Shown: positions 1 through 64,000 of the stretch, piece after piece
Layout of the letters: each line of letters begins with the position of its first letter
Position numbering within the stretch: the first letter of the stretch is position 1
Assembly (NCBI RefSeq): GCF_007995095.1
Contig: NZ_VOPY01000003.1
Location: 186,001-250,000 of the forward strand
From: Flavisphingopyxis soli
GTDB lineage: Bacteria > Pseudomonadota > Alphaproteobacteria > Sphingomonadales > Sphingomonadaceae
Reading direction: 5' to 3'
Length of the DNA stretch: 64,000 bases
Program-made: the position numbers and the translations under genes
The notes under the pieces: model-generated
What the model was told of the DNA's origin: nothing
What the model saw: the letters and a program-made list of their open reading frames with translations, nothing else
Database searches by the model: none

Positions 1-171
1 GACGCGCAAGTGATTGGCGATTTTCGTGCGCCCGACGTCCTGCGCCTCGGCCTGACGCCGCTCTATACGAGCTTCGAGGACGTCTGGCGCGCGGTCGATG
101 TGCTCGCCGATATCATGGCGAACGAGACGTGGCGGAAGCCCGAATATGCCGTGCGATCGGCGGTGACGTGA
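1..171 (+). CDS. kynU: Kynureninase, C-terminal end (partial)
   Basis: The reading frame is open from the window edge to a TGA at 169-171 and gives 56 residues. The segment [20 protein letters not shown] followed by a short helix is the typical C-terminal signature of kynureninase, the PLP enzyme that cleaves kynurenine or 3-hydroxykynurenine to anthranilate or 3-hydroxyanthranilate plus alanine. The N-terminal part, including the PLP lysine, lies outside the window. The gene converges on the aldehyde dehydrogenase, with a palindromic repeat in between. Identification rests on this tail alone. Confidence 0.8.
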
Positions 172-197
172 GCTGATCGGGTGTCCAGCATACCCCC

Positions 198-270
198 ATC
201 CCGCTCACCCTGACCCTGTCGAAGGGTCAGCGCGCGCTTGGACTTCGACACGCTCAGCCTGAGCGGGATT
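198..270. repeat. Dispersed palindromic intergenic repeat
   Basis: An imperfect inverted repeat: the left arm begins ATCCCGCTCACCCTGA and the right arm ends GCTCAGCCTGAGCGGGAT, with a (C)CTGTCGAAGG / CTTCGACA core. Repeats built on CTTCGACA...CAGCCTGAGCGGG are scattered between genes in many sphingomonads. It sits between two convergent genes, so the RNA hairpin could also help end both transcripts. There is no strong U tract. Confidence 0.7.
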
Positions 271-294
271 GGGAGGGAATAGCCTCGCTTTTCG

Positions 295-1716
295 TTATCC
301 GAACGTGACGCCCTTCACTTCCATGAACTCGTCGAGACCGATCGATCCCCCGCCTTCGCGGCCGTTGCCGCTGGCCTTGTAGCCGCCGAAGGGCAGGCCG
401 GCGCCGGGGCCCCAGGTGTTGATCGTGACGTTGCCCGCGCGCAGTCTTTTGGCGATCGGGCGGGCGGCGTCATGGTCACCCGATATCGTCGCCGAAAGGC
501 CGTAATCGGTGTCGTTGGCGAGGCGCACGCCTTCGTCGACGTCGGCATAGCTGGTCAGCGTTGCGACGGGACCGAAGGTTTCCTCGCGCCAGATGCGCAT
601 TTCGGGCGTAACGTCGGCGAGGACGGTCGGGCGGATGTAATAGCCGCGGTTGGTGCCCTCGGGCAGGCCGGTGCCGCCGGTGACGACGCGCGCGCCCTCA
701 TCGATCGCCGACTGGATCAGGCCCTGGACCTTGTCGAACTGCGCCTTGTTGACGAGCGGGCCGATATGGCCGCCCTCGCTGGCGGGGTCGCCGACCTTGA
801 CGCTTTCAAACACCTGCTTGGTAAACGCTTCGACACGCTCGGCGTCGCTGGCGTGGACGAGCAGGCGGGTGGGAGCAATGCAGCTCTGGCCCGAATTGGC
901 GATGACGCCCTGCAGCGTTGGCGGCAGGACGGTCTCGATATCGGCGCCCTCGAGGACGAAATTGGGTGCCTTGCCACCGAGCTCCTGATGGACGCGCTTG
1001 ACCGTCGTTGCCGCTGCCTTGGCGACCTCGATGCCGGCGCGCGTAGATCCGGTGAAGCTCACCATGTCGATATCGGGATGCGCCGAGATCGCCGCGCCGA
1101 CCTCGGGTCCACGACCCTGGACGAGGTTGAAGACGCCCGGCGGGACACCCGCGGCGTCCATCACCTCGGCGAGGATGGCGGCGTTGGTCGGGCATTCTTC
1201 CGAGGGTTTCAGAACCATACAGTTGCCCGCCGCGATGCACGGGCCGACCTTGGCGGTGATCTGGTTGAGCGGCCAGTTCCACGGCGTGATCATGCCGACA
1301 ACACCGATCGGTTCGTGACGGATACTGTTGCCGCGCACGTCGGTTTCGAATTCGAAATCGGCAAGCGCTTTCGCCGCGCCGATGAAGTGCGACAGGCCCG
1401 CACCGACCTGTGCGGTCGAGGCGAAGCTGATCGGCGCGCCCATTTCCTCCGACACCGATTTGGCGATGTCGGGCATGCGCTTCTTATACTCTTCGATGAT
1501 CCGGCCGAGCAGTTCGCCGCGTTCTTCGGGCGTCGTCTGCGAGAAAGTCTCGAACGCCTTGCGCGCTGCGGCGACCGCCTTGTCGACATCGGCAGCCGTG
1601 CCCGCGGTGATGACCGCGCAAGCTTCTTCGGTCGCCGGGTTGATCACCTCTATCCGCTCGCCGCCGTCGCTGTCGGTCCACTGGCCATCGATATAGTTCT
1701 GAAGCTGTTCGCGCAT
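295..1716 (-). CDS. NAD(P)+-dependent aldehyde dehydrogenase family protein
   Basis: A 473-residue cytoplasmic ALDH-superfamily enzyme that oxidises an aldehyde to the acid. The sequence shows PWNWP (Asn147), the cofactor-binding lysine in VLKPSEE (Lys170), the general base in ELGGKAP (Glu245) and the nucleophile in NSGQSC (Cys279). The C-terminal PFGGYKASGNGRE is typical. The start at 1716 (MREQLQNYIDG) is chosen because the family begins there; the open frame upstream to 1803 is unconserved. Substrate is not evident: the family resembles broad-range (betaine/medium-chain-like) ALDHs. The kynureninase neighbour raises, but does not prove, a role in tryptophan or aromatic catabolism. Confidence 0.9.
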   Translation of the reverse strand: MREQLQNYIDGQWTDSDGGERIEVINPATEEACAVITAGTAADVDKAVAAARKAFETFSQTTPEERGELLGRIIEEYKKRMPDIAKSVSEEMGAPISFASTAQVGAGLSHFIGAAKALADFEFETDVRGNSIRHEPIGVVGMITPWNWPLNQITAKVGPCIAAGNCMVLKPSEECPTNAAILAEVMDAAGVPPGVFNLVQGRGPEVGAAISAHPDIDMVSFTGSTRAGIEVAKAAATTVKRVHQELGGKAPNFVLEGADIETVLPPTLQGVIANSGQSCIAPTRLLVHASDAERVEAFTKQVFESVKVGDPASEGGHIGPLVNKAQFDKVQGLIQSAIDEGARVVTGGTGLPEGTNRGYYIRPTVLADVTPEMRIWREETFGPVATLTSYADVDEGVRLANDTDYGLSATISGDHDAARPIAKRLRAGNVTINTWGPGAGLPFGGYKASGNGREGGGSIGLDEFMEVKGVTFG

Positions 1717-1762
1717 GATTGGGTCCTTGGTACTGGATGAATGGAAAAGGGTCGGTGCGGCC

Positions 1763-2323
1763 TCAGCGCCGCTCGACCATGAATTCGACGCGGCGTTTAT
1801 CACGGTTGACGCTGGTGCCGATCTCGCCGCCGATGATCATGTTGACCGCGGTGTCCGGAATGCCTGCGGCGCCGAGCGCCTGTTGCACCGCGAGCGCGCG
1901 GTCGGCGGCGAGCTTGCGGTTAGCCTCGACGGTGCCTTCGGGATCGGCGAACGCAGTGACGGTAATTGCTGCGGTGGGGAAGTCCTTGAGCACGCCTGCG
2001 ACATCGGCGATCTGTGCCTTCGCGGCGGCATCGAGCGTGGCCGAGCCCGAGGCGAAGGTGACGCGGTCGAGTTCGAACCTTTTGCCGACCGCTTCGTCGC
2101 CCGACAGGTAGCGGCGCACTTCGTCGGGTGAATAGACCGCGACGTCGTCCTTGCCCGCCATCGCCATGTCGTTGGGCTGGTCGTTGATGACGACGGTCTC
2201 ATTGGCTGCGGCGGCGTTGCCGTTGGCGTTATCACCATTGCAGCCCGCGAGCACGAGGCATCCCGCAAGTGCAATCGGAAGCGCAGCACGAGCGCGTTTA
2301 GTTGTGGCGCATTCGATCGGCAT
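1763..2323 (-). CDS. OmpA-like (OmpA/MotB C-terminal) lipoprotein
   Basis: A 186-residue protein starting MPIECATTKR, with a hydrophobic segment ending in two possible lipoboxes (LAGC at Cys22 and Cys28), then an Asn/Ala-rich linker and an OmpA-type domain from about residue 85. The domain shows the VTFASGSATLDAAAKAQI start, the DPEGTVEANRKLAADRALAV segment and a C-terminal NRDKRRVEFMVE, the usual peptidoglycan-binding layout (TD...NxxLSxxRA replaced by a close variant). It is probably an outer-membrane or periplasmic lipoprotein that contacts the cell wall. A longer in-frame start exists but reads into low-complexity sequence without a signal peptide. Confidence 0.8.
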   Translation of the reverse strand: MPIECATTKRARAALPIALAGCLVLAGCNGDNANGNAAAANETVVINDQPNDMAMAGKDDVAVYSPDEVRRYLSGDEAVGKRFELDRVTFASGSATLDAAAKAQIADVAGVLKDFPTAAITVTAFADPEGTVEANRKLAADRALAVQQALGAAGIPDTAVNMIIGGEIGTSVNRDKRRVEFMVERR

Positions 2324-2369
2324 GCTCTGTCTCCCGTTACCGGTCACCTGGCGAGGGACGGTACTATCT

Positions 2370-2984
2370 TCAACCCGGATAAGGCGCGTTTTTGAGCAGG
2401 CGCGCAAGATGCGCCGCGTTGCCGGCGACCATCTTGGCGGTTTGCGTGACCTTTTGCGGCCGGTGTTCGAGGTCCTGGAAATCGGTTCCGTGCATCGCCT
2501 CGCCGACCCAGTAGCAGGCGGCGACGGCGGGGATCGTCCAGCCGGTATCGTTGAGGCTTTGGCCGACCTGCGCGGTGACGTTGTGCGCGCCGTCCTCATT
2601 GCCGACGATCGCCATGACGGCGACCTTCGAATAGCTCGGCATGCGGCCCTGATCGTCGGTCTCGCCGAGAAAAGCGTCCATCCGTTCGAGCACCAGCTTG
2701 GCGACCGAGGAGGGCTGGCCCATCCAGATCGGCGTGCCGAAGATCAGGATGTCGGCGGCCAGGATCTTGGCGCGGATTGCGGGCCAGGCATCGCCATCAC
2801 CCTCGTCCGACGAGACGCCCCATTTGACGTTATGCGCGGCGATCCGGATCGTTTCGGTCAGCGTCACGTCGAGCTCGGCGAAATGTTCGGCGAGGACGCC
2901 GATCATCGCGTCGGTCGACGATTTGGTCTTTTGATCGGATTTGAGCGTGCAGTTGATCGCGATCGCGTTGAGCGGCTTGGCCAT
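2370..2984 (-). CDS. Flavodoxin-fold NAD(P)H-dependent FMN reductase-like protein
   Basis: A 204-residue protein beginning MAKPLNAIAINCTLKSD, matching the N-terminal phosphate-binding strand-loop of NADPH-dependent FMN reductases, followed by the FGTPIWMGQPSS motif that binds the isoalloxazine ring. It probably reduces flavin or quinones in the cytoplasm. It stands alone between the OmpA lipoprotein and glnA and is separated from glnA by a terminator hairpin. Substrate unknown. Confidence 0.8.
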   Translation of the reverse strand: MAKPLNAIAINCTLKSDQKTKSSTDAMIGVLAEHFAELDVTLTETIRIAAHNVKWGVSSDEGDGDAWPAIRAKILAADILIFGTPIWMGQPSSVAKLVLERMDAFLGETDDQGRMPSYSKVAVMAIVGNEDGAHNVTAQVGQSLNDTGWTIPAVAACYWVGEAMHGTDFQDLEHRPQKVTQTAKMVAGNAAHLARLLKNAPYPG

Positions 2985-3036
2985 GAAATCTCCTCTGCGC
3001 GATCAACGGACGAAGCCGGTTTTATATCCGTATTCG

Positions 3037-3069
3037 AAAAGGCGCCCCGTTGCCGGGACGCCTTTTCTC
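3037..3069 (-). terminator. Rho-independent terminator downstream of glnA
   Basis: The hairpin AAAAGGCG(CCCCG TTGC CGGG)ACGCCTTTT with A and T runs on both sides lies 22 bp past the glnA stop. The symmetric AAAA/TTTT flanks would work in both directions, but only the glnA side has a transcript to end. Confidence 0.8.
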
Positions 3070-3090
3070 TTTGTCCGAATAGCTTCGCGT

Positions 3091-4503
3091 TCAGGCGCTG
3101 TAGTACATCTCGAACTCGACCGCGCTCGGGGTCACGTTGAGCCGCTGGACCTCTTCGCGCTTCAGATCGACATAGGCGTCGATCTGGTCCTTCGAGAAGA
3201 CGTCGCCCTTGAGCAGGAACTCATAGTCGGCGTCGAGGCTGTCGAGCGCTTCGGCGAGCGACGAGCAGACGGTCGGTACGTTGGTCAGCTCCTCGGGCGG
3301 CAGGTCGTATAGGTTCTTGTCCATCGCGTCGCCGGGGTGGATCTTGTTCTGGATCCCGTCGAGCCCCGCCATCAGCAGCGCGGCGTAGCACAGATAGGGG
3401 TTGGCCATCGCGTCGGGGAAACGGAACTCGACGCGTTTCGCCTTCGATCCGGTGCCATAGGGAATGCGGCACGATGCCGAGCGGTTGCGCGACGAATAGG
3501 CGAGCAGGACGGGGGCTTCGAAGCCGGGGACGAGGCGCTTGTAGCTGTTGGTCGACGGGTTGGTGAAGGCGTTCAAAGCCTTGGCGTGCTTGATGACGCC
3601 GCCGATGAAAAACAGGCAGGTTTCGCTTAGGCCGGCATAGCCGTTGCCGGCGAACAGCGGGTCGCCCTTTTTCCAGATCGACATGTGGGTGTGCATGCCC
3701 GAGCCGTTATCGTCCTTGATCGGCTTGGGCATGAAGGTCGCGGTCTTGCCATAAGCGTGCGCGACCTGGTGGACGACGTATTTGTAGACCTGCATGCGGT
3801 CGGCGGTCTGCGTCAGCGTACCGTAGGTCAGGCCAAGCTCGTGCTGCGCAGGGGCGACCTCGTGATGGTGCTTGTCCATCGGCAGGCCCATTTCGGCCAT
3901 CGTCGAGACCATTTCGGCGCGGATGTCGATCGCGCTGTCGACCGGCGCGACGGGAAAATAGCCGCCCTTGACGCCGGGACGGTGCCCCATGTTGCCGCCG
4001 TCATACTGGCGGCCCGAATTGGTCGGCAGTTCGATATCGTCGATCTTGTAGCCCGATCCGGCATAGCCGTCCTCGAAACGGACATCGTCGAACATGAAGA
4101 ATTCGGCTTCGGGGCCGACATAGATCGTGTCGCCGATCCCGGTCGACGCGAGATAGCTTTCGGCGCGTTTGGCGGTGGTGCGCGGATCGCGCGTATAGCC
4201 TTCGCCGGTCGAAGGTTCGACGATGTCGCAGATGACGACGAGCATCGGCGTCGCGCTGAACGGATCGACATAAACGGCATCGGTATCGGGCATCAGGATC
4301 ATGTCCGATTCGTTGATCGCCTTCCACCCGGCGATCGACGATCCGTCGAACATCAGGCCGTCCTCGAGGCTGTCCTCGTCAATCACGCTCGCGCACATCG
4401 TGAGATGCTGCCACTTGCCCTTGGGATCGGTGAAGCGCAGGTCGACCCACTCGATCTCCTCGTCCTTGATGCGCTTGAGAATGTGTTTTGCGGTATCGGC
4501 CAT
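3091..4503 (-). CDS. glnA: Glutamine synthetase type I
   Basis: A 470-residue GSI enzyme that makes glutamine from glutamate, ammonia and ATP. The full length starts [20 protein letters not shown]. Visible signatures are FDGSSIAGW, the [12 protein letters not shown] active-site strand, [16 protein letters not shown] (ATP region), [17 protein letters not shown] and the adenylylation site [10 protein letters not shown] with its Tyr, so activity should be under GlnE control. It lies 49 bp after glnB in the same direction and should be cotranscribed with it from the sigma-54-type promoter upstream of glnB. Confidence 0.98.
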
Positions 4504-4552
4504 TGAGTTGTCCTCGGTTCTTGAAGTGTCTGAAATTGATGTAGAAAATCGG

Positions 4553-4897
<345 letters not shown>

Positions 4898-4961
4898 TTA
4901 CCTTGCTGCGCATTCGGCGCGCGAACGGATGATGTGCGTCGTGCGCCCTTGCCCGCGGATG

Positions 4962-4977
4962 AGCAAGATCGATGCCA
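4962..4977 (-). promoter_or_regulatory. Sigma-54 (RpoN) promoter of glnB-glnA
   Basis: On the minus strand the sequence reads TGGCATCGATCTTGCT. It matches the -24/-12 consensus TGGCAC-N5-TTGCW, with exactly 10 nt between the invariant GG and GC. Transcription would start near 4950, leaving a leader of about 60 nt before the glnB ATG. About 30-45 bp further upstream (5005-5022) lies GGCACCAGTCCGCGCAGC, a rough match to an NtrC half-site pair (TGCACC-N5-GGTGCA). Confidence 0.78.
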
Positions 4978-5059
4978 AGCCGTGTTGCGCGGCCATGCGT
5001 TGATGCTGCGCGGACTGGTGCCTAATTCGAAGGCAGAAGGCTGTGCAGCTGCCTAACGA

Positions 5060-6940
5060 TTAATCGCTTCTGGTCCGTGGCTGCGCCTCGCCGGGGACTA
5101 ATGCGGGGTTCGGAACGGGAGCGGGTTCGGGCAGCGGTGGCAGCTGGCGCTTGCCGTTCAACGCGAAGACGACGAGCCGCGAGCGGCGACCTTGCGAGCG
5201 CATCGAGTCTGCGGCGTCGTCGCCCGCCGCGGAGCGTTCCGCGTCGGGCACGATGGCCGGCGCGCCGGTCACGACCGCAACCATCTGCGTATCGCCCGAT
5301 AGGAACGTGGCAGGCGCTCCGGTGATCTGACCGCGCAGCCGGCTTTGCCACAGTTTATTCCCGTCGGCGGCACCATAGGCGATGAAGCTGCCGTCGCGCG
5401 CGCCCTGGAAGACCAGTCCGCCCGCTGTCGACAGCACGCCGCCGCCCATCGCGCGGTCCGACGACCAGGCGATTCGTCCGGAGAGTGGCGACAGCGCGAT
5501 GAGCCCGCCCTTGCCATAGAGCGGGGCGGGGGGCGCGCTCTCGTCGTTCGCCGGCGAAGGCGCGGGTTGCGGCCGCTGCACCGCGACATAGGCAAGCGCG
5601 CTTGAAGGATCAAAACTCGCCGCAGCGCCGTCGCGCCAGCCAAGCGATGGCAGTGCAACGATCGGGGTTATCGGCATCTGGCTCTTTTTCGGTTTGAGAT
5701 CGGGCTTGGCCGGGTCAGGCGCGATCGGACGTCCTGCTGCGCTATAACCCTTTGCCCAGGTGACGTCCTTGGCCAGCGGCACGGCCGAGACCAGCGCGCC
5801 GTCCTCGCGGGCCAACGCGACGAGATAACCATTGTTCGACGGGTGCAGCAGCAGCTTGCGCGGCGTCCCGTCGACCGGAAGCGTCGCGAGGATGATCGGA
5901 TCGGTCGCGCCGAAATCGTGCGCGGCGGCGGGGGTTTCCTGGAAATGCCAGAGATATTCGCCGGTCTCTGGCTTGACCGCGATAATCGACGAGACGAACA
6001 GATTGTCGCCATTGCCGCCCGATCGGCGCGCGTAATCGTTCGGCACGCCGGCACCGGTGCCGAAATAGAGCTGGTCGAGATCGGCGTCGTACGCGATCGC
6101 GTCGGCGACCGCGCCGCCGCCGCCGCTGATCCGCCAGTCGCCGTCCTTCGACCAGGTCGCGGTCGCCACCGCGAGCATCGGGTCGCTCGCCGCACCGTCG
6201 GCCTCGCCGGTCGGATTGGGCGTCGTGAAGAAGCGCCAGCGCAGCGTCCCGTTGACGATGTCATAGGCGGCAATCGATCCGCGCGTATCGCCGCCGCCGC
6301 TGCCGATGATGACGAGGTTCTTGACCGCCAGCGGCGCGCTCGTGACGCGTTGTCCCGGCTCGGCAGCCTGGATGCTCCATAAAGGAATGCCGGTCTTGGC
6401 ATCGAGCGCGGTCAGCCGCCCGTCGAGCGTCGTGGTGAACAGCTTTCCCTTCCACAGCGCGATGCCGTTATTGGCGATCCGCCACGGGTCGAGCGCGGGA
6501 AAATCGGAGGCGAGCCGCGGGTCGTAATCCCACAGCAGCTTGCCGTTGGTCGCATCGAAAGCGGCAACCTTCGATCGTGCGGCGGCGACATAGATCACGC
6601 CGTCGACGACGACCGGGGTTGCGTCCTGCGCCATATGGTCGGGCAGGTCGGCATACCAGGCGATGCCGAGCCGGTTGACGTTGCGCGCATCGATCGTGTC
6701 GAGCGGGCTGAAGCGCTGGCCGGCATAGTTGAACCCGGTTGCGGGCCAGTCGCGTCCGTCGCCGCCGCTGGCGAGATAATCGGCATCGACGCGCGCGGCG
6801 CCCGCGGCGAGGCGCGTTTCCTGTTTAACCGGCCGGGGTTCGGGGGACTTGTCCTTGCATGCGCCAAGCATCGCGAGCGCGGCAAGGCCGGCTATCGCCC
6901 ATCGATCGATCCGCCCGCCGTGCTGGCCCTTACCCGTCAC
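5060..6940 (-). CDS. Quinoprotein-like (PQQ-dehydrogenase fold) beta-propeller lipoprotein, ligands degenerate
   Basis: About 626 residues with a lipoprotein signal (AIAGLAALAMLGAC, Cys28) and an eight-bladed propeller resembling PQQ-dependent methanol/ethanol dehydrogenases (NYAGQRFSPLDTID; GGNGDNLFVSSIIAVKPETG). Start: a GTG at 6940 with GGGAG just upstream gives a clean signal peptide; the longer frame to 6988 would bury it. Key family residues are altered: no vicinal Cys pair (DPWRIANNG instead of the Cys-Cys segment), Asp218 where a Ca2+-binding Glu is usual (GSGGGDTRG), Ala297 in place of the Ca2+-binding Asn (GTGAG), Ala279 in place of the Trp that stacks on PQQ. The Asp of HDFGATD (342) remains. 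No heme C domain is present. It may be a non-catalytic or differently liganded propeller. Confidence 0.75.
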   Translation of the reverse strand: MTGKGQHGGRIDRWAIAGLAALAMLGACKDKSPEPRPVKQETRLAAGAARVDADYLASGGDGRDWPATGFNYAGQRFSPLDTIDARNVNRLGIAWYADLPDHMAQDATPVVVDGVIYVAAARSKVAAFDATNGKLLWDYDPRLASDFPALDPWRIANNGIALWKGKLFTTTLDGRLTALDAKTGIPLWSIQAAEPGQRVTSAPLAVKNLVIIGSGGGDTRGSIAAYDIVNGTLRWRFFTTPNPTGEADGAASDPMLAVATATWSKDGDWRISGGGGAVADAIAYDADLDQLYFGTGAGVPNDYARRSGGNGDNLFVSSIIAVKPETGEYLWHFQETPAAAHDFGATDPIILATLPVDGTPRKLLLHPSNNGYLVALAREDGALVSAVPLAKDVTWAKGYSAAGRPIAPDPAKPDLKPKKSQMPITPIVALPSLGWRDGAAASFDPSSALAYVAVQRPQPAPSPANDESAPPAPLYGKGGLIALSPLSGRIAWSSDRAMGGGVLSTAGGLVFQGARDGSFIAYGAADGNKLWQSRLRGQITGAPATFLSGDTQMVAVVTGAPAIVPDAERSAAGDDAADSMRSQGRRSRLVVFALNGKRQLPPLPEPAPVPNPALVPGEAQPRTRSD

Positions 6941-7032
6941 TCGTTGCTCCCGCTGCTCATGTCCGTCGCCCGGACGATAGAGCGACATGCCGGTGAGGGC
7001 AAATGCAGCGGCTTAGCCCGCGCGCAGGATTT

Positions 7033-7857
7033 TCAGTAGGGCGGGTTGTCGAGCCCCTTGGGGCTTTTGGTGAAGATCTCGTGGCCCGTCTCGGTGATGC
7101 CGATCGAATGTTCGAACTGCGCCGACAGGCTGCGGTCGCGCGTGACTGCGGTCCAGCCGTCGTCGAGCACCTTGACCGCCGCCTTGCCGATATTGATCAT
7201 CGGCTCGATCGTGAAGAACATGCCCGGCTTCAATTCGGGCCCGGTGCCGGGTTCGCCGACATGGACGACTTCGGGCGAATCGTGGAACAGCCGACCAAGG
7301 CCGTGGCCGCAGAAATCGCGAACGATGCCATAGCGGTGCTTTTCGGCGTGGCGCTGGATCGCGTGCGCGACATCGCCCATCGTATTGCCGGGTTGCGCCT
7401 GTTCGATGCCGAGCATGAGGCATTCGTAGGTGACATCGACGAGACGGCGCGCCTTGACGCTGACGTCGCCGACGAGGAACATCCGGCTGGTGTCGCCGTG
7501 CCAGCCGTCGGCGATGCCGGTTACGTCGATATTGACGATATCGCCGTCCTTGAGGACGCGATCGCCGGGGATGCCGTGACAGACGACATGGTTGATCGAC
7601 GTGCAGCAACTGTGTGTGAAGCCGCGATAGCCCAGCGTTGCGGGCAGCACGTCCTGACGCAGGAAATGTTCGCGCACGAGGTCGTCGATTTCGCCCGTCG
7701 TGACGCCGGGGACGACATGCGGGACGAGCGCGTCGAGCACCTCGGCGGCGATTCGTCCGGCCTTGCGCATGCCGACGAAACCGTCTTCGCCATAGAGTTT
7801 GATAGCGCCGTCGCGCACAGGCGCATGGGCATCGGTCATCGTCACATATTTGTTCAT
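7033..7857 (-). CDS. map: Methionine aminopeptidase type I
   Basis: A 274-residue enzyme that removes the initiator methionine from nascent proteins. It shows the type I metal site: HGIPGDRVLKDGDIVNIDVT (Asp), GWHGDTSRMFLVGD (Asp), FCGHGLGRLFHDSP (His) and FFTIEPMI (Glu), plus the late Glu in QFEHSIGIT. The start MNKYVTMTDAHAPV is kept; an internal Met at residue 7 is an alternative. No linked operon partners; the next gene diverges. Confidence 0.95.
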   Translation of the reverse strand: MNKYVTMTDAHAPVRDGAIKLYGEDGFVGMRKAGRIAAEVLDALVPHVVPGVTTGEIDDLVREHFLRQDVLPATLGYRGFTHSCCTSINHVVCHGIPGDRVLKDGDIVNIDVTGIADGWHGDTSRMFLVGDVSVKARRLVDVTYECLMLGIEQAQPGNTMGDVAHAIQRHAEKHRYGIVRDFCGHGLGRLFHDSPEVVHVGEPGTGPELKPGMFFTIEPMINIGKAAVKVLDDGWTAVTRDRSLSAQFEHSIGITETGHEIFTKSPKGLDNPPY

Positions 7858-7978
7858 GGGGCGTCATATAGCGCCCTCGGCGCGCGATTGCGAGGGTGTG
7901 CGGCACCGGTCCAACGCGGTCTTAACTCTTTTGCGCTACCGCACTAGGCTCTCGGACGAGGGGGAAGGGGCACCCGCG

Positions 7979-8959
7979 ATGACCAGCGTGCTGATCACGA
8001 TCGATACCGAACTGTCGGCGGGGCTCCACCAGCAGGGCGTTTCGCTCGCCGACAATTTTGCCTCGTCGATCCTGGGGCGCACGCCGGGCGGCGAATACGG
8101 CATCTTCTGGATGATGGACCGCTTCGACGACTACGGGTTGACCGGGGTCTTCTTCGTCGATCCGATGCCCGCGCTTGTCTATGGTGCCGACTTCCTGGCC
8201 GACATCGTCGGGCCGATCGTTGCGCGCGGCCATGAGGTCCAGCTGCATATCCACACAGAGTGGCTGCAATGGGCCAGGCTGACGCCGGTATCGGGCGAAG
8301 TCCGGCGCAATATCGGCGATTATCCGCGCGCCGACCAGAAAAAGCTGCTCGGTACCGCGCTCAAGCTGCTCGTCGCCGCTGGTGCGCCGTGGCCCGTCGC
8401 GTTTCGCGCAGGCAATTTCGGCGCTAACGAGGCGACGCTAGCGGCGCTCAAGGCGCTCGATATAACCTATGACAGCAGCTTCAACGGCGTCATCGACGAT
8501 GCGGTGTGCGCCATCGATCTGCCCGGCGACACGATCGAACCGTTGCGCCACAAGGGTGTTGTCGAGATGCCCGTGTCGGTCGTCGGACGCGCGGGCGGCG
8601 CGCTGCGACCTGCGCAAATCTGCGCGATGTCGGTGTGGGAAATGCGCGCGATGCTACGCCATGCCGCCGATCAGGCAATGAGCGCCCAGACGATCGTCAC
8701 GCACAGTTTCGAAATGCTCAATCGTGCGCGCACGCGGCCCAACCGCATGGTGATCCGCCGTTTCGAGGCGATGTGCGCCGAGATCGCGCGCAACCCCGCG
8801 CTCGTCTCGCGCGGCTTTGCCGGGATCGACCCCGGTCGCGTCGTCGCCTGTCAGGATCGCAGCGAACCGCTCGCCGGCAACCGCGTACGCACCGCTGCGC
8901 GGATGGCGGCGCAGGTCGGATCGAATATCCTCTACGATCGCAGCCTGCGCCAGTCTTGA
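7979..8959 (+). CDS. Polysaccharide deacetylase family protein
   Basis: A 326-residue protein starting MTSVLITIDTELSAG after GAGGGGGAAGGGG, a strong purine-rich ribosome site. It has the NodB-fold features: the early Asp in ITIDTEL, the HEVQLHIHTEW metal-binding histidines and FRAGNFGANEATL. Such deacetylases act on surface or capsular N-acetyl sugars, often as accessory genes of exopolysaccharide synthesis. No signal peptide is evident. It is followed 38 bp later by the CinA-like gene on the same strand; a functional tie is not obvious. Confidence 0.82.
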   Translation: MTSVLITIDTELSAGLHQQGVSLADNFASSILGRTPGGEYGIFWMMDRFDDYGLTGVFFVDPMPALVYGADFLADIVGPIVARGHEVQLHIHTEWLQWARLTPVSGEVRRNIGDYPRADQKKLLGTALKLLVAAGAPWPVAFRAGNFGANEATLAALKALDITYDSSFNGVIDDAVCAIDLPGDTIEPLRHKGVVEMPVSVVGRAGGALRPAQICAMSVWEMRAMLRHAADQAMSAQTIVTHSFEMLNRARTRPNRMVIRRFEAMCAEIARNPALVSRGFAGIDPGRVVACQDRSEPLAGNRVRTAARMAAQVGSNILYDRSLRQS

Positions 8960-8997
8960 CCCTTTCGCCGCACGCCGATTTGCGGCAGGACGCGGCG

Positions 8998-9756
8998 ATG
9001 GACTCTGAACGCATCTGGACCGCCGCGATCGTCGTGATCGGTGACGAAATCCTGTCGGGTCGCACGCAGGACAGGAACGTCGCGCAGATCGCCACCTGGC
9101 TCAACGTCCAGGGCATCCGCCTCAAGGAGGTTCGCATCGTCGCCGACGACAGCGCTGCCATTGCCGAAGCGGTCAACATCCTGCGCGCGCGCAACGATTA
9201 CCTGTTCACCACCGGCGGCATCGGCCCGACGCACGACGACATCACCGTCGATGCGATCGCTGCCGCGCTCGGCGTCGCCGTCGTCGTCCATCCCAAGGCG
9301 CGCGCGGTGCTCGAGGCCTATTACGCCGACAAGGGCGGGATCACCGACGCACGCCTCCGCATGGCGCGCGTGCCAGAGGGCGCCAGGCTGATCGAGAACC
9401 GCATGTCGGGCGCGCCGGGAATGCATATCGACAACGTCTTCATCATGGCCGGCGTGCCGCACATTACCGCGCAGATGCTCGACGCGCTGACCGGCACGCT
9501 CGAAGGCGGCGCACCGCTCGTCTCGGTCACGCTCGGCGCGTGGGTCGCCGAAAGCGAGGTCGCCGACCTGTTGCGCATCGCCGAACGCGACCATCCCGGC
9601 TGCGCAATCGGCAGCTATCCATTCTTTCGCGAGGGGAAAGTGGGCGCCAATTTCGTCGTCCGCTCGACCAGCGAGGATGATGTGCGTGCGTGTGCGGTCG
9701 ATCTCGCCAAGGCGATCGAGGCGACGGGGCTCGAAACGGTTGCTGACGGGATCTGA
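8998..9756 (+). CDS. CinA/MoaB-like molybdopterin-binding domain protein (competence/damage-inducible protein A type)
   Basis: A 252-residue protein beginning MDSERIWTAAIVVIGDEILSG, followed by TTGGIGPTHDDITVDAIAAAL, the signature of the MoCF-binding domain shared by MoaB, MogA and the N-terminal half of CinA. The C-terminal nicotinamide-mononucleotide deamidase domain of full-length CinA is missing, which is normal for the short alphaproteobacterial form. The role is probably ADP-ribose pyrophosphatase-like or unknown. It ends 11 bp before the tRNA-Gly gene, which runs in the opposite direction. Confidence 0.85.
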   Translation: MDSERIWTAAIVVIGDEILSGRTQDRNVAQIATWLNVQGIRLKEVRIVADDSAAIAEAVNILRARNDYLFTTGGIGPTHDDITVDAIAAALGVAVVVHPKARAVLEAYYADKGGITDARLRMARVPEGARLIENRMSGAPGMHIDNVFIMAGVPHITAQMLDALTGTLEGGAPLVSVTLGAWVAESEVADLLRIAERDHPGCAIGSYPFFREGKVGANFVVRSTSEDDVRACAVDLAKAIEATGLETVADGI

Positions 9757-9767
9757 AGCGCGGGTGC

Positions 9768-9841
9768 TGGAGCGGGTGAAGGGAATCGAACCCTCGTCGT
9801 CAGCTTGGGAAGCTGCTGCTCTGCCATTGAGCTACACCCGC
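9768..9841 (-). tRNA. tRNA-Gly (anticodon CCC), integration target
   Basis: The reverse strand gives a 74-nt cloverleaf: acceptor GCGGGTG pairing CACCCGC, D-arm GCTC...GAGC, anticodon loop TTCCCAA with anticodon CCC, T-arm with GGTTCGATTCC, and an encoded CCA 3' end. It closely resembles the glyU class. Its 5' 40 nt (9802-9841) recur exactly at 25560-25599, so the island inserted here. The 5' half and anything upstream of it now derive from the island; the integrase gene lies 43 bp upstream in the same direction. Confidence 0.95.
9802..9841. repeat. Left attachment repeat (within intact tRNA-Gly)
   Basis: Forty bases from AGCTTGGGAAGC to TACACCCGC, identical to 25560-25599. It spans the tRNA from its 5' end through the anticodon loop and into the 3' side of the anticodon stem, so the crossover lies within this region, probably at the anticodon arm symmetry. 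Confidence 0.93.
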
Positions 9842-9871
9842 ATTTCCGCCATTTTCGGGATGCACTGACCC

Positions 9872-9895
9872 GTCAGTTTACAGGTCAGTTTACAG
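9872..9895. repeat. Tandem GTCAGTTTACAG repeats, probable integrase arm sites (left)
   Basis: Two perfect tandem copies of the 12-mer GTCAGTTTACAG. They begin 31 bp from the left core, and the second one covers the integrase stop codon. The same AGTTTACAG word recurs twice near the right end of the island in the same orientation, which suggests arm-type sites for the integrase or its directionality factor. Confidence 0.65.
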
Positions 9896-10988
9896 CCTTC
9901 GCGGCAAGACGCTCGCCAAGTGCCACAACGGTTCGGGCTTGGTCAACGTAGACCAGTCGGATGTCGGCCACTTTTTCTGGTGACCATGCCATAGCTCTCG
10001 CAATTTCTTGATCGGTAGCTCCGGCGATCATCAGGTGCGTGGCATATGTACCTCGGCAGTCGTGGAGGTGCTTTTTCCGGCCATCCGAATGTATGATGCC
10101 AGCTTTTTTTGATGCTTCTCCAACGCGCTTGCCAAGGCCACCCGGTGACCACGAATTACCCTCACTGGTGACGAGAACGGTATCGACATCGACTTTTCGG
10201 CGTCGCGCACGAAGCTCCTGAAGTAAGCTCTGAAGACCCGCTGTCATTGAAACCATCGCCCGCCGCCGCTTTCCCTTGCTGGCCTTTTGGGCCATCCGGA
10301 TGATGGCTTTATCCCCAACCTCATTCCAGCGGAGATCAGCGAGGTCGGCGCAGCGCAGGCCAGTCAGACATGCTAGTCGAACGGCGTCAATGACTGCGGC
10401 GTTCGCTACACTCGCAAATCGTTCTAAATCATCGGATAGCCAAACGATGTCGGCGCGCTGACCGTTCCTATAAATAGCTGGGATATCCGCAGCCATGTTG
10501 ATTGTAAGGCGGCCTCGTTGCACTCCAAACTTCAATAGTGCGCGCAAAACGGTTACGCCGATATCGGCAGCGCGCGGCGTATTCCTTCGGCTGTCCCGCC
10601 AAGCAAAAACCTTGGCCTTCATCCGAGGGTCGTTGAAAACTGCGAGGGGAACTTCGCCCCATTTTGTCTCGATCATGTCCAGCGCGGACCCCCATGTCCG
10701 CTTCGTACTAATTGCTAAGGCAGTCCATTCCGGGCTGGATGGGCGGCTTGGGTTCCGAGATCGCCATTGGCGAATGAGCGATTGGAGCGTTTGATCATGA
10801 TTTTCATTCCGCGCCTCCCAAGCGGCAGCAATTTTACCCATCACCTCAGGGGTTAGTTTCGGCCGCCTCGCGCTGATAAATCTGTGGACCATCGGGCCGC
10901 CGCGCCATGCATAGACGTACCAAGCTCGCCCCTCCTGGAGTTGCTTTCGGACGATGTGCTCCCCGGCAGTCACAGTTTGTCTGACCAC
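9885..10988 (-). CDS. int: Tyrosine recombinase / phage-type integrase
   Basis: A 367-residue site-specific recombinase. An N-terminal arm-binding and SAM-like core-binding region (about residues 1-170) precedes the catalytic domain with Arg212 (LTGLRCADL), a lysine in KASKGKRRR (238-240), His309 and Arg312 (HDCRGTYATHL), Trp335 in place of the second His, and nucleophile Tyr347 (RLVYVD). It sits directly beside the attachment core, reading toward the tRNA. It overlaps the upstream small gene by 19 bp, so they are likely cotranscribed. It should catalyse integration and excision of this island at tRNA-Gly. Confidence 0.95.
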   Translation of the reverse strand: MVRQTVTAGEHIVRKQLQEGRAWYVYAWRGGPMVHRFISARRPKLTPEVMGKIAAAWEARNENHDQTLQSLIRQWRSRNPSRPSSPEWTALAISTKRTWGSALDMIETKWGEVPLAVFNDPRMKAKVFAWRDSRRNTPRAADIGVTVLRALLKFGVQRGRLTINMAADIPAIYRNGQRADIVWLSDDLERFASVANAAVIDAVRLACLTGLRCADLADLRWNEVGDKAIIRMAQKASKGKRRRAMVSMTAGLQSLLQELRARRRKVDVDTVLVTSEGNSWSPGGLGKRVGEASKKAGIIHSDGRKKHLHDCRGTYATHLMIAGATDQEIARAMAWSPEKVADIRLVYVDQARTVVALGERLAAKAVN

Positions 10989-11281
10989 TTATCGAACTCG
11001 TTATCGCTTGCCTGCTCGCCTGTGTCCGGATGAACGCCAACAAACTTTAACCGAATTGAACCGTCGTTTCCGATCTCCATCTCACTCACTGCAACTCCGC
11101 CTTTTTGAGCGGCACTTATCGCGCGCCAAACGTCGCTTTTCCGGAAGCTTGCCTTACGGGAGCGCGCGGGCGGAATGATTGTATCAATCCGAGCGTCAAC
11201 GGATGAAGTTGAAACGATAAACCTCTTTCGTGGCCTCACGCTCACCGAGTGTTTTTCGGAATTAGGCATTACTTTTAGCAT
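10970..11281 (-). CDS. Small integrase-linked protein, unknown function
   Basis: About 103 residues, overlapping the start of int by 19 bp. I choose the ATG at 11281 (MLKVMPNSEKHSV) because GAGGCGG stands 6 bp before it; the frame extends to 11338 and a third ATG lies at 11269. The C-terminal half (DVWRAISAAQKGGVAVSEMEI then DGSIRLKF) has the form of a short helix-strand module seen in many alphaproteobacterial proteins encoded just ahead of integrases. A role as excisionase or integrase cofactor is an inference from position. Confidence 0.7.
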   Translation of the reverse strand: MLKVMPNSEKHSVSVRPRKRFIVSTSSVDARIDTIIPPARSRKASFRKSDVWRAISAAQKGGVAVSEMEIGNDGSIRLKFVGVHPDTGEQASDNEFDKWSDKL

Positions 11282-11893
11282 AACCGCCTCTTTTTTGACG
11301 ATCATCAACAATAAAGCCATAAATAATGTTGGCAACAAGAGAATTGTGCAACGCGTTGCAAGCCTATTTGGTTGGTAATCTAAGCAGCACTGTCTTCTCA
11401 GCTAGGGGTATCTTTAAGTTGAAGGGTCGACAGGTCGCGATTTAATTGTCAACGACGCTAGCAACTTGGATACTAGCATCGGTGAACTTTGGCCAATCGT
11501 ATTCACCTTTTACGTGTTCAGCGCCACCCGCTTGACGGATGCCAGTGGCAGCTTGATATCGCACGCAGTGGGTCAATCCGATTGAGATTTTCCGGTATCT
11601 AGCCAGAGTACTAGGCGTTTCTATGGGAGCCTACTGGATAGTGGCGACTACCGATCCTGTCGATTGAGCATATGGACCACCATTCGCACCCCGCGCGCCC
11701 ACCCAATGGACCGGTGGCGTGACGAGGGACCACCTTGGCCGGGAGGAGCAGCGTTCCCTCGCCACGCCACCGGTCCATTGGGCGATCACGCGGGATGCGA
11801 ATAGTGGTCCATATGCGCGTGTTGGTTTTTGTTGGGTGCTGTCAGAACAATGGTCTGACGCCGATAAGCAACGGTTCGCTCTCGCCCATCATA
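11282..11893. other. Gene-free stretch of the island, with a long inverted repeat
   Basis: About 610 bp with no convincing coding frame on either strand. The part from 11340 to 11660 is AT-richer and should hold the promoter of the integrase pair (which starts leftward). The right part holds the 149-bp inverted repeat described separately, 77 bp beyond the 3' end of the 480-aa gene. Confidence 0.6.
11668..11816. repeat. Long imperfect inverted repeat (62-bp arms, 25-bp loop)
   Basis: The arm 11668-11729 (from GCATATGGACCAC to GACGAGGGA) pairs with 11755-11816 at 55 of 62 positions, with 25 bp between them. The innermost and outermost blocks are perfectly or almost perfectly matched; most mismatches cluster in the middle (positions 29-34). 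It may be a MITE-like palindrome, a recombination site, or the DNA for a long hairpin RNA ending the leftward 480-aa gene. There is no terminator-like T run. Confidence 0.85.
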
Positions 11894-13336
11894 CTAGCGT
11901 CGGCGGACGCCTCGCACCATTTGTGCGAAGCCTTGCCGCATTGCTCTCGCAACGGTCGCATACGGTTCAACGAGGTGGTGTCGCCGCTCCTCGCCGGGGC
12001 GGGATCGCCGAATTATATTCGCATCGCTGATCAATCCCGCGCGATGGAGCTTGCTTACAAGTTCCGGCGTAAACGCCCCGTGGCGGTCCGTTGCAGCAAA
12101 GCTGCCCGCCCCGATCAGTGCTTCAAGCACAGGCTCGGGCCGAACGTGGACCTTCGTGCAGCATCGTGAAATGCGCGTGACGAGGTCGGCGCAATCTTCG
12201 ATGCGCGGTTCGGGCACATCCGATGCCATCTCACACAAGCTGTCCCAGTCAAGGCGCGTAACCGCTACCGTCCGAAGGGCAATCAGGATGTCTGACAGAG
12301 GGCTGTCCGCTGATATAGGGGTTCCGCGAAGGTTGTCCTTTACCTTAAAGCTGAACCGCGTCTCAATCCTGATGCGGTCTGACGTTTTTGCATAGATCAC
12401 GATCTTGGTCCGCTTGGTCGGCTTGACCCCGATGAACGTCGATCCGCTTCGCCGCCCACCTATCTCGCTTATGGGATATCTGCGCCATTCGCAGTTAGTG
12501 TGCGACGCCATGATGGCGGTTGTAAGCCTATCCATCAAATCAAGGGCATCTCCATGCCGCCGCTCAAAGTAAACTTCTGCTTCTGCGGGATAGAGCCGGT
12601 CCCAGTTAAGTGCAACGCGGTGCAGCGCATCGCTGGCGTAGAGTTGTTCCCCGGCATATCCATGTGCGAACCCTTCGGATACCGGAGCGACCGCCTCCAA
12701 GGCCCAGAGCTTGAGCTTCTCCTCGAAGATGCGGATGAACGCACCGGCCCAGTCGACGCCAAGCCGATCAACGACTTCGGTAAGGTTGCCGATAATATTG
12801 TCTGATGCGTCGAGGGTCGGCACCCTTTCCACAGACAACGCACGCTCGAAGAACTGGTCTACCGGAAGGTCCATAAGCGCGGCCAGCGCATCGGGCGTAT
12901 GGCGCACCATCTCTAGCGAGTGGATCAGCGTGCGGGTCGGGTTGAGCGTCATCGTGAGCTTGACCCCCAGCCCACGCTGGGTGCCCTTCGTAATGAAGCC
13001 GGTCTTTGCAGAAATCGTGCCGGGGTGGTGGAACAGGTTCGTCCTGAAGTAATCCGGACCCCTTCCCGGAAGCCCCCAGCTTCGAGTGGACGCGCCGCGC
13101 CTCTCCAGAAGGGAGCGATAGCTTTTCATCAATGTCGTCGTTGTCTCGGGCGGATCTTCGAAAGGATCGCTATCGGGCCGGATAAAATGCACTTCGCCGG
13201 GCACCGCGACGACCAGTCTGTCGAAGCCCAGTTCCGATGCGGTGGGGCGATGCCTAATATCAAGAGCCTTGATGCCAAACCGGGACCGCTGCAACGGCCT
13301 GCCTCGCCAGCTTGTCGATGCTAGTGCCATTCGCAC
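11894..13336 (-). CDS. Unknown 480-residue island protein, possible replication-initiator-like
   Basis: I do not recognise this gene with confidence. It starts at a GTG (13336) six bases after AGGGG; an ATG two codons on is an alternative. The central segment GSTFIGVKPTKRTKIVIYAKTS then DRIRIETRF resembles the pattern of Rep_trans-type rolling-circle initiators (IxxYdK...RxE), and the C-terminal region (about 405-440) could form a winged helix. That would suit a plasmid- or phage-derived Rep on an excised circle, but the catalytic tyrosine motif is not clear. Codon use is more AT-rich than in the core genes. It stands alone, transcribed leftward. Confidence 0.6.
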   Translation of the reverse strand: MRMALASTSWRGRPLQRSRFGIKALDIRHRPTASELGFDRLVVAVPGEVHFIRPDSDPFEDPPETTTTLMKSYRSLLERRGASTRSWGLPGRGPDYFRTNLFHHPGTISAKTGFITKGTQRGLGVKLTMTLNPTRTLIHSLEMVRHTPDALAALMDLPVDQFFERALSVERVPTLDASDNIIGNLTEVVDRLGVDWAGAFIRIFEEKLKLWALEAVAPVSEGFAHGYAGEQLYASDALHRVALNWDRLYPAEAEVYFERRHGDALDLMDRLTTAIMASHTNCEWRRYPISEIGGRRSGSTFIGVKPTKRTKIVIYAKTSDRIRIETRFSFKVKDNLRGTPISADSPLSDILIALRTVAVTRLDWDSLCEMASDVPEPRIEDCADLVTRISRCCTKVHVRPEPVLEALIGAGSFAATDRHGAFTPELVSKLHRAGLISDANIIRRSRPGEERRHHLVEPYATVARAMRQGFAQMVRGVRRR

Positions 13337-13600
13337 TGTGTCCCCTACTTTTGACGTTCGCGGAGGTCTGTAGAGACAGAGTGTTGCTATCGGGCAAACG
13401 GGTCAAGCGGCCATCACGAAATGGGGAGCACCGGGGTGCGTCGTTGGCGAGCGCGCCCGGAGCAGAGCGATAGGGGCCAGGTTCCTGAACAGTCATCGGT
13501 GAGAGCCGGGATCGGGCGGTCGGGCAACGAGCCACACGTCCAGACCTACTGGCACAGTGAGCCACCCTGCCAGCGAATACGCTGAAGCCGTGCAGGTCGC

Positions 13601-14164
13601 TCACAGGTTCGGATGAGGTAGCATGTTGTTAGGAAGCACTTCGGCGATAGCATCAGGAAACGGGCAGATCGGCGACCGTTCGAGGTCGGCGGCATGCCAT
13701 CCCCAACGGTCGCGCAGATGCTGCGCAATGTCGATGCTATGGGGAGGTATCTGGGCAAACCACTCACGCCCGGTAACCGCCGACGCATCCACAACTTTGC
13801 GCCATTCATCCCAGCGATAAAAGCGGAGGTGAATTGCCCTGTGACAAGGTTGGCAGAGGGTCGGATCGCGGGAGATATCGTAATAGACATCCCCGTGTAA
13901 AGAGAGTGGCCCCGAACTGCCGCAGATGTTACATTTCGATGCCAACCTGATGCAGCCCGCCGCCAGAAGCCATCCGGCTAGATGCCCACCGCGTCGCCGC
14001 TCAATGCCAGTGAAGCCATTATAGGGCTTAAGAAGCGGGAAGCGCGAGACTTGATAGCGCGGCGGCGCATTGGATCGAGGTAACCCTAAGACATGACGGG
14101 GAAGCGCCTCAATGTAGCCGTCGATATCGAACTGCGAGTGAAGTTCAGCCAGGGCCGTTTCCAA
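13601..14164 (-). CDS. HNH-like zinc-motif protein in the recombinase operon
   Basis: About 187 residues from a TTG at 14164 that lies inside the end of the upstream 66-aa gene (overlap 20 bp). The longer frame to 14275 is rejected because its N-terminus is an out-of-frame reading of that gene. Residues near the middle read CNICGSSG, then HGDVYYD, then LCQPCHRAIHLRFYRW: two CxxC pairs flanking a histidine, followed by CHxxIH, the arrangement of an HNH/zinc-ribbon nuclease. Function is unproven. Overlaps with the two upstream genes indicate tight coupling to the serine recombinase. Confidence 0.65.
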   Translation of the reverse strand: METALAELHSQFDIDGYIEALPRHVLGLPRSNAPPRYQVSRFPLLKPYNGFTGIERRRGGHLAGWLLAAGCIRLASKCNICGSSGPLSLHGDVYYDISRDPTLCQPCHRAIHLRFYRWDEWRKVVDASAVTGREWFAQIPPHSIDIAQHLRDRWGWHAADLERSPICPFPDAIAEVLPNNMLPHPNL

Positions 14165-14345
14165 TCTGCTGCGTGATCTCGCCGGCAGTGCAGTCAACCG
14201 CAGCGATAGCCATCCGCATCTGCGAAACCAGCACACGCTGCATGTCCGGAGCGTTATCGAGGCGCTGACCTTCAATGGCGAGGCCGTGCATATCCTCCAG
14301 TATAGACGTGATGGCTGCGAACAGGTGAGGGACGCCGTCCGTCAT
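14145..14345 (-). CDS. Small helical protein, unknown, coupled to the serine recombinase
   Basis: Sixty-six residues (MTDGVPHLFAAITSILEDMH...). Its ATG overlaps the recombinase stop as ATGA at 14342-14345, a classical coupling signal, and its own stop lies inside the next gene. It looks wholly helical, with heptad-like spacing of hydrophobics, and carries no known motif. It may be an adaptor or antitoxin-like partner of the downstream HNH-like protein; this is inference from gene order and size. Confidence 0.6.
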   Translation of the reverse strand: MTDGVPHLFAAITSILEDMHGLAIEGQRLDNAPDMQRVLVSQMRMAIAAVDCTAGEITQQIGNGPG

Positions 14346-14899
14346 GCCGTCTGGCCTAACGAAAGGATGCGATACACTGAAGACCTCGATATTCCGATCT
14401 CTGCCGCGATTGCTGACGCCCCTTTGCCAGTGGCATGTAGTTCCGCGACGCGCCCGCTCTGGCGCCGGGCGGTCGGTGCACGCCCTCGATACCGCCCCTC
14501 GGCCTTGGCCTTAGCAACACCATTGCGCTGCCGTTCCAACATTATCTCGCGCTCGAATTGGCTAAAAGACCCCATTAGGTTCAAAAGTAACTTGCCAGTC
14601 GCGGTCGATGTGTCGAGGTTCATTGCAAAGATCTTGAGTGTGACACCTTTGGCTTCCAGTCGCTCCGTGATGCTGCACAAGTCAGAGATCGATCTTGCCA
14701 GTCGAGATAAATCGGCGACGACTAAAACGTCTCCGTCACGAGAAAACTCTATTGCAGCGCAAAGCTCATCCCGTTGAGAAACAGATGAAGTCATCTCACC
14801 AAATAATCGGGTGCACCCCGCCGCAAGCAACTGGACTTCCTGCGCGTCGTATCCGGCCACCTGCTCGCTGGTAGATGACCGTCGATAGCCTATAAGCAT
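14342..14899 (-). CDS. Serine recombinase (resolvase/invertase family)
   Basis: A 185-residue small serine recombinase: Tyr5-Arg-Arg-Ser-Ser9-Thr with Ser9 as nucleophile, VVADLSRLARS (conserved Arg pair), DTSTATGKLLLNLMGSFSQF and FEREIMLERQRNG on the long E helix, then a C-terminal helix-turn-helix (GASAIAAEIGISRSSVYRIL) for site binding. It could resolve cointegrates, invert a segment or maintain an excised circle. It is the first gene of a three-gene overlapping operon and begins 6 bp from a palindrome (14905-14927) that could be both its operator and a recombination subsite. Confidence 0.92.
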   Translation of the reverse strand: MLIGYRRSSTSEQVAGYDAQEVQLLAAGCTRLFGEMTSSVSQRDELCAAIEFSRDGDVLVVADLSRLARSISDLCSITERLEAKGVTLKIFAMNLDTSTATGKLLLNLMGSFSQFEREIMLERQRNGVAKAKAEGRYRGRAPTARRQSGRVAELHATGKGASAIAAEIGISRSSVYRILSLGQTA

Positions 14900-14904
14900 C
14901 TGAA

Positions 14905-14927
14905 TAACCTCATCAATTATCAGGTTA
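14905..14927. promoter_or_regulatory. Palindrome upstream of the serine recombinase
   Basis: TAACCT-N11-AGGTTA, with further partial symmetry inside (CATCAATTATC). It covers the ribosome-binding region of the recombinase gene, so it would repress translation or transcription if bound. The size also suits a resolvase subsite I half-pair. Confidence 0.45.
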
Positions 14928-15312
14928 CATTGACCAAGACGGTTCAGGAAGTCACGAGAAAACGACCACTTTTATTGTTACTTTCCGACTTATCAGAGTG
15001 CTCGCTACGAGTGCGGAATTGGCAAGATATTTGTGCGATCAAATGGCGCTGACGACTGGAAGCAATTTTTATCGCAGCCTGAACTTCGACGGGCCATGGG
15101 CAGGCCGGCATAACCGGCACCGCATTCGCCATAACTGCGGTCGTCCGCGATTGGATACATGCAACTGAAATCGGTCGCTCGGTCAGCTTGCGCCGAAGCC
15201 TATTTGGCTACAAGGTTACCGTGGTTAGGTGGTTGCGCTCCAGCATCCCGAGCGCGCCGACGCGAAGTCCGTTCGGCAACCAGTTTTGCCCGCTATTACA
15301 GAAGGACGTAAA
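14928..15312. other. Divergent intergenic region, no gene seen
   Basis: About 385 bp between the leftward recombinase operon and the rightward 247-aa gene. It must hold the promoters for both. I see no confident -35/-10 pair and no convincing ORF. Confidence 0.5.
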
Positions 15313-16056
15313 ATGACTGATGAAAAGTATTCACCTGCGGTCCTTCTTTTAGCCGACCAAATGGAACACCGGATGGCTAATAGAGAGAAATGGAAGCGCG
15401 ATGCGGCCATTTTGATCGATGTCCATCAAGTTGCGTTTAGTGCCCTGGCGTCGGTATTGAAACGTAATCTGGGACGTAAGGTTGAGGATGTCAGCAAGGC
15501 ACAAGAAGGCCAAATCTGCTTAATATCACATTTTGTCCAGGGGATTGAACTTTGCGAAAGCTCAATCTCCGAAGGTCTTTACTCGCAGGCTGCGGCGCTG
15601 TTGAAACAAGAGGTTGAGATAGTATCTGGTATCGAAGAATATCGTACTGACAAGCGGAAGGAAAAGAAAACGCCTCTGATTGGCAAGGGTGTCACTGCGG
15701 GCTTCGGACCTGTGTATGGGCAGCTCAATGATATTGCGCACCTTGGACGCCATGAAATCGCGAAGAACATCGTTTCGGGATCTGTTGGCAACCTAACCGG
15801 GGCAAGTATCGTTCCGGTTTACGAAAAAGACCTAGCGTTTGCGCTGTATGGCCAACACATCCATTACATAATTCTAGTGACGCAACAACTCGATGTGCTG
15901 TTCCAATCAATCTATGGAAAGGGTCTGAACGAGGACGAAAAAGGTTGGAGTGGTGGCGCGATTGGGGTCTTGCTGAAGGAAGGATTTCTCAAGCTACCAG
16001 ACAATGCAGAAGGGGAGGAAGCCGACTGGATCAGATCGATGATAAAGATCAAGTAG
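15313..16056 (+). CDS. Unknown, mostly helical 247-residue island protein
   Basis: The start ATG at 15313 follows GAAGGACGTAAA. Codon use is clearly AT-rich against the core genes, a sign of transfer. The protein is soluble and mainly helical. A central SEGLYSQAAALLKQEVEIVS helix and a later GPVYGQLNDIAHLGRHEI loop recall DUF5677-type/HEPN-like proteins (aromatic...LSD..H), which are found in defence and toxin settings. The HEPN RxxxxH catalytic motif is not evident, so this is only a resemblance. It stands alone, converging on the RES gene. Confidence 0.7.
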   Translation: MTDEKYSPAVLLLADQMEHRMANREKWKRDAAILIDVHQVAFSALASVLKRNLGRKVEDVSKAQEGQICLISHFVQGIELCESSISEGLYSQAAALLKQEVEIVSGIEEYRTDKRKEKKTPLIGKGVTAGFGPVYGQLNDIAHLGRHEIAKNIVSGSVGNLTGASIVPVYEKDLAFALYGQHIHYIILVTQQLDVLFQSIYGKGLNEDEKGWSGGAIGVLLKEGFLKLPDNAEGEEADWIRSMIKIK

Positions 16057-16409
16057 CCTCCCTCCCCGAAATCATGATCGGGGGTTAACTTAACCTCCCA
16101 CAGACTTATTGTGCAAGCGCATATGTGCAACGGGATCCCGAGCGGCCTTTATTGGAAAAGATAAAAGGCAGTCGAGCGGCAGCTTTCCATTACCGAGATC
16201 CGCCAGTCGGCTCCCTACCCAACAGCGGACATTCCACATTTTAACTATCAATCCTATAATAGGACCAGCCACATTTCACATAGATTATAGGTCTTGCGAG
16301 ACGCATGTTCCAAAAGCCGGGGCCAACTTCTGTGGGACGCTTTGCGGAAAACATCCTGCCAATCTAATTGTCTCACATAGGCAGGGCCTTTCGAGACCAA
16401 GCTGAGACA
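16057..16409. other. Convergent intergenic region, no gene seen
   Basis: About 350 bp between the ends of the helical protein gene and the RES gene. A weak hairpin (CCCCGA...TCGGGG around 16064-16084) lies just after the first stop. The rest is AT-rich, with no credible coding frame. Confidence 0.5.
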
Positions 16410-17228
16410 TCAGGCTTCGGGTTCCGACCACGGTTCGATGTCCACAATCTCGTTTCGAGCGAGCCCGGTGTCGGTAACAAAATAGGGGTTGTCAGCCATT
16501 TCCAGCTTCACACGCATTTGGCCAACACGGTGCAGGCCACACGACCGCAGTTCGGCTGCACTTACGTCGAACAACGCCACGTTGAAGCCGTCTTCGCCAT
16601 AGCCACTCTTGTATGCGATGCCGTCATACCCTTGCAGACGCAGAGTTTCAGCAATGATCTGTGTGGGAACGTATGTGAGGCCGCTGTCGGCCCGCTCAAC
16701 CGGTGCAGAAAAGGCATCGTTTATCTCGGTCCAGACGTGTAGCTCGATTTCCTCAGACGTCATATTGGGATTGAGGAAAGCAAACAGGTTCTTAACTAGC
16801 TTCTCCGAGCAATCAACGATCCGCAGGTCGCGAACGATCTTGAACTGCGCAATCGACACGTATGAACCGATCAAAGGTCGCACTTCCAGCGCAGCGGTCT
16901 CCTCGTTCGTCGAGAGATATAGGCAAGCAATCCCCTTTACGTTCACCCTACCTTCGCCAACGAGATGTGGATCGGGGATCATATGCTTTGGCTCATGCGC
17001 GCCCGGAAAATCTTCATACTCGCCGGGGGCCAACTCCTGCTTATGCCATCCGTGGCCTAATTGGGCTCGATAGAAATAAGCGCCTGCCTTGAGCTTTCGC
17101 ACACGGCTCATGCTGGTCAGGCTCACAGTATCTAAAAAGGCCGCTTGGTCTGGCGTTCGTGCGTAGCGAAACGCACCGCGCACAGACCTGTTGAAGTCCC
17201 GAAATGCGTTATGATTGGCAAAAGTCAT
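16410..17228 (-). CDS. RES-domain protein (putative NAD+-degrading toxin family)
   Basis: A 272-residue protein. The RES fold begins with YFYRAQLG (Arg54), then GRVNVKGIACLYLSTNEETAAL (Arg94, Tyr104, Glu110/115), and ends with QIIAETLRLQGYDGIAYKSG then FNVALFD. RES domains act as NAD+ phosphorylases or glycohydrolases in toxin-antitoxin pairs with Xre/MbcA-type antitoxins. No such antitoxin gene is adjacent; a 55-residue extension at the N-terminus may be self-regulating. It is transcribed away from hsdM (about 150 bp between starts), so the two may share a control region. It is a likely defence or addiction cargo gene. Confidence 0.85.
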   Translation of the reverse strand: MTFANHNAFRDFNRSVRGAFRYARTPDQAAFLDTVSLTSMSRVRKLKAGAYFYRAQLGHGWHKQELAPGEYEDFPGAHEPKHMIPDPHLVGEGRVNVKGIACLYLSTNEETAALEVRPLIGSYVSIAQFKIVRDLRIVDCSEKLVKNLFAFLNPNMTSEEIELHVWTEINDAFSAPVERADSGLTYVPTQIIAETLRLQGYDGIAYKSGYGEDGFNVALFDVSAAELRSCGLHRVGQMRVKLEMADNPYFVTDTGLARNEIVDIEPWSEPEA

Positions 17229-17378
17229 ATCCGTGCCTCACTGGTATTTGCATAGCGCCGATTGTTTGCCTCCGCGCTGCACCACAGGTTAACGATGCCC
17301 AATGGAACTGCACTCCGCCAGTGACTTGTTGTCGCGACGTTGGCATGAAGCGGATCAAGTTCGAAATTGGGGAATAAC

Positions 17379-19619
17379 TTGCTTACCGAATATCACAAAG
17401 AAATCGCTGGAAAGATTTGGGAAATCGCCAACCGATTGCGTGGCCCCTATCGTCCGCCACAATACCGGCTGGTGATGCTGCCCATGATCGTGCTGCGGCG
17501 GCTCGATTGTGTGTTGGAGGCCACCAAGGATGCCGTGGTCAAAGAGCATGAACGCCTGATTGCGGCTGGAACGTCAGAAAAGGCCATTCCCAAGCTCCTG
17601 ACCAAGGTCGTCGATCCCGACCGTAAACAGCCGCTCTATAATGTTAGCCGGCTCACCTTCGCCAAACTGCTTGATGACAGCGAGAACATCGCCCCCAACC
17701 TCGTCTCCTACATCAACGGCTTCTCCGCTACCGCGCGCCGCATTTTCGAGAAGTTCAAGTTCGGTGAGCAGATTGAGAAGTTGGATGCCAGCAACCGGCT
17801 GTTCAATATCGTCAAGGAAATGGCGAGCGTCGATCTGCATCCGAACAAGATCGACAGTATCCAGATGGGCTACATCTTCGAGCACCTCGTCATGCGCTTC
17901 AATGAGCAGGCGAACGAGGAGGCCGGGGATCACTTCACCCCGCGCGAGGTCATCCGGTTGATGACTAGCCTGATCTACACGGGCGAAGACGATGTTTACA
18001 AGCCAGGCGTCTACAAGGAAATCTACGATCCCACCTGCGGCACGGGCGGCATGTTGTCGGTGTCGGAAGAGGCCATTCTGCACGGCAATCAGTCCGCCAA
18101 CCTCGCCCTATTCGGGCAGGAATACAACGCCGAGAGCTGGGCGATCTGCTGCGCCGACATGCTTATCAAAGATGAAGAGACCAACAACATCGTGCTGGGT
18201 GATACGCTGGGCGACGGCAAGACCAGCGACGGTTTTGCCGACCGCCAGTTCCACTACATGTTGGCCAACCCACCATTCGGTGTGGAATGGAAAGACCAGC
18301 AGAAGGTCGTAGCGAAGGAACATGCGGAGCTAGGCTTCTCTGGGCGCTTTGGAGCGGGACTGCCCGCTATCAACGACGGCTCGCTGCTATTCCTTCAGCA
18401 CATGATTTCCAAAATGCACCGCACGCCAGAGCAGGGCGGCGAAGGGTCGAAAATCGCGATCATCTTCAACGGCTCTCCCCTGTTCAGCGGCGACGCCGGG
18501 TCCGGTCCGTCGAACATCCGGCGCTGGATCATTGAAAATGATTGGCTCGACACGATTGTCGCCCTGCCCGACCAGCTCTTCTACAACACAGGCATCTTCA
18601 CTTACATCTGGCTAGTCACCAATCGGAAGGCACCCGAACGTCAGGGCAAGGTTCAGTTGATTGACGGCACCCGCTTCTTCCGCAAAATGAAGAAGAGTCT
18701 CAACAATAAGCGCAATGAGATCAGCGACGCGCCGGGCGACGATCAAATTGCCGATCTGACCCGGCTCTACGGTAACAACAAGGAGGGTGAGACTGCCGTT
18801 GTCACTATCGACGGCCAACTGGAAAAGCGCGTTGTCAGCCGCATTTTCCATAATTATGATTTTGGTTTTCTCAAGGTTACGGTCGAGCGCCCGCTGCGCC
18901 TGAACTTCGAGGTGACGCCAGAACGGATCTCCCGTCTCGACGATCAATCCACCTTCGCTAACCTTGCCGTTTCCAAGAAGCGCAAGGATGCTGCAGCTGC
19001 GGCGCTGGAGGAGGCCGATGGACGCGACGAGCAACAGGCAATTCGCGACATCCTCACTACACTGGAAGGCAAGGGGCGGTATCTGGACCGGGAAGCGTTC
19101 GAGGCTGACCTACACAGTGCCGCCAAGCGTTTCGGGCGCAAGGTCTCCGGCCTTATGAAGAAAGCGATCTTCGCCGCGCTGGGTGAACGTGATCCGCAAG
19201 CTGAGATCTGCCGTGACAGCAAGGGTCGAGCTGAACCAGATAGCGAACTTCGCGATACCGAGAATATTCCGCTGCCTGCCTACCCTGACCTGCCCAAAGC
19301 TTTTACAGAGGCTATCAACAAGGCGGAAAACTCCGCCCATCGCGGAGCAAAACTACCCATGTTCTTCGGGCCCGACAGCCCGAATGACGATCTGGTTGCG
19401 ACTATGCGCGGCGTGATCGACGCCTATATTCGTGCCGAGGTGCTGCCGCATGTGCCCGATGCTTGGGTCGATTATGCCAAGACCAAGGTCGGCTATGAAA
19501 TCCCCATCAACCGGCATTTCTACATGTACAAACCACCGCGTCTGCTGGGCGAGATCGAAGCCGATATCACCACGCTTGAAGACGAGATTGCAGACTTGCT
19601 CAAGGGGATGGTGACGTGA
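17379..19619 (+). CDS. hsdM: Type I restriction-modification system, DNA methyltransferase subunit
   Basis: A 746-residue HsdM. The TTG at 17379 is chosen (M-LTEYHKEIAGKIWEIAN, the standard family start) with GGGGA 7 bp upstream. After an N-terminal helical domain (HsdM_N) comes the adenine-N6 methyltransferase fold: SAM motif DPTCGTGGM near residue 217 and catalytic NPPF near residue 297. A long C-terminal extension (from about 480) contains charged coiled-coil segments and the final ADITTLEDEIADLL helix that meets HsdS. Together with HsdS it methylates the recognition site; with HsdR added it restricts. It overlaps hsdS by 4 bp. Confidence 0.97.
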   Translation: MLTEYHKEIAGKIWEIANRLRGPYRPPQYRLVMLPMIVLRRLDCVLEATKDAVVKEHERLIAAGTSEKAIPKLLTKVVDPDRKQPLYNVSRLTFAKLLDDSENIAPNLVSYINGFSATARRIFEKFKFGEQIEKLDASNRLFNIVKEMASVDLHPNKIDSIQMGYIFEHLVMRFNEQANEEAGDHFTPREVIRLMTSLIYTGEDDVYKPGVYKEIYDPTCGTGGMLSVSEEAILHGNQSANLALFGQEYNAESWAICCADMLIKDEETNNIVLGDTLGDGKTSDGFADRQFHYMLANPPFGVEWKDQQKVVAKEHAELGFSGRFGAGLPAINDGSLLFLQHMISKMHRTPEQGGEGSKIAIIFNGSPLFSGDAGSGPSNIRRWIIENDWLDTIVALPDQLFYNTGIFTYIWLVTNRKAPERQGKVQLIDGTRFFRKMKKSLNNKRNEISDAPGDDQIADLTRLYGNNKEGETAVVTIDGQLEKRVVSRIFHNYDFGFLKVTVERPLRLNFEVTPERISRLDDQSTFANLAVSKKRKDAAAAALEEADGRDEQQAIRDILTTLEGKGRYLDREAFEADLHSAAKRFGRKVSGLMKKAIFAALGERDPQAEICRDSKGRAEPDSELRDTENIPLPAYPDLPKAFTEAINKAENSAHRGAKLPMFFGPDSPNDDLVATMRGVIDAYIRAEVLPHVPDAWVDYAKTKVGYEIPINRHFYMYKPPRLLGEIEADITTLEDEIADLLKGMVT

Positions 19620-20893
19620 GCTTCGACATCGTCACACCTGGCGATTGGCCGCGATCTTCGGTGTCCAAGTATTGCCAGGTGCAGCTTGGAAAGATGCTCC
19701 AGAATGACCCTAGCGGCGAAGACGACGAATTGCTGCCATACCTGCGGGCAATCAGCATCTCTAAAAATGGCGTGGACCTTTCGCACCAGTTCGCGATGTG
19801 GATCAAGCCGCACGAAAAGGCTAAGTACCGACTTCGACCTGATGATGTTCTAGTGAGCGAAGGTGGAGACGCTGGGCGCACCGCGCATTTCAAATCCGAG
19901 GGCGAGTATTATTTTCAAAACGCGATAAATCGGGTCCGTCCGCTCAACAACGGACAGATCGAAAGTCGTTATCTGTTCTATTGGTTCACCTATCTAAAAC
20001 TGGCTGGCTACGTCGATTTGATTTGCAACGTGGCAACCATCGCCCATTTCACGGCTGAAAAAGTGAAGGCGGCTCCATTTGCTCTGCCGCCCCTCACTAC
20101 CCAACGCCGCATCGTGGCGCTTTTAGATGAAAGGACGGCGCAGATTGACGGCTTGATTACGCGTAAGAAGGCTCTGCTGGAGCGGCTGGCAGAAAAGCGG
20201 CAGGCGATCATTACACAGGCCGTCACCAAGGGCCTGAAACCCGCCGCCGCCACGAAAGACAGCGGCATCGACTGGCTCGGCCAAATCCCCGCACATTGGG
20301 ACGCCTTGCCGTTGCGGCGGCTGGCAGATCGGGTTGTTACAGGGCGGACGCCACCTGCTGCTGCTGGAGACTTTTTCACGGATAGTGACGTGCCGTGGTA
20401 TACCCCCGGAGATTTTGAGGGACTGTTTTTGGCTGATGCTGAGAAGTCGTTGACTGCCGACGCCTTCAGCGAGGGCTACGCTGTTCAATTCCCCGCAAAC
20501 TCTGTGCTGTTGGTCGGCATTGGCGCAACGCTCGGGAAGGTCGCCGTGGCTCCGATGACGTGCTCGTCAAACCAGCAGATCAATGCAATCACGGCGAATG
20601 GAGAAACGGATCCCATATTTCTGGCCTACTCTCTCCACGCCTTCCGTGCCGAGGTCCGGATGTCTGCAAGCGGAAACACGCTGCCCATCCTCAATCAGGA
20701 AAAGACCAAAGCGATTATCATGACACGACCGCCTTACGCCGAACAAGCTGCCATCGGCGCATTTCTTCGCGAACAAGATCGGAAGATCGAAGCGGTAGTG
20801 GAGAAGGTCGAGACAAGCATAAAATTGTTGGTTGAGCGCAGATCGGCTCTCGTGACCAACGCAGTCACCGGCCAAATCGAGGGGCTTCAATGA
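19616..20893 (+). CDS. hsdS: Type I restriction-modification system, specificity subunit
   Basis: A 425-residue HsdS starting at a GTG that overlaps the hsdM stop (GTGA). It has the standard two-fold layout: target recognition domain 1 (1-155), a conserved helix (PPLTTQRRIVALLDERTAQ and on to about 200), target recognition domain 2 beginning GQIPAHWDALPLRRLAD, and a second conserved helix (EQAAIGAFLREQDRKIEAVV) to the C-terminus. Both TRDs look complete, so the target should be a normal bipartite sequence. The ends overlap the next gene by 4 bp. Confidence 0.95.
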   Translation: MSFDIVTPGDWPRSSVSKYCQVQLGKMLQNDPSGEDDELLPYLRAISISKNGVDLSHQFAMWIKPHEKAKYRLRPDDVLVSEGGDAGRTAHFKSEGEYYFQNAINRVRPLNNGQIESRYLFYWFTYLKLAGYVDLICNVATIAHFTAEKVKAAPFALPPLTTQRRIVALLDERTAQIDGLITRKKALLERLAEKRQAIITQAVTKGLKPAAATKDSGIDWLGQIPAHWDALPLRRLADRVVTGRTPPAAAGDFFTDSDVPWYTPGDFEGLFLADAEKSLTADAFSEGYAVQFPANSVLLVGIGATLGKVAVAPMTCSSNQQINAITANGETDPIFLAYSLHAFRAEVRMSASGNTLPILNQEKTKAIIMTRPPYAEQAAIGAFLREQDRKIEAVVEKVETSIKLLVERRSALVTNAVTGQIEGLQ

Positions 20894-21477
20894 GCCTCGA
20901 TGCCTCCAGCTACTTCAATCACCTGCGAACATACCTGTTTGCCGATTATGTCATTGACGATGGCAGTAGCGGGGCGGTTACACTGACAGAAAAATATTTC
21001 CTCGCAGGAGAGACGAAGAAGCGGACCCGCAAGGTAGTGCTGCCGTTTAAGGGTAAGGCTTTCGCCATCAAGCTCGATGGCATGCCGGACCGGCTGTTTC
21101 ACTTTCTCGACGACAACGGCAAACCATGGTCGAAACGGTGTGATTTCGTCATCTTTCAGTGCACTCGCAAGGTAGTCAACGCATATCTATTCGAGTTCAA
21201 GACAAAGAGTTTGGACCCGTCCTCGATCATCGACCAACTCAAGTCTGGCGAGCATTGGTGCGCCTGTCTGCGCAAGGTTGTGCATCAATATACGGGCGAT
21301 GACCGTAAGCTGCGTTTGCGCAAGTTCGTCTGCACCGAAAACGATAACCCGGCTGCTTACCTTGATGGAACCGGGCATTATCTGGCGCGTGATCCTTCGA
21401 TACGTCATTATCACTATGATGCCCTCGCCGGGCTAACGTTGGATCAACTGGACAACACTTCGATACGGACGGTGTGA
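20890..21477 (+). CDS. Small PD-(D/E)XK nuclease-like protein embedded in the hsd operon
   Basis: A 195-residue protein whose ATG overlaps the hsdS stop (ATGA), with only 7 bp to hsdR. No name is recognised. The middle reads KRCDFVIFQ (Asp85), a short strand, then YLFEFKTKS (Glu102-Phe-Lys104), followed by a helix with IIDQLKSG. Asp-x16-Glu-x-Lys on adjacent strands is the pattern of the PD-(D/E)XK nuclease core. The charged KKRTRK near residue 45 could contact DNA. Position shows it is made together with the RM complex; it may be an extra nuclease, an assembly factor or a defence add-on. The fold assignment is inferred by eye. Confidence 0.7.
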   Translation: MSLDASSYFNHLRTYLFADYVIDDGSSGAVTLTEKYFLAGETKKRTRKVVLPFKGKAFAIKLDGMPDRLFHFLDDNGKPWSKRCDFVIFQCTRKVVNAYLFEFKTKSLDPSSIIDQLKSGEHWCACLRKVVHQYTGDDRKLRLRKFVCTENDNPAAYLDGTGHYLARDPSIRHYHYDALAGLTLDQLDNTSIRTV

Positions 21478-21484
21478 GGGAACT

Positions 21485-24400
21485 ATGGCAGGACACACCG
21501 AAGCTGATTTCGAACGCGCTATCGAGCATGGGCTGCTTCAGACCAAGCGTTACCGTAAGGGCGATCCAAAGACTTATGATCCAGCCACCGCGCTGTTTCC
21601 TAATGAGATAATCGCCTTCGTCCGGGCGAGCCAACCTGTGCGCTGGGGACAGCTTGAAGCAATGCTCAAAGAGCGCACCGCTTCGACGGTGCTCGACAGC
21701 TTAACCAAAGAGCTGACTAGTAAGGGCACGCTGGGCGTGCTGCGGCACGGCTTCAAGTGTTATGGCAAGACACTGCGCCTCGCATATTTTCAGCCAAACT
21801 CGGGTATGAACCCCGAGGCGGCTGCGCGCTATGCCGCCAACTGTCTGACCATCACCCGGCAGGTCGAGTTCGTCTCGGACGTGCTGAAGCGCCCGGATGG
21901 CGGCAAGCGCAAGTGCATCCTCGACGTGGTGATCGCCATCAACGGCCTGCCGGTCGTAACGGCGGAGCTGAAAAACCAGTTGACCCATCAGCGGGCGGAG
22001 GATGCCTGCAAGCAATACATGACCGACCGTGACGGGCGCGACCTGCTATTTCGCTTCAAAGAGCGAGCGCTCGTGCATTTTGCGGTCGATCCCGATGAAG
22101 TGTGGATGACTACCGAACTGAAGGGTAGCGATACCTTCTTTCTGCCGTTCAACCGGGGTCACGATTTCGCAGCGGGCAATCCGCCGGTCGAAGGCAACTG
22201 GAAAACTCACTACCTTTGGGATGAGGTGCTGGCGGCTGACAGCCTGCTCGATATTCTCCAACGGTTCATGCACCTAGAAGTGAAAGAACGGACGGTGCAG
22301 ACGCCGAACGGCCCGCGTATCGTTCGGAAAGAGACCATGATCTTCCCGCGCTACCATCAGCTTGATGCCGTGCGACGGCTGGTCGATCATACACGCCACC
22401 ACGGCGCTGGACGGAACTACTTAATCCAACATTCGGCTGGGTCGGGCAAATCGAACAGTATCGCATGGCTGGCACATCGGCTGGCGTCGCTGCACGATGC
22501 CTTTGACGAGAAGGTCTTTCACTCTGTCATCGTCATCACTGACCGGCGCGTGCTCGACCAACAGTTGCAGAATACGATCTACCAGTTCGAGCACAAGACT
22601 GGCGTGGTCGAGAAAATCGACGAGAATACGCAGCAGCTCGCCCGCGCCCTGTCCAACGGCACGCCAATAATCATCTCCACCATTCAAAAGTTCCCGTTCA
22701 TCAGCCAAGCCATCAAGACGATGGAGGGCAAGGGCGAAACGCTTGCGCTGGAGACGCGGAACCGGCGTTTCGCGGTGATCGTGGACGAAGCGCACAGCTC
22801 GCAGTCTGGTGAGACTGTGAAGGCGCTCAAAGGCATCCTGAACAAGGACGGCATTGCTGACGCTATCGCCAACCAGATTGAAGATGAGGAAGATGACGAC
22901 CTCTCTGAAGCCGCCAAAGCCGCTATCAGGCAGGAAGTTCTCCAACGCGCCCGCCAGCCCAACTTGAGCTTCTTTGCCTTCACAGCGACCCCGAAGTTCA
23001 AAACCAAGGCCGTTTTCGACGAGCCGGGGCCAAGCGGCGCTTCGCCGTTCCACGAATACACAATGCGGCAGGCCATCGAGGAGGGCTTCATCCTCGACGT
23101 GCTGGAGAACTACACCACCTATAAACGTTTCTTCGGGCTGGTGAAAAAGGTCGAAGACGATCCCAATGTGCCGAAGAAGGCGGCTGCGAAGGCGTTGGGG
23201 CAGTATCTTGAGCTGCACCCGGTCAACGTGGGACAGATAGTTGCCGTCATCGTAGAGCATTTCCGCCTGAAAGTGATGCATGAGCTGGGCGGACGTGCGA
23301 AGGCGATGGTTGTGACTGGCTCGCGCCTGTCCGCCGTGAAATACAAGCAAGCCTTCGACGCCTACATCCGCGAGCGTGGATATCATGGCATCAAGGCCCT
23401 GGTGGCTTTCTCCGGCACCGTAGATGACCCTGACGCGCCGGGCACCGCTTTCAACGAAGTCGGCATGAACGATGGTCTGTCCGAGCGGGAGCTACCAGAA
23501 CGGTTCGGCGGCGATGAATATCGTGTGCTGATCGTGGCCGAAAAATATCAGACCGGGTTCGACCAGCCAATGCTCCAGACCATGTATGTGGTGAAGAAGC
23601 TCGCTGGGGTGCAGGCTGTGCAGACCCTGTCACGCCTCAACCGGATTGCAGCGGGCAAGACGCGCACGTTCGTGCTCGACTTCAAGAACGAAGAAGCGGA
23701 CATATTCAAGGCGTTTAAACCCTATTTCGAGGCAACGCCGGTCGGCCAGAACGCCGACCCTCATAAGCTCAACGAACTACACCACAAGCTGCTGCAACCC
23801 GCCGTGTTTACTTCTGCTGAGATCATCGAGTTTTCGGAAGTCTGGTTTAAGAAGCGCCGGGAGCCGACCGGACAGGATCACCGGATCATAAACGCCGTAC
23901 TCGACAGGGCAGTCGAACGGTTCAAGAACCTCGATGAGCCGGTGCAGGAGGAGTTTCGGGGGCAGCTTACAGCTTTCCGCAACCTGTATTCTTTCCTGTC
24001 GCAAATCATGCCTTATTTCGACGATGGGCTAGAGCAGCTTTATGCCTTCCTACGGAACCTCGCACCGAAACTCCCCCGTCTCGGCGACGGGTCGAAGTTC
24101 ACACTGGACGATGACGTCGCACTCAAGTTCTTTCGTCTTCAGCAAGTCGGCGAAGGCACAATCGATCTCTCGGATAGCGATGCAGACCCCCTCAAAGGCC
24201 CCACCGATGTGGGCACCGCAAGTGAGAAAGATGTGGAAGTCGCACTCTCAACCTTAGTCGACAACCTGAACGAAAAGTTCGGGACTGACTTCACCGAAGC
24301 CGATCAGCTCTTTTTCGATCAAGTCCGCGCCACTGCTGAAAAAAACGAGAAGATCGTCGAGGCTGCGCAAGCGAACAACCTGTCAAACTTCTCGGCCTTC

Positions 24401-24568
24401 TTCGGACGCATCCTCGACGACCTTTTCATTCAGAGGATGGAAGGCAACGACGAGATTTTCAATCGTGTGATGAGCGACAAGCGATTTAGGACAGCGGCAC
24501 AGGACCACCTTGCCCGTGAAGTATATGAGCGCATCAAAGGCGAAGAGCCAAGTAGCTACACCAGCTAA
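21485..24568 (+). CDS. hsdR: Type I restriction-modification system, restriction/translocase subunit
   Basis: A 1027-residue HsdR. The N-terminal nuclease domain has the ILDVV...AELKN motif (Asp146, Glu161, Lys163). The SF2 motor follows: Walker A HSAGSGKSN near residue 315, DEAH box VIVDEAHSS near 432, FFAFTATPKF (motif III) near 500 and motif VI region VQTLSRLNR near 710. A helical C-terminal domain for docking to the methylase completes it. It would translocate and cut DNA lacking modification. GAGGGA precedes the ATG. The stop overlaps the end of the convergent GIY-YIG gene. Confidence 0.97.
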   Translation: MAGHTEADFERAIEHGLLQTKRYRKGDPKTYDPATALFPNEIIAFVRASQPVRWGQLEAMLKERTASTVLDSLTKELTSKGTLGVLRHGFKCYGKTLRLAYFQPNSGMNPEAAARYAANCLTITRQVEFVSDVLKRPDGGKRKCILDVVIAINGLPVVTAELKNQLTHQRAEDACKQYMTDRDGRDLLFRFKERALVHFAVDPDEVWMTTELKGSDTFFLPFNRGHDFAAGNPPVEGNWKTHYLWDEVLAADSLLDILQRFMHLEVKERTVQTPNGPRIVRKETMIFPRYHQLDAVRRLVDHTRHHGAGRNYLIQHSAGSGKSNSIAWLAHRLASLHDAFDEKVFHSVIVITDRRVLDQQLQNTIYQFEHKTGVVEKIDENTQQLARALSNGTPIIISTIQKFPFISQAIKTMEGKGETLALETRNRRFAVIVDEAHSSQSGETVKALKGILNKDGIADAIANQIEDEEDDDLSEAAKAAIRQEVLQRARQPNLSFFAFTATPKFKTKAVFDEPGPSGASPFHEYTMRQAIEEGFILDVLENYTTYKRFFGLVKKVEDDPNVPKKAAAKALGQYLELHPVNVGQIVAVIVEHFRLKVMHELGGRAKAMVVTGSRLSAVKYKQAFDAYIRERGYHGIKALVAFSGTVDDPDAPGTAFNEVGMNDGLSERELPERFGGDEYRVLIVAEKYQTGFDQPMLQTMYVVKKLAGVQAVQTLSRLNRIAAGKTRTFVLDFKNEEADIFKAFKPYFEATPVGQNADPHKLNELHHKLLQPAVFTSAEIIEFSEVWFKKRREPTGQDHRIINAVLDRAVERFKNLDEPVQEEFRGQLTAFRNLYSFLSQIMPYFDDGLEQLYAFLRNLAPKLPRLGDGSKFTLDDDVALKFFRLQQVGEGTIDLSDSDADPLKGPTDVGTASEKDVEVALSTLVDNLNEKFGTDFTEADQLFFDQVRATAEKNEKIVEAAQANNLSNFSAFFGRILDDLFIQRMEGNDEIFNRVMSDKRFRTAAQDHLAREVYERIKGEEPSSYTS

Positions 24569-25407
24569 TTGCGGTTCAAACCCATGTCTCGGCTCTGGAG
24601 CTTGGCCTTCCAAAGCTGTTCGGTTGCTAATATTTCGTCGCTTGTCGCCGCTGATCCCATGACCTCCAGAATACTGACTTGATAGTCCGAGGGGTCACGA
24701 CTTTTTAGGCCAACATTGCCTCCGTGTCCGGTAGAGACGTAAGCCTGCCAACGCCCCCAAAATCCGTCCGCTCCGTAGGCCGAACCGACATACTGCTCGC
24801 GAGTGCGCGGGCATGTCAGAAGGTAGATGCCTTTGGTCGCGGACAAAACCGCGATCCATGACAATGGTAGGCTGGGCAGGCTCCCGAGATTGCCGATGAA
24901 GCGGGTGAAACCGGGAAAGTCAGGCTCCTGAAACGACTGGGTCAGTTCGACGATAGGCTTGTTACCTGTGTTGCTGTCTGCCCGCTGCGCCCATGATCGA
25001 GTTCCCGGGCCCCAATCAATTTTGAGGCAGCCGATTAGCTGGTCGAACTCCGGCAAGCGGCGATACTCATAAATATCTAGCGCGCGACCCATCTGACTTG
25101 CCGTCTCGCGCATGAGAGGGTCAACCCAACCCGCTTGAACAGGGCCATGGCCTGAAACCTCATACAATCCGGCAAACATGGTGCTGCCATCCGGGGGCAC
25201 AACAAAGCCAGCCCAAAACCTGCTGGCGAAGTAGGAGCGTCGATCCTCGCGTTGGGCGCTTTGATATCGCTCGAACTCATCGCGGTTGTCACGCCAGATC
25301 GCGTATGGGGTGAGGCCATCCTTCGCGACGTGTTGGTGACGCATGAGCCGAACTTCGCTTGGATCAATCCCGCTGTCGGACAACACCATATTGAATGTGA
25401 GTGCCAT
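24565..25407 (-). CDS. GIY-YIG nuclease-family protein
   Basis: A 280-residue protein starting at the ATG at 25407 (MALTFNMVLSDSGID) behind GAGGCGAG; the frame to 25488 is unsupported. The N-terminal 185 residues form the domain found in a widespread two-domain family (VRLMRHQ...TPYAIWRD...FERYQSAQ). The C-terminal GIY-YIG domain has G193-I-Y195, Y206-V-G, Arg219, GHGGN (227-231), Glu263 and a final GLNRN, so the catalytic set (Tyr, Arg, Glu, Asn) is complete. It is convergent with hsdR; the two stop codons overlap (24565-24568). Relatives are often next to restriction systems. It may be an accessory or independent restriction nuclease. Confidence 0.88.
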   Translation of the reverse strand: MALTFNMVLSDSGIDPSEVRLMRHQHVAKDGLTPYAIWRDNRDEFERYQSAQREDRRSYFASRFWAGFVVPPDGSTMFAGLYEVSGHGPVQAGWVDPLMRETASQMGRALDIYEYRRLPEFDQLIGCLKIDWGPGTRSWAQRADSNTGNKPIVELTQSFQEPDFPGFTRFIGNLGSLPSLPLSWIAVLSATKGIYLLTCPRTREQYVGSAYGADGFWGRWQAYVSTGHGGNVGLKSRDPSDYQVSILEVMGSAATSDEILATEQLWKAKLQSRDMGLNRN

Positions 25408-25467
25408 CTGTCTCGCCTCGCTGTGATGCCGCAAAGTGCAACCCGTTGCACACTTATACCTGCATTT

Positions 25468-25529
25468 CAGTTTACAGCTTTTCAGCAAGTGTTTGAAATG
25501 CCAGGCGCCGTTTTTTGCCTAGTTTACAG
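25468..25529. repeat. AGTTTACAG repeats, probable integrase arm sites (right)
   Basis: Two copies, CAGTTTACAG at 25468-25477 and AGTTTACAG at 25521-25529, in the same orientation as the tandem pair at the left end. The second ends 31 bp before the right core, the same distance as on the left side. Confidence 0.6.
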
Positions 25530-25559
25530 CGGGAATGGTAGAAAACCGTTGACTACGGG

Positions 25560-25599
25560 AGCTTGGGAAGCTGCTGCTCTGCCATTGAGCTACACCCGC
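25560..25599 (-). repeat. Right attachment repeat: truncated tRNA-Gly 5' half
   Basis: A perfect copy of 9802-9841, equal to tRNA-Gly nucleotides 1-40. It lacks the T-arm and 3' acceptor strand, so it cannot be a functional tRNA. It is most likely the original chromosomal 5' half, cut off when the island entered. Confidence 0.93.
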
Positions 25600-25615
25600 G
25601 GGTGGCAGGCCGCGG

Positions 25616-25644
25616 CAGATCGCGCAGCGCCGCCGAACTGTCAA
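25616..25644 (-). promoter_or_regulatory. Probable original promoter of tRNA-Gly, now orphaned
   Basis: On the minus strand a perfect TTGACA (25644-25639) is followed after 17 bp by GATCTG, a weak -10. A start about 7 bp later (around 25609) would give a 10-nt leader before the tRNA 5' end at 25599, just right for a tRNA gene. It now reads into the truncated tRNA and the island's right end. Confidence 0.5.
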
Positions 25645-25685
25645 ACATATTTGCGCTGTGCGGGCCGATCGGCCAATCAGGATCG

Positions 25686-26783
25686 ATGACCGAGAGTTAC
25701 CAGAAATCCGCCGGACCGCTGAGCGGCATTCGCATAATTGAAATCGATGCAATCGGTCCGGTGCCGCTGGCGTGCGCCATCCTCGCCGGGCTCGGGGCCG
25801 ATATTGTTCGCGTTGCACGCAAGGGCGGCGGTACGTGGGGCGAAATTGGTGGCGCGGTGATGAACCGCGGGCGCGCGCGGATCGAACTCGACCTCAAGGA
25901 CGCGGCCGACCGCGACGCGCTGCTCGCGCTGGTCGATCGCGCCGATGCGCTGGTCGAGGGGTTCCGCCCCGGGGTTATGGAGCGGCTCGGCCTCGGCCCC
26001 GAGATATGCCTCGCGCGCAATCCCAAGCTTGTCTTTGCGCGCGTTACCGGCTGGGGGCAGGACGGGCCGCTGGCGGACCGCGCCGGGCACGACATCAACT
26101 ATATCGCGCTGACCGGCGCGCTTCACGCGATCGGTGCGCCGGGTGCGCCGCCGACGGTGCCGCTCAACATCATCGGCGATTATGCCGGCGGCAGCATGTT
26201 CGCCGCGCTCGGCCTCGTCTCGGCGATCCTGTCGGCGCGCACGACGGGGCGGGGGCAGGTCGTCGATGTCGCGATGGTCGATGGCGTCGCCAGCCTGCTC
26301 GGCCTGTTCCACGCCTTTCTGGGCAACGGCATGTGGCGCGACGAGCGCGGGGCGAACCTGCTCGACGGCGCCGCGCCCTTTTATCGCTGCTACACCTGCG
26401 CCGATGACGGCCATGTCGCGGTCGGTGCGCTTGAACCGCAATTCTTTGCCGCCTTGCTCGACGGTCTCGGCATTGCCCGCGACCGGTTCGTGCAGAACGA
26501 CCGCGACGACTGGCCGGCGATGGCTGAGGCCTTTGCCGAGGCGTTCGGGGCGCGTTCGCGCGACGAATGGGAAGCGCATTTCGCTGGCACCGATGCGTGC
26601 GTCACGCCGGTCCTGGCATTGGGCGAGGCATTCGATCACCCCGCCAATGTCGCGCGCGACGTCTTCGTATCGACCGGCGGCATCGACCATGGTGCGCCGG
26701 CACCGCGATTTTCGGCGACGCCGGGACAGAGCGGCGAAGCGCGCTCGATTTCGGCCGCAGAGGCGATCGCCGCTTGGTCGTGA
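25686..26783 (+). CDS. Alpha-methylacyl-CoA racemase-like class III CoA-transferase family protein
   Basis: A 365-residue protein starting MTESYQKSAGPLSGIRIIEI. It has the racemase catalytic pair: His135 in AGHDINYIALTGAL and Asp165 in IGDYAGGSMFAALGL, matching AMACR rather than plain CoA-transferases. It should epimerise 2-methylacyl-CoA thioesters, in branched-chain lipid or sterol side-chain breakdown. It is the first gene right of the island. Its 5' region carries the orphaned leftward tRNA promoter. A frame that extends upstream into the attachment repeat is an accident of the insertion. Confidence 0.85.
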   Translation: MTESYQKSAGPLSGIRIIEIDAIGPVPLACAILAGLGADIVRVARKGGGTWGEIGGAVMNRGRARIELDLKDAADRDALLALVDRADALVEGFRPGVMERLGLGPEICLARNPKLVFARVTGWGQDGPLADRAGHDINYIALTGALHAIGAPGAPPTVPLNIIGDYAGGSMFAALGLVSAILSARTTGRGQVVDVAMVDGVASLLGLFHAFLGNGMWRDERGANLLDGAAPFYRCYTCADDGHVAVGALEPQFFAALLDGLGIARDRFVQNDRDDWPAMAEAFAEAFGARSRDEWEAHFAGTDACVTPVLALGEAFDHPANVARDVFVSTGGIDHGAPAPRFSATPGQSGEARSISAAEAIAAWS

Positions 26784-26838
26784 TAGTTTGCCCGTGCGGC
26801 TTGCGTGGCGCGGTGACGGCATCTAGCGCTGTTTGCCT

Positions 26839-27492
26839 ATGACCGAGACACCTTCTTCCACCGGCACGAAGCGGCGCCCGATGATCGTCGGGATCGGCGG
26901 GACGACGCGCGCCGGATCGACGACCGAACGGCTCGTCGCCTCGGTCCTGGCCGACTGCGCCGCGATGGGTGCAACAACGCGGATGTTCGGCGGTGCGGAC
27001 CTGCTCGCGCTGCCGCATTACGTCCCCGAGGCGGCTGAGCGGTCGCCGCAGCAGCGTGACTTCATCGAGGCAGTGCGCGCCGCCGACGGCTTCGTCCTCG
27101 GCACGCCGGGCTACCACGGTAGCGTTTCTGCGCTGGTCAAGAACGCGATCGACCTGATCGACGATACGCGCACCGACACGCGCGCCTATTTCGATGGCTG
27201 CCCGGTCGGGCTCGTCGTTACCGCCGCGGGCTGGCAGGCGACTGGCGTCGTGATGAGTGCGTTTCGCGACATCGTCCATGCGCTGCGCGGCTGGCCGACG
27301 CCGCTTGGCATCTATGTCAATGCGATGGCGCAGCGGCCCTATGCCGACGGCGCTGCCGATGCACCGCTAACCGATGCGGCGATCGCCGGGCAGGTCGAGG
27401 CGCAGGCGCGCCAGATCATGGCGCTCGCCGAAAGCGGCTATGCGCAACGGATTGCGGAGATGATCGCTGGCACCTTGCCGGCCCAACGATGA
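26839..27492 (+). CDS. NADPH-dependent FMN reductase family protein
   Basis: A 217-residue flavodoxin-fold protein. It begins with a short polar tail, then MIVGIGGTTRAGSTTERLV (the FMN phosphate loop), and carries LGTPGYHGSVSALVKNAIDL (isoalloxazine contact and the typical dimer helix). It probably supplies reduced flavin to a monooxygenase or reduces azo/quinone compounds. It lies 55 bp after the racemase gene on the same strand, so cotranscription is possible. The ATG at 26839 is preferred over a TTG two codons earlier. Confidence 0.87.
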   Translation: MTETPSSTGTKRRPMIVGIGGTTRAGSTTERLVASVLADCAAMGATTRMFGGADLLALPHYVPEAAERSPQQRDFIEAVRAADGFVLGTPGYHGSVSALVKNAIDLIDDTRTDTRAYFDGCPVGLVVTAAGWQATGVVMSAFRDIVHALRGWPTPLGIYVNAMAQRPYADGAADAPLTDAAIAGQVEAQARQIMALAESGYAQRIAEMIAGTLPAQR

Positions 27493-27532
27493 CGCTGGCG
27501 TTCGCGACAAGGCACTGATAAACGGTCGCTAG

Positions 27533-28585
27533 TTGCGCTGCCGCAACGAACGGCGTTTTGCATTATCGGAACTGAATTTGGCCCCTGTCAGACCTGCCTC
27601 CGTTCGCAACCAGCTGGTCAAGCTCGATATCGTCGACCGCCTCCACCCGCTTATCCCGCCGCTGCTCGCCCAGCTCCTGTTCGCAGTGCTGTGCAGCATC
27701 AGCGCAGTCGTCGTGCGGTCGCTGATCGACATGGTTGCACCTGGCGCAGGTCCGTTCGGCATGATCATGCCCTTTGTCCTCGTCGCGACACTGTTCGGTC
27801 GCTGGCAATCGGGGCTGGCAACGCATTTGTTCCTCGTGCTCCACACCTGGTATTATATTCTGCCCATCGCCGGCAGTTTCGCCTTCGACAATCCCAATGA
27901 TGGCCCGCGGATCGCGGTGAATTTCTTCTCGGGCCTGGCGATCGTCGGGCTTGGCGAACTGTTCCGTCGGAGTGTCCGTGCTGCAGTCGAAGATCGCGAG
28001 ATGCTGATCCGCGAAATCGACCATCGCGTTGCCAACAATTTCGCCTCGATCCTGTCGATGCTCCGCCTCCAGCGTAGCCGGGTCGACGATGCCTCGGTGC
28101 GCGATGCGCTCGATACCGCCAGTGGCCGCGTCGAAAGCTATGCGCGCGCCCACCAGTCGCTCTATCGCGACGGGGCAAGCGACGAGCGCGTCGACATGCC
28201 GAGCTATCTCGGCGACCTGTGTGCCGCGCTCGAATCGGTGCTGTCCGAAGTATCGGGCGCCGCAATCCGCTGCTGGATCGACGACATTGCATTGCCGCGC
28301 GACCAGGCGGTGACGCTGGGGCTGATCGTCAACGAGGTCGCGACCAACAGCGCCAAGCACGCCTTCGGCCAGTCGCGCGAAGGGTTGATCAGCGTCAAGC
28401 TCGACCACCGCGACAGCCAGATCGTGCTTAGCGTGTCGGACAATGGCAGCGGCATGGCGCAGACCGAGCGGCCCGGTGGCCTCGGCATGTCGCTGATCAC
28501 CGCGCTGGCCAAGCAGGCAGGGGCCGAGGTGGAGCGCGACAGCGGTCCGGAAGGCACCAGCTTTCGCTTCGTCATGGAAGGCTAG
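27533..28585 (+). CDS. Membrane sensor histidine kinase, HisKA_2/HWE-like, with DUF4118-type N-terminus
   Basis: About 350 residues. Four hydrophobic helices (about 40-150) resemble the KdpD-type DUF4118 membrane domain. They are followed by a phosphoacceptor helix with EIDHRVANNFASILSMLRLQ, the HisKA_2 signature (His in DHRV), and an ATPase domain with NEVATNSAKHAF (N box) and SDNGSGM (G1). Kinases of this type often drive the alphaproteobacterial general stress response through PhyR. No partner response regulator or sigma factor is adjacent. The start is uncertain: TTG at 27533 or TTG at 27578 (the latter with GGA upstream). Confidence 0.85.
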   Translation: MRCRNERRFALSELNLAPVRPASVRNQLVKLDIVDRLHPLIPPLLAQLLFAVLCSISAVVVRSLIDMVAPGAGPFGMIMPFVLVATLFGRWQSGLATHLFLVLHTWYYILPIAGSFAFDNPNDGPRIAVNFFSGLAIVGLGELFRRSVRAAVEDREMLIREIDHRVANNFASILSMLRLQRSRVDDASVRDALDTASGRVESYARAHQSLYRDGASDERVDMPSYLGDLCAALESVLSEVSGAAIRCWIDDIALPRDQAVTLGLIVNEVATNSAKHAFGQSREGLISVKLDHRDSQIVLSVSDNGSGMAQTERPGGLGMSLITALAKQAGAEVERDSGPEGTSFRFVMEG

Positions 28586-28644
28586 GCCGCGGCGGCGAAT
28601 GATAGGTGCTGGCGGTGACGCTACGCGACGTCTAGTCTGGCGCG

Positions 28645-29676
28645 ATGACGATCACATCCTCGGTACTCGACACCATCGGCAACACGCCGCTGATCCGCCT
28701 CAACCGCGTGTCCGACGACACCGGCTGCGAAATCCTCGGCAAGGCTGAATTCCTCAATCCCGGCCAGTCGGTCAAGGACCGCGCGGCGCTGTCGATCGTC
28801 CGCGATGCGATGGCGCGCGGCGACCTTCGTCCCGGCGGGACGATCGTCGAGGGGACGGCGGGCAATACCGGCATCGGCCTCGCGCTCGTCGGCAACGCGC
28901 TCGGCATGAAGAGCGTCATCGTCATTCCCGAAACGCAGACGCGCGAGAAGAAGGATGCGCTCAGGGCGCTCGGTGCGCAGCTGGTTGAGGTGCCGGCGGT
29001 GCCGTATCGCGACCCCAATAATTACATCAAGGTCGCGGGGCGGATGGCCGAACGCCTGAAGCGCGATAACCCGGCGGGAGCGATCTGGGCCAACCAGTTC
29101 GACAACGTCGCCAACCGTGCCGCGCACATCGCCACGACGGGCCCCGAAATCTGGGAGCAGACCGGGGGCAAGATCGATGGTTTCATCTGCGCGGTCGGCA
29201 CCGGCGGAACGCTCGCGGGCTGCGCGATGGCGCTGCGGACACGCAAGCCCGGCATCGCGATCGGGCTCGCTGACCCGCCAGGCGCGGCGCTGTTCAGCTA
29301 CTATACGACGGGCGAACTGGCGAGCGAGGGAGGCTCGGTTACCGAGGGGATCGGCCAGGGCCGCATCACCGCCAATCTCGAGGGACTGGTGGTCGACCAC
29401 GCCTTCCAGATCCCCGATGCCGAGTCGGTCACGACGGTGTTCGATCTCGTCCGCGACGAAGGCCTGTGTCTCGGCACCTCGTCGGGGGTCAATGTTGCCG
29501 GAGCGGTGCGGATGGCACGCGCGATGGGGCCGGGGCATACGATCGTGACGATCCTGTGCGATCCCGGCACGCGCTATCAGTCGCGACTGTTCAACCCAGA
29601 GTTCCTGCGCGAAAAAGGCCTGCCGGTGCCCGACTGGCTCGAGGCTGACGGCGCGATGCTACCCGATTTCGTCTAG
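28645..29676 (+). CDS. cysK: Cysteine synthase A (O-acetylserine sulfhydrylase)
   Basis: A 343-residue PLP enzyme that makes cysteine from O-acetylserine and sulfide. It shows TIGNTPLIRLN, the PLP lysine in NPGQSVKDRAAL (Lys44), EGTAGNTGIGLAL and the phosphate-binding GTGGTLAG. The length is slightly above classic CysK (about 310-320), with an extended C-terminal tail ending EADGAMLPDFV, as seen in CysK2/cystathionine-synthase-like forms. It starts MTITSSVLDTIG. It stands alone. Confidence 0.92.
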   Translation: MTITSSVLDTIGNTPLIRLNRVSDDTGCEILGKAEFLNPGQSVKDRAALSIVRDAMARGDLRPGGTIVEGTAGNTGIGLALVGNALGMKSVIVIPETQTREKKDALRALGAQLVEVPAVPYRDPNNYIKVAGRMAERLKRDNPAGAIWANQFDNVANRAAHIATTGPEIWEQTGGKIDGFICAVGTGGTLAGCAMALRTRKPGIAIGLADPPGAALFSYYTTGELASEGGSVTEGIGQGRITANLEGLVVDHAFQIPDAESVTTVFDLVRDEGLCLGTSSGVNVAGAVRMARAMGPGHTIVTILCDPGTRYQSRLFNPEFLREKGLPVPDWLEADGAMLPDFV

Positions 29677-29683
29677 CCGCGGA

Positions 29684-30925
29684 TCAGCGCGGCGTCAGCT
29701 TGAGCAGCTTTCCGTCGTCGCCGTCCTCAAGCAGCCAGATTGCGCCGTCGGGTCCCTGCTGGACGTCGCGAATCCGCCGTCCGAGTTCCCAGCGGTCGGC
29801 TTTTTGCGGCTTGCCGCCATCGATCGTCACGCGGATCAGCGATTCGCCCGATAGCGCGCCGAGCAGCAGCGAGCCCTTCCACGCGGGGAACATGTCGCCC
29901 GAATAATAGAGCAACCCGGCGGGTGAGACTGACGGGACCCAATAAAGCGCGGGCAGGGCATAGCCGTCATTGGCGGCCGGCCTGGGGATCGGGCTGCCGT
30001 CGTAATTGTCGCCGAACGAGACGTTGGGCCAGCCATAATTCTTGCCCGCCTCGATCTGGTTGAGCTCGTCGCCACCGCGCGGACCCATCTCGATTTCCCA
30101 CAGCCTGCCGTCGGGCGAAAAGGTCAGGCCATAGGGATTGCGATGGCCGCTCGACCACGTTTCGGCGGGTACAGTGTTGGTCCCGGTCATGGCGACGCTG
30201 CGCCCCTTGGCGGTCGTGGCTGCGCCGGTATTGCGCGGCGGATCGGTCATCGTAACGCTCTGTGCGCCGACCTTGCCAGCCATCGGATTATTCGCTGCCG
30301 GCTGGCCGTCGAGCGTCAGGTGAACGATCTTGCCGAGCGCCTGATCGGGATCCTGCGCCGGGGTGAAGCGCTGGCGCTCACCCGAGGTCAGATAGAGCGA
30401 CTGGCCATCAGGTGCGAAGGCGATGACGCCGCCGAACTGGCCGCCCTTGCCGCGGGGCAGCTGTCGCCAGACGACGGTGACATCGCTCAGCTTCGATCCG
30501 TCGGCGGCAAGCGTTCCGCGTGCCAGCGCGAGGCCGGAACCGCCGTCACCGGGTTCGGCATAGCTCAGATAGATGCGGCGACTGCTGACGAAATCGGGGG
30601 CCAGCGCCACATCGAGCAGGCCGCCCTGGCCGCCGTAATCGACCGCCGGGATGCCTGCGACCTCGCGCTTGGTCTTGGTTGCGGTGTCATAGAGTTGCAG
30701 ATGCCCGGTCTTTTCGGTGACCAGCGCCTGGCTGGTGCCGGGGAGGAAGACGATCGCCCACGGATTGTCGAAGTCGGCCTGTTCGGCAATCGCGAACGGC
30801 TGGCCGCTCGAAGGCTGGTCGCCCGAGGCTTTCGCGGTGCCGCCATTGGCGGTCGCCGAGTTTCCGTTGCAGGCAGCCAGCGCGATGGCGAGCGGGGGCA
30901 GGGCGACGAGGGTGGCGATCTTCAT
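29684..30925 (-). CDS. PQQ-dependent soluble aldose sugar dehydrogenase-like lipoprotein
   Basis: A 413-residue protein with a lipoprotein signal (MKIATLVALPPLAIALAAC). The six-bladed glucose/sorbosone dehydrogenase propeller begins FDNPWAIVFLPG and includes GGQGGLLDVALAPDF, SGHRNPYGLTFSPDGRLWEIEMG (Arg/Asn contacts of PQQ), GGDELNQIEAGKNYGWP and IRDVQQGPDGAIWLL. This matches the YliI/Asd family, periplasmic quinoproteins that oxidise aldose sugars. The ATG at 30925 gives the signal peptide; a longer frame upstream has none. Only 7 bp separate its end from the convergent cysK. Confidence 0.9.
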   Translation of the reverse strand: MKIATLVALPPLAIALAACNGNSATANGGTAKASGDQPSSGQPFAIAEQADFDNPWAIVFLPGTSQALVTEKTGHLQLYDTATKTKREVAGIPAVDYGGQGGLLDVALAPDFVSSRRIYLSYAEPGDGGSGLALARGTLAADGSKLSDVTVVWRQLPRGKGGQFGGVIAFAPDGQSLYLTSGERQRFTPAQDPDQALGKIVHLTLDGQPAANNPMAGKVGAQSVTMTDPPRNTGAATTAKGRSVAMTGTNTVPAETWSSGHRNPYGLTFSPDGRLWEIEMGPRGGDELNQIEAGKNYGWPNVSFGDNYDGSPIPRPAANDGYALPALYWVPSVSPAGLLYYSGDMFPAWKGSLLLGALSGESLIRVTIDGGKPQKADRWELGRRIRDVQQGPDGAIWLLEDGDDGKLLKLTPR

Positions 30926-31025
30926 AAGGCGGTTCCTGAATTCTGCGGGGTCGAAGGCGCGTAGACGGTTTGAAGGAGAACGAACTTTATCTCCAGACGG
31001 TTGCATGACGATGGCAGATAAGTCG

Positions 31026-31763
31026 TCATTTCTTGACCCGCCATTCGCGCGCGTAGGTCGATTCCTCGCCATATTTGCGCGCCGCCGCCGCGGCCTGTTC
31101 GGCAAGTTCGGCGTCGGTCGCGGCGCGCGCGACGGCGTGCTTGATCAGCGTATCGCGCGCGATCGGCACGACCTGCGCGATCGGCGTCCCGGCGGGCAGG
31201 TCGAAGGTCCCGGCCGGGCCCGACCAGACGAAGGGCAGATTGACCGTGGTATCGAACCGGTCGCCATCGACGACGCCCGAAAAACAGGTGAAGGGCAGGT
31301 CGGGGCGGCTCAGCGGTTGGGTGAACAGCAGCGAATAGCCCTCTGGCACCTTGATCCGCCACGGATTGATGAACTTCAATGGCATCGTGCTGGCGAACGG
31401 ATCGGCGGGAGCGCCGATTTGGCCCGGGTGATGCTGTTCGATCGGCTGGAACGGCGCGGCGGGATCCCAGCCGAGCTGGATCGATACGCGATCCTCGGGC
31501 ACCATGATCCGGACGGTGAAGGGCAGGGGAATGACGAAGCCGAGCGAAAACGCGTCGGTCATCGGCAGGCATGCCTTGACGGTCAGTCCCGGCAGGCCGT
31601 GCGCGTCGGGCATGCCCATCTCGCGTTCAAGCCGCTTGAACCAGTCGGGGGCAAAGCGGATCGCGCGTTCGGGCGAAGGGATTTTGCCAATCAGTGCGGG
31701 ATCGCAGAGGAATTCGATCGCGGTGTTCGCGGCGGGGGCGCTACTCGCCGTGGCATCGGTCAT
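31026..31763 (-). CDS. Conserved hypothetical protein (DUF6065-like)
   Basis: A 245-residue cytoplasmic protein from MTDATASSAPAAN. It contains IEFLCDPALIGKIPSPERAI, a beta-rich middle (LGFVIPLPFTVRIMVPEDRV) and a C-terminal AGTPIAQVVPIARDTL segment, followed by a charged helix. I recall similar proteins as DUF6065; no function is known to me. There are no membrane segments. It diverges from rimP, and its upstream region is shared with the start of the nusA operon. Confidence 0.75.
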   Translation of the reverse strand: MTDATASSAPAANTAIEFLCDPALIGKIPSPERAIRFAPDWFKRLEREMGMPDAHGLPGLTVKACLPMTDAFSLGFVIPLPFTVRIMVPEDRVSIQLGWDPAAPFQPIEQHHPGQIGAPADPFASTMPLKFINPWRIKVPEGYSLLFTQPLSRPDLPFTCFSGVVDGDRFDTTVNLPFVWSGPAGTFDLPAGTPIAQVVPIARDTLIKHAVARAATDAELAEQAAAAARKYGEESTYAREWRVKK

Positions 31764-31979
31764 GCGATCGTCCCTCTTGCCGTGGCAATGCCGCGATCCT
31801 GTCGCCCCGCGCCCCGCATGGCAAGCCCGCATCCCGACAAATCCGCTTGCCAATGCCGCTTGTGCGCCCTATCTAGGCGCCATCCTGAAATGGTCACGAT
31901 TTTTCAGGCTGGCGCCGCAAGGGGCCGGCAGGGAGCCTCGCTGCCATTCGAACCGTATCGACCCTGCAAAGGACGCAAT

Positions 31980-32522
31980 TTGTCACTGACCGATGACCTG
32001 ACCCCGATGATCGCCGCCGAGGCGCAAGCGCTCGGTTTCGACCTTGTGCGCGTCAAGCTGTTCGCCGGTGATGATCGCACGCTGCAGGTGATGGCCGAAC
32101 GGCCCGACACGCGCCAGCTGACGATCGACGATTGCGGCGCGCTGTCGCGCGCGATTTCCGAACGGCTCGACGCGCTCGAAGAGGCGGGCAAGGACCCGAT
32201 CGACGGGACCTACCGGCTCGAAGTCAGCTCGCCGGGGATCGACCGCCCGCTGACGCGGCGCGCCGATTTTAGCGACTGGGCGGGCCACGAGGCGCGCATA
32301 TCGGTCGTCGAGGCAGTCGACGGGCTCAAGACCGTCAAGGGCGACATCGTCGGGATCGACGGCGACATCGTCACGATCGCCGACAACAAGCACGGAACGC
32401 AGACAATCGCGTTCGACAATATCCATAGCGCGAAGCTCAAGCTGACCGACGCGCTGATCGCCTCCACCGCTCCGCTCGCACAAGACGGCGCGGAATTCAT
32501 CGAAGAAGAAGGACAGGACTGA
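31980..32522 (+). CDS. rimP: Ribosome maturation factor RimP
   Basis: About 180 residues, starting at a TTG (31980) behind AAGGA. It has the N-terminal KH-like domain (GFDLVRVKLFAGDDRTLQVM), the family signature YRLEVSSPGIDRPLTR and the C-terminal SH3-like domain (GDIVGIDGDIVTIADN). It aids 30S subunit assembly. It is the first gene of the conserved rimP-nusA-ylxR-infB cluster and lies 1 bp before the nusA ATG. Confidence 0.96.
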   Translation: MSLTDDLTPMIAAEAQALGFDLVRVKLFAGDDRTLQVMAERPDTRQLTIDDCGALSRAISERLDALEEAGKDPIDGTYRLEVSSPGIDRPLTRRADFSDWAGHEARISVVEAVDGLKTVKGDIVGIDGDIVTIADNKHGTQTIAFDNIHSAKLKLTDALIASTAPLAQDGAEFIEEEGQD

Positions 32523-32523
32523 C

Positions 32524-34155
32524 ATGGCCAATGCCATTTCCGCCAACAAGGCCGAACTGCTCGCGATCGCGACCTCGGTCGCCAACGAAAAGCTCATCGA
32601 CAAGTCGATCGTCATCGAGGCGATGGAAGAAGCGATCCAGCGCGCCGCGCGCGCCCGCTTCGGCCAGGAGAACGACATTCGTGCGAAACTCGATCCGCAG
32701 ACCGGCGATCTTCGCCTGTGGCGTGTCGTCGAGGTCGTCGAAGAAGTCGAAGACCATTTCAAGCAGGTCGACCTGAAACAGGCGCAGAAGCTCCAGGCCG
32801 ATGCCGCCGTCGGCGACTTCATCGTCGATCCGCTGCCCGCCATCGACCTTGGCCGTATCGACGCCCAGTCGGCCAAGCAGGTCATCTTCCAGAAGGTCCG
32901 CGACGCCGAGCGCGAGCGCCAGTTCGAGGAATTCAAGGATCGCGGCGGTGAGCTGATCACCGGCGTCGTCAAGTCGGTCGAGTTCGGCCATGTCGTCGTC
33001 AACCTCGGCCGCGCCGAGGGCGTTATCCGCCGCGACCAGCAGATCCCGCGCGAAGTCGCCCGCGTCGGCGACCGCGTCCGTGCGCTGATCCTCAGCGTCC
33101 GTCGCGAAAACCGCGGCCCGCAGATTTTCCTCAGCCGCGCGCATCCCGATTTCATGGAGAAGCTGTTCGCGCAGGAAGTCCCCGAAATCTATGACGGCAT
33201 CATCGAGATCAAGGCTTCGGCCCGCGATCCCGGCAGCCGCGCCAAGATCGGCGTGATCAGCCACGACAGCAGCATCGACCCGGTCGGTGCCTGCGTCGGC
33301 ATGAAGGGCAGCCGCGTTCAGGCGGTTGTCCAGGAAATGCAGGGCGAGAAGATCGACATCATCCCGTGGAGCGAGGACACCGCGACCTTTGCGGTCAACG
33401 CGCTCCAGCCGGCCACCGTCAGCCGCGTCGTCATCGACGAGGAAGAAACGCGGATCGAAGTCGTCGTGCCCGAGGACCAGCTCAGCCTGGCGATCGGCCG
33501 TCGCGGCCAGAATGTCCGCCTCGCCAGTCAGCTGACCGGCCACGCGATCGACATCATGACCGAGGACGATGCGAGCGAGAAGCGCCAGCGCGAATTCCTC
33601 GAGCGCACCAGCATGTTCCAGGAAGAGCTCGACGTCGACGAAACGCTGTCGCAGCTGCTCGTTGCCGAAGGCTTCGTCGAACTCGAAGAGGTCGCCTATG
33701 TCGCGACCGACGAGATCGCCAGCATCGAAGGCTTCGATGACGAGCTCGCCGAAGAGCTGCAGAACCGCGCCAAGGAAGCCCTCGACCGCCGCGAGGAAGC
33801 CGCTCGCGCCGAACGCCGCGAACTGGGCGTCGAAGATGCGCTCGCCGACATGCCGCATTTGACCGAAGCGATGCTCGTCACGCTCGGCAAGGCAGGGATC
33901 AAGACGCTCGACGATCTCGCCGATCTTGCCACCGACGAACTCGTCCAGAAAAAGCGCGCCGAACCGCGCCGCCGTCCCGACCAGCGTTCGCGCCCCGAGG
34001 ACAAGGGCGGAGTGCTCGGCGAGTACGGCCTGACCGAAGAGCAGGGCAACGAGACGATCATGGCGGCGCGTGCACACTGGTTCGAGGACGAAGAGTCGTC
34101 GGACGTGCCAGCCAAGGCCGAAGGGGAGGACGCGGTTGCGGACCCTTCCCAATGA
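32524..34155 (+). CDS. nusA: Transcription elongation/antitermination factor NusA
   Basis: A 543-residue protein with an N-terminal RNAP-binding domain, S1 domain ([20 protein letters not shown]), two KH domains ([36 protein letters not shown]) and C-terminal acidic repeats (about 360-500) built of helix-hairpin-helix motifs. It controls pausing, termination and rRNA antitermination. The start [16 protein letters not shown] directly follows rimP. Its last codons carry the ribosome site and TTG start of the next gene. Confidence 0.97.
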
Positions 34156-34909
34156 CACCCAACGCGTAACGCGTAAGGGCAAGATCGCGACGCCGCCCGA
34201 GCGGCGTTGCATCCTGACCGGTGAACGGGACGAGCGCGGCGCGATGATTCGCCTCGCGCTCGGCCCCGACGGCCGTCTTGCGCCCGACGTTCTTGCCAAG
34301 GCGCCCGGACGCGGCGCGTGGATCGCGGTCACGCGCGACGAACTCGAAACCGCGCGGCTCAACGGCAAGCTCAAGGGTGCGCTCGCGCGCGCCTTCAAGG
34401 GCGAACCGGTGATCGTTCCCGAGAGTTTGGCCGACGATATCGCCACCCGCCTGCAGGCCGCGATGCTTGACCGGCTGGGTCTTGAGGCGCGTGCGGGCAC
34501 GTTGCTAACCGGCGCCGATCGCGTCGACGGCGCGGCGCGCGGCGGCCAGGTTGCGATGCTGCTTCATGCCGCCGATGCCTCACCCGATGGCCGCTCGAAA
34601 CGCGACCAGTCATGGCGCGTCGGGCGCGGCGCCGAAGGCAGCGGGCTTGCCGGGCAAATCTTGCCGGTGGACCGCGACGCCCTATCTATGGCATTGGGCC
34701 GCGATAATGTCGTGCACGTCGCCTTGGTTGACGATCGCGCGGCGGCACGGGTGGCGGCGATCCTCGATCGCTGGCGAAATTATCTAGGATGCGGTAAGGA
34801 TACGCGAAATTCGGGACCGACCCCGGACGTCGCCGGAGCCGGACCGATTGATGCGTCCGGTGTCGATGCACCCGGGGCCGATGAGTTTTTTAAGGACGAT
34901 AGAAGCTAA
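34136..34909 (+). CDS. YlxR-family (DUF448) RNA-binding protein
   Basis: About 257 residues from a TTG at 34136 that overlaps the nusA end; AAGGGGAGGA lies 5-6 bp ahead, which decides this start. The N-terminal YlxR domain shows PERRCILTGERDERGAMIRLALGPDG and APGRGAWI. A second, L7Ae/L30e-like domain follows (LTGADRVDGAARGGQVAMLLHAADAS), the fused form usual in alphaproteobacteria. A low-complexity acidic tail ends the protein. It lies within the nusA-infB operon, consistent with an RNA-linked role. Confidence 0.88.
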   Translation: MRTLPNDTQRVTRKGKIATPPERRCILTGERDERGAMIRLALGPDGRLAPDVLAKAPGRGAWIAVTRDELETARLNGKLKGALARAFKGEPVIVPESLADDIATRLQAAMLDRLGLEARAGTLLTGADRVDGAARGGQVAMLLHAADASPDGRSKRDQSWRVGRGAEGSGLAGQILPVDRDALSMALGRDNVVHVALVDDRAAARVAAILDRWRNYLGCGKDTRNSGPTPDVAGAGPIDASGVDAPGADEFFKDDRS

Positions 34910-34911
34910 AG

Positions 34912-37446
34912 ATGAGCGACAGCGATAACAAAAAACCGACCTTGGCCCGCAAACCACTGGGCGTTAAGCGCACGGTCGATGCCGGCCAGGTCCAGCAGAG
35001 CTTCAGCCACGGGCGCAAGAACACCGTCGTGGTCGAGGTCAAGCGCCGTCGCATGATCGGCAAGCCCGGCGAGGCCCCGCCGGCGCCTGCGCCTGCGCCC
35101 GAGCCGACTCCCGAACCGGTCGCCAAGGCGCCCGCGCCCGCGCCGACCCCGGCACCCGCGCCGCGCCGCCAGAGCGAGGCCGACGCCACGCTGACGCGCA
35201 AGGAATTGCAGGAAAAGCTGCTCCGCGAGGCCGAGGAATCGCGTCTCAACCAGCTCGAGGAAGCGCGCCGCCGCGAGGATCGCGAGCGCAGCTCCGCGGT
35301 CGACGAGGAAAAGCGCCGCGCCGAGGAAAACCGCAAGGCCGAGGAATCGCAGCAGCAGGCCGAGGCCGCAGCTGAAGCCAATCCGCAGGTCGAAGTGCGC
35401 GCCGAACCCGATATCTCGGGTGACGACAGCAAGCCGGCAGAGCCCGCCGGCGACAAGTTCCCGCCCGCGCGTAAGTTCACGCCGGTCGAGAGCAAGCGTC
35501 CCGAACCCAAGCGCGCCGAGCGGCCCGCCAAGGATCGCAACGAGCGTCGCCAGTCGGGCAAGCTGACTGTCACGCGCGCGCTCGAAGGCGGCGATGGCGG
35601 CGCGCGAGCCCGCAGCCTCGCAGCGCTCAAGCGCGCCCGCGAAAAGGAAAAGCGTTCGCACATGGGCCCGCGCGTTGCGCAGCCCAAGCAGACGCGCGAA
35701 GTCGTCGTGCCCGAAGCGATTACCGTCCAGGAACTGTCGAAGCGGATGGGCGAAAAGGGCGCCGATCTCGTCAAGACGCTGTTCAAGATGGACATGATGG
35801 TAACGGTCAACCAGACGATCGACGCCGACACCGCAGAATTGCTCGTCGAGGAATTCGGCCACATCGTCAAACGCGTCAGCGAAGCCGATGTCGAGATCGA
35901 TACCAACAAGGACGTCGATCCCGAAGAGACGCTGAAGCCGCGTGCGCCTGTGGTCACGATCATGGGCCATGTCGATCACGGCAAGACCAGCCTGCTTGAT
36001 GCCTTGCGCGGCACCGATGTCGTGGCGGGCGAAGCCGGCGGCATCACGCAGCATATCGGCGCCTACAAGGTGACGACCAAGGACGGCGCAGAGATCACCT
36101 TCCTCGATACGCCGGGCCATGAAGCCTTCACCGAAATGCGCGCGCGCGGCGCCAACGTCACCGACATCGTCATTCTCGTGGTGGCGGCCGACGACGGGCT
36201 GATGCCGCAGACGATCGAGGCGATCAATCACACCAAGGCGGCGGGCGTTCCGATGATCGTCGCGATCAACAAGATCGACAAGGACGGCGCCAATCCGCAG
36301 AAGATCCGCGAACGCCTGCTCGAACACGAAGTCATCGTCGAGGCGATGTCGGGCGACGTGCAGGACGTCGAGGTATCGGCGCTCAAGAAGCTCAATCTCG
36401 ACAAGCTGCTCGATGCTATCGCGCTGCAGGCCGAATTGCTCGAACTCAAGGCCAATCCCGATCGCGCTGCCGAAGGTACCGTGGTCGAGGCCAAGCTCGA
36501 CAAGGGCCGCGGTCCGGTTGCGACGATCCTCGTCAACCGTGGCACATTGAAGGTCGGCGACGTTTTCGTTGTCGGCACCGAATCGGGCAAGGTCCGCGCG
36601 CTGATCGACGACAAGGGCAAGCAGGTGAAGACCGCCGGCCCGGCATCGCCGGTCGAAGTGCTCGGCCTGTCGGGCGTTCCTTCGGCGGGCGAAACGCTCA
36701 GCGTCGTCGAGAACGAGGCGCGCGCGCGCGAAGTCGCGTCGTACCGCCAGGAACAGGCGACGTCGCGCCGCACCGCGATCGCTCCCGCCAATCTCGACAC
36801 GATGTTCTCCGCGCTGGCCGACAAGGCCAAGGTGATCGAATATCCGGTCGTCGTGAAGGCCGATGTCCAGGGCAGCGTCGAGGCGATCGTCAACGCGCTC
36901 AACAAGATATCGACCGACGACATCAAGGTCCGCGTGCTCCATTCGGGCGTCGGCGCGATCACCGAAAGCGACGTCACGCTGGCGTCGGCGTCGAACGCGC
37001 CGATCATCGGCTTCAACGTCCGTCCCAACCCCAAGGCGCGCCAGCTTGTCGCGCGCGAGAAGACGCGCCTGAAGTATTTCGACGTGATCTACGATCTCAC
37101 CGACGACATCCGCAAGGAAATGGCGGGCGAGCTTGGTCCCGAGTTCATCGAGACCGTCGTCGGCCGCGCCGAGGTCAAGGAAGTCTTCCCCGCGGGCAAG
37201 AAGGACAAGGCTGCCGGCCTGCTCGTCTCCGACGGCGTCATCAAGAAGGGCCTCCACGCCCGTCTTACCCGCGACGACGTCATCGTGTCGAAGACCGTCA
37301 TCGCCTCGCTGCGCCGCTTCAAGGACGACGTCGCCGAAGTGCGCGCCGGCATGGAATGCGGTGTGGTCCTCGAAGACACCAACGACATCAAGGCGGGCGA
37401 CATGCTCGAGGTGTTCGAGGTCGAGGAACGCGAACGGACGCTGTAA
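34912..37446 (+). CDS. infB: Translation initiation factor IF-2
   Basis: An 844-residue GTPase that delivers initiator tRNA to the 30S subunit. A long, charged and Ala/Pro-rich N-terminal region with an IF2-associated domain precedes the G domain: [14 protein letters not shown] (P loop), DTPGHEAF and NKIDKDGA. Domains II-IV follow, ending with [13 protein letters not shown]. It begins 2 bp after ylxR. Confidence 0.98.
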
Positions 37447-37451
37447 CACTG

Positions 37452-37476
37452 CCGGTGAAAGCGGCGCTTTCACCGG
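37452..37476 (+). other. Perfect intercistronic hairpin between infB and rbfA
   Basis: CCGGTGAAAGC-GGC-GCTTTCACCGG: an 11-bp perfect stem with a 3-base loop, 5 bp after the infB stop and 20 bp before the rbfA ATG. There is no T run after it, so it is more likely an mRNA-processing or stability element than a full terminator. Confidence 0.7.
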
Positions 37477-37496
37477 GTTACGGTTGAGGAACAGAC

Positions 37497-37898
37497 ATGG
37501 CCAAATTCAACGACACCTCGTCCGAAGGACGCTCGGTTCGCCTGCTGCGCGTTGGCGAGCAGATGCGCCATATCCTGTCCGAAATCCTGATGCGCGGCGA
37601 CGTCCATGACGATTTGCTGCAATCGCACCTGGTCAGCGTGACCGAGGTGCGCATGTCGCCCGACCTCAGGCACGCCACCGTCTTCGTCAAACCGCTGCTC
37701 GGCCAGAACGAGGAGGCGGTGCTGAAGGCGCTGCGGACCAACACCGCGTTCCTCCAGCGTGAAGTCGCCAGCCGCGTCCAGATGAAATACGCCGCCAAGC
37801 TCAAATTCCTGTCCGACGATAGCTTCGACGAGGCGACCCACGTCGAAAAGCTGCTCAAGCAGCCCAAGGTCGCACAGGATATTGTCGGCGACGACTAG
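37497..37898 (+). CDS. rbfA: Ribosome-binding factor A
   Basis: A 133-residue KH-like protein for late 30S maturation and cold adaptation. It shows [20 protein letters not shown] at the start and [17 protein letters not shown], the family signature. GAGGAACAGAC precedes the ATG. It belongs to the infB cluster. Confidence 0.96.
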
Positions 37899-37930
37899 AA
37901 GGGTCTGCGCTGCCTCGCTAGGACAGCCGC

Positions 37931-38521
37931 ATGGCCAAGCTCTATTTCTATTATGCCAGCATGAATGCGGGCAAGTCGACGACGCTGCTCCAGGCGGATT
38001 TCAACTATCGCGAACGCGGCATGGAAACGATGCTGTGGACCGCCGCGCTCGACGATCGTTACGACACGGGCGTCGTGACGAGCCGCATCGGCCTGACCGC
38101 CGAAGCGCACAAATTCCGCCCCGAGACCGACCTGTTTGCCGATGTCGCGGCCGAACATGCCAAGCGCCCGCTCGCCTGCCTGTTGATCGACGAGGCGCAG
38201 TTCCTGTCGAAGGAGCAGGCGTTTGCAGCGGCGCGGATCGCCGACGATCTCGGTATTCCCGTTCTCTGCTATGGCCTGCGCACCGATTTCCAGGCCGAGC
38301 TGTTTCCCGGTTCGGCTGCCTTGCTCGGGATCGCCGATTCGCTGGTCGAACTGAAAGCGGTGTGCACGTGCGGGCGCAAATCGACGATGAACCTGCGCGT
38401 CGATGAGGCCGGCAACGCGGTCAAGGCTGGCGCGCAGACCGAGATCGGCGGCAACGATCGCTACGAGGCACTGTGTCGCCGCCATTTCATGGAAAAGCTG
38501 GCGGGGACGGGTGCGGCGTGA
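37931..38521 (+). CDS. tdk: Thymidine kinase
   Basis: A 196-residue type II thymidine kinase that phosphorylates thymidine for salvage. The sequence shows LYFYYASMNAGKSTTLLQ (P loop), CLLIDEAQFLS (Walker B, DEAQ), GLRTDFQ (lasso/active site) and a zinc site with CTCGRKS; the second pair of zinc cysteines is reduced to a single Cys (EALCRRHF), as in the E. coli-like short group. It is an unusual neighbour, inserted between rbfA and truB, and overlaps truB by 4 bp. Confidence 0.95.
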   Translation: MAKLYFYYASMNAGKSTTLLQADFNYRERGMETMLWTAALDDRYDTGVVTSRIGLTAEAHKFRPETDLFADVAAEHAKRPLACLLIDEAQFLSKEQAFAAARIADDLGIPVLCYGLRTDFQAELFPGSAALLGIADSLVELKAVCTCGRKSTMNLRVDEAGNAVKAGAQTEIGGNDRYEALCRRHFMEKLAGTGAA

Positions 38522-39456
38522 ACCCCGTCCACGGCTGGGTCATTCTCGACAAGCCGCTCGGCCTCGGCTCGACGCAGGCGGTCGGCGCGATAAAGCGCGG
38601 GCTGCGCGATGCGGGGCTGATGACGAGCGGGCGCGGATCGAAGGCGAACCGGATCAAGGTCGGTCATGGCGGCACGCTCGACCCGCTCGCGACCGGCGTG
38701 CTGCCGATCGCGCTGGGCGAGGCGACCAAGCTGACCGGGCGGATGCTCGATGCGAGCAAGACCTACGATTTCACGATAGAATTCGGCACGCAGACCGATA
38801 CGCTTGATCTTGAAGGCGCGGTAATCGCGACCAGCGACGTTCGCCCGAATTTGGCCGACATCGCCGCCGTCCTCCCATCCTTCACCGGCCCGATCGAACA
38901 GGCGCCGCCCGCCTATTCGGCGATCAAGGTCGATGGCCAGCGCGCCTATGATCTCGCCCGCGCGGGCCAGGACGTCGCGATGAAGGCGCGCGGCGTGACG
39001 GTCCATTCGCTCGATATCATCATGCCGGCGGGGGCGGGCGAACGGCTCGATAGCGTCACGCTGACCGCTCACGTTTCCAAGGGGACCTATATCCGCAGCC
39101 TCGCGCGCGACATTGCCCTTGCCTTGAATAGCGTCGGTCACGTCACCATGTTACGCCGTACGAAGGCGGGTCCGTTCGATCTCGAAAACGCGATTTCACT
39201 GGACAATTGGGCCGATGCCGCTAATGCGCGCGCCCTAGACACGCTTATCCTGCCGTTCGAGGCGGGGCTGGACGACATCCCGGCCCTAACCCTTTCTTCC
39301 GGCGACGCAGGGGCGATCCGACAGGGTCGCGTGTTGGCCGGAATGCAAGCCGAAGACGGGCTCTATTGCGCGAAGGACGATAACGGTCCGGTAGCGTTGG
39401 TCGAGTTAAGCCGCGGGAATGTCCGTGTCGTTCGAGGCTTCAATTTCAATCACTGA
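38518..39456 (+). CDS. truB: tRNA pseudouridine(55) synthase
   Basis: A 312-residue TruB that makes pseudouridine 55 in tRNAs. The GTG at 38518 overlaps the tdk stop (GTGA) and gives VNPVHGWVILDKPLG. The catalytic Asp is in GHGGTLDPLATGVLPIALG; TYDFTIEFGTQTDTLD and the KGTYIRSLARDIA motif also fit. A C-terminal PUA-like domain is present. Confidence 0.96.
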   Translation: MNPVHGWVILDKPLGLGSTQAVGAIKRGLRDAGLMTSGRGSKANRIKVGHGGTLDPLATGVLPIALGEATKLTGRMLDASKTYDFTIEFGTQTDTLDLEGAVIATSDVRPNLADIAAVLPSFTGPIEQAPPAYSAIKVDGQRAYDLARAGQDVAMKARGVTVHSLDIIMPAGAGERLDSVTLTAHVSKGTYIRSLARDIALALNSVGHVTMLRRTKAGPFDLENAISLDNWADAANARALDTLILPFEAGLDDIPALTLSSGDAGAIRQGRVLAGMQAEDGLYCAKDDNGPVALVELSRGNVRVVRGFNFNH

Positions 39457-39480
39457 CTCGATGTCGAAGGAACGAATTGC

Positions 39481-39750
39481 ATGTCGATTACCGCAGAGCG
39501 CAAGGAAGCGCTGATCAAGGAACATGGCCGCGAAAAAGGCGATACGGGATCTCCCGAAGTCCAGGTCGCGATCATTACCGAGCGCATCAACAACCTGACC
39601 GGCCATTTCAAGGACAACCACAAGGACAATCACAGCCGCCGTGGTCTCCTGATGATGGTCAACAAGCGTCGCTCGCTGCTCGACTATCTCAAGAAAAAGG
39701 ATGAAGGCCGCTATACCGACCTCATCGCCAAATTGGGCTTGCGCAAGTAA
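39481..39750 (+). CDS. rpsO: 30S ribosomal protein S15
   Basis: The 89-residue S15, complete: [40 protein letters not shown] and the C-terminal helix. It binds 16S rRNA helix 22 early in assembly. Order truB-rpsO-pnp is classical. A terminator follows. Confidence 0.98.
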
Positions 39751-39762
39751 GCTTCGTCGAAT

Positions 39763-39795
39763 GAACGGCTCCGGGCTTCCGGGGCCGTTCGTTTA
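39763..39795 (+). terminator. Terminator between rpsO and pnp
   Basis: GAACGGCTCCGG-GCTTCC-GGGGCCGTTC followed by GTTTATC gives a strong GC stem with a short T run. It would end most rpsO transcripts. In other bacteria RNase processing between rpsO and pnp is also known. Confidence 0.7.
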
Positions 39796-39933
39796 TCAAC
39801 GATGTCGCGCACAATCCGGTGCGTCGGCGTCATTCAAGGGACCGGCAAGTCGGCCCCGTACCGCTCGCAGGCCGGTCTCGCCTGCCGACACGACCCCGGA
39901 CACGCATTGGGCGGCCGGGTGGAAGGAAACCAA

Positions 39934-42258
39934 ATGTTCGATATCAAGACTGTAACGACCGAGCTCGGCGGCAAGACGCTGACGCTCGAAACCGGGCGCA
40001 TCGCCCGCCAGGCCGACGGCGCGGTACTCGCCACGCTCGGCGAAACCGTGGTGCTGTGCGCCGTGACCGCTGCCAAGTCGGTCCGCGAGGGGCAGGACTT
40101 CTTCCCGCTCACCGTCCACTATCAGGAAAAATTCTCCGCCGCCGGACGCATTCCGGGTGGCTTCTTCAAGCGCGAAGGCCGCGCGACCGAAAAGGAAACG
40201 CTGACCAGCCGCCTGATCGATCGCCCCGTTCGCCCGCTGTTCCCCGAAGGTTTCTACAACGAAATCAACGTGATCTGCCAGGTCCTGTCGTATGACGGCG
40301 AGACCGAGCCCGATATCGTTGCGATGATTGCCGCATCGGCTGCGCTGACCATTTCGGGTCTTCCCTTCATGGGCCCGATCGGCGCCGCACGCGTCGGCTT
40401 CAAGGACGGCGAATACAGCCTCAACCCGAGCATGGAAGAGTGCGCTGAAGGCCGTCTCGACCTCGTCGTCGCCGCCACGCGCGATGCCGTGATGATGGTC
40501 GAATCGGAAGCCAAGGAGCTTTCCGAAGAGGAAATGCTCGGCGCCGTCATGTTCGCGCATGACGCATCGCGCACCGTCGTCGATGCGATCATCGAGCTGG
40601 CCGAACAGGCTGCCAAGGATCCTTGGGAAGTCGACACCGGTGCCGATCTGTCGGGGATGAAGGCGCAGCTGCGCGACGTCGTCGGCGACGACATTGCCGC
40701 TGCCTACAAGCTGACCGACAAGTCGAAGCGTTCGGACGCACTCAACCTCGTCCGCGCCAAGGCGAAAGAGCATTTCGCCGACGCCGACGGCCAGACGCAG
40801 ATGGCGGGCATGAAGCTCGTCAAGAAGCTCGAAGCCGAGATCGTTCGCGGCGCCATCCTCAAGGACGGCCAGCGGATCGACGGTCGCAAGACCAACGAAA
40901 TCCGTCCGATCGAATGCATGACCGGCTTCCTGCCGCGCACGCATGGCTCGGCGCTGTTCACCCGTGGTGAGACGCAGGCGATCTGCACCACCACGCTGGG
41001 CACGAAGGACGCCGAGCAGATGATCGACGGCCTCGACGGCCTGTCGTACACGCCCTTCATGCTGCACTATAACTTCCCGCCCTATTCGGTCGGCGAAGTG
41101 GGTCGCTTCGGCTTCACCAGCCGCCGCGAGACCGGCCACGGCAAGCTCGCCTATCGCGCGCTGCGTCCGATGCTGCCGAGCAAGGAAGACTTCCCGTACA
41201 CGATCCGCGTTCTGTCGGACATCACCGAATCGAACGGTTCGTCGTCGATGGCGACCGTCTGCGGCGGCTGTCTGTCGATGATGGACGCGGGCGTTCCGTT
41301 GAAGCGTCCGGTTTCGGGCATCGCGATGGGCCTGATCCTCGAAGGTGACGACTACACCGTGCTGTCCGACATCCTCGGCGACGAGGATCACCTCGGCGAC
41401 ATGGACTTCAAGGTGGCCGGCACGAGCGAAGGCATCACCTCGCTGCAGATGGACATCAAGGTTGCCGGCATCACGCAGGAAATCATGCGTGAAGCGCTCT
41501 CCCAGGCGAGCGAAGGCCGCGCGCACATCCTCGGCGAGATGCACAAGGCACTCGGCGAAGTGTCGGGCGAGCTTTCGGACCATGCTCCGCGCATCGAAAC
41601 GCTGCAGATCGACAAGTCGAAGATCCGCGACGTTATCGGCACCGGCGGCAAGGTGATCCGCGAGATCGTCGCAGAGACCGGTGCCAAGGTCGACATCGAC
41701 GACGAAGGCATGATCAAGGTGTCGTCTTCGGACCGCGCCCAGATCGCTGCCGCGATCGACTGGATCAAGGGCATCGTCGAAGAGGCCGAAGTCGGCAAGG
41801 TCTACAACGGCAAGGTCGTCAACCTCGTCGACTTCGGTGCGTTCGTGAATTTCATGGGTGGCAAGGACGGTCTCGTCCACGTCAGCGAAATCAAGAACGA
41901 GCGCGTCGAGAAGGTCTCCGACGTCCTGTCCGAAGGGCAGGAAGTGAAGGTCAAGGTTCTCGAGATCGATCCGCGCGGCAAGGTTCGCCTGTCGATGCGC
42001 GTAGTCGATCAGGAAACCGGCGAAGAGCTCGAGGACACGCGTCCCGCACGCGAACCGCGCAGCGATCGTCCCGATCGCGGCCCGCGTCGTGAAGGCGGCG
42101 GTGATCGTGGGCGTGGCCCACGCCGTGACGGCGGCGGACGCGATGGCGGCCGCGACGGCAATCGGGGTCCGCGTCGCGAAAGCGGCAATGCCGACGGCGG
42201 TGCCAAGGACAGCAACGAAGATCAGGGCCATGTGCCCGACTTCCTCAAGTCCGAATAA
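39934..42258 (+). CDS. pnp: Polyribonucleotide nucleotidyltransferase
   Basis: A 774-residue PNPase, a phosphorolytic 3'-5' exoribonuclease of the degradosome. The ATG at 39934 follows GGAAGGAAAC; the longer frame is rejected. Two RNase PH domains ([38 protein letters not shown]) surround the helical domain; then come KH ([18 protein letters not shown]) and S1 ([18 protein letters not shown]). The last 75 residues form an Arg/Gly/Asp-rich tail ending VPDFLKSE, probably an RNA- or partner-binding extension. Confidence 0.98.
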
Positions 42259-42283
42259 TCGGCGCATCCGATAATCGATACGG

Positions 42284-42313
42284 AAAAGGGGTCGCTTCGG
42301 CGGCCCCTTTTTC
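42284..42313 (+). terminator. Rho-independent terminator after pnp
   Basis: AAAAGGGGTCGC-TTCG-GCGGCCCCTTTTTC: a GC-rich stem with a stable TTCG tetraloop and a five-T run. It closes the rimP-to-pnp cluster. Confidence 0.9.
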
Positions 42314-42368
42314 TTGGGTCCGCGCCGTCGGCCCTTTTCATCGCGGCACGGTTTTCTATAACGCCCGC

Positions 42369-43025
42369 ATGACCTTGCACCCGCTGATCGCCATCGCTGC
42401 CGCGCTTCTCGCCGCCGCGCCCACTGCCGCCCAGAGCCAGGCCGAAGTGCCGCCTTCGCCCGTCGTCGCGGTGGAACTGCCGCAGGTGACTCTCGACACC
42501 GATCTCGGCCCCGTTGTCGTCGAGCTAGATACCGTCCACGCGCCGGTCACGGCGGGCAATTTCCTGCGCTACGTGAAGGAAAAGCGCTTCGACGGGATGA
42601 GCTTCTATCGCGCGGTCAACGTCGCCGACGGCTATGGCCTGGTCCAGGGCGGGACGCAGGGCGATCCGAAAAAGACGCTGCCGCCGATCGCGCACGAACC
42701 GACGACGCAGACGGGCCTGACACACACCGATGTCACGCTATCGATGGCGCGCGCCGCACCGGGCAGTGCGACCGGGGATTTCTTCATCATCGTCGGAAAT
42801 CTCACCAGCCTCGATGCCGGCTCGACCGATACCGCGGGCACCGGCGACACGCTGGGCTTCGCCGCGTTCGGCCATGTCGTGTCGGGAATGGACGTCGTCC
42901 ACCGCATCCTCGCCGCGCCGACGTCGCCCACTGCAGGTGAGGGCGCGATGATCGGGCAGATGCTCGCGCCCAAGATCACGATCCGCACCGCGCGCGTGAC
43001 GCCTGCTGCCGAAGTGCCCGAATAA
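42369..43025 (+). CDS. Peptidyl-prolyl cis-trans isomerase, cyclophilin type, exported
   Basis: A 218-residue protein with a signal peptide (LIAIAAALLAAAPTAAQSQ) and a cyclophilin domain starting TLDTDLGPVVVELDTVHAPV, with NFLRYVKEKRFDGMSFYRAV and FFIIVGNLTSLD. It helps proline isomerisation in the periplasm. The classic active-site Arg-Phe motif (FHR) is present as FYR. It sits upstream of bamD in the same direction, consistent with an envelope-folding role. Confidence 0.9.
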   Translation: MTLHPLIAIAAALLAAAPTAAQSQAEVPPSPVVAVELPQVTLDTDLGPVVVELDTVHAPVTAGNFLRYVKEKRFDGMSFYRAVNVADGYGLVQGGTQGDPKKTLPPIAHEPTTQTGLTHTDVTLSMARAAPGSATGDFFIIVGNLTSLDAGSTDTAGTGDTLGFAAFGHVVSGMDVVHRILAAPTSPTAGEGAMIGQMLAPKITIRTARVTPAAEVPE

Positions 43026-43088
43026 GACGCGGACGCGCCCGCATCATTCGCTTTGCGTTCATATTTGCCGGTGTCTATAGCGACCGTC

Positions 43089-43877
43089 ATGACCATGCAC
43101 CTTACCCGTTCGCTTCGCCTTGCCGCGGCTGTCCTCCTCGTTCCCAGCCTGCTTGCCGGTTGTGCCGGAAAAGGCGGAGGCGTGAAGGATACCAGCTATG
43201 TCGCGCGCGACGTCGACACGCTCTATCTGGCTGCGCAGAACCGGCTTGAACGCGGTCAGTACAAGGTGGCCGCCGCGCTGTTCGACGAGGTCGAGCGCCA
43301 GCATCCCTACTCACCCTGGGCCCGCCGCGCCCAGCTGATGAGCGCCTATAGCTACTGGCTGGCGCAGGATCACACCAAATCGATCGACGCGGCCAACCGC
43401 TTCCTGTCGATCCATCCGGGCAACCGCGATGCGCCCTATGCATCGTATCTCGTCGCGCTCAATTATTATGAGCAGATCAGCGATATCAAGCGCGACCAGA
43501 AGACGACGCGCGACGCGCTCAATGCACTCGGGGAGGTCATGCGGCGCTATCCCGACACGCGCTACGCCGCCGATGCGAAGCTCAAGATCGACCTCGTCAA
43601 CGACCATCTCGCAGGTAAGGAAATGGAAGTCGGCCGCTATTACGAACGCGCCGGCGACTGGCTTGCGGCATCGCTGCGCTTCCGTGAGGTCGTCGACAAT
43701 TACCAGACAACCAGCCACACCGCAGAGGCGTTGTTCCGCCTGACCGAAAGCTATCTCTCGCTCGGCATCCCGGACCAGGCCAAGGCTTCGGCGGCGGTTC
43801 TCGGCGCCAATTATCCCGGCTCGAAATGGTACAAGCGTGCCTTCGATCTGATGCAGAAGCACGCCCCCGACGCCTGA
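43089..43877 (+). CDS. bamD: Outer membrane protein assembly factor BamD
   Basis: A 262-residue lipoprotein of the BAM complex. The start at 43089 (MTMHLTRSLR) gives the signal with lipobox LLAGC (Cys25); the longer frame adds no signal. Five TPR-like repeats follow: LYLAAQNRLERGQYKVAAAL, PYASYLVALNYYEQIS, MRRYPDTRYAADAKLKID and others. It is directly upstream of recN, a common alphaproteobacterial order. Confidence 0.95.
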   Translation: MTMHLTRSLRLAAAVLLVPSLLAGCAGKGGGVKDTSYVARDVDTLYLAAQNRLERGQYKVAAALFDEVERQHPYSPWARRAQLMSAYSYWLAQDHTKSIDAANRFLSIHPGNRDAPYASYLVALNYYEQISDIKRDQKTTRDALNALGEVMRRYPDTRYAADAKLKIDLVNDHLAGKEMEVGRYYERAGDWLAASLRFREVVDNYQTTSHTAEALFRLTESYLSLGIPDQAKASAAVLGANYPGSKWYKRAFDLMQKHAPDA

Positions 43878-43949
43878 TCGCATTTCGCGGCACGGGCTGA
43901 TCCGCTCGGTGCTTCTTAATCGCATAGTTTCGCGTTAAGACGCAAAACG

Positions 43950-45613
43950 ATGCTGACCGCGCTTTCCATTCGTGACCTTGTGATTATCGAGGCGCTGGAC
44001 CTCGAATTTTCGGGTGGTTTGGGCGTGCTCACCGGCGAAACCGGCGCGGGCAAGTCGATCCTGCTCGACGCTCTCGGCCTCGCGCTCGGCGCGCGCGCCG
44101 ATAGCGGCCTCGTCCGCCACGGCTGCGCCCGCGCCCGCGTCACCGCCACCTTCGCCCCGCTCCCCGCCGACCACCCCGCGCGCAGCGCGCTCGACGATGC
44201 CGGGGTTGAGATCGACGCAGGCGAACCGCTGATCGTCCGCCGCCAGGTCGATGCCAGTGGCGGCAGCAAGGCGTTCGTCAACGATCAGCCGGTCTCTGCC
44301 GGGTTGCTGCGCGAGATCGGCACCGACCTCGTCGAAATCCACGGCCAGCACGACGACCGCGGCCTGCTCGACCGTAGCGGCCACCGCGCGTTGCTCGACA
44401 GCTTCGGCGGTCTCGCGACCCGATCGGTTGCCGACGCGCATGCCGCGATGGCCACTGCACAGGCCGCGCTATCGGCCGCACGTGCCGCGCTCGAAGCCGA
44501 CGCTGCCGACCGCGAGTGGCTTGACCATGCGATCGAGGAAATCGAGGCGTTCGCGCCCGAGGACGGCGAGGAAGAACGGCTCGCGGGGTTGCGCAGCGAC
44601 ATGCAGAAGGGGGAGCGGCTCGCCGACGAACTCGCCGAACTCGACCGGTTGCTCGGCGGCAGCGAGGGCGGCCCTGCGCAATTGCGCGGCGCGGCGCGGC
44701 GGCTCGACCGGATCGCGGAGGATCACCCGCTGCTCGCCGAGGCTCTGGCGGCGATCGACCGCGCGGTGATCGAGGCGAGCGAGGGCGAGGAAGCGCTGGC
44801 GCGCGCGAAGGAGGCGATGCGCTTCGATCCCGCCGAACTCGAAAACGCCGAGACGCGCCTGTTCGACCTGCGCGCGCTCGCCCGCAAACACCGCGTCGAG
44901 GCGTCGGGCCTCGCCGACCTGCTCGCGACGCTGACCGCACGGCGCGATGCGCTCGACCAGGGCGCGATCAGCCTCAAGGGGCTTGAAGATGCCGCCATGG
45001 GCGCTGTGGCGGCATATCGCGCCGTTGCCGGGGCGCTGAGTGATGCGCGTACCGAGGCGGCGACGCGGCTCGACGCGCGCGTGGCAAGCGAACTTGCGCC
45101 GCTCAAGCTCGACGCCGCCAAATTCCGTACCGCGATCGACCGACTGCCCGAAGAGGCCTGGGGCCCGGCGGGAATCGACCGGATCGCGTTCGAGATATCG
45201 ACCAACCCGGGCGCGCCTTTCGCGCCGCTGATCAAGATCGCCAGCGGCGGCGAACTGTCGCGCTTCATCCTCGCGCTCAAGGTCGCGCTCGCCGAAGAGG
45301 GCGGGGCCGACACGATCATCTTCGACGAGATCGACCGCGGCGTCGGCGGCGCGGTGGCAAGTGCGATCGGCGACCGGCTCGCACGGCTCGCCCAGGGCAA
45401 GCAACTGCTCGCGGTCACGCATAGCCCACAGGTCGCGGCGCGCGGCGCGCACCACCTGCTGATCGCCAAGAGCCACGACGGCACCGTCACCCGCACCGGC
45501 GTCACCCCGCTCGACGCCAAGGCCCGCCGCGAAGAAATCGCGCGCATGCTCTCGGGTGCGAGTGTGACCGACGAGGCGCGGGCGCAGGCAGAACGGTTGC
45601 TGGAGGTAGTGTG

Positions 45614-45614
<1 letters not shown>
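43950..45614 (+). CDS. recN: DNA repair protein RecN
   Basis: A 554-residue SMC-like ATPase for double-strand-break repair. Walker A is GVLTGETGAGKSILLDAL near residue 35; two long Ala/Arg/Glu-rich coiled coils (about 155-370) flank a small hinge; the signature SGGELSRFILALK and Walker B TIIFDEIDRGVGG lie near the C-terminus, then the His switch in AVTHSPQVAA. It overlaps the next frame at its stop. Confidence 0.96.
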
Positions 45615-48147
<2,533 letters not shown>

Positions 48148-48159
48148 GCGTATCGCGCT

Positions 48160-48822
48160 TCAATCGTCGGTCGGCACCCAGCGCATGACCCCGTCGGCGA
48201 ACGGCGTCCACAGTCCCGTACGGATCCCCGCCTTGCGCAAACCGCGCGCAGTCCATTCGTTGCAGCTATTGGACAGCGTATAGCCGCTGGTGCCTTCGTA
48301 AAAGCTATCGGCAGGGCCATAGCCGCGCCCGCGCAGTGGCTGGGCGTGCCCTTGCTTGTCGAACACGAAGCTCGCCCGGACATGATCGGCGATGATGCGA
48401 TATTGCGCCGGGCTGACGATGATCCGCCGCCGCGTCGCGGTCGGCTTGGGATCATATTCGTGATCGACATGGACCAGGCCATCGCCGCCGCCGAACACCG
48501 CCGCCAGCGCGACACCGGGTGTCAGGTCGCGCCAGCGCGGTACGTTGAGATAGACGTCGCGATTGCCCCAGCCGAACAGCAGGTGCGTGCCGTAATAGCG
48601 CGGATCGGCAAGATCGTCGGGCCGCACCAACTCGCTCCAGTCGACCCCGGCGGCGCGCATCGGCAGGACGAGGCCGGTATGGATGCCATTGCTCTCGACG
48701 TAGATCGCAATGCCGTGATCGGGTTCGACCCAGTCGCGATTGACGGGGATCAGCGCACCCGCCGCAGCGATCAGAAACGCTGCGCCAACCGCTGCCGCCA
48801 GCCAGCCCAGAACGCCGCGCAT
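48160..48822 (-). CDS. DUF2459 family protein, membrane-anchored
   Basis: A 220-residue protein from MRGVLGWLAAAVGAAFLIAA, one N-terminal membrane helix or signal anchor. The rest is periplasmic, with IAIYVESNGIHTGLVLPM, HLLFGWGNRDVYLNVP and SNSCNEWTARGLRKAGI. The ordered His, Trp and Cys-Asn-Glu pattern suggests an NlpC/P60-like hydrolase fold, though no activity is established to my knowledge. It is the last gene of a minus-strand cluster, 20 bp after prmA. Confidence 0.85.
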   Translation of the reverse strand: MRGVLGWLAAAVGAAFLIAAAGALIPVNRDWVEPDHGIAIYVESNGIHTGLVLPMRAAGVDWSELVRPDDLADPRYYGTHLLFGWGNRDVYLNVPRWRDLTPGVALAAVFGGGDGLVHVDHEYDPKPTATRRRIIVSPAQYRIIADHVRASFVFDKQGHAQPLRGRGYGPADSFYEGTSGYTLSNSCNEWTARGLRKAGIRTGLWTPFADGVMRWVPTDD

Positions 48823-48842
48823 GATCGCGAGGCGTCGGGCCT

Positions 48843-49814
48843 TCACCACGTACCGAAATCGCCCGGCGGCTGTGTCGTGCCGCCGCTGCCGCGGCTCGGT
48901 CGCCGCCAGCCGAGCCGCTGGCGCATCGTCAGCATCAGCGTCGGCCAGGCGCCGTTGTCGATCTGGCGGTCGAGCCGATAGCCGTGACGACGATAGGTTG
49001 CGGCGACGCGGCGCGCCTGGTGGTCGAGCAACCCGGCGAGGATCAGCGTCCCACCCGGCGCGCTGACCGCGGCGAAGGCGGGGGCAAGCTCGATCAGCGG
49101 CCCCGCGAGGATGTTGGCGATGAGGAGGTCGTATGGCGCGCGCGCGGCGATCTCGGGATGGTCGGTGCCGCTCGCGACGACGAGCGTCAGCGCGCCGGTG
49201 CCATGCCCCACTGCCACGCCGTTGAACGCGGCGTTCTCTCGCGTGACGTCGATGCTGACCGGATCGATATCGCTCGCCAGCGCATAGGCGCGCGGCCACA
49301 GCGACAGCGCGGCAAAGGCGAGCAGCCCGGTGCCGGTGCCAATATCGGCGATCGCGTCATAGCGCCGACCCGAGCGCTTGAGCCGGTCGAGCGCGGCGAG
49401 GCAGCCGGCGGTGGTTTCGTGCGTGCCGGTGCCGAAGGCGAGCCCGGCGTCGATGCGGAAGGCGGTTGCATCGTCGGGGATGCGATCGGCGTTGGTGCCG
49501 GTGTGGACGAAGAAGCGTCCGGCGCGAACCGGTTCGATGCCTTGCTGGCTGACCGTCACCCAGTCCTCGTCGGCGATCCGCTCGACCTGCGCGTGGGCAG
49601 CGTTTGCACTGGGAATCAGCGCGACCAGGCTGGCAATCGTCGCTGCATCGGGCGCGCTTTCGAAATAGGCATCGACCCGCCACGCGTCGCGCGCCTCATC
49701 GATTTCGCTTGTCACCAGCACCGGCAGCGGATCGAGTTCGACGAATGCGCTTAGATCCTCGTCGAGCCGCTCTGCCTCGTGCCGCGTGCAGGGCAGGGTC
49801 ATTTTCCAGCTCAT
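48843..49814 (-). CDS. prmA: Ribosomal protein L11 methyltransferase
   Basis: A 323-residue PrmA. The start at 49814 (MSWKMTLPCTRHEAERL) overlaps the upstream metallo-beta-lactamase stop as ATGA. It has the N-terminal L11-binding domain, then FGTGTHETTAGCLAALDRL, the SAM loop IADIGTGTGLLAFAA and the active-site LLIANILAGPLIELAP (NILA variant of the NPPY-like motif). It methylates L11. Confidence 0.93.
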   Translation of the reverse strand: MSWKMTLPCTRHEAERLDEDLSAFVELDPLPVLVTSEIDEARDAWRVDAYFESAPDAATIASLVALIPSANAAHAQVERIADEDWVTVSQQGIEPVRAGRFFVHTGTNADRIPDDATAFRIDAGLAFGTGTHETTAGCLAALDRLKRSGRRYDAIADIGTGTGLLAFAALSLWPRAYALASDIDPVSIDVTRENAAFNGVAVGHGTGALTLVVASGTDHPEIAARAPYDLLIANILAGPLIELAPAFAAVSAPGGTLILAGLLDHQARRVAATYRRHGYRLDRQIDNGAWPTLMLTMRQRLGWRRPSRGSGGTTQPPGDFGTW

Positions 49815-50716
49815 CGACGGTCCGCTGCTTCTGTCGCCAGTCGCCTGTCGAGGTTTTGGCGCGCCTTTTGAGCGTAGTTGCGACATGCGGAGCGATCGAT
49901 CAGCGGCGCCTTGCCCGCCAGACGCGCGTAAAGATTGCTGGCACCCGGGTGCGGTGTGATCAGCAAGTCGCAATCGAGCGCGGCGATTTTGTCGAGGCTG
50001 GCACGGAATGGTGCGACGTAATCGGGATGGTCGAGAAAGCGATATGCATCGCTCGATACGGCGCTGATGCTATCGGCGTAGACGATCATCAGGCAAACCG
50101 CGTCGGCGCATGATCGCCAGGACCAGCTGGTGCTACCCGGCGAATGGCCCGGCGTCGCGTGTGCCGTCAGGACCAGCGACCCAAGACGGACCTGCTCTCC
50201 ATCGCCGATAACGCGTTCGACGCGAAGCGCTGTAAAGGGGGGATGGAGGCCAGCTTGCGGGTCTTGGGGCGCGACGACGCCGCTCTCCAGCACGCGCTTG
50301 GCCGGTGCGCGCGCGACGACTTCGGCGCCGGTCAGGCGCTGCAGATCGGCCAGCCCGCCGACATGGTCCAGATGCTCATGGCTCGCCGCGATGAAGCGCA
50401 CATCGCCCAAAGCGAACCCCAGGCGCTCGATATTGGCGGCGATTGCGGGAGCGGCTTCGGCGGTGGCGCCGTCGATGAGGACATGGCCGTCGGGGGACGT
50501 GATGAGCAATACGACGATTCCGCACGTGCCGACATCATAGACGTTGCCGTAGATCCGGACTGGCGGCGCCGGATCGCTCCATCCGTCCTTCCCCTCGCAT
50601 TGCTCTTGAAGCGCAGAAAAGGGGGCAGGTGTGGCGAACGAGACGGGCTCGGGAAGGCCGGCGATGCATCCGGCCAGGGCCAGCGCCGCGAGCATCGTGA
50701 ATGGTTTAGCGGACAT
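49811..50716 (-). CDS. Subclass B3 metallo-beta-lactamase
   Basis: A 301-residue protein with lipobox or signal region ALAGC (Cys17). The B3 pattern is complete: NVYDVGTCGIVVLLITSPDG then LIDG, zinc ligands His113-x-His115-x-Asp117-His118 (ASHEHLDHVGG), His191 (TPGHSPGSTSW) and His256 (TPHPGASN). No Gln at the first His, so both zinc sites are intact. It should hydrolyse beta-lactams, probably including carbapenems, in the periplasm. The ATG at 50716 overlaps the SDR stop; a GTG at 50725 is less likely. It has the codon use of the core genome, so it is an intrinsic gene. Confidence 0.9.
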   Translation of the reverse strand: MSAKPFTMLAALALAGCIAGLPEPVSFATPAPFSALQEQCEGKDGWSDPAPPVRIYGNVYDVGTCGIVVLLITSPDGHVLIDGATAEAAPAIAANIERLGFALGDVRFIAASHEHLDHVGGLADLQRLTGAEVVARAPAKRVLESGVVAPQDPQAGLHPPFTALRVERVIGDGEQVRLGSLVLTAHATPGHSPGSTSWSWRSCADAVCLMIVYADSISAVSSDAYRFLDHPDYVAPFRASLDKIAALDCDLLITPHPGASNLYARLAGKAPLIDRSACRNYAQKARQNLDRRLATEAADRR

Positions 50717-51401
50717 AGCTCGCACCGTTGGCGTCGATCACCGCGCCGGTCATCGATGGCGGCGCCTCGAGCGCGCAAAAGCCTACGATCCGCGCGATTT
50801 CCTCAGGGCTCGCGACGCGTCCGAGCGGGATATCGGCGAGCAGCTTGTCGCCGCCGCGGCTGGCGAGATAATCTTCGGCCATGCCGGTCATCGTGAAGCC
50901 GGGGCTGACCGCGAAGGCCAATATGCCTTCGCCGGCATAGCCGCGAGCGATCGTCTTGGTCATCGCGACCATGCCGCCCTTCGACGCGGCGTAATGCCAG
51001 TGCGCCGGGCTGTCGCCGCGGTGCGCGGCGCGGCTGGCGACGTTGACGACCCGCCCGCCCGATTGCCGCTGCTGCCAGTGGAGCACCGCGTGGCGGCACA
51101 GTTGCGCCGAGGCGGTGAGGTTGATTGCCATCGTCCGCTGCCATCCGGCGAGCCAGTCGGCATCGTCGCCATCGAGCGGCTCGGCTTCGAACACGCCGGC
51201 ATTGTTGACCAATATGTCGATCCGGCCGTCGAGTTGGTCGAGCGCAGCCTGCCACAGGCGGTCGGCGCCGTCGGGCTGCGAAAGGTCGGCATCGGCGCTG
51301 CCGCTACCCCAGTGGCGGACGTCGTTCGATGCGGAAAACAGGTCGGCGATCGCGCGGCCAATGCCGCGGGTCGCCCCGGTGGTCAGGATGTTGATCGTCA
51401 T
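50706..51401 (-). CDS. Short-chain dehydrogenase/reductase
   Basis: A 231-residue classical SDR: TGATRGIGRAIADLF (cofactor loop), DILVNNAGV, catalytic Ser in NVASRAAH and Tyr-x3-Lys in YAASKGG, then VSPGFTMTGM. The absence of a basic residue at the TGxxxGIG loop end leaves NAD or NADP preference open. It is first in a row of four tightly overlapping minus-strand genes with the beta-lactamase, prmA and DUF2459; substrate unknown. Confidence 0.9.
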   Translation of the reverse strand: MTINILTTGATRGIGRAIADLFSASNDVRHWGSGSADADLSQPDGADRLWQAALDQLDGRIDILVNNAGVFEAEPLDGDDADWLAGWQRTMAINLTASAQLCRHAVLHWQQRQSGGRVVNVASRAAHRGDSPAHWHYAASKGGMVAMTKTIARGYAGEGILAFAVSPGFTMTGMAEDYLASRGGDKLLADIPLGRVASPEEIARIVGFCALEAPPSMTGAVIDANGASYVR

Positions 51402-51473
51402 GCGTCGCCTCTAGCGCACGCTGCGCGCGCCGGAAACGGTCGATTTGATGTCCGTGCCGCGGGACGGTGGCGA

Positions 51474-52805
51474 TCAGGCGACGGCCTGGATGAACTCGAT
51501 CGATTTCTCGCGCAGCTGTCCAAGGCTCGAATCGACGTCGAGGAAGCCCTTTTCGAGCTGGTCGATCTCACTCGCGACATCGCCGGTATCCTGCCGGATC
51601 GACGCGATCGTCGACGACATCGAATCGGCTGCCAGCGCGGTTTCGTCGACCGCTGCGGTGATCATCGTCACGGTTTGCGCCTGCAACTCCATCGCCGCAC
51701 GGATGCGCGCCGCCGATTGCTGGACTTCGGCGACGGTTTCGCGGACCGATCCATTGGCTGACACCGCACCGCGCGTGGCGGACTGGATCGCGCCGATCTT
51801 GGCCGCGATATCATCGGTGGCGAGCGCGGTCTGGTTGGCGAGGCTCTTGACCTCTTGTGCGACGACGGCAAAGCCGCGCCCCGCATCGCCTGCGCGGGCC
51901 GCCTCGATCGTCGCGTTCAATGCGAGCAGGTTGGTCTGTCCGGCGATGTCCCGAATCAGGCCGAGGATCGATTCGATCGACTGGGCATGTTGCGACAGCG
52001 CTTCGGACATTTCGGATGCCTCGCCCGCCTGGTTGGCGGCGAGTTCGGCGACCTCGGTAGCCTTGTCGACCTCGCCGCGCGCGTCCTCGATCGCACGGAT
52101 CAGGCCCGCCGCGGTCGATGCCGCCTCACGCATTGCGAGCGCCGACTGTTCGGCCGCTGCGGCGACTTCTGATGTCTTGCCCAGCATGCCCCGGGTCGAC
52201 TGCGATGCGGCAGCCGCCTGGCTGCGCAGCGAGCCGCCCTCATCGCTGAGGCGCGAAACAGTGCTCGAAATGTCGGTTTCGAATTGCGCGCGGCGTTCGC
52301 GATTGGTCAGCTCGGTCCGTTCGGCGAGCGCGCGTTCGTAGCAATAGGTGATCATGTTCGATTCGACGTTGCTGAGCGCGATCAGCGTATCGATCATCCT
52401 GGTGAGGCGTTCGGGCTCGTCGCCCAGCGTCTCGATGAGAATCTGCGAAAGCTCGCGCGTGCGGATCGAGCTGGCCGCGATCACCGCAAGGATCATCTCG
52501 CCCGAGCCAAGGTTGCCGCGCGCATTTTCCAGCATCCCGGCAAACCATTCGGGCGATTCAAGGTGGGTGTAACGCTGCCGCATGACCTCTGCAGATTTGG
52601 CGATCAACTCGTCGTTGACGACGAGGCCGTCTCCGCGCTTCTGGAGATATTCCTTGTCGAGAACCTGCCAATAGATCGTGTTGGCCCGGTCGATCTGGTC
52701 CTGGATGACCTCCCACAGCTCGCGACAATTGTCCGCCAGCGTCCCGCGGCTGTCGTTGATTCGCAGCACTTCGGCATATTTGTCGATTACAAAAGGTTCG
52801 TTCAT
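51474..52805 (-). CDS. Soluble methyl-accepting chemotaxis-type protein (paralog 1)
   Basis: A 443-residue protein without membrane helices, starting [16 protein letters not shown]. The first 190 residues are all helical and may be a protoglobin-type sensor domain. The signalling domain from about 205 has the hairpin tip [20 protein letters not shown] then [15 protein letters not shown], and bracketing methylation helices. It would interact with CheW/CheA from the cytoplasm. It is a tandem copy of the gene just upstream (about 31 bp between them); their signalling halves are almost identical in sequence, the sensor halves are not. Confidence 0.88.
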
Positions 52806-52836
52806 CGTCGTGTTCCACCGTGTTCGCGTCGCGTCA

Positions 52837-54210
52837 TCATGCGACCTCACTGGTAAAGCGGGCGTTAGAGCCGCGCAGCGCAGTGAATTGTTTTTCGACT
52901 TCGTCGTAATGATGATTGAGTTCGTCGATCTCGCTGGTGACCAGATCGGTATCGCTGCTGATCGAAGCGATCGTCGCGGCCATCGAATCGGCTGCGAGCG
53001 CGGTCTCGTCGACCGCCGATGTGATCATCGTAACGGTCTGCGCCTGCCGCTCCATCGCGTCGCGGATGCGATTGGCCGACCCCTGGACGGCAACGATCGT
53101 ATCACGAATCGAACCGTTGGTTTCGACTGTTTCCAGCGTTGCCGCCTGGATTGCAGCGATCTTGTTGGCGATGTCGTCGGTCGCCCGCGCAGTCTGGTTG
53201 GCGAGGCTCTTGACCTCTTGCGCGACCACGGCGAAGCCGCGGCCCGCGTCGCCCGCTCGCGCCGCCTCGATCGTCGCGTTCAGCGCGAGCAAATTGGTTT
53301 GGCCGGCAATGTCGCGAATCAGGCCGAGGATCGATTCGATCGATTCGGCGTGCTGCGACAGGTTTTCCGACGTTGCGACCGCAGCTGTCGCCTGGCTCGC
53401 TGCCTGTTCGGCAATGTCGGCGGCTCCGTCGACTTCGTTGCGGGTTTCGTCGATCGTCCGGATCAGGCCGGCCGCGGTCGATGCCGCTTCGCGCATCGCC
53501 AGCGCCGACTGTTCGGCGGCGGCAGCGACTTCGGACGATTTGCCCATCATGCCGCGCGCCGATTCGGCGGCCGAAGCAGCGATTGTGCGCAAAGGTGCGC
53601 CGGCGCGAGCCATCGCCTTGACCGTCGTTTCGAAGCGGCGCTGATAGGCGGCGGCGGCATCCCGGCGGATGCGTTTGTCGCGATGTTCGAGCGTCGCGGC
53701 ATAGAGTGTCGAAGTGACGTCACCGGCAAGCATCGAAACGCGGCAGATCGTTTCGGCGAGATCGACGAACAGGTCGCGATCATCGTCGCGATGTTCGCGG
53801 GCGAGGGCCAGCATCGCGCTGGTCAGCTTCGCAATTGGATCGAGCGCCTCGTGTGAACTGCAGCCATGGGCGAAGCCAAAGCTGGTGACCGCATACATGC
53901 TTTCGACCCAGCGATAGTCGTCGATGTTGGACAGCAACTGTTCGAGACACACCATCGCGATCTTGTGTATACTCGCGGAATCGCCATAGGCGCTGAGATC
54001 GGCGCCTTCGAGGTGGGCGAGCCAGGCATCGCGATAAATTGTCGCGACTCGGTCGGCATGCGGCTCGACAAATATCCACAGCTTCTTGGCGTTGGCGACG
54101 AGCATGTCGCGGTGGTCGAACGCGGCGATCCGCCGGTCGAGATCGATGAGCGAACGAAGATCAATCGGAGATTCTGCGGCCGCCGCCGGTGTTTGCGATA
54201 GTGCCGACAC
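52837..54210 (-). CDS. Soluble methyl-accepting chemotaxis-type protein (paralog 2)
   Basis: A 457-residue protein, again with no membrane segment. The N-terminal 195 residues are helical ([40 protein letters not shown]) with several His, suggesting a globin-coupled-sensor-like domain that may bind heme. The signalling domain matches paralog 1 around [20 protein letters not shown]. It is the upstream member of the pair; a CtrA-like box lies 54 bp before its start. Confidence 0.88.
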
Positions 54211-54263
54211 GCCTAAAACCCTTTTCTGACTACGCTCATGCCGCCGTGCTAGAAGGAAACTGG

Positions 54264-54278
54264 TTAAAAGCGCGTTAG
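54264..54278 (+). promoter_or_regulatory. CtrA-like box upstream of the chemoreceptor pair
   Basis: TTAA-AAGCGCG-TTAG, seven of eight bases of the alphaproteobacterial CtrA consensus TTAA-N7-TTAA. CtrA governs motility and chemotaxis genes in this class. The 8-bp match is short, so chance is possible. Confidence 0.4.
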
Positions 54279-54455
54279 TTTTTGGAAGGATTTTTGTACC
54301 GTATTCCGGTCCGCCGCAGCGGCGCGATAGCCCCTTGCCCTTCGCGTGACGTTGGTTCAGGGGCGTCGCCTACGTCAGGATCGAACACGACTGACGACGA
54401 GGTGCCGCCGACGGCATGTGCTGCGCGCGGATATTTTCGAGGCTCACAGGAGAAT

Positions 54456-55574
54456 ATGATGCTGGTCGGCAGCCCCAAGGAAATCAAGAATCATGAATAT
54501 CGCGTCGGCCTGACGCCCGAAAGCGCCTGCGAACTCGTCGCTCACGGCCATCAGGTGATCATCGAAAGCGGCGCGGGCGAAGGCATCAGCGCAAGCGACG
54601 ACGATTATCGCGCGCAGGGCGCCGAGATCGTCGATACCGCTGCCGAGGTGTTCGAACGCGCCGACATGATCGTCAAGGTCAAGGAGCCGCAGGCCGGCGA
54701 GCGCGCGATGCTGCGCGAGGGGCAGATCCTCTATACCTATCTCCACCTCGCGCCCGATGCCGAACAGACGCGCGACCTGATCAAGTCGAAGGCGGTCTGC
54801 ATCGCCTATGAAACCGTTACCGATGCCCATGGCGGCCTGCCGTTGCTCAAGCCGATGAGCCAGGTTGCCGGGCGGATGAGCATCCAGGCCGGCGCCTCGG
54901 CGCTGGAAAAAGCCCATGGCGGTCGCGGCGTCCTGCTTGGCGGCGTTCCCGGCGTCATGCCCGGCAAGGTCGTTATCATCGGCGGCGGCGTCGTCGGTTT
55001 CAATGCGGCACAGATGGCGGTCGGGCTCGGCGGTCACGTCACGATCATGGACCGCAATCCCGAAGTGCTCGAACGCGTCGGCACCCATTTCGAGAACCGC
55101 GCATCGACCCGCTTTTCGAGCAAGGCCAATCTCGCCGAGGCGATCGCCGAGGCCGATCTCGTCATCGGCGCGGTGCTGATCCCCGGCGCCGCCGCGCCCA
55201 AGCTCATCACGCGCGACATGCTCAAGACGATGTCGCCGGGCGCGGTGCTGGTCGACGTCGCGATCGACCAGGGCGGCTGTTTCGAGACCAGCCACGCGAC
55301 GACGCACGCCGATCCGACCTATGTCGTCGATGGCATCGTCCATTATGCCGTCGCCAACATGCCCGGTGCGGTCGCGCGCACGAGCACCTACGCGCTCAAC
55401 AACGTCACGCTGCCGCATGCGTTGCGGATCGCGCGGCTCGGCTGGAAAGAGGCGTTGCGCCGGGACCCGCACCTTGCTGCGGGTTTGAACGTATGGGACG
55501 GGCACATCACCTGCGCGCCGGTTGCCGAAGCGCTCGATCTGCCGCATGTTCCTGTCGAGCAGGCGCTCGCCTGA
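54456..55574 (+). CDS. ald: Alanine dehydrogenase
   Basis: A 372-residue enzyme that interconverts alanine with pyruvate and ammonia using NAD. It starts [20 protein letters not shown] after AGGAG; the earlier frame is unconserved. [21 protein letters not shown], the YTYLHLAPD strand, [20 protein letters not shown] (Rossmann) and [14 protein letters not shown] are characteristic. It stands alone. Confidence 0.96.
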
Positions 55575-55604
55575 ACGAACGTCTCAACCGCCGAGGAAGT
55601 CAAT

Positions 55605-55847
55605 TTGGCCGATAAAACACCGCGCGTCCCCGACCCCGTGTCCGAACTCGAAAAGGACGCCGGGCGTCGCGAGAAGAACGGGGGCGAAGAGAATGAAGTG
55701 CTTCGGGCGAGCCGCCTCGCCGCGTCGTTGCGCGATGCCGCGGCCGATAAGGTCGGCGGAATGGGCTGGAAGACCGCCGCCGGCCTCGGCGTCGGCTCGG
55801 CGGCGATCATTGCCGCACTGCTTTACGCCAAAAGCGGGCGAAAATAG
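55605..55847 (+). CDS. Small protein with one C-terminal membrane helix, unknown
   Basis: An 80-residue protein starting at a TTG (MADKTPRVPDPVSELEKDAG). A charged, Glu/Arg-rich first half (about 1-55) precedes one hydrophobic helix (TAAGLGVGSAAIIAALLYA) and a basic end (KSGRK). The charge layout suggests the N-terminus in the cytoplasm or on the inner face. No function is known; the codon use fits the neighbours. Confidence 0.6.
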   Translation: MADKTPRVPDPVSELEKDAGRREKNGGEENEVLRASRLAASLRDAAADKVGGMGWKTAAGLGVGSAAIIAALLYAKSGRK

Positions 55848-55937
55848 CGCGCGGGCGCATTTGCATGGCACGCGCTTTGCGCTAAACGACCGCTGGACCT
55901 GCCGCCCGGCGGCCCCGACATCCTGACTGGACACTTT

Positions 55938-56333
55938 ATGGCGCACCATCCCGACCGACCGCTTTCACCGCATCTGAGCGTTTACAAATGGGGACCGCAC
56001 ATGGCGGTCTCGATTTTCCATCGCGCAACGGGCGATGGCCTGGCGATCGTCGGCACGCTGGCGCTGTTGTGGTGGCTCGGTGCAATGGCGAGTGGTGCCG
56101 ATGCCTATGGGGCGTTTATCGCCTGCGCCGGCGGGATCGTCGGCAAGGTGATCCTGGTTGGCCTCAGCTGGGCGTTCTTCCAGCATCTCTTTTCGGGTCT
56201 GCGCCACCTCGTCCTCGACACCGGTGCAGGGTACGAACTCAAGACCAACAAGATGTTCTCGATCCTCGTCTTCGTCGCCGCGATCGTCGCGACCGCGGCG
56301 CTGTGGGGCTTTATCTTCATGGAGACGATCTGA
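55938..56333 (+). CDS. sdhC: Succinate dehydrogenase, cytochrome b556 subunit
   Basis: A 131-residue membrane anchor with three helices. RPLSPHLSVYKW and SIFHRATGDGLAI mark the quinone end; HLFSGLRHLVLDTG carries the heme b histidine. It binds ubiquinone with SdhD. It overlaps the sdhD ATG by one base. Confidence 0.95.
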   Translation: MAHHPDRPLSPHLSVYKWGPHMAVSIFHRATGDGLAIVGTLALLWWLGAMASGADAYGAFIACAGGIVGKVILVGLSWAFFQHLFSGLRHLVLDTGAGYELKTNKMFSILVFVAAIVATAALWGFIFMETI

Positions 56334-56770
56334 TGAGCGAGCGTACCGGCATTGCGAAAGTCGCCTCGGGCGGAACCGAACTGGGTCGCGTTCGCGGCCT
56401 CGGCTCGGCGCGCGAAGGCACCGGCCATTTCATCCACCAGCGGCTGACCGCGGTCGGCAACCTCGCGCTCTTCCTGTGGCTGATCGTCAGCCTCGTGCGC
56501 CTGCCGCTCGCCGATTTCGCGACGATGCGCGAATGGCTTGGTTCGCCGCTTGCCGCGGTGCCGATGATCCTGCTGATCATCAGCGTCTTCTGGCACATCC
56601 GTCTCGGCCTGCAGACGCTGATCGAGGATTACGTCCATAGCGATGCACCGCGCATTCTCGCGCTCGTCATCGTCAATTTCTATTGTGTGGCCGGGGCCGC
56701 GTTTGGCATCTTCTCGGTCGCCAAGATCGCCTTTACCGCCACCGCCGCCGTGACTGGAGTTCCCGCCTGA
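56333..56770 (+). CDS. sdhD: Succinate dehydrogenase, hydrophobic membrane anchor subunit
   Basis: A 145-residue protein with three membrane helices, starting [28 protein letters not shown] and [18 protein letters not shown] carry the SdhD signature, with a heme or quinone His. It is coupled to sdhC and sdhA by TGATG-type overlaps at both ends. Confidence 0.95.
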
Positions 56771-58590
56771 TGGCCGATAGCAAGACTGCCACGCCCGCCT
56801 ACAAGATCATCGATCACGATTACGACACGGTCGTCGTCGGCGCGGGCGGATCGGGCCTGCGCGCGACGATGGGCAGCGCCGAATCGGGTCTCAAGACCGC
56901 GTGCATCACCAAGGTGTTCCCGACGCGCAGCCACACCGTCGCGGCGCAGGGCGGCATTGCTGCCAGCCTCGGCAACATGGGTCCCGACCACTGGACCTGG
57001 CACATGTACGATACCGTCAAGGGTTCCGACTGGCTCGGCGACCAGGACGCGATCGAATATCTCTGCCGCGAGGCGCCTGCAGCGGTCTATGAACTCGAGC
57101 ATGCCGGCGTACCGTTCAGCCGCACCGACGAGGGCACGATCTACCAGCGCCCGTTCGGCGGCATGATGCAGAACATGGGCGAAGGCCCGCCGGCGCAGCG
57201 CACCTGCGCCGCGGCCGACCGCACCGGCCACGCGATGCTTCACGCGCTCTACCAGCAGAGCCTGAAATACGACGCCGATTTCTTCATCGAATATTTCGCG
57301 ATCGACCTGATCATGGAAAACGGCGAGTGCCGCGGCGTCATTGCGCTGTGCCTCGACGACGGTTCGATCCACCGCTTCCGCAGCCACGCGGTCGTCCTCG
57401 CCACCGGCGGCTACGGCCGCGCGTTCTTCTCGGCGACTTCGGCGCACACCGTAACGGGTGACGGCGGCGGCATGGTGTCGCGCGCCGGCCTGCCGCTGCA
57501 GGACATGGAGTTCGTCCAGTTCCACCCGACCGGCGTCTATGGCGCCGGCGTCCTCATCACCGAGGGCGCGCGTGGCGAGGGCGGCTATCTCACCAATTCC
57601 GAAGGCGAGCGTTTCATGGAACGCTATGCCCCTTCGGCCAAGGACCTCGCCAGCCGCGACGTCGTCAGCCGCGCGATGGCATTGGAAATGCGCGAAGGCC
57701 GCGGCGTCGGCAAGGAGGGCGATCACATCTTCCTCCACCTCGACCATATCGCGCCAGAAGTACTCGCTGAGCGCCTGCCGGGCATCACCGAGACCGGCAA
57801 GATCTTCGCCGGCGTCGACCTGACGCGCCAGCCGCTGCCCGTCACGCCGACGGTGCATTACAATATGGGCGGTATCCCGACCAATTATCACGGCGAAGTC
57901 GTGACGATCCGCGACGGCGATCCCGATGCGGTTGTCCCCGGCCTGTTCGCGGTCGGTGAAGCAGCGTGCGTTTCGGTCCACGGCGCCAACCGCCTTGGCT
58001 CGAACAGCCTGATCGATCTCGTCGTCTTCGGCCGCGCGACCGGCCATCGACTTGCCGAGATCAACAAGCCCGGCGCGCCGCACAAGCCGCTGCCCAAGGG
58101 TTCGGAAGAGCTTGCGCTCGGTCGCCTCGACCATTTCCGCTATGCCAAAGGCGCATCGCCGACCGCCGATATCCGCATCAACATGCAGAAAACGATGCAG
58201 AAACACTGCGCCGTCTTCCGCGACACCGCGACGCTCGCCGAGGGCAAGGCACAGATGCAGGGCGTCAACGATCGCCTCAAGGACGTCTCGGTCAGCGACC
58301 GCAGCCTGATCTGGAACACCGACCTCGTCGAGACGCTAGAGCTCGACAATTTGATGGGCCAGGCGATCTGCACGATCGAAGGCGCCGCCAATCGCAAGGA
58401 AAGCCGCGGCGCGCACGCGCACGAGGATTATCCCGAGCGCGACGACGCCAACTGGATGAAGCACACTGCGATCTGGTTCGAAGGCTGGGGCGGCAAGGGC
58501 GGATCGGTCAAGATCGACTATCGCCCGGTCCACGAATACACGCTGAGCGACGATATCAAATATATCGAGCCCAAGAAGCGGGTGTATTGA
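56770..58590 (+). CDS. sdhA: Succinate dehydrogenase, flavoprotein subunit
   Basis: A 606-residue SdhA that oxidises succinate to fumarate. The FAD loop [12 protein letters not shown], covalent-FAD His55 in [41 protein letters not shown] and the C-terminal RRK-type end are all visible. No iron-sulfur subunit gene (sdhB) follows: the next gene is convergent, so sdhB must lie elsewhere. Confidence 0.98.
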
Positions 58591-58620
58591 TCGCTCGCTG
58601 AGCAGGCGTTGCGAGGTTTC

Positions 58621-59265
58621 TTACGTGCCCAGCGCCTGGGCGCAGGCGACGCGAAGGTCCTTCAGCTTGGCCAGGCTGGATGTATCGCCGCTGCCGGCGG
58701 GCGCTATCTCGCGCGCGATGGCGCGGACCATCTGCATCGCGATGTCGAGGTTCTGCAGCTTCATCCCGTGACGTGCGACCGTCTCTTCGGACGAGATCAG
58801 CTCGCTCTCGAGATCGTCCATCAGCTTGATCACCGTCTCGAGATCATCGACCAGCGGGGTATCGGATCGCGGCAGGAACGCCGGCTCGGGCGTGACGCCC
58901 AGCGTCGTAGGGACCGAAGCGCCCGATTTGACGAGCGCGACGATGTCGTCGATCCGCTGCTGTTCGACGTTCGACGGGGGCGCAAGCCACTCGCGCACCG
59001 AAAGCTCGGATGAGAAATGCAGCCCACATTTGTTGTTGCGGCTCCACACCACCGTCCCGTGTGCGCGCAGAGCACCGCGGATGAGGTGCGCGTTGGTCCC
59101 CGGCGGTGGGACCATCGGCGAATCGATCATCGCGCCATTGGCCGACATGTTGCGGACCTTGACCGGAGCATGCTCGCCCCCAGCCTGTAGCACGGCGGCG
59201 ACAAACATGCTCGACCGGGGCTGCAATCGCGCTTCGCGGCCGGGAGACGGAAAAGGTTTATCCAT
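58621..59265 (-). CDS. PilZ-domain protein
   Basis: A 214-residue protein starting MDKPFPSPGREARLQ. The PilZ domain (about 10-95) has the RLQPR (RxxxR) turn and NMSANGAMI (D/NxSxxG), so it may bind c-di-GMP. A long helical tail (about 105-214) with VVDDLETVIKLMDDLESELI could form a coiled coil and pass a signal. It is convergent with sdhA and about 100 bp from the flavin oxidoreductase on the same strand. Confidence 0.85.
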   Translation of the reverse strand: MDKPFPSPGREARLQPRSSMFVAAVLQAGGEHAPVKVRNMSANGAMIDSPMVPPPGTNAHLIRGALRAHGTVVWSRNNKCGLHFSSELSVREWLAPPSNVEQQRIDDIVALVKSGASVPTTLGVTPEPAFLPRSDTPLVDDLETVIKLMDDLESELISSEETVARHGMKLQNLDIAMQMVRAIAREIAPAGSGDTSSLAKLKDLRVACAQALGT

Positions 59266-59370
59266 GTTAACGTCTTTGTCGAACAAGTGCGTTCCAGTAA
59301 ACGCCCAATTGGCGGATAGAGGACCTTTATGCGGTAAAGCCGAAAAATTCGGTAAACGGCCCACCGCCGG

Positions 59371-60372
59371 TTACGCGAATTTGGCGATTACGGCCGCGAT
59401 CTCCAGGCTGCGTTTGCGCGCCGCATGGTCGAACACCGAGCTGGCGACGATCAGCTCGTCGACCTGGGTTCGCGCGATGAACGCCGCGACTTTTTCACGC
59501 ACCGTGTCGGGCGAACCGATCGCGCTCGCCGACAGCACGCCGTCGAGCAACGCATTGCCCTGGTCGCCCAACGTGTCGCGATAGCCACGTACTGGCGGCG
59601 GCATTTTGCCCGGATTGCCGGTCCGGAGCCGGACAAAGCTTTGCTGCATCGATGTCGCCAGATATTCGGCCTCGTCGTCGGTGTCGGCGGCGATGATGTT
59701 GAACCCCGCCATCGCGTAAGGTTTGTCGAGCACCGCCGAGGGGCGGAACTGGTCGCGGTAGACCTTGAGCGCATCGTCGAGCGCCTGCGGTGCAAAATGG
59801 CTGGCAAAGGCATAAGGCAGGCCGAGCGCGGCGGCGACCTGCGCGCCGTAGAGGCTCGATCCGAGGATATAGAGCTGCACATCGGCGCCCGCGCCGGGGG
59901 TCGCGCTGATCCCCGTCTGGCCCCCCAAATCAGTATCAGGGCCGGCGAAATAGGACTGCAGCTCCAGGACGTCGCGGGGAAACTCGCTCGCGTCGCTTGC
60001 CAGCGTGCGGCGCAACGCCTGCGCGACACGCTGATCGCTGCCCGGTGCACGACCGAGGCCAAGGTCGATCCGGCCTGGATATAGCGCGTCGAGCGTGCCG
60101 AACTGTTCGGCGATCACGAGCGGACTGTGGTTGGGCAGCATGATCCCGCCCGCGCCGACGCGGATGGTCTTGGTCGCGGCGGCGACATGGCCGATGACGA
60201 TGCTCGTCGCCGCGCTCGCGATCCCCGCCATGCCGTGATGCTCGGCCACCCAGTAGCGGTTGAAGCCGAGATCCTCGACATGGCGGGCGATATCGGCGGC
60301 ATTGGCAAAGGCCTGGGCGAGGCTGCCGCCTTCGGTGACGGGGACGAGGTCGAGCAGGGCAAATTTGGTCAT
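59371..60372 (-). CDS. LLM-class flavin-dependent oxidoreductase
   Basis: A 333-residue luciferase-like TIM-barrel enzyme starting [15 protein letters not shown]. It shows [20 protein letters not shown] (barrel strand with His-His), [18 protein letters not shown] and [14 protein letters not shown], matching the MsnO8/YhbW subgroup. It uses reduced FMN and O2; its substrate is unknown. The upstream part of the frame (to 60432) is rejected. Its start diverges from the PfkB gene (86 bp between them). Confidence 0.88.
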
Positions 60373-60458
60373 GGCCACCAGATGGTTGTCGGCGCAGCAA
60401 ATCGCAATGGCGTCTTCGCCATCTGTCCACACGGCGCCGGATCGGCTAGCCCCGCGCG

Positions 60459-61379
60459 ATGAACCGCATCATCACCCTGACGTTCGAACCAGCCGTCGAC
60501 ATGACGACCACAACTCCGCGCGTTGTCCCGACCGACAAACTGCGCTGCACCAAGCCACGGCGCGATCCCGGCGGTGGCGGCATCAACGTTGCCCGCGTCG
60601 TCACCGAACTGGGTGGAGAGGCGCTCGCGGTTTTTCCCGCCGGCGGCCCGACCGGGCAACTCTTGACCGAAATGATCGAGCAACGCGGCGTGCAATGCCG
60701 CGCCATCGCCATGCGCGAAGGGACCCGGCGCAACATCACCGTCAACGCGACCGAAAGCGGCGAACAGTTCCGCTTCGTCATGCCCGCGCCGGTGCTCAGC
60801 GAGGTCGAAGCCGAGGCGCTGGTCGCAGCGGCGGTCGATGCGCTCGAACCGGGCGGCTGGCTGGTGCTCGGCGGCGGCGTTCCCCAGGCGCATGCCGCGT
60901 TGCTCGGACCGCTGCTGGAGCGGGCGAAGGAACTCGGCGTGCGCGTCGTGGCCGACACATCGGGAGCCGCGCTCGAGGCGATCCGCGGCGTTTGGCTGAC
61001 CAAGCCCAATTTGCTCGAGCTCGAAACGATGGCCGGGCGCAGCCTAGCGGGGGACGATGCGATCGCGACGGCGGCGCGTGCCTGCCTGATCGAAGCTGGC
61101 ATCAGCGATATGGTCGTCGTCTCGCTCGCCGCAGACGGCGCCTTGCTCGTCACAGCCGATCGTCATCGACGCTTCGCCGCGCCGCCGGTCGAGGCCGACA
61201 GCGCGGTTGGTGCCGGCGATGCGATGGTCGCGGGTATCGTCCTCGCCTCACAGCGCGGCATGGGTATCGACGAGGCAGTGCATTACGGCACGATCGTCGG
61301 TTCGGCAGCGTTGCTCACCCCTGCGACCGAGTTGGTCCACAGGGCCGATGTCGAGCGGCTGCTCGGCGAAAACGGTTAG
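60459..61379 (+). CDS. PfkB-family hexose-phosphate kinase (6-phosphofructokinase II / 1-phosphofructokinase type)
   Basis: A 306-residue ribokinase-fold enzyme: [31 protein letters not shown] (PfkB signature 1), [28 protein letters not shown] and [16 protein letters not shown] (signature 2, catalytic Asp). It phosphorylates a sugar phosphate, most likely fructose 6-phosphate (Pfk-2 type, as judged from the N-terminal TLTFEPAVD). It stands alone and converges on the amidohydrolase with no gap (stop codons adjoin at 61379/61380). Confidence 0.85.
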
Positions 61380-63122
61380 TCAGCGGCCCTCGGGGGCCGC
61401 GTTCGCGCCACGTACCGCCTTGGTTTCTTCGGCGGGTCGTGGGGTGTTGCCGCGAACGTATGCGCGCTGTCCGCCGATCCAGGTCTCGGCGACCTTGGCA
61501 TTGCGGATCGTTTCGGGGTCGGCGGTCAGCGGGTCGATGTCGAGCAGGACGAAATCGGCGCGCTTGCCCGGGGTCAGCGATCCCAGCCGATCCTCGGCAA
61601 AGCCGGCATAGGCACCGCCCGTCGTGAATGCTGCAATTGCCTGTTCGCGCGTGACGCGTTCGCGGGGGATCCAGCCGCCGAGCGGCTGACCTTCGGCGTC
61701 GAGCCGGGTCATCGCCACGGCAATTCCTGGGAAGGGGTTGGGGCTTTCGACCGGCACATCGGAGCCGAATGCGAGATGCGCGCCGTTGCGCAGCATCGAA
61801 CCCCAGGCATAGGCTCCGCCAAGCCGCCCGGTCGGCGAAAGGTCGGGACCCATCCGCACCGTCGCCATTTTCCAGTCGCTGGTCTGGTGGACCGGTTGCA
61901 TCGAGGCGACGATGCCGTTCTTGCCAAAGCGCGGCAGGTCGGCGGGATCGACGATCTGGGCATGTTCGATCCGCCAGCGCCGGTCGCCGCCGAAGCGATC
62001 GACGACGCTGTCGATCGCGTCGAGCACTTCCTGGTTGGCACGGTCGCCGATCGCGTGGACCGCGACCTGGAACCCGTCCATCGAGGCGCGCACCAGCTTG
62101 TTGCGCAGCTCCGAATAGCTCAGCATCGGCAGGCCGGTCTGGTCGGGTGCGTCGGCGTAGGGCGCCTTGAGCCATGCGCCGCGCGATCCCAGTGCGCCGT
62201 CGAGGTACAGCTTAACCCCAACCATCCTGAGGCGGTCTTCATAGAGCCACGGCGTCGGGTGCGGCCCGGCGATCGCGACCATGTTTTCGATCCCCATGCC
62301 GTAGGAAATGATCCGTACATTCAACCGGTTGAGATCGCCGGCGCGGCGGAATGCCTGCCAGGCGGGCATGTCGGTGCCCATGTCGGCAATCGCCGTGATG
62401 CCGTTCTCGAGCAGGATCGCCTGCGCTGCGGCGAGCGCGCGGTCGTAATCGCGCGGCAGCGGCTGTGGCACGACGCGCTGGACCAGCGACTGGGCATTGT
62501 CGACAAACACCCCGGCGGGCTTGCCGTTCGCCATCTCGACGCGGCCACCCTCTGGCGTCGGCGTCTTGGCAGTTACCTGCGCGGCGGCGATTGCCTTGCT
62601 GTTGGCCCAGCTGGCATGGCCGTCGACGCGTTCGAGAAAGGCGGGACGATTGCCCGTCACGGCGTCGAGTTCGGCGGCGGTCGGATAGCGGCCGAGGCCC
62701 CATTTCTCCTGGTTCCAGCCGCGCCCGAGGATCCACGGCACATCGGGATTTGCGGCCGAATATTTGGCGATCCGGTCGAGCGCTTCGGCGAGCGAACTGG
62801 TGTCCGACAGGTCGAGTAGAAGGGCCTGGAAACCGAGCCCGATGACATGGCCGTGCGCGTCGATCAGCCCCGGCATCAGGTGGCGGCCTTCGCCGTCATA
62901 GCGATAGGTCAGCCCGTCCTTGGGCCGCTTGTCCTTTTTAGCCAGCAGCTTCTTGACGTGGCCGTCGTCGCTGACGACGATGCCGGTGAAGCGGACGACC
63001 TGACCGGCATCGTCGAGCGTGAACCCATCGACATTGTCGACCAGCCCGTCGGCAAATGCGGGTGCGCTTGTCGTTACAAGCAGCGCGACCAGCGCGGCGC
63101 GGGCAAAACGGGTCATCATCAT
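61380..63122 (-). CDS. Exported amidohydrolase family 3 protein (YtcJ-like)
   Basis: A 580-residue protein. The ATG at 63122 overlaps the upstream gene's stop (ATGA), and two more ATG follow at once. A signal peptide (ARAALVALLVTTSAPAFA) precedes the metal-dependent hydrolase: GLIDAHGHVIGLG (HxH), LERVDGHASWANS, GVKLYLDGALGSRGAW, AVHAIGDRANQEVL (His), WRIEHAQIVDP (His) and FGSDVPVESPNP (Asp), then FVLLDIDPL. It is periplasmic; substrate unknown, amide or imide hydrolysis. Confidence 0.9.
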   Translation of the reverse strand: MMMTRFARAALVALLVTTSAPAFADGLVDNVDGFTLDDAGQVVRFTGIVVSDDGHVKKLLAKKDKRPKDGLTYRYDGEGRHLMPGLIDAHGHVIGLGFQALLLDLSDTSSLAEALDRIAKYSAANPDVPWILGRGWNQEKWGLGRYPTAAELDAVTGNRPAFLERVDGHASWANSKAIAAAQVTAKTPTPEGGRVEMANGKPAGVFVDNAQSLVQRVVPQPLPRDYDRALAAAQAILLENGITAIADMGTDMPAWQAFRRAGDLNRLNVRIISYGMGIENMVAIAGPHPTPWLYEDRLRMVGVKLYLDGALGSRGAWLKAPYADAPDQTGLPMLSYSELRNKLVRASMDGFQVAVHAIGDRANQEVLDAIDSVVDRFGGDRRWRIEHAQIVDPADLPRFGKNGIVASMQPVHQTSDWKMATVRMGPDLSPTGRLGGAYAWGSMLRNGAHLAFGSDVPVESPNPFPGIAVAMTRLDAEGQPLGGWIPRERVTREQAIAAFTTGGAYAGFAEDRLGSLTPGKRADFVLLDIDPLTADPETIRNAKVAETWIGGQRAYVRGNTPRPAEETKAVRGANAAPEGR

Positions 63123-63985
63123 CGTTTCAGTCTCCGGATCAGCGAACTTGTGTCCTGCCGCGCGCCGCCCATCGCCTGCACGTCGGCATAAAATTGGTCG
63201 ACCAGCGCCGCGACCGGGACCGAGGCGCCGTTGCGGCGCGCCTCGTCGAGCGCGAGACCGAGGTCCTTGCGCATCCAGTCGACCGCGAAGCCGAAATCGA
63301 ATTCGTCCTTGGCCATCGTTGCCCAGCGATTGCTCATCTGCCAGCTGCCGGCCGCGCCGCCCGAGACCGCCTCGAAGGTCTTGTCCATGTCGAGGCCCGC
63401 CGCCTGCGCGAAGGCGATCGCTTCCGACAGGCCCTCGATTACCCCGGCGATGGCGATCTGGTTGACCATCTTGGCGGTCTGCCCCGCACCCGCCGCGCCG
63501 ACATGGACGATGCGTGATGCATAGGCATCCATCACCGGTTCGGCGGCGGTAAAGGCGGCGTCGCTGCCGCCACACATGATCGCGAGGCTGCCGTTCTCGG
63601 CGCCCGCCTGGCCGCCCGACACGGGCGCGTCGAGGGCCAGTACGCCATGGTCGCCGGCTTCGCGCTCGATTCGCCGCGCGAGGTCGGCCGAGACCGTCGT
63701 ATGATCGATCGCCAGACTGCCCTTCGCCATTGCGCTTAGCGCGCCGTCGCTGCCGAGCATGACCTCGGCGAGATCGTCGTCATTGCCAACGCAGCTGATG
63801 ACGATGTCGCATCCGCGCGCCGCGTCGGCCGGACTGTCATGGACGGTTGCGGCGAACGTGCCCGCCGCGCGTTCGGCCTTGTCGCGCGAGCGATTGAACA
63901 AAGCGAGCGTGTGGCCCGCGGTCGCGAGGTGCCGCGCCATGGGAGCGCCCATCACGCCGGTACCGATAAATGCTATTTTTGCCAT
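63119..63985 (-). CDS. NAD(P)-dependent beta-hydroxyacid dehydrogenase (3-hydroxyisobutyrate dehydrogenase family)
   Basis: A 288-residue enzyme beginning MAKIAFIGTGVMGAPMARHL (Rossmann loop). ALDAPVSGGQAGAENGSLAI (substrate loop) and GAAGAGQTAKMVNQI with the catalytic Lys and Asn complete the signature; the family includes MmsB, tartronate-semialdehyde reductase and GLYR. The exact substrate is open. It is translationally coupled to the amidohydrolase. The gene seems complete; its start is 15 bp from the window end. Confidence 0.9.
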   Translation of the reverse strand: MAKIAFIGTGVMGAPMARHLATAGHTLALFNRSRDKAERAAGTFAATVHDSPADAARGCDIVISCVGNDDDLAEVMLGSDGALSAMAKGSLAIDHTTVSADLARRIEREAGDHGVLALDAPVSGGQAGAENGSLAIMCGGSDAAFTAAEPVMDAYASRIVHVGAAGAGQTAKMVNQIAIAGVIEGLSEAIAFAQAAGLDMDKTFEAVSGGAAGSWQMSNRWATMAKDEFDFGFAVDWMRKDLGLALDEARRNGASVPVAALVDQFYADVQAMGGARQDTSSLIRRLKR

Positions 63986-64000
63986 GGGGGGTCTTTAGCC

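Follow-up and report, generated by a model that had tools for sequence, protein, structure and literature searches.

What a fourth gene is doing inside a type I restriction-modification (RM) operon is the question raised by this locus. In the window, by which we mean the whole 64,000-nucleotide stretch of Flavisphingopyxis soli DNA that was analysed, positions 17367-24568 of the plus strand hold a type I RM operon in the order hsdM-hsdS-X-hsdR, where X designates a small gene lodged between the specificity and restriction subunits. The operon comprises the following genes:

17367..19619, plus strand: hsdM, type I N6-adenine methyltransferase subunit, 750 aa (Pfam N6_Mtase, E 2.5e-52, and HsdM_N; PADLOC PDLC03029, E 1e-259)
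19616..20893, plus strand: hsdS, specificity subunit, 425 aa (Pfam Methylase_S, E 4.9e-24, in two stretches; PADLOC Specificity_I, E 4e-88)
20890..21477, plus strand: X, predicted PD-(D/E)XK-like accessory effector, homologue of PD-T4-4_B, 195 aa (PADLOC PD-T4-4_B and PDC-M47B)
21485..24568, plus strand: hsdR, restriction and translocation subunit, 1027 aa (Pfam HSDR_N, SWI2_SNF2 and T1R_D3-like)

Intact methyltransferase, motor and nuclease motifs were found across hsdM, hsdS and hsdR, as in a type I RM system. The Pfam and PADLOC identities clearly bear out the type I operon described in the initial annotation, whereas the hsdM start given there, 17379, has to move upstream to the first in-frame start codon, a TTG at 17367. 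The placement of the 195-aa gene at 20890-21477, overlapping hsdS and 7 bp ahead of hsdR, was confirmed on the sequence: the ATG of X and the TGA of hsdS share the letters ATGA (a 4-bp overlap), and seven bases separate the X stop codon from the hsdR ATG. The NPPF motif of HsdM is conserved across 65 sequences. HsdR retains its own nuclease residues (D147, E161 and K163), and its nuclease and SF2 motor motifs are conserved in 83-84 sequences, whether X is present or absent. X is therefore no replacement for HsdR, and the idea that it substitutes for a dead HsdR nuclease was ruled out.

Direct searches for X recovered little. A single-sequence pattern search of genome contigs gave no match, tblastn in plasmids and phages gave none, and no copy was detected in 300 more genomes of the same taxonomic family. 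A survey of 399 genomes from across the phylum turned up no copy beyond that of the window, indicating that X is rare. An orphan gene, as the empty single-sequence search had suggested, was overturned by loci collected with HsdR as the anchor. Among 80 related operons sampled from one HsdR family, X occupies the hsdS-hsdR slot in 30, or in 29 of the 69 where hsdS is visible. The 30 loci consist of 27 open copies (including the hybrid L014), the degraded copies L041 and L076, and L049, whose hsdS lies off the contig and which therefore falls outside the 69. The 4-bp overlap with hsdS recurs in the majority of X-bearing loci. Since a sample anchored on HsdR presupposes an RM system, linkage was re-tested from the X side. 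A profile search of 385 genomes of the class yielded two more copies (L082 and L083), and a search of IMG/VR yielded four (L085-L088). All six lie in hsdS-X-hsdR order, and hsdM is visible on all four viral contigs. The L082 protein is apparently the same as that of L065, and is counted as an independent search match that adds no new lineage. Linkage to hsd genes in other genomes, on which the initial annotation had staked its proposal, was thus observed from both anchors. The pairwise dN/dS of X ranges from 0.02 to 0.09 for the pairs where it was computable, with synonymous sites saturated or nearly so in some, and the other 27 aligned members are 45-76% identical to the window protein. The dN/dS values and the family alignment rule out a chance open reading frame; X is a real conserved gene.

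The next point concerns the kind of protein it encodes. The nuclease-like core D85/E102/K104 picked out earlier stands as described: these residues, together with Q116, are invariant across 28 aligned X members, and a chance motif is thereby set aside. Against Pfam, X gave a single sub-threshold match, to PDDEXK_9 (E 0.27). In the AF2 model (pLDDT 89.3, pTM 0.88), D85 marks the beginning of strand 86-92 and E102-x-K104 the end of strand 95-103; a helix at 110-135 and then a strand at 142-149 come next. In this predicted model the strand order is as expected for the PD-(D/E)XK superfamily, and a second X member was modelled with an identical layout. The model and the alignment together place a conserved D...(D/E)-x-K across two neighbouring strands. 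The check for a restriction-endonuclease-type fold suggested in the initial annotation was thus favourable in strand order, with weak Foldseek matches. Against the PDB, the best hit had an E value of 0.055, and the top rows include the nickase BspD6I, BstEII and MspJI (none below E 0.05); against BFVD, a phage PD-(D/E)XK protein was matched with a probability of 0.99 and a weak E value of 6e-3. A match to LapB (E 0.006, PDB profile search) was judged spurious, as it spans a long helix and misses the motif. No recognised sensor domain was found in X.

PADLOC profiles connected X to nucleases that work beside ATPases. The window protein matched PDC-M47B (E 5.8e-6) and PD-T4-4_B (E 2e-5), and PD-T4-4_B was matched by all 28 X members (best E 4.3e-11). 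In hhalign, the X family aligned with the ATPase-linked PD-T4-4_B, represented by a set of just six sequences, at 97.6% (E 3.7e-12, 180 columns). In a joint alignment of both families, E34, D63, C84, D85 and K104 are present in every row, while E102 and Q116 are conserved at 90% or above. PD-T4-4_B and PDC-M47B are homologous to X, similar in length, and share its invariant E, D, C-D and (D/E)-x-K residues. Judged by these profiles, X shares family descent with PD-T4-4_B, which supplies the nuclease in two-gene OLD/ABC-ATPase systems. The genomic settings differ, with PD-T4-4_B following an ATPase gene and X following hsdS. An OLD/ABC-type ATPase gene, recognised by reading the sequences, precedes PD-T4-4_B in six of six loci from other genomes, and no RM genes were visible near these six within the loci of 2-3.5 kb. 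The neighbours of X are hsdS and hsdR, without the OLD/ABC ATPase that makes up the A subunit of PD-T4-4.

A comparison with known biology comes from WonAB, which its authors called similar to PD-T4-4. Its WonB component is a PD-(D/E)xK effector nuclease that halts translation while chromosomal DNA is not degraded, and its toxicity requires WonA, the ATPase partner (PMC12137116). WonB and X have the PD-(D/E)XK class in common, a link that runs via PD-T4-4 and not through a direct comparison of the two proteins; unlike X, WonB belongs to an ABC-ATPase pair and is toxic with WonA only. By analogy, a lone nuclease such as X might be inactive by itself or dependent on HsdR.

The gap between hsdS and hsdR behaves as a swap site. 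It is vacant in many relatives, and its other occupants include a TIR protein, an M78 protease with DUF4411, DUF3800, Fic, AAA_21 with DUF4276, and a 284-aa protein; occupants, X included, occur singly or in combination. Family names were assigned by scanning one or two members per cluster. The TIR occupant corresponds to PDC-S35 and is CAP12-like, and the M78 protease with DUF4411 is RosmerTA-like. Mapped onto the HsdR tree, X switches between present and absent at least 18 times, with 17 of the switches forced by well-supported branches, against 25 when the labels are shuffled. Within the window clade, where HsdR is about 90% identical, four operons display four different slot contents: the 195-aa X (window), a longer X (L003), the 284-aa gene (L047) and an empty slot (L002). 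Two alleles of X, about 46% identical to each other, also trade places elsewhere, for example between L031 and L024, where HsdR is 93% and X 46% identical. X is optional cargo, a cassette that these type I RM operons may carry or lack. Its presence in 30 of the 80 loci, with at least 17 gains or losses and swapping among operons whose HsdR is about 90% identical, rules out an obligatory fourth subunit, and with it the undescribed type I subtype put forward in the initial annotation.

Several observations were made on the other genes of these operons. The 284-aa protein (L004:7136-7990, L009:7141-7992, L047:4821-5675) replaces or follows X in the slot; it has no Pfam match, its L004 and L009 copies have no PADLOC match, and it is a candidate new defence effector. 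At L014:6336-7280, X runs in frame into the end of the 284-aa gene, a hybrid probably left by a deletion within an X-284 tandem like the one in L009. A CAP12-type TIR gene is present in the operons of L018, L021, L031, L032, L059, L014 and L062, directly after X in six of these seven. A RhuM-family gene lies between hsdM and hsdS in nine operons.

A rival reading would make X a dedicated part of the type I complex, with the HsdR SF2 motor standing in for the lost ABC ATPase and X cutting DNA where translocating complexes stall or collide. X was found only with this HsdR/HsdM family and always immediately after hsdS, and its distances correlate with those of HsdR (Spearman 0.49, 0/500 permutations), all of which speaks for such a subunit; the strict tie to one RM family could also make X a structural or regulatory subunit. 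We nevertheless regard the dedicated subunit as improbable, given that all 83 of the HsdR sequences keep an intact nuclease motif, that X is absent from over half of the operons closely related to one another, and that exchanging alleles of about 46% identity on an HsdR of about 90% identity is ill-suited to a tightly fitted DNA-cutting subunit.

Highly improbable, in our assessment, is a role as a brake or regulator of restriction, acting in restriction alleviation or self-protection. A non-catalytic brake would not require the invariant catalytic-type residues, related operons manage without X, and its homologues are defence effectors, although the layout of the gene suits co-translation with S and R and a nuclease fold might be reused without catalysis. 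No positive evidence emerged for either of the roles first suggested for X, a brake sparing self DNA or a second cut at stalled HsdR. HsdR keeps its own motifs, and those relatives of X whose biology is known act as effector nucleases, with WonB hitting translation and not the chromosome (PMC12137116).

The operon with X rides on a tRNA-Gly(ccc) integrative island of about 15.8 kb (9802-25599), with the following landmarks:

9768-9841: tRNA-Gly
9885-10988, minus strand: phage-type integrase beside the tRNA
9802-9841 and 25560-25599: 40-bp exact att-like repeat, the copy at 25560-25599 repeating the 5' part of tRNA-Gly

GC content is 0.51-0.60 within the island compared with about 0.65 outside. 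Two further genes flank the operon. At 24565-25488 (minus strand), a gene that matches PADLOC UzuA (E 3e-80) and, weakly, GIY-YIG is convergent with hsdR and overlaps its end by 4 bp; it was not found in the fetched relatives. At 16410-17228 (minus strand), a RES-domain protein (toxin family, Pfam E 1e-14) is encoded just upstream of hsdM, in divergent orientation.

Defence genes embedded between hsdS and hsdR are already established. TgvAB and DarTG2 sit between hsdS and hsdR, RloF sits between hsdR and hsdS, and phage defence has been demonstrated for TgvAB and for an island bearing DarTG2 (PMC11411939, PMC12255303). These genes share with X the same or a similar slot in type I operons; unlike X, they are modification-dependent restriction or toxin-antitoxin genes and not relatives of PD-T4-4_B. 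PrrC is an effector nuclease whose gene is embedded in the type I RM operon EcoprrI, prrABCD (PMC3874165), and it sets the precedent of a type I enzyme holding an effector (PMC3874165, PMC12707154). Both PrrC and X are effector-type genes within a type I RM operon, X lying between hsdS and hsdR, so in location X resembles a PrrC-like guard. PrrC is a tRNA anticodon nuclease whereas X has a PD-(D/E)XK core, and the two are likened by description, not by sequence. The kind of embedding that the initial annotation thought could mark an undescribed type I subtype has therefore been published for other defence genes (PMC3874165, PMC11411939, PMC12255303). For a lone PD-T4-4_B-type nuclease in the hsdS-hsdR slot, no description was found in the open-licence papers searched.

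The TgvAB case also bears on whether X has any functional contact with RM at all, or is an independent stowaway for which the slot offers a safe, expressed home, largely as for TgvAB. The slot hosts many unrelated defence genes, X has been repeatedly gained or lost, and RM-embedded TgvAB protects without HsdR restriction activity (PMC11411939). Unlike a free-living module, X turned up with this RM family alone when the searches were anchored on X, and the ATPase partner adjoining its nearest relatives is absent for X. We consider the stowaway rather unlikely.

With modest confidence, we favour X as an optional, self-contained, RM-embedded effector nuclease that backs up restriction in a PrrC- or WonB-like manner. 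This reading is adopted because of the position and coupling of the gene, its PD-T4-4_B homology, the effector-type company in the slot and the dN/dS; effector status as such we infer from the homology to PD-T4-4_B. The predicted core would consist of D85 and E102-x-K104, with E34, D63 and Q116 as conserved companions. From the gene layout, X would be co-translated with HsdS and HsdR, and it is probably kept silent until infection. A phage that evades, inhibits or loads the RM complex would then cause X to be released or activated, the trigger perhaps being routed via the RM complex, as EcoprrI does for PrrC (PMC3874165, PMC12707154). Activated X would cut nucleic acid, by analogy with WonB more likely RNA than the chromosome, and the infection would be stopped, often at the expense of the cell. 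A more specific history is possible and is offered tentatively: X may descend from an ATPase-gated toxin nuclease that lost its ATPase and is now gated by RM, through the HsdR motor or HsdS docking, as an abortive-infection nuclease with two interchangeable alleles.

X is thus probably a plug-in second anti-viral weapon and not a novel type of restriction enzyme. X joins two lines of research, that on OLD/ABC-ATPase effector nucleases and that on defence genes nested in type I RM operons. A lone nuclease wedded to RM offers a way to test what replaces the ATPase as sensor, and the changing contents of the hsdS-hsdR slot across these operons supply a list of further effector candidates.

Follow-up and report, generated by a model that had tools for sequence, protein, structure and literature searches.

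In bacteria, a tRNA gene that has been rebuilt by an integrating element keeps its original promoter, with very few exceptions (after Williams 2002, as related in excerpts of PMC8371274). Elements use the 5' region of a tRNA gene for recombination considerably more rarely than the 3' region, according to the part of PMC6563490 that cites Zhao and Williams 2002. Among archaeal elements, the excerpts of PMC8371274 describe pTN3-like integrases that use the 5' half of a tRNA gene as attB, after which the integrase promoter drives the rebuilt tRNA. In the promoter switching described for ICEKp1, it is the host tRNA promoter that drives int (an excerpt of PMC13023037).

The window studied here, by which we mean the whole analysed stretch of 64,000 nt from Flavisphingopyxis soli, contains a 15.7-kb island 5' of an intact tRNA-Gly(CCC) gene. 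As the tRNA gene is on the minus strand and the island lies 5' of it, this layout implies that the element recombined with the 5' half of the tRNA gene, which is the less usual polarity. By sequence comparison, we have shown integration into the 5' half, an orphaned native promoter and a rebuilt tRNA gene directly behind int. We think it highly likely that a tyrosine recombinase integrating in the 5' half, or anticodon loop, of tRNA-Gly brings about a reciprocal exchange of promoters, in which a promoter embedded in int drives the rebuilt tRNA gene. The features on which the argument depends are these.

9768-9841, minus strand: rebuilt intact tRNA-Gly(CCC) gene, the left attachment site; all of its upstream DNA is island
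9842-25559, no strand assigned: the island, bounded by tRNA-Gly and its fragment; both of its flanks meet at one tRNA gene in genome G001
9875-9894, minus strand: two TGTAAACT repeats of the left end, separated by 12 bp, which are probable arm sites for the integrase
9885-10988, minus strand: int, which encodes a tyrosine recombinase and runs toward the 5' end of the tRNA gene (PF00589, E 1.7e-11)
9918-9946, minus strand: candidate replacement promoter that the island carries within int (TTGACC 9946-9941, 17-nt spacer, GCACTT 9923-9918)
24565-25410, minus strand: right-end gene with a GIY-YIG-like C-terminus (PF01541, E 0.03, below the cut-off), in the path of the orphaned promoter
25469-25528, minus strand: two TGTAAACT repeats of the right end, separated by 52 bp and flanking an IHF-like site; probable arm sites
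25560-25599, minus strand: displaced 40-nt 5' half of tRNA-Gly (tRNA positions 1-40), the right attachment site
25616-25644, minus strand: orphaned native tRNA-Gly(CCC) promoter (TTGACA 25644-25639, 17-nt spacer, GATCTG 25621-25616)

The island contains int, a RES-domain gene, type I restriction-modification genes and a GIY-YIG-like gene. The RES-domain protein (PF08808; 16410-17228) is toxin-like. The type I restriction-modification genes occupy 17367-24568, and an extra 195-codon frame without a Pfam match lies between the hsdS-like and hsdR-like genes. The displaced copy (25599-25560) is identical to positions 1-40 of the tRNA-Gly(CCC) gene (9841-9768, minus strand) and ends just past the anticodon. 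The 5' half of the tRNA gene is therefore duplicated, with the fragment at the island end far from the intact gene, and, as judged from the empty site in G001, the DNA natively upstream of the tRNA gene has remained beside the fragment. A whole-genome query with tRNA-Gly returned itself, the fragment and one 74% match, which is tRNA-Gly(UCC). Within the window, ARAGORN reported the intact tRNA-Gly(CCC) gene and no second tRNA, and Rfam recognized the intact tRNA only. Copies of the tRNA 5' half, 40-42 nt long, are also found at the far end of related islands in ten genomes.

The TGTAAACT sequence occurs four times in the window compared with 0.28 expected, each time at an island end, and every other right end in which we located both repeats has the spacing of 51-52 bp. 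The attachment plan is rigid: TGTAAA repeats are 51-52 bp apart on the right and 12-13 bp apart on the left, with IHF-like sites on both sides. The right ends compared were L101, L102, L104-L107 and L115-L117, together with window positions 25469-25528; the site between the right repeats resembles the IHF consensus. A conserved CTAAGTGCTTGAAAT just before the tRNA gene in many left ends was initially read as a -10 box. We dropped this reading because no TTGAC lies at the proper distance and because its inverse complement is found again between the arm sites of the right end; an IHF-like site fits better. The palindrome TGCAACNNGTTGCA was found at 11347-11360, 25437-25450 and, with one mismatch, 12611-12624 (three matches compared with 0.15 expected). 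It precedes the small gene upstream of int as well as the right-end gene, and further copies lie at the two ends of the G266 island (L071 and L105) as well as at the right ends L104 and L107. Is it a shared operator or a site for a recombination factor? In L104 (by HMM) and in L101 and L108 (by eye), the DNA before the tRNA fragment resembles another int C-terminus, which suggests that islands stand in tandem at tRNA-Gly.

The preliminary description of this DNA had placed the native tRNA-Gly(CCC) promoter before the 40-nt copy, with a leader of about 10 nt to the tRNA 5' end, and had proposed that the insertion orphaned this promoter so that it faces the right end of the island. Our results confirm this picture. 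The promoter is present at 25644-25616 on the minus strand, and its exact two-hexamer pattern occurs at one site with 0 mismatches in the window (a control search allowing up to three mismatches gave 74 sites compared with 37.4 expected). GATCTG lies 16 nt from the tRNA 5' end at 25599, and a start about 7 nt past GATCTG would agree with a leader of about 10 nt. The same-genus genome G001 (locus L005) is an empty site, where the homologous counterparts of the left and right window flanks join at a single intact tRNA gene; the alignment spans 1.4 kb at 81% identity overall. Its promoter reads TTGACA-17-GATCTG-16-tRNA and shares 27/29 promoter bases with the window, including 12/12 in the hexamers, so that this relative without the island differs from the window in neither hexamers nor spacing. 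Because the same element fronts the intact tRNA gene in G001, the element at 25616-25644 is the native promoter, stranded by the insertion and pointing into the island. Thus, at the level of sequence, the orphaning of the native tRNA-Gly promoter has been shown.

Sequence scoring counts against the orphaned promoter, whose strength is uncertain. A sigma-70 consensus scan did not list a promoter at 25616-25644, because GATCTG is far from TATAAT. With a model of 13 tRNA-Gly promoters from other genera, the native site scored -1.9 in the register of the preliminary description and -1.6 at a neighbouring offset, and 4,428 of the 127,920 window positions score as high as -1.9. The native -10 half is unlike that of the other genera. 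The tRNA-Asp promoter of the same genome, read by eye, is similar (TTGACA-17-TATCTG).

What the preliminary description missed is the reciprocal half of the question, namely what now drives the intact tRNA gene. As the rebuilt gene has lost its native promoter, we searched for a replacement, and a candidate lies inside int. Tyrosine recombinases use the catalytic residues R, H-x-x-R and Y; int matches the PF00589 profile, and R206, H303, R306 and Y341 are invariant in 11 alignment rows. The gene is one open frame with its stop 43 nt before the tRNA gene. The candidate promoter overlaps codons of the catalytic-tyrosine region (Y-V-D...V-A), with the -35 half on V-D and the -10 half on V-A, and 74 nt separate the end of the scored element from the tRNA gene.

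When a model was trained on native tRNA-Gly promoters with the window and its congener left out, the site at 9946-9918 on the minus strand ranked 3 of 127,920 window positions. Without the doubtful row L116, the window element gave p=0.007 against random 140-nt stretches. The strictest subset of eight natives gave p=0.014, and a model from this subset misses some of the other elements (L118, p 0.20; L088, p 0.15). The model scores the window's own native promoter poorly. Applied to the tRNA upstream regions of the window genome, it placed 7/32 above the 95% random level, so it describes promoters of the tRNA-Gly(CCC) type and not all tRNA promoters. The native promoters L009 and L106 are readable in frame like an int end, which brings a risk of circularity into the model. 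The idea that native promoters are relics of old int ends was examined by an HMM search of upstream frames up to 1.5 kb and given up; the search supports it only for L024 and L104. L009, L106 and L102 had no int support in this search, and L116 was marginal, for which reason it was dropped from the later model. In L024, 30 residues before tRNA-Gly may be a remnant of an int C-terminus (E 6e-7).

The candidate was then viewed across related integrases. These came from 19 of the 298 genomes searched in the taxonomic family (E<=1e-20), from the best 80 of 139 relatives in a named collection (mostly Sphingomonadales), from 39 viral-contig loci and from 41/396 genomes of the order. TTGAC stands at the Y-V-D codons in 26/34 integrases with a same-strand tRNA-Gly downstream and in 0/23 with an opposite-strand tRNA (two rows marked '?' excluded; Fisher p 1.6e-9), but polarity changes just twice on the integrase tree, so this contrast and its p value reflect few independent events and are descriptive only. 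Y-V-D is missing from many of the opposite-strand rows, and a count by eye over the ten that possess it gave TTGAC in 0/10. The pattern was first noticed in 15 integrases, nine of them with TTGAC, and these discovery rows recur among the 34. In newly fetched rows, TTGAC was present in 9/11 same-strand and 0/4 opposite-strand cases.

The codons themselves were tested by comparing each with the usage of its own gene, over 187 columns in a deduplicated set of 30 same-strand rows, whose C-terminal nucleotide sequences have a median pairwise identity of 53%. The strongest bias was GTT at V338 (24/29 compared with 5.3 expected, z 9.2), followed by GCA at A346 (16/21 compared with 3.2, z 7.8) and GTG at V345 (21/23 compared with 6.4, z 6.9). 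These three strongest synonymous biases all lie inside the candidate promoter, and the next has z 5.2; GAC at D339 ranks 6/187. In 45 other integrases, nothing comparable occurs at these codons (V338 ranks 31/138 and D339 ranks 82). Codon column 83 of int (Thr, ACA 10/18, z 5.2) shows a synonymous bias in the same-strand group that is unexplained.

The element also occurs where these codons do not. In six members, the int stop is 132-160 nt before the tRNA gene and the codons are absent; here TTGACG-N17-GCATT lies in the non-coding spacer, 73-83 nt before the tRNA gene. Among seven left ends with a neighbour other than this int, all but L123 have TTGAC-N16/17-GC(A/C) at 60-73 nt upstream of the tRNA gene. 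What is conserved is the position, not the gene. One clade of 64 integrases has support in the tree; of its members, 36/38 with a tRNA gene within 90 nt have TTGAC, compared with 3/20 non-adjacent members, six more being not judgeable. On a tree of 127 integrases, tRNA adjacency changes 10 times; in seven supported independent pairs, TTGAC follows adjacency in 4.4 on average and opposes it in none (median p 0.0625). Exceptions were found: L072 (GTCGAC) and L198 are without the element, in L166 and L208 TTGAC lies elsewhere, and L151 and L219 have a poor -10 half.

Based on these results, we propose a model in which both junctions receive a tRNA-type promoter. The chromosome's native tRNA promoter is left on the far right side, before the 40-nt fragment and pointing into the island, as the sequence comparison shows. 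The island would supply a promoter of the form TTGAC-N17-GCA(A/C)T within the last int codons, about 74 nt before the tRNA gene, and this int-embedded promoter would drive the rebuilt tRNA. In the excised circle, it would face the right arm, with the same 40 nt in between. The circle layout thus implies that the right end faces a tRNA-type promoter in both states, a symmetry derived from the map.

One alternative gives the orphaned promoter a larger role: the host's strong tRNA promoter would be captured to express the right-end gene only in the integrated state. The order behind the fragment is TGTAAACT, the IHF-like site, TGTAAACT and then the gene at 25410-24565. The promoter has the correct direction for this gene, an intrinsic terminator-like site was not found on the minus strand between 24500 and 25800, and a gene with 75% identity occupies the same place in the G266 island, likewise behind an orphaned promoter (TTGACC). 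We nevertheless consider capture unlikely. Among ten related right ends, the large near frame is co-directed in six but convergent in four (stop-to-stop frames judged by eye; an eleventh end, L117, gave no frame list), and a co-directed GIY-YIG-like gene at this end recurs in that one sister island only; the suggestion in the preliminary description that the promoter drives the GIY-YIG gene is weakened accordingly, and promoter capture is not a family trait. Moreover, the int-embedded promoter would face the same gene in the circle, so an on/off switch would be absent, and the gene has its own candidate operator, TGCAACNNGTTGCA, in common with the gene before int. The right-end gene is convergent with the hsdR-like gene, with a 4-bp overlap; a long transcript from the orphaned promoter would thus be antisense to the latter. 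A tRNA-half-like RNA had also been suggested, and we rejected a structured RNA from this promoter: the 40-nt-led RNA, taken from the predicted start, showed no unusual folding (z -0.55; 58/200 shuffles fold equally well). Given the mixed gene directions and the null folding result, we suggest that the orphaned promoter is mostly a by-product, whose transcript would cover the tRNA half and the right attachment arm and, in this island, the co-directed GIY-YIG-like gene as well.

The other alternatives concern the element inside int. TTGAC-N17-GCAAT could be a binding site for the recombination machinery (an integrase arm, excisionase or host factor site) and not a promoter; it adjoins the paired TGTAAA arm sites and keeps a nearly fixed distance from the tRNA gene. 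This seems to us quite improbable, as the element is missing in relatives with the opposite tRNA polarity and matches models trained only on native tRNA-Gly promoters, and as spacers of 16 and 17 both occur, as in promoters. We give very little credence to a rebuilt tRNA gene that is silent, or served only by read-through from int, with tRNA-Gly(UCC) reading GGG and the promoter-like codons arising by chance. The genome does contain a tRNA-Gly(UCC) gene, and the window's -10 half, GCACTT, is not the commonest. However, chance is at odds with the rank of the codon biases at V338, A346 and V345 and with the reappearance of the element in non-coding spacers. We therefore favour the reading in which the int-embedded element is a promoter. 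More broadly, it is likely that these integrases form a clade with a dual-coding 3' end, in which the catalytic-tyrosine region also holds a tRNA promoter tuned to the tRNA-Gly promoters of the host clade, and in which the stranded promoter makes a transcript led by the tRNA half. In this dual-coding reading, synonymous codons would be selected because the elements detach the tRNA gene they enter from its own promoter.

If so, this family would be a recurrent bacterial exception to the rule that a rebuilt tRNA keeps its original promoter. It would give a specific answer to how the tRNA stays expressed, through a promoter hidden in integrase codons, and would explain how 5'-half integration is tolerated. 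It also provides a sequence mark for such elements and predicts reciprocal promoter exchange at both junctions. A search of titles and abstracts in the open-licence literature found no report that places a tRNA promoter within the reading frame of an integrase; given that scope, novelty is provisional.

Compared with known systems, the locus resembles ICEKp1 in that transcription from a host tRNA promoter enters the integrated element (excerpt of PMC13023037). In ICEKp1, the captured gene is int, which adjoins the tRNA gene, whereas here int (9885-10988) lies at the opposite end from the orphaned promoter (25616-25644), which points toward the right-end gene; judged by layout, int expression is not of the ICEKp1 type. 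With tRNA-dependent lysogeny, as outlined in part of PMC10865867, it shares the need of the element to secure expression of the tRNA that it hits, by way of an element-borne promoter. There, a whole phage tRNA gene complements, whereas here the host tRNA gene is rebuilt. The short core, the tRNA gene that is not rebuilt and the separate element-borne tRNA are absent from our locus, where 40 identical nt rebuild the tRNA gene. The reversed-orientation bacterial element of Zhao and Williams 2002, as cited in a passage of PMC6563490, likewise uses the tRNA 5' region. The pTN3-like elements, in the portions of PMC8371274 that treat them, have attB in the tRNA 5' half and a rebuilt tRNA expressed from element sequence, as we propose here, and their native tRNA promoter can also face the other end of the element, there int(C). 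The same portions describe an archaeal system in which int is split in two on integration and the rebuilt tRNA uses the integrase promoter, whereas here int is one open frame and the candidate promoter lies inside its 3' end.
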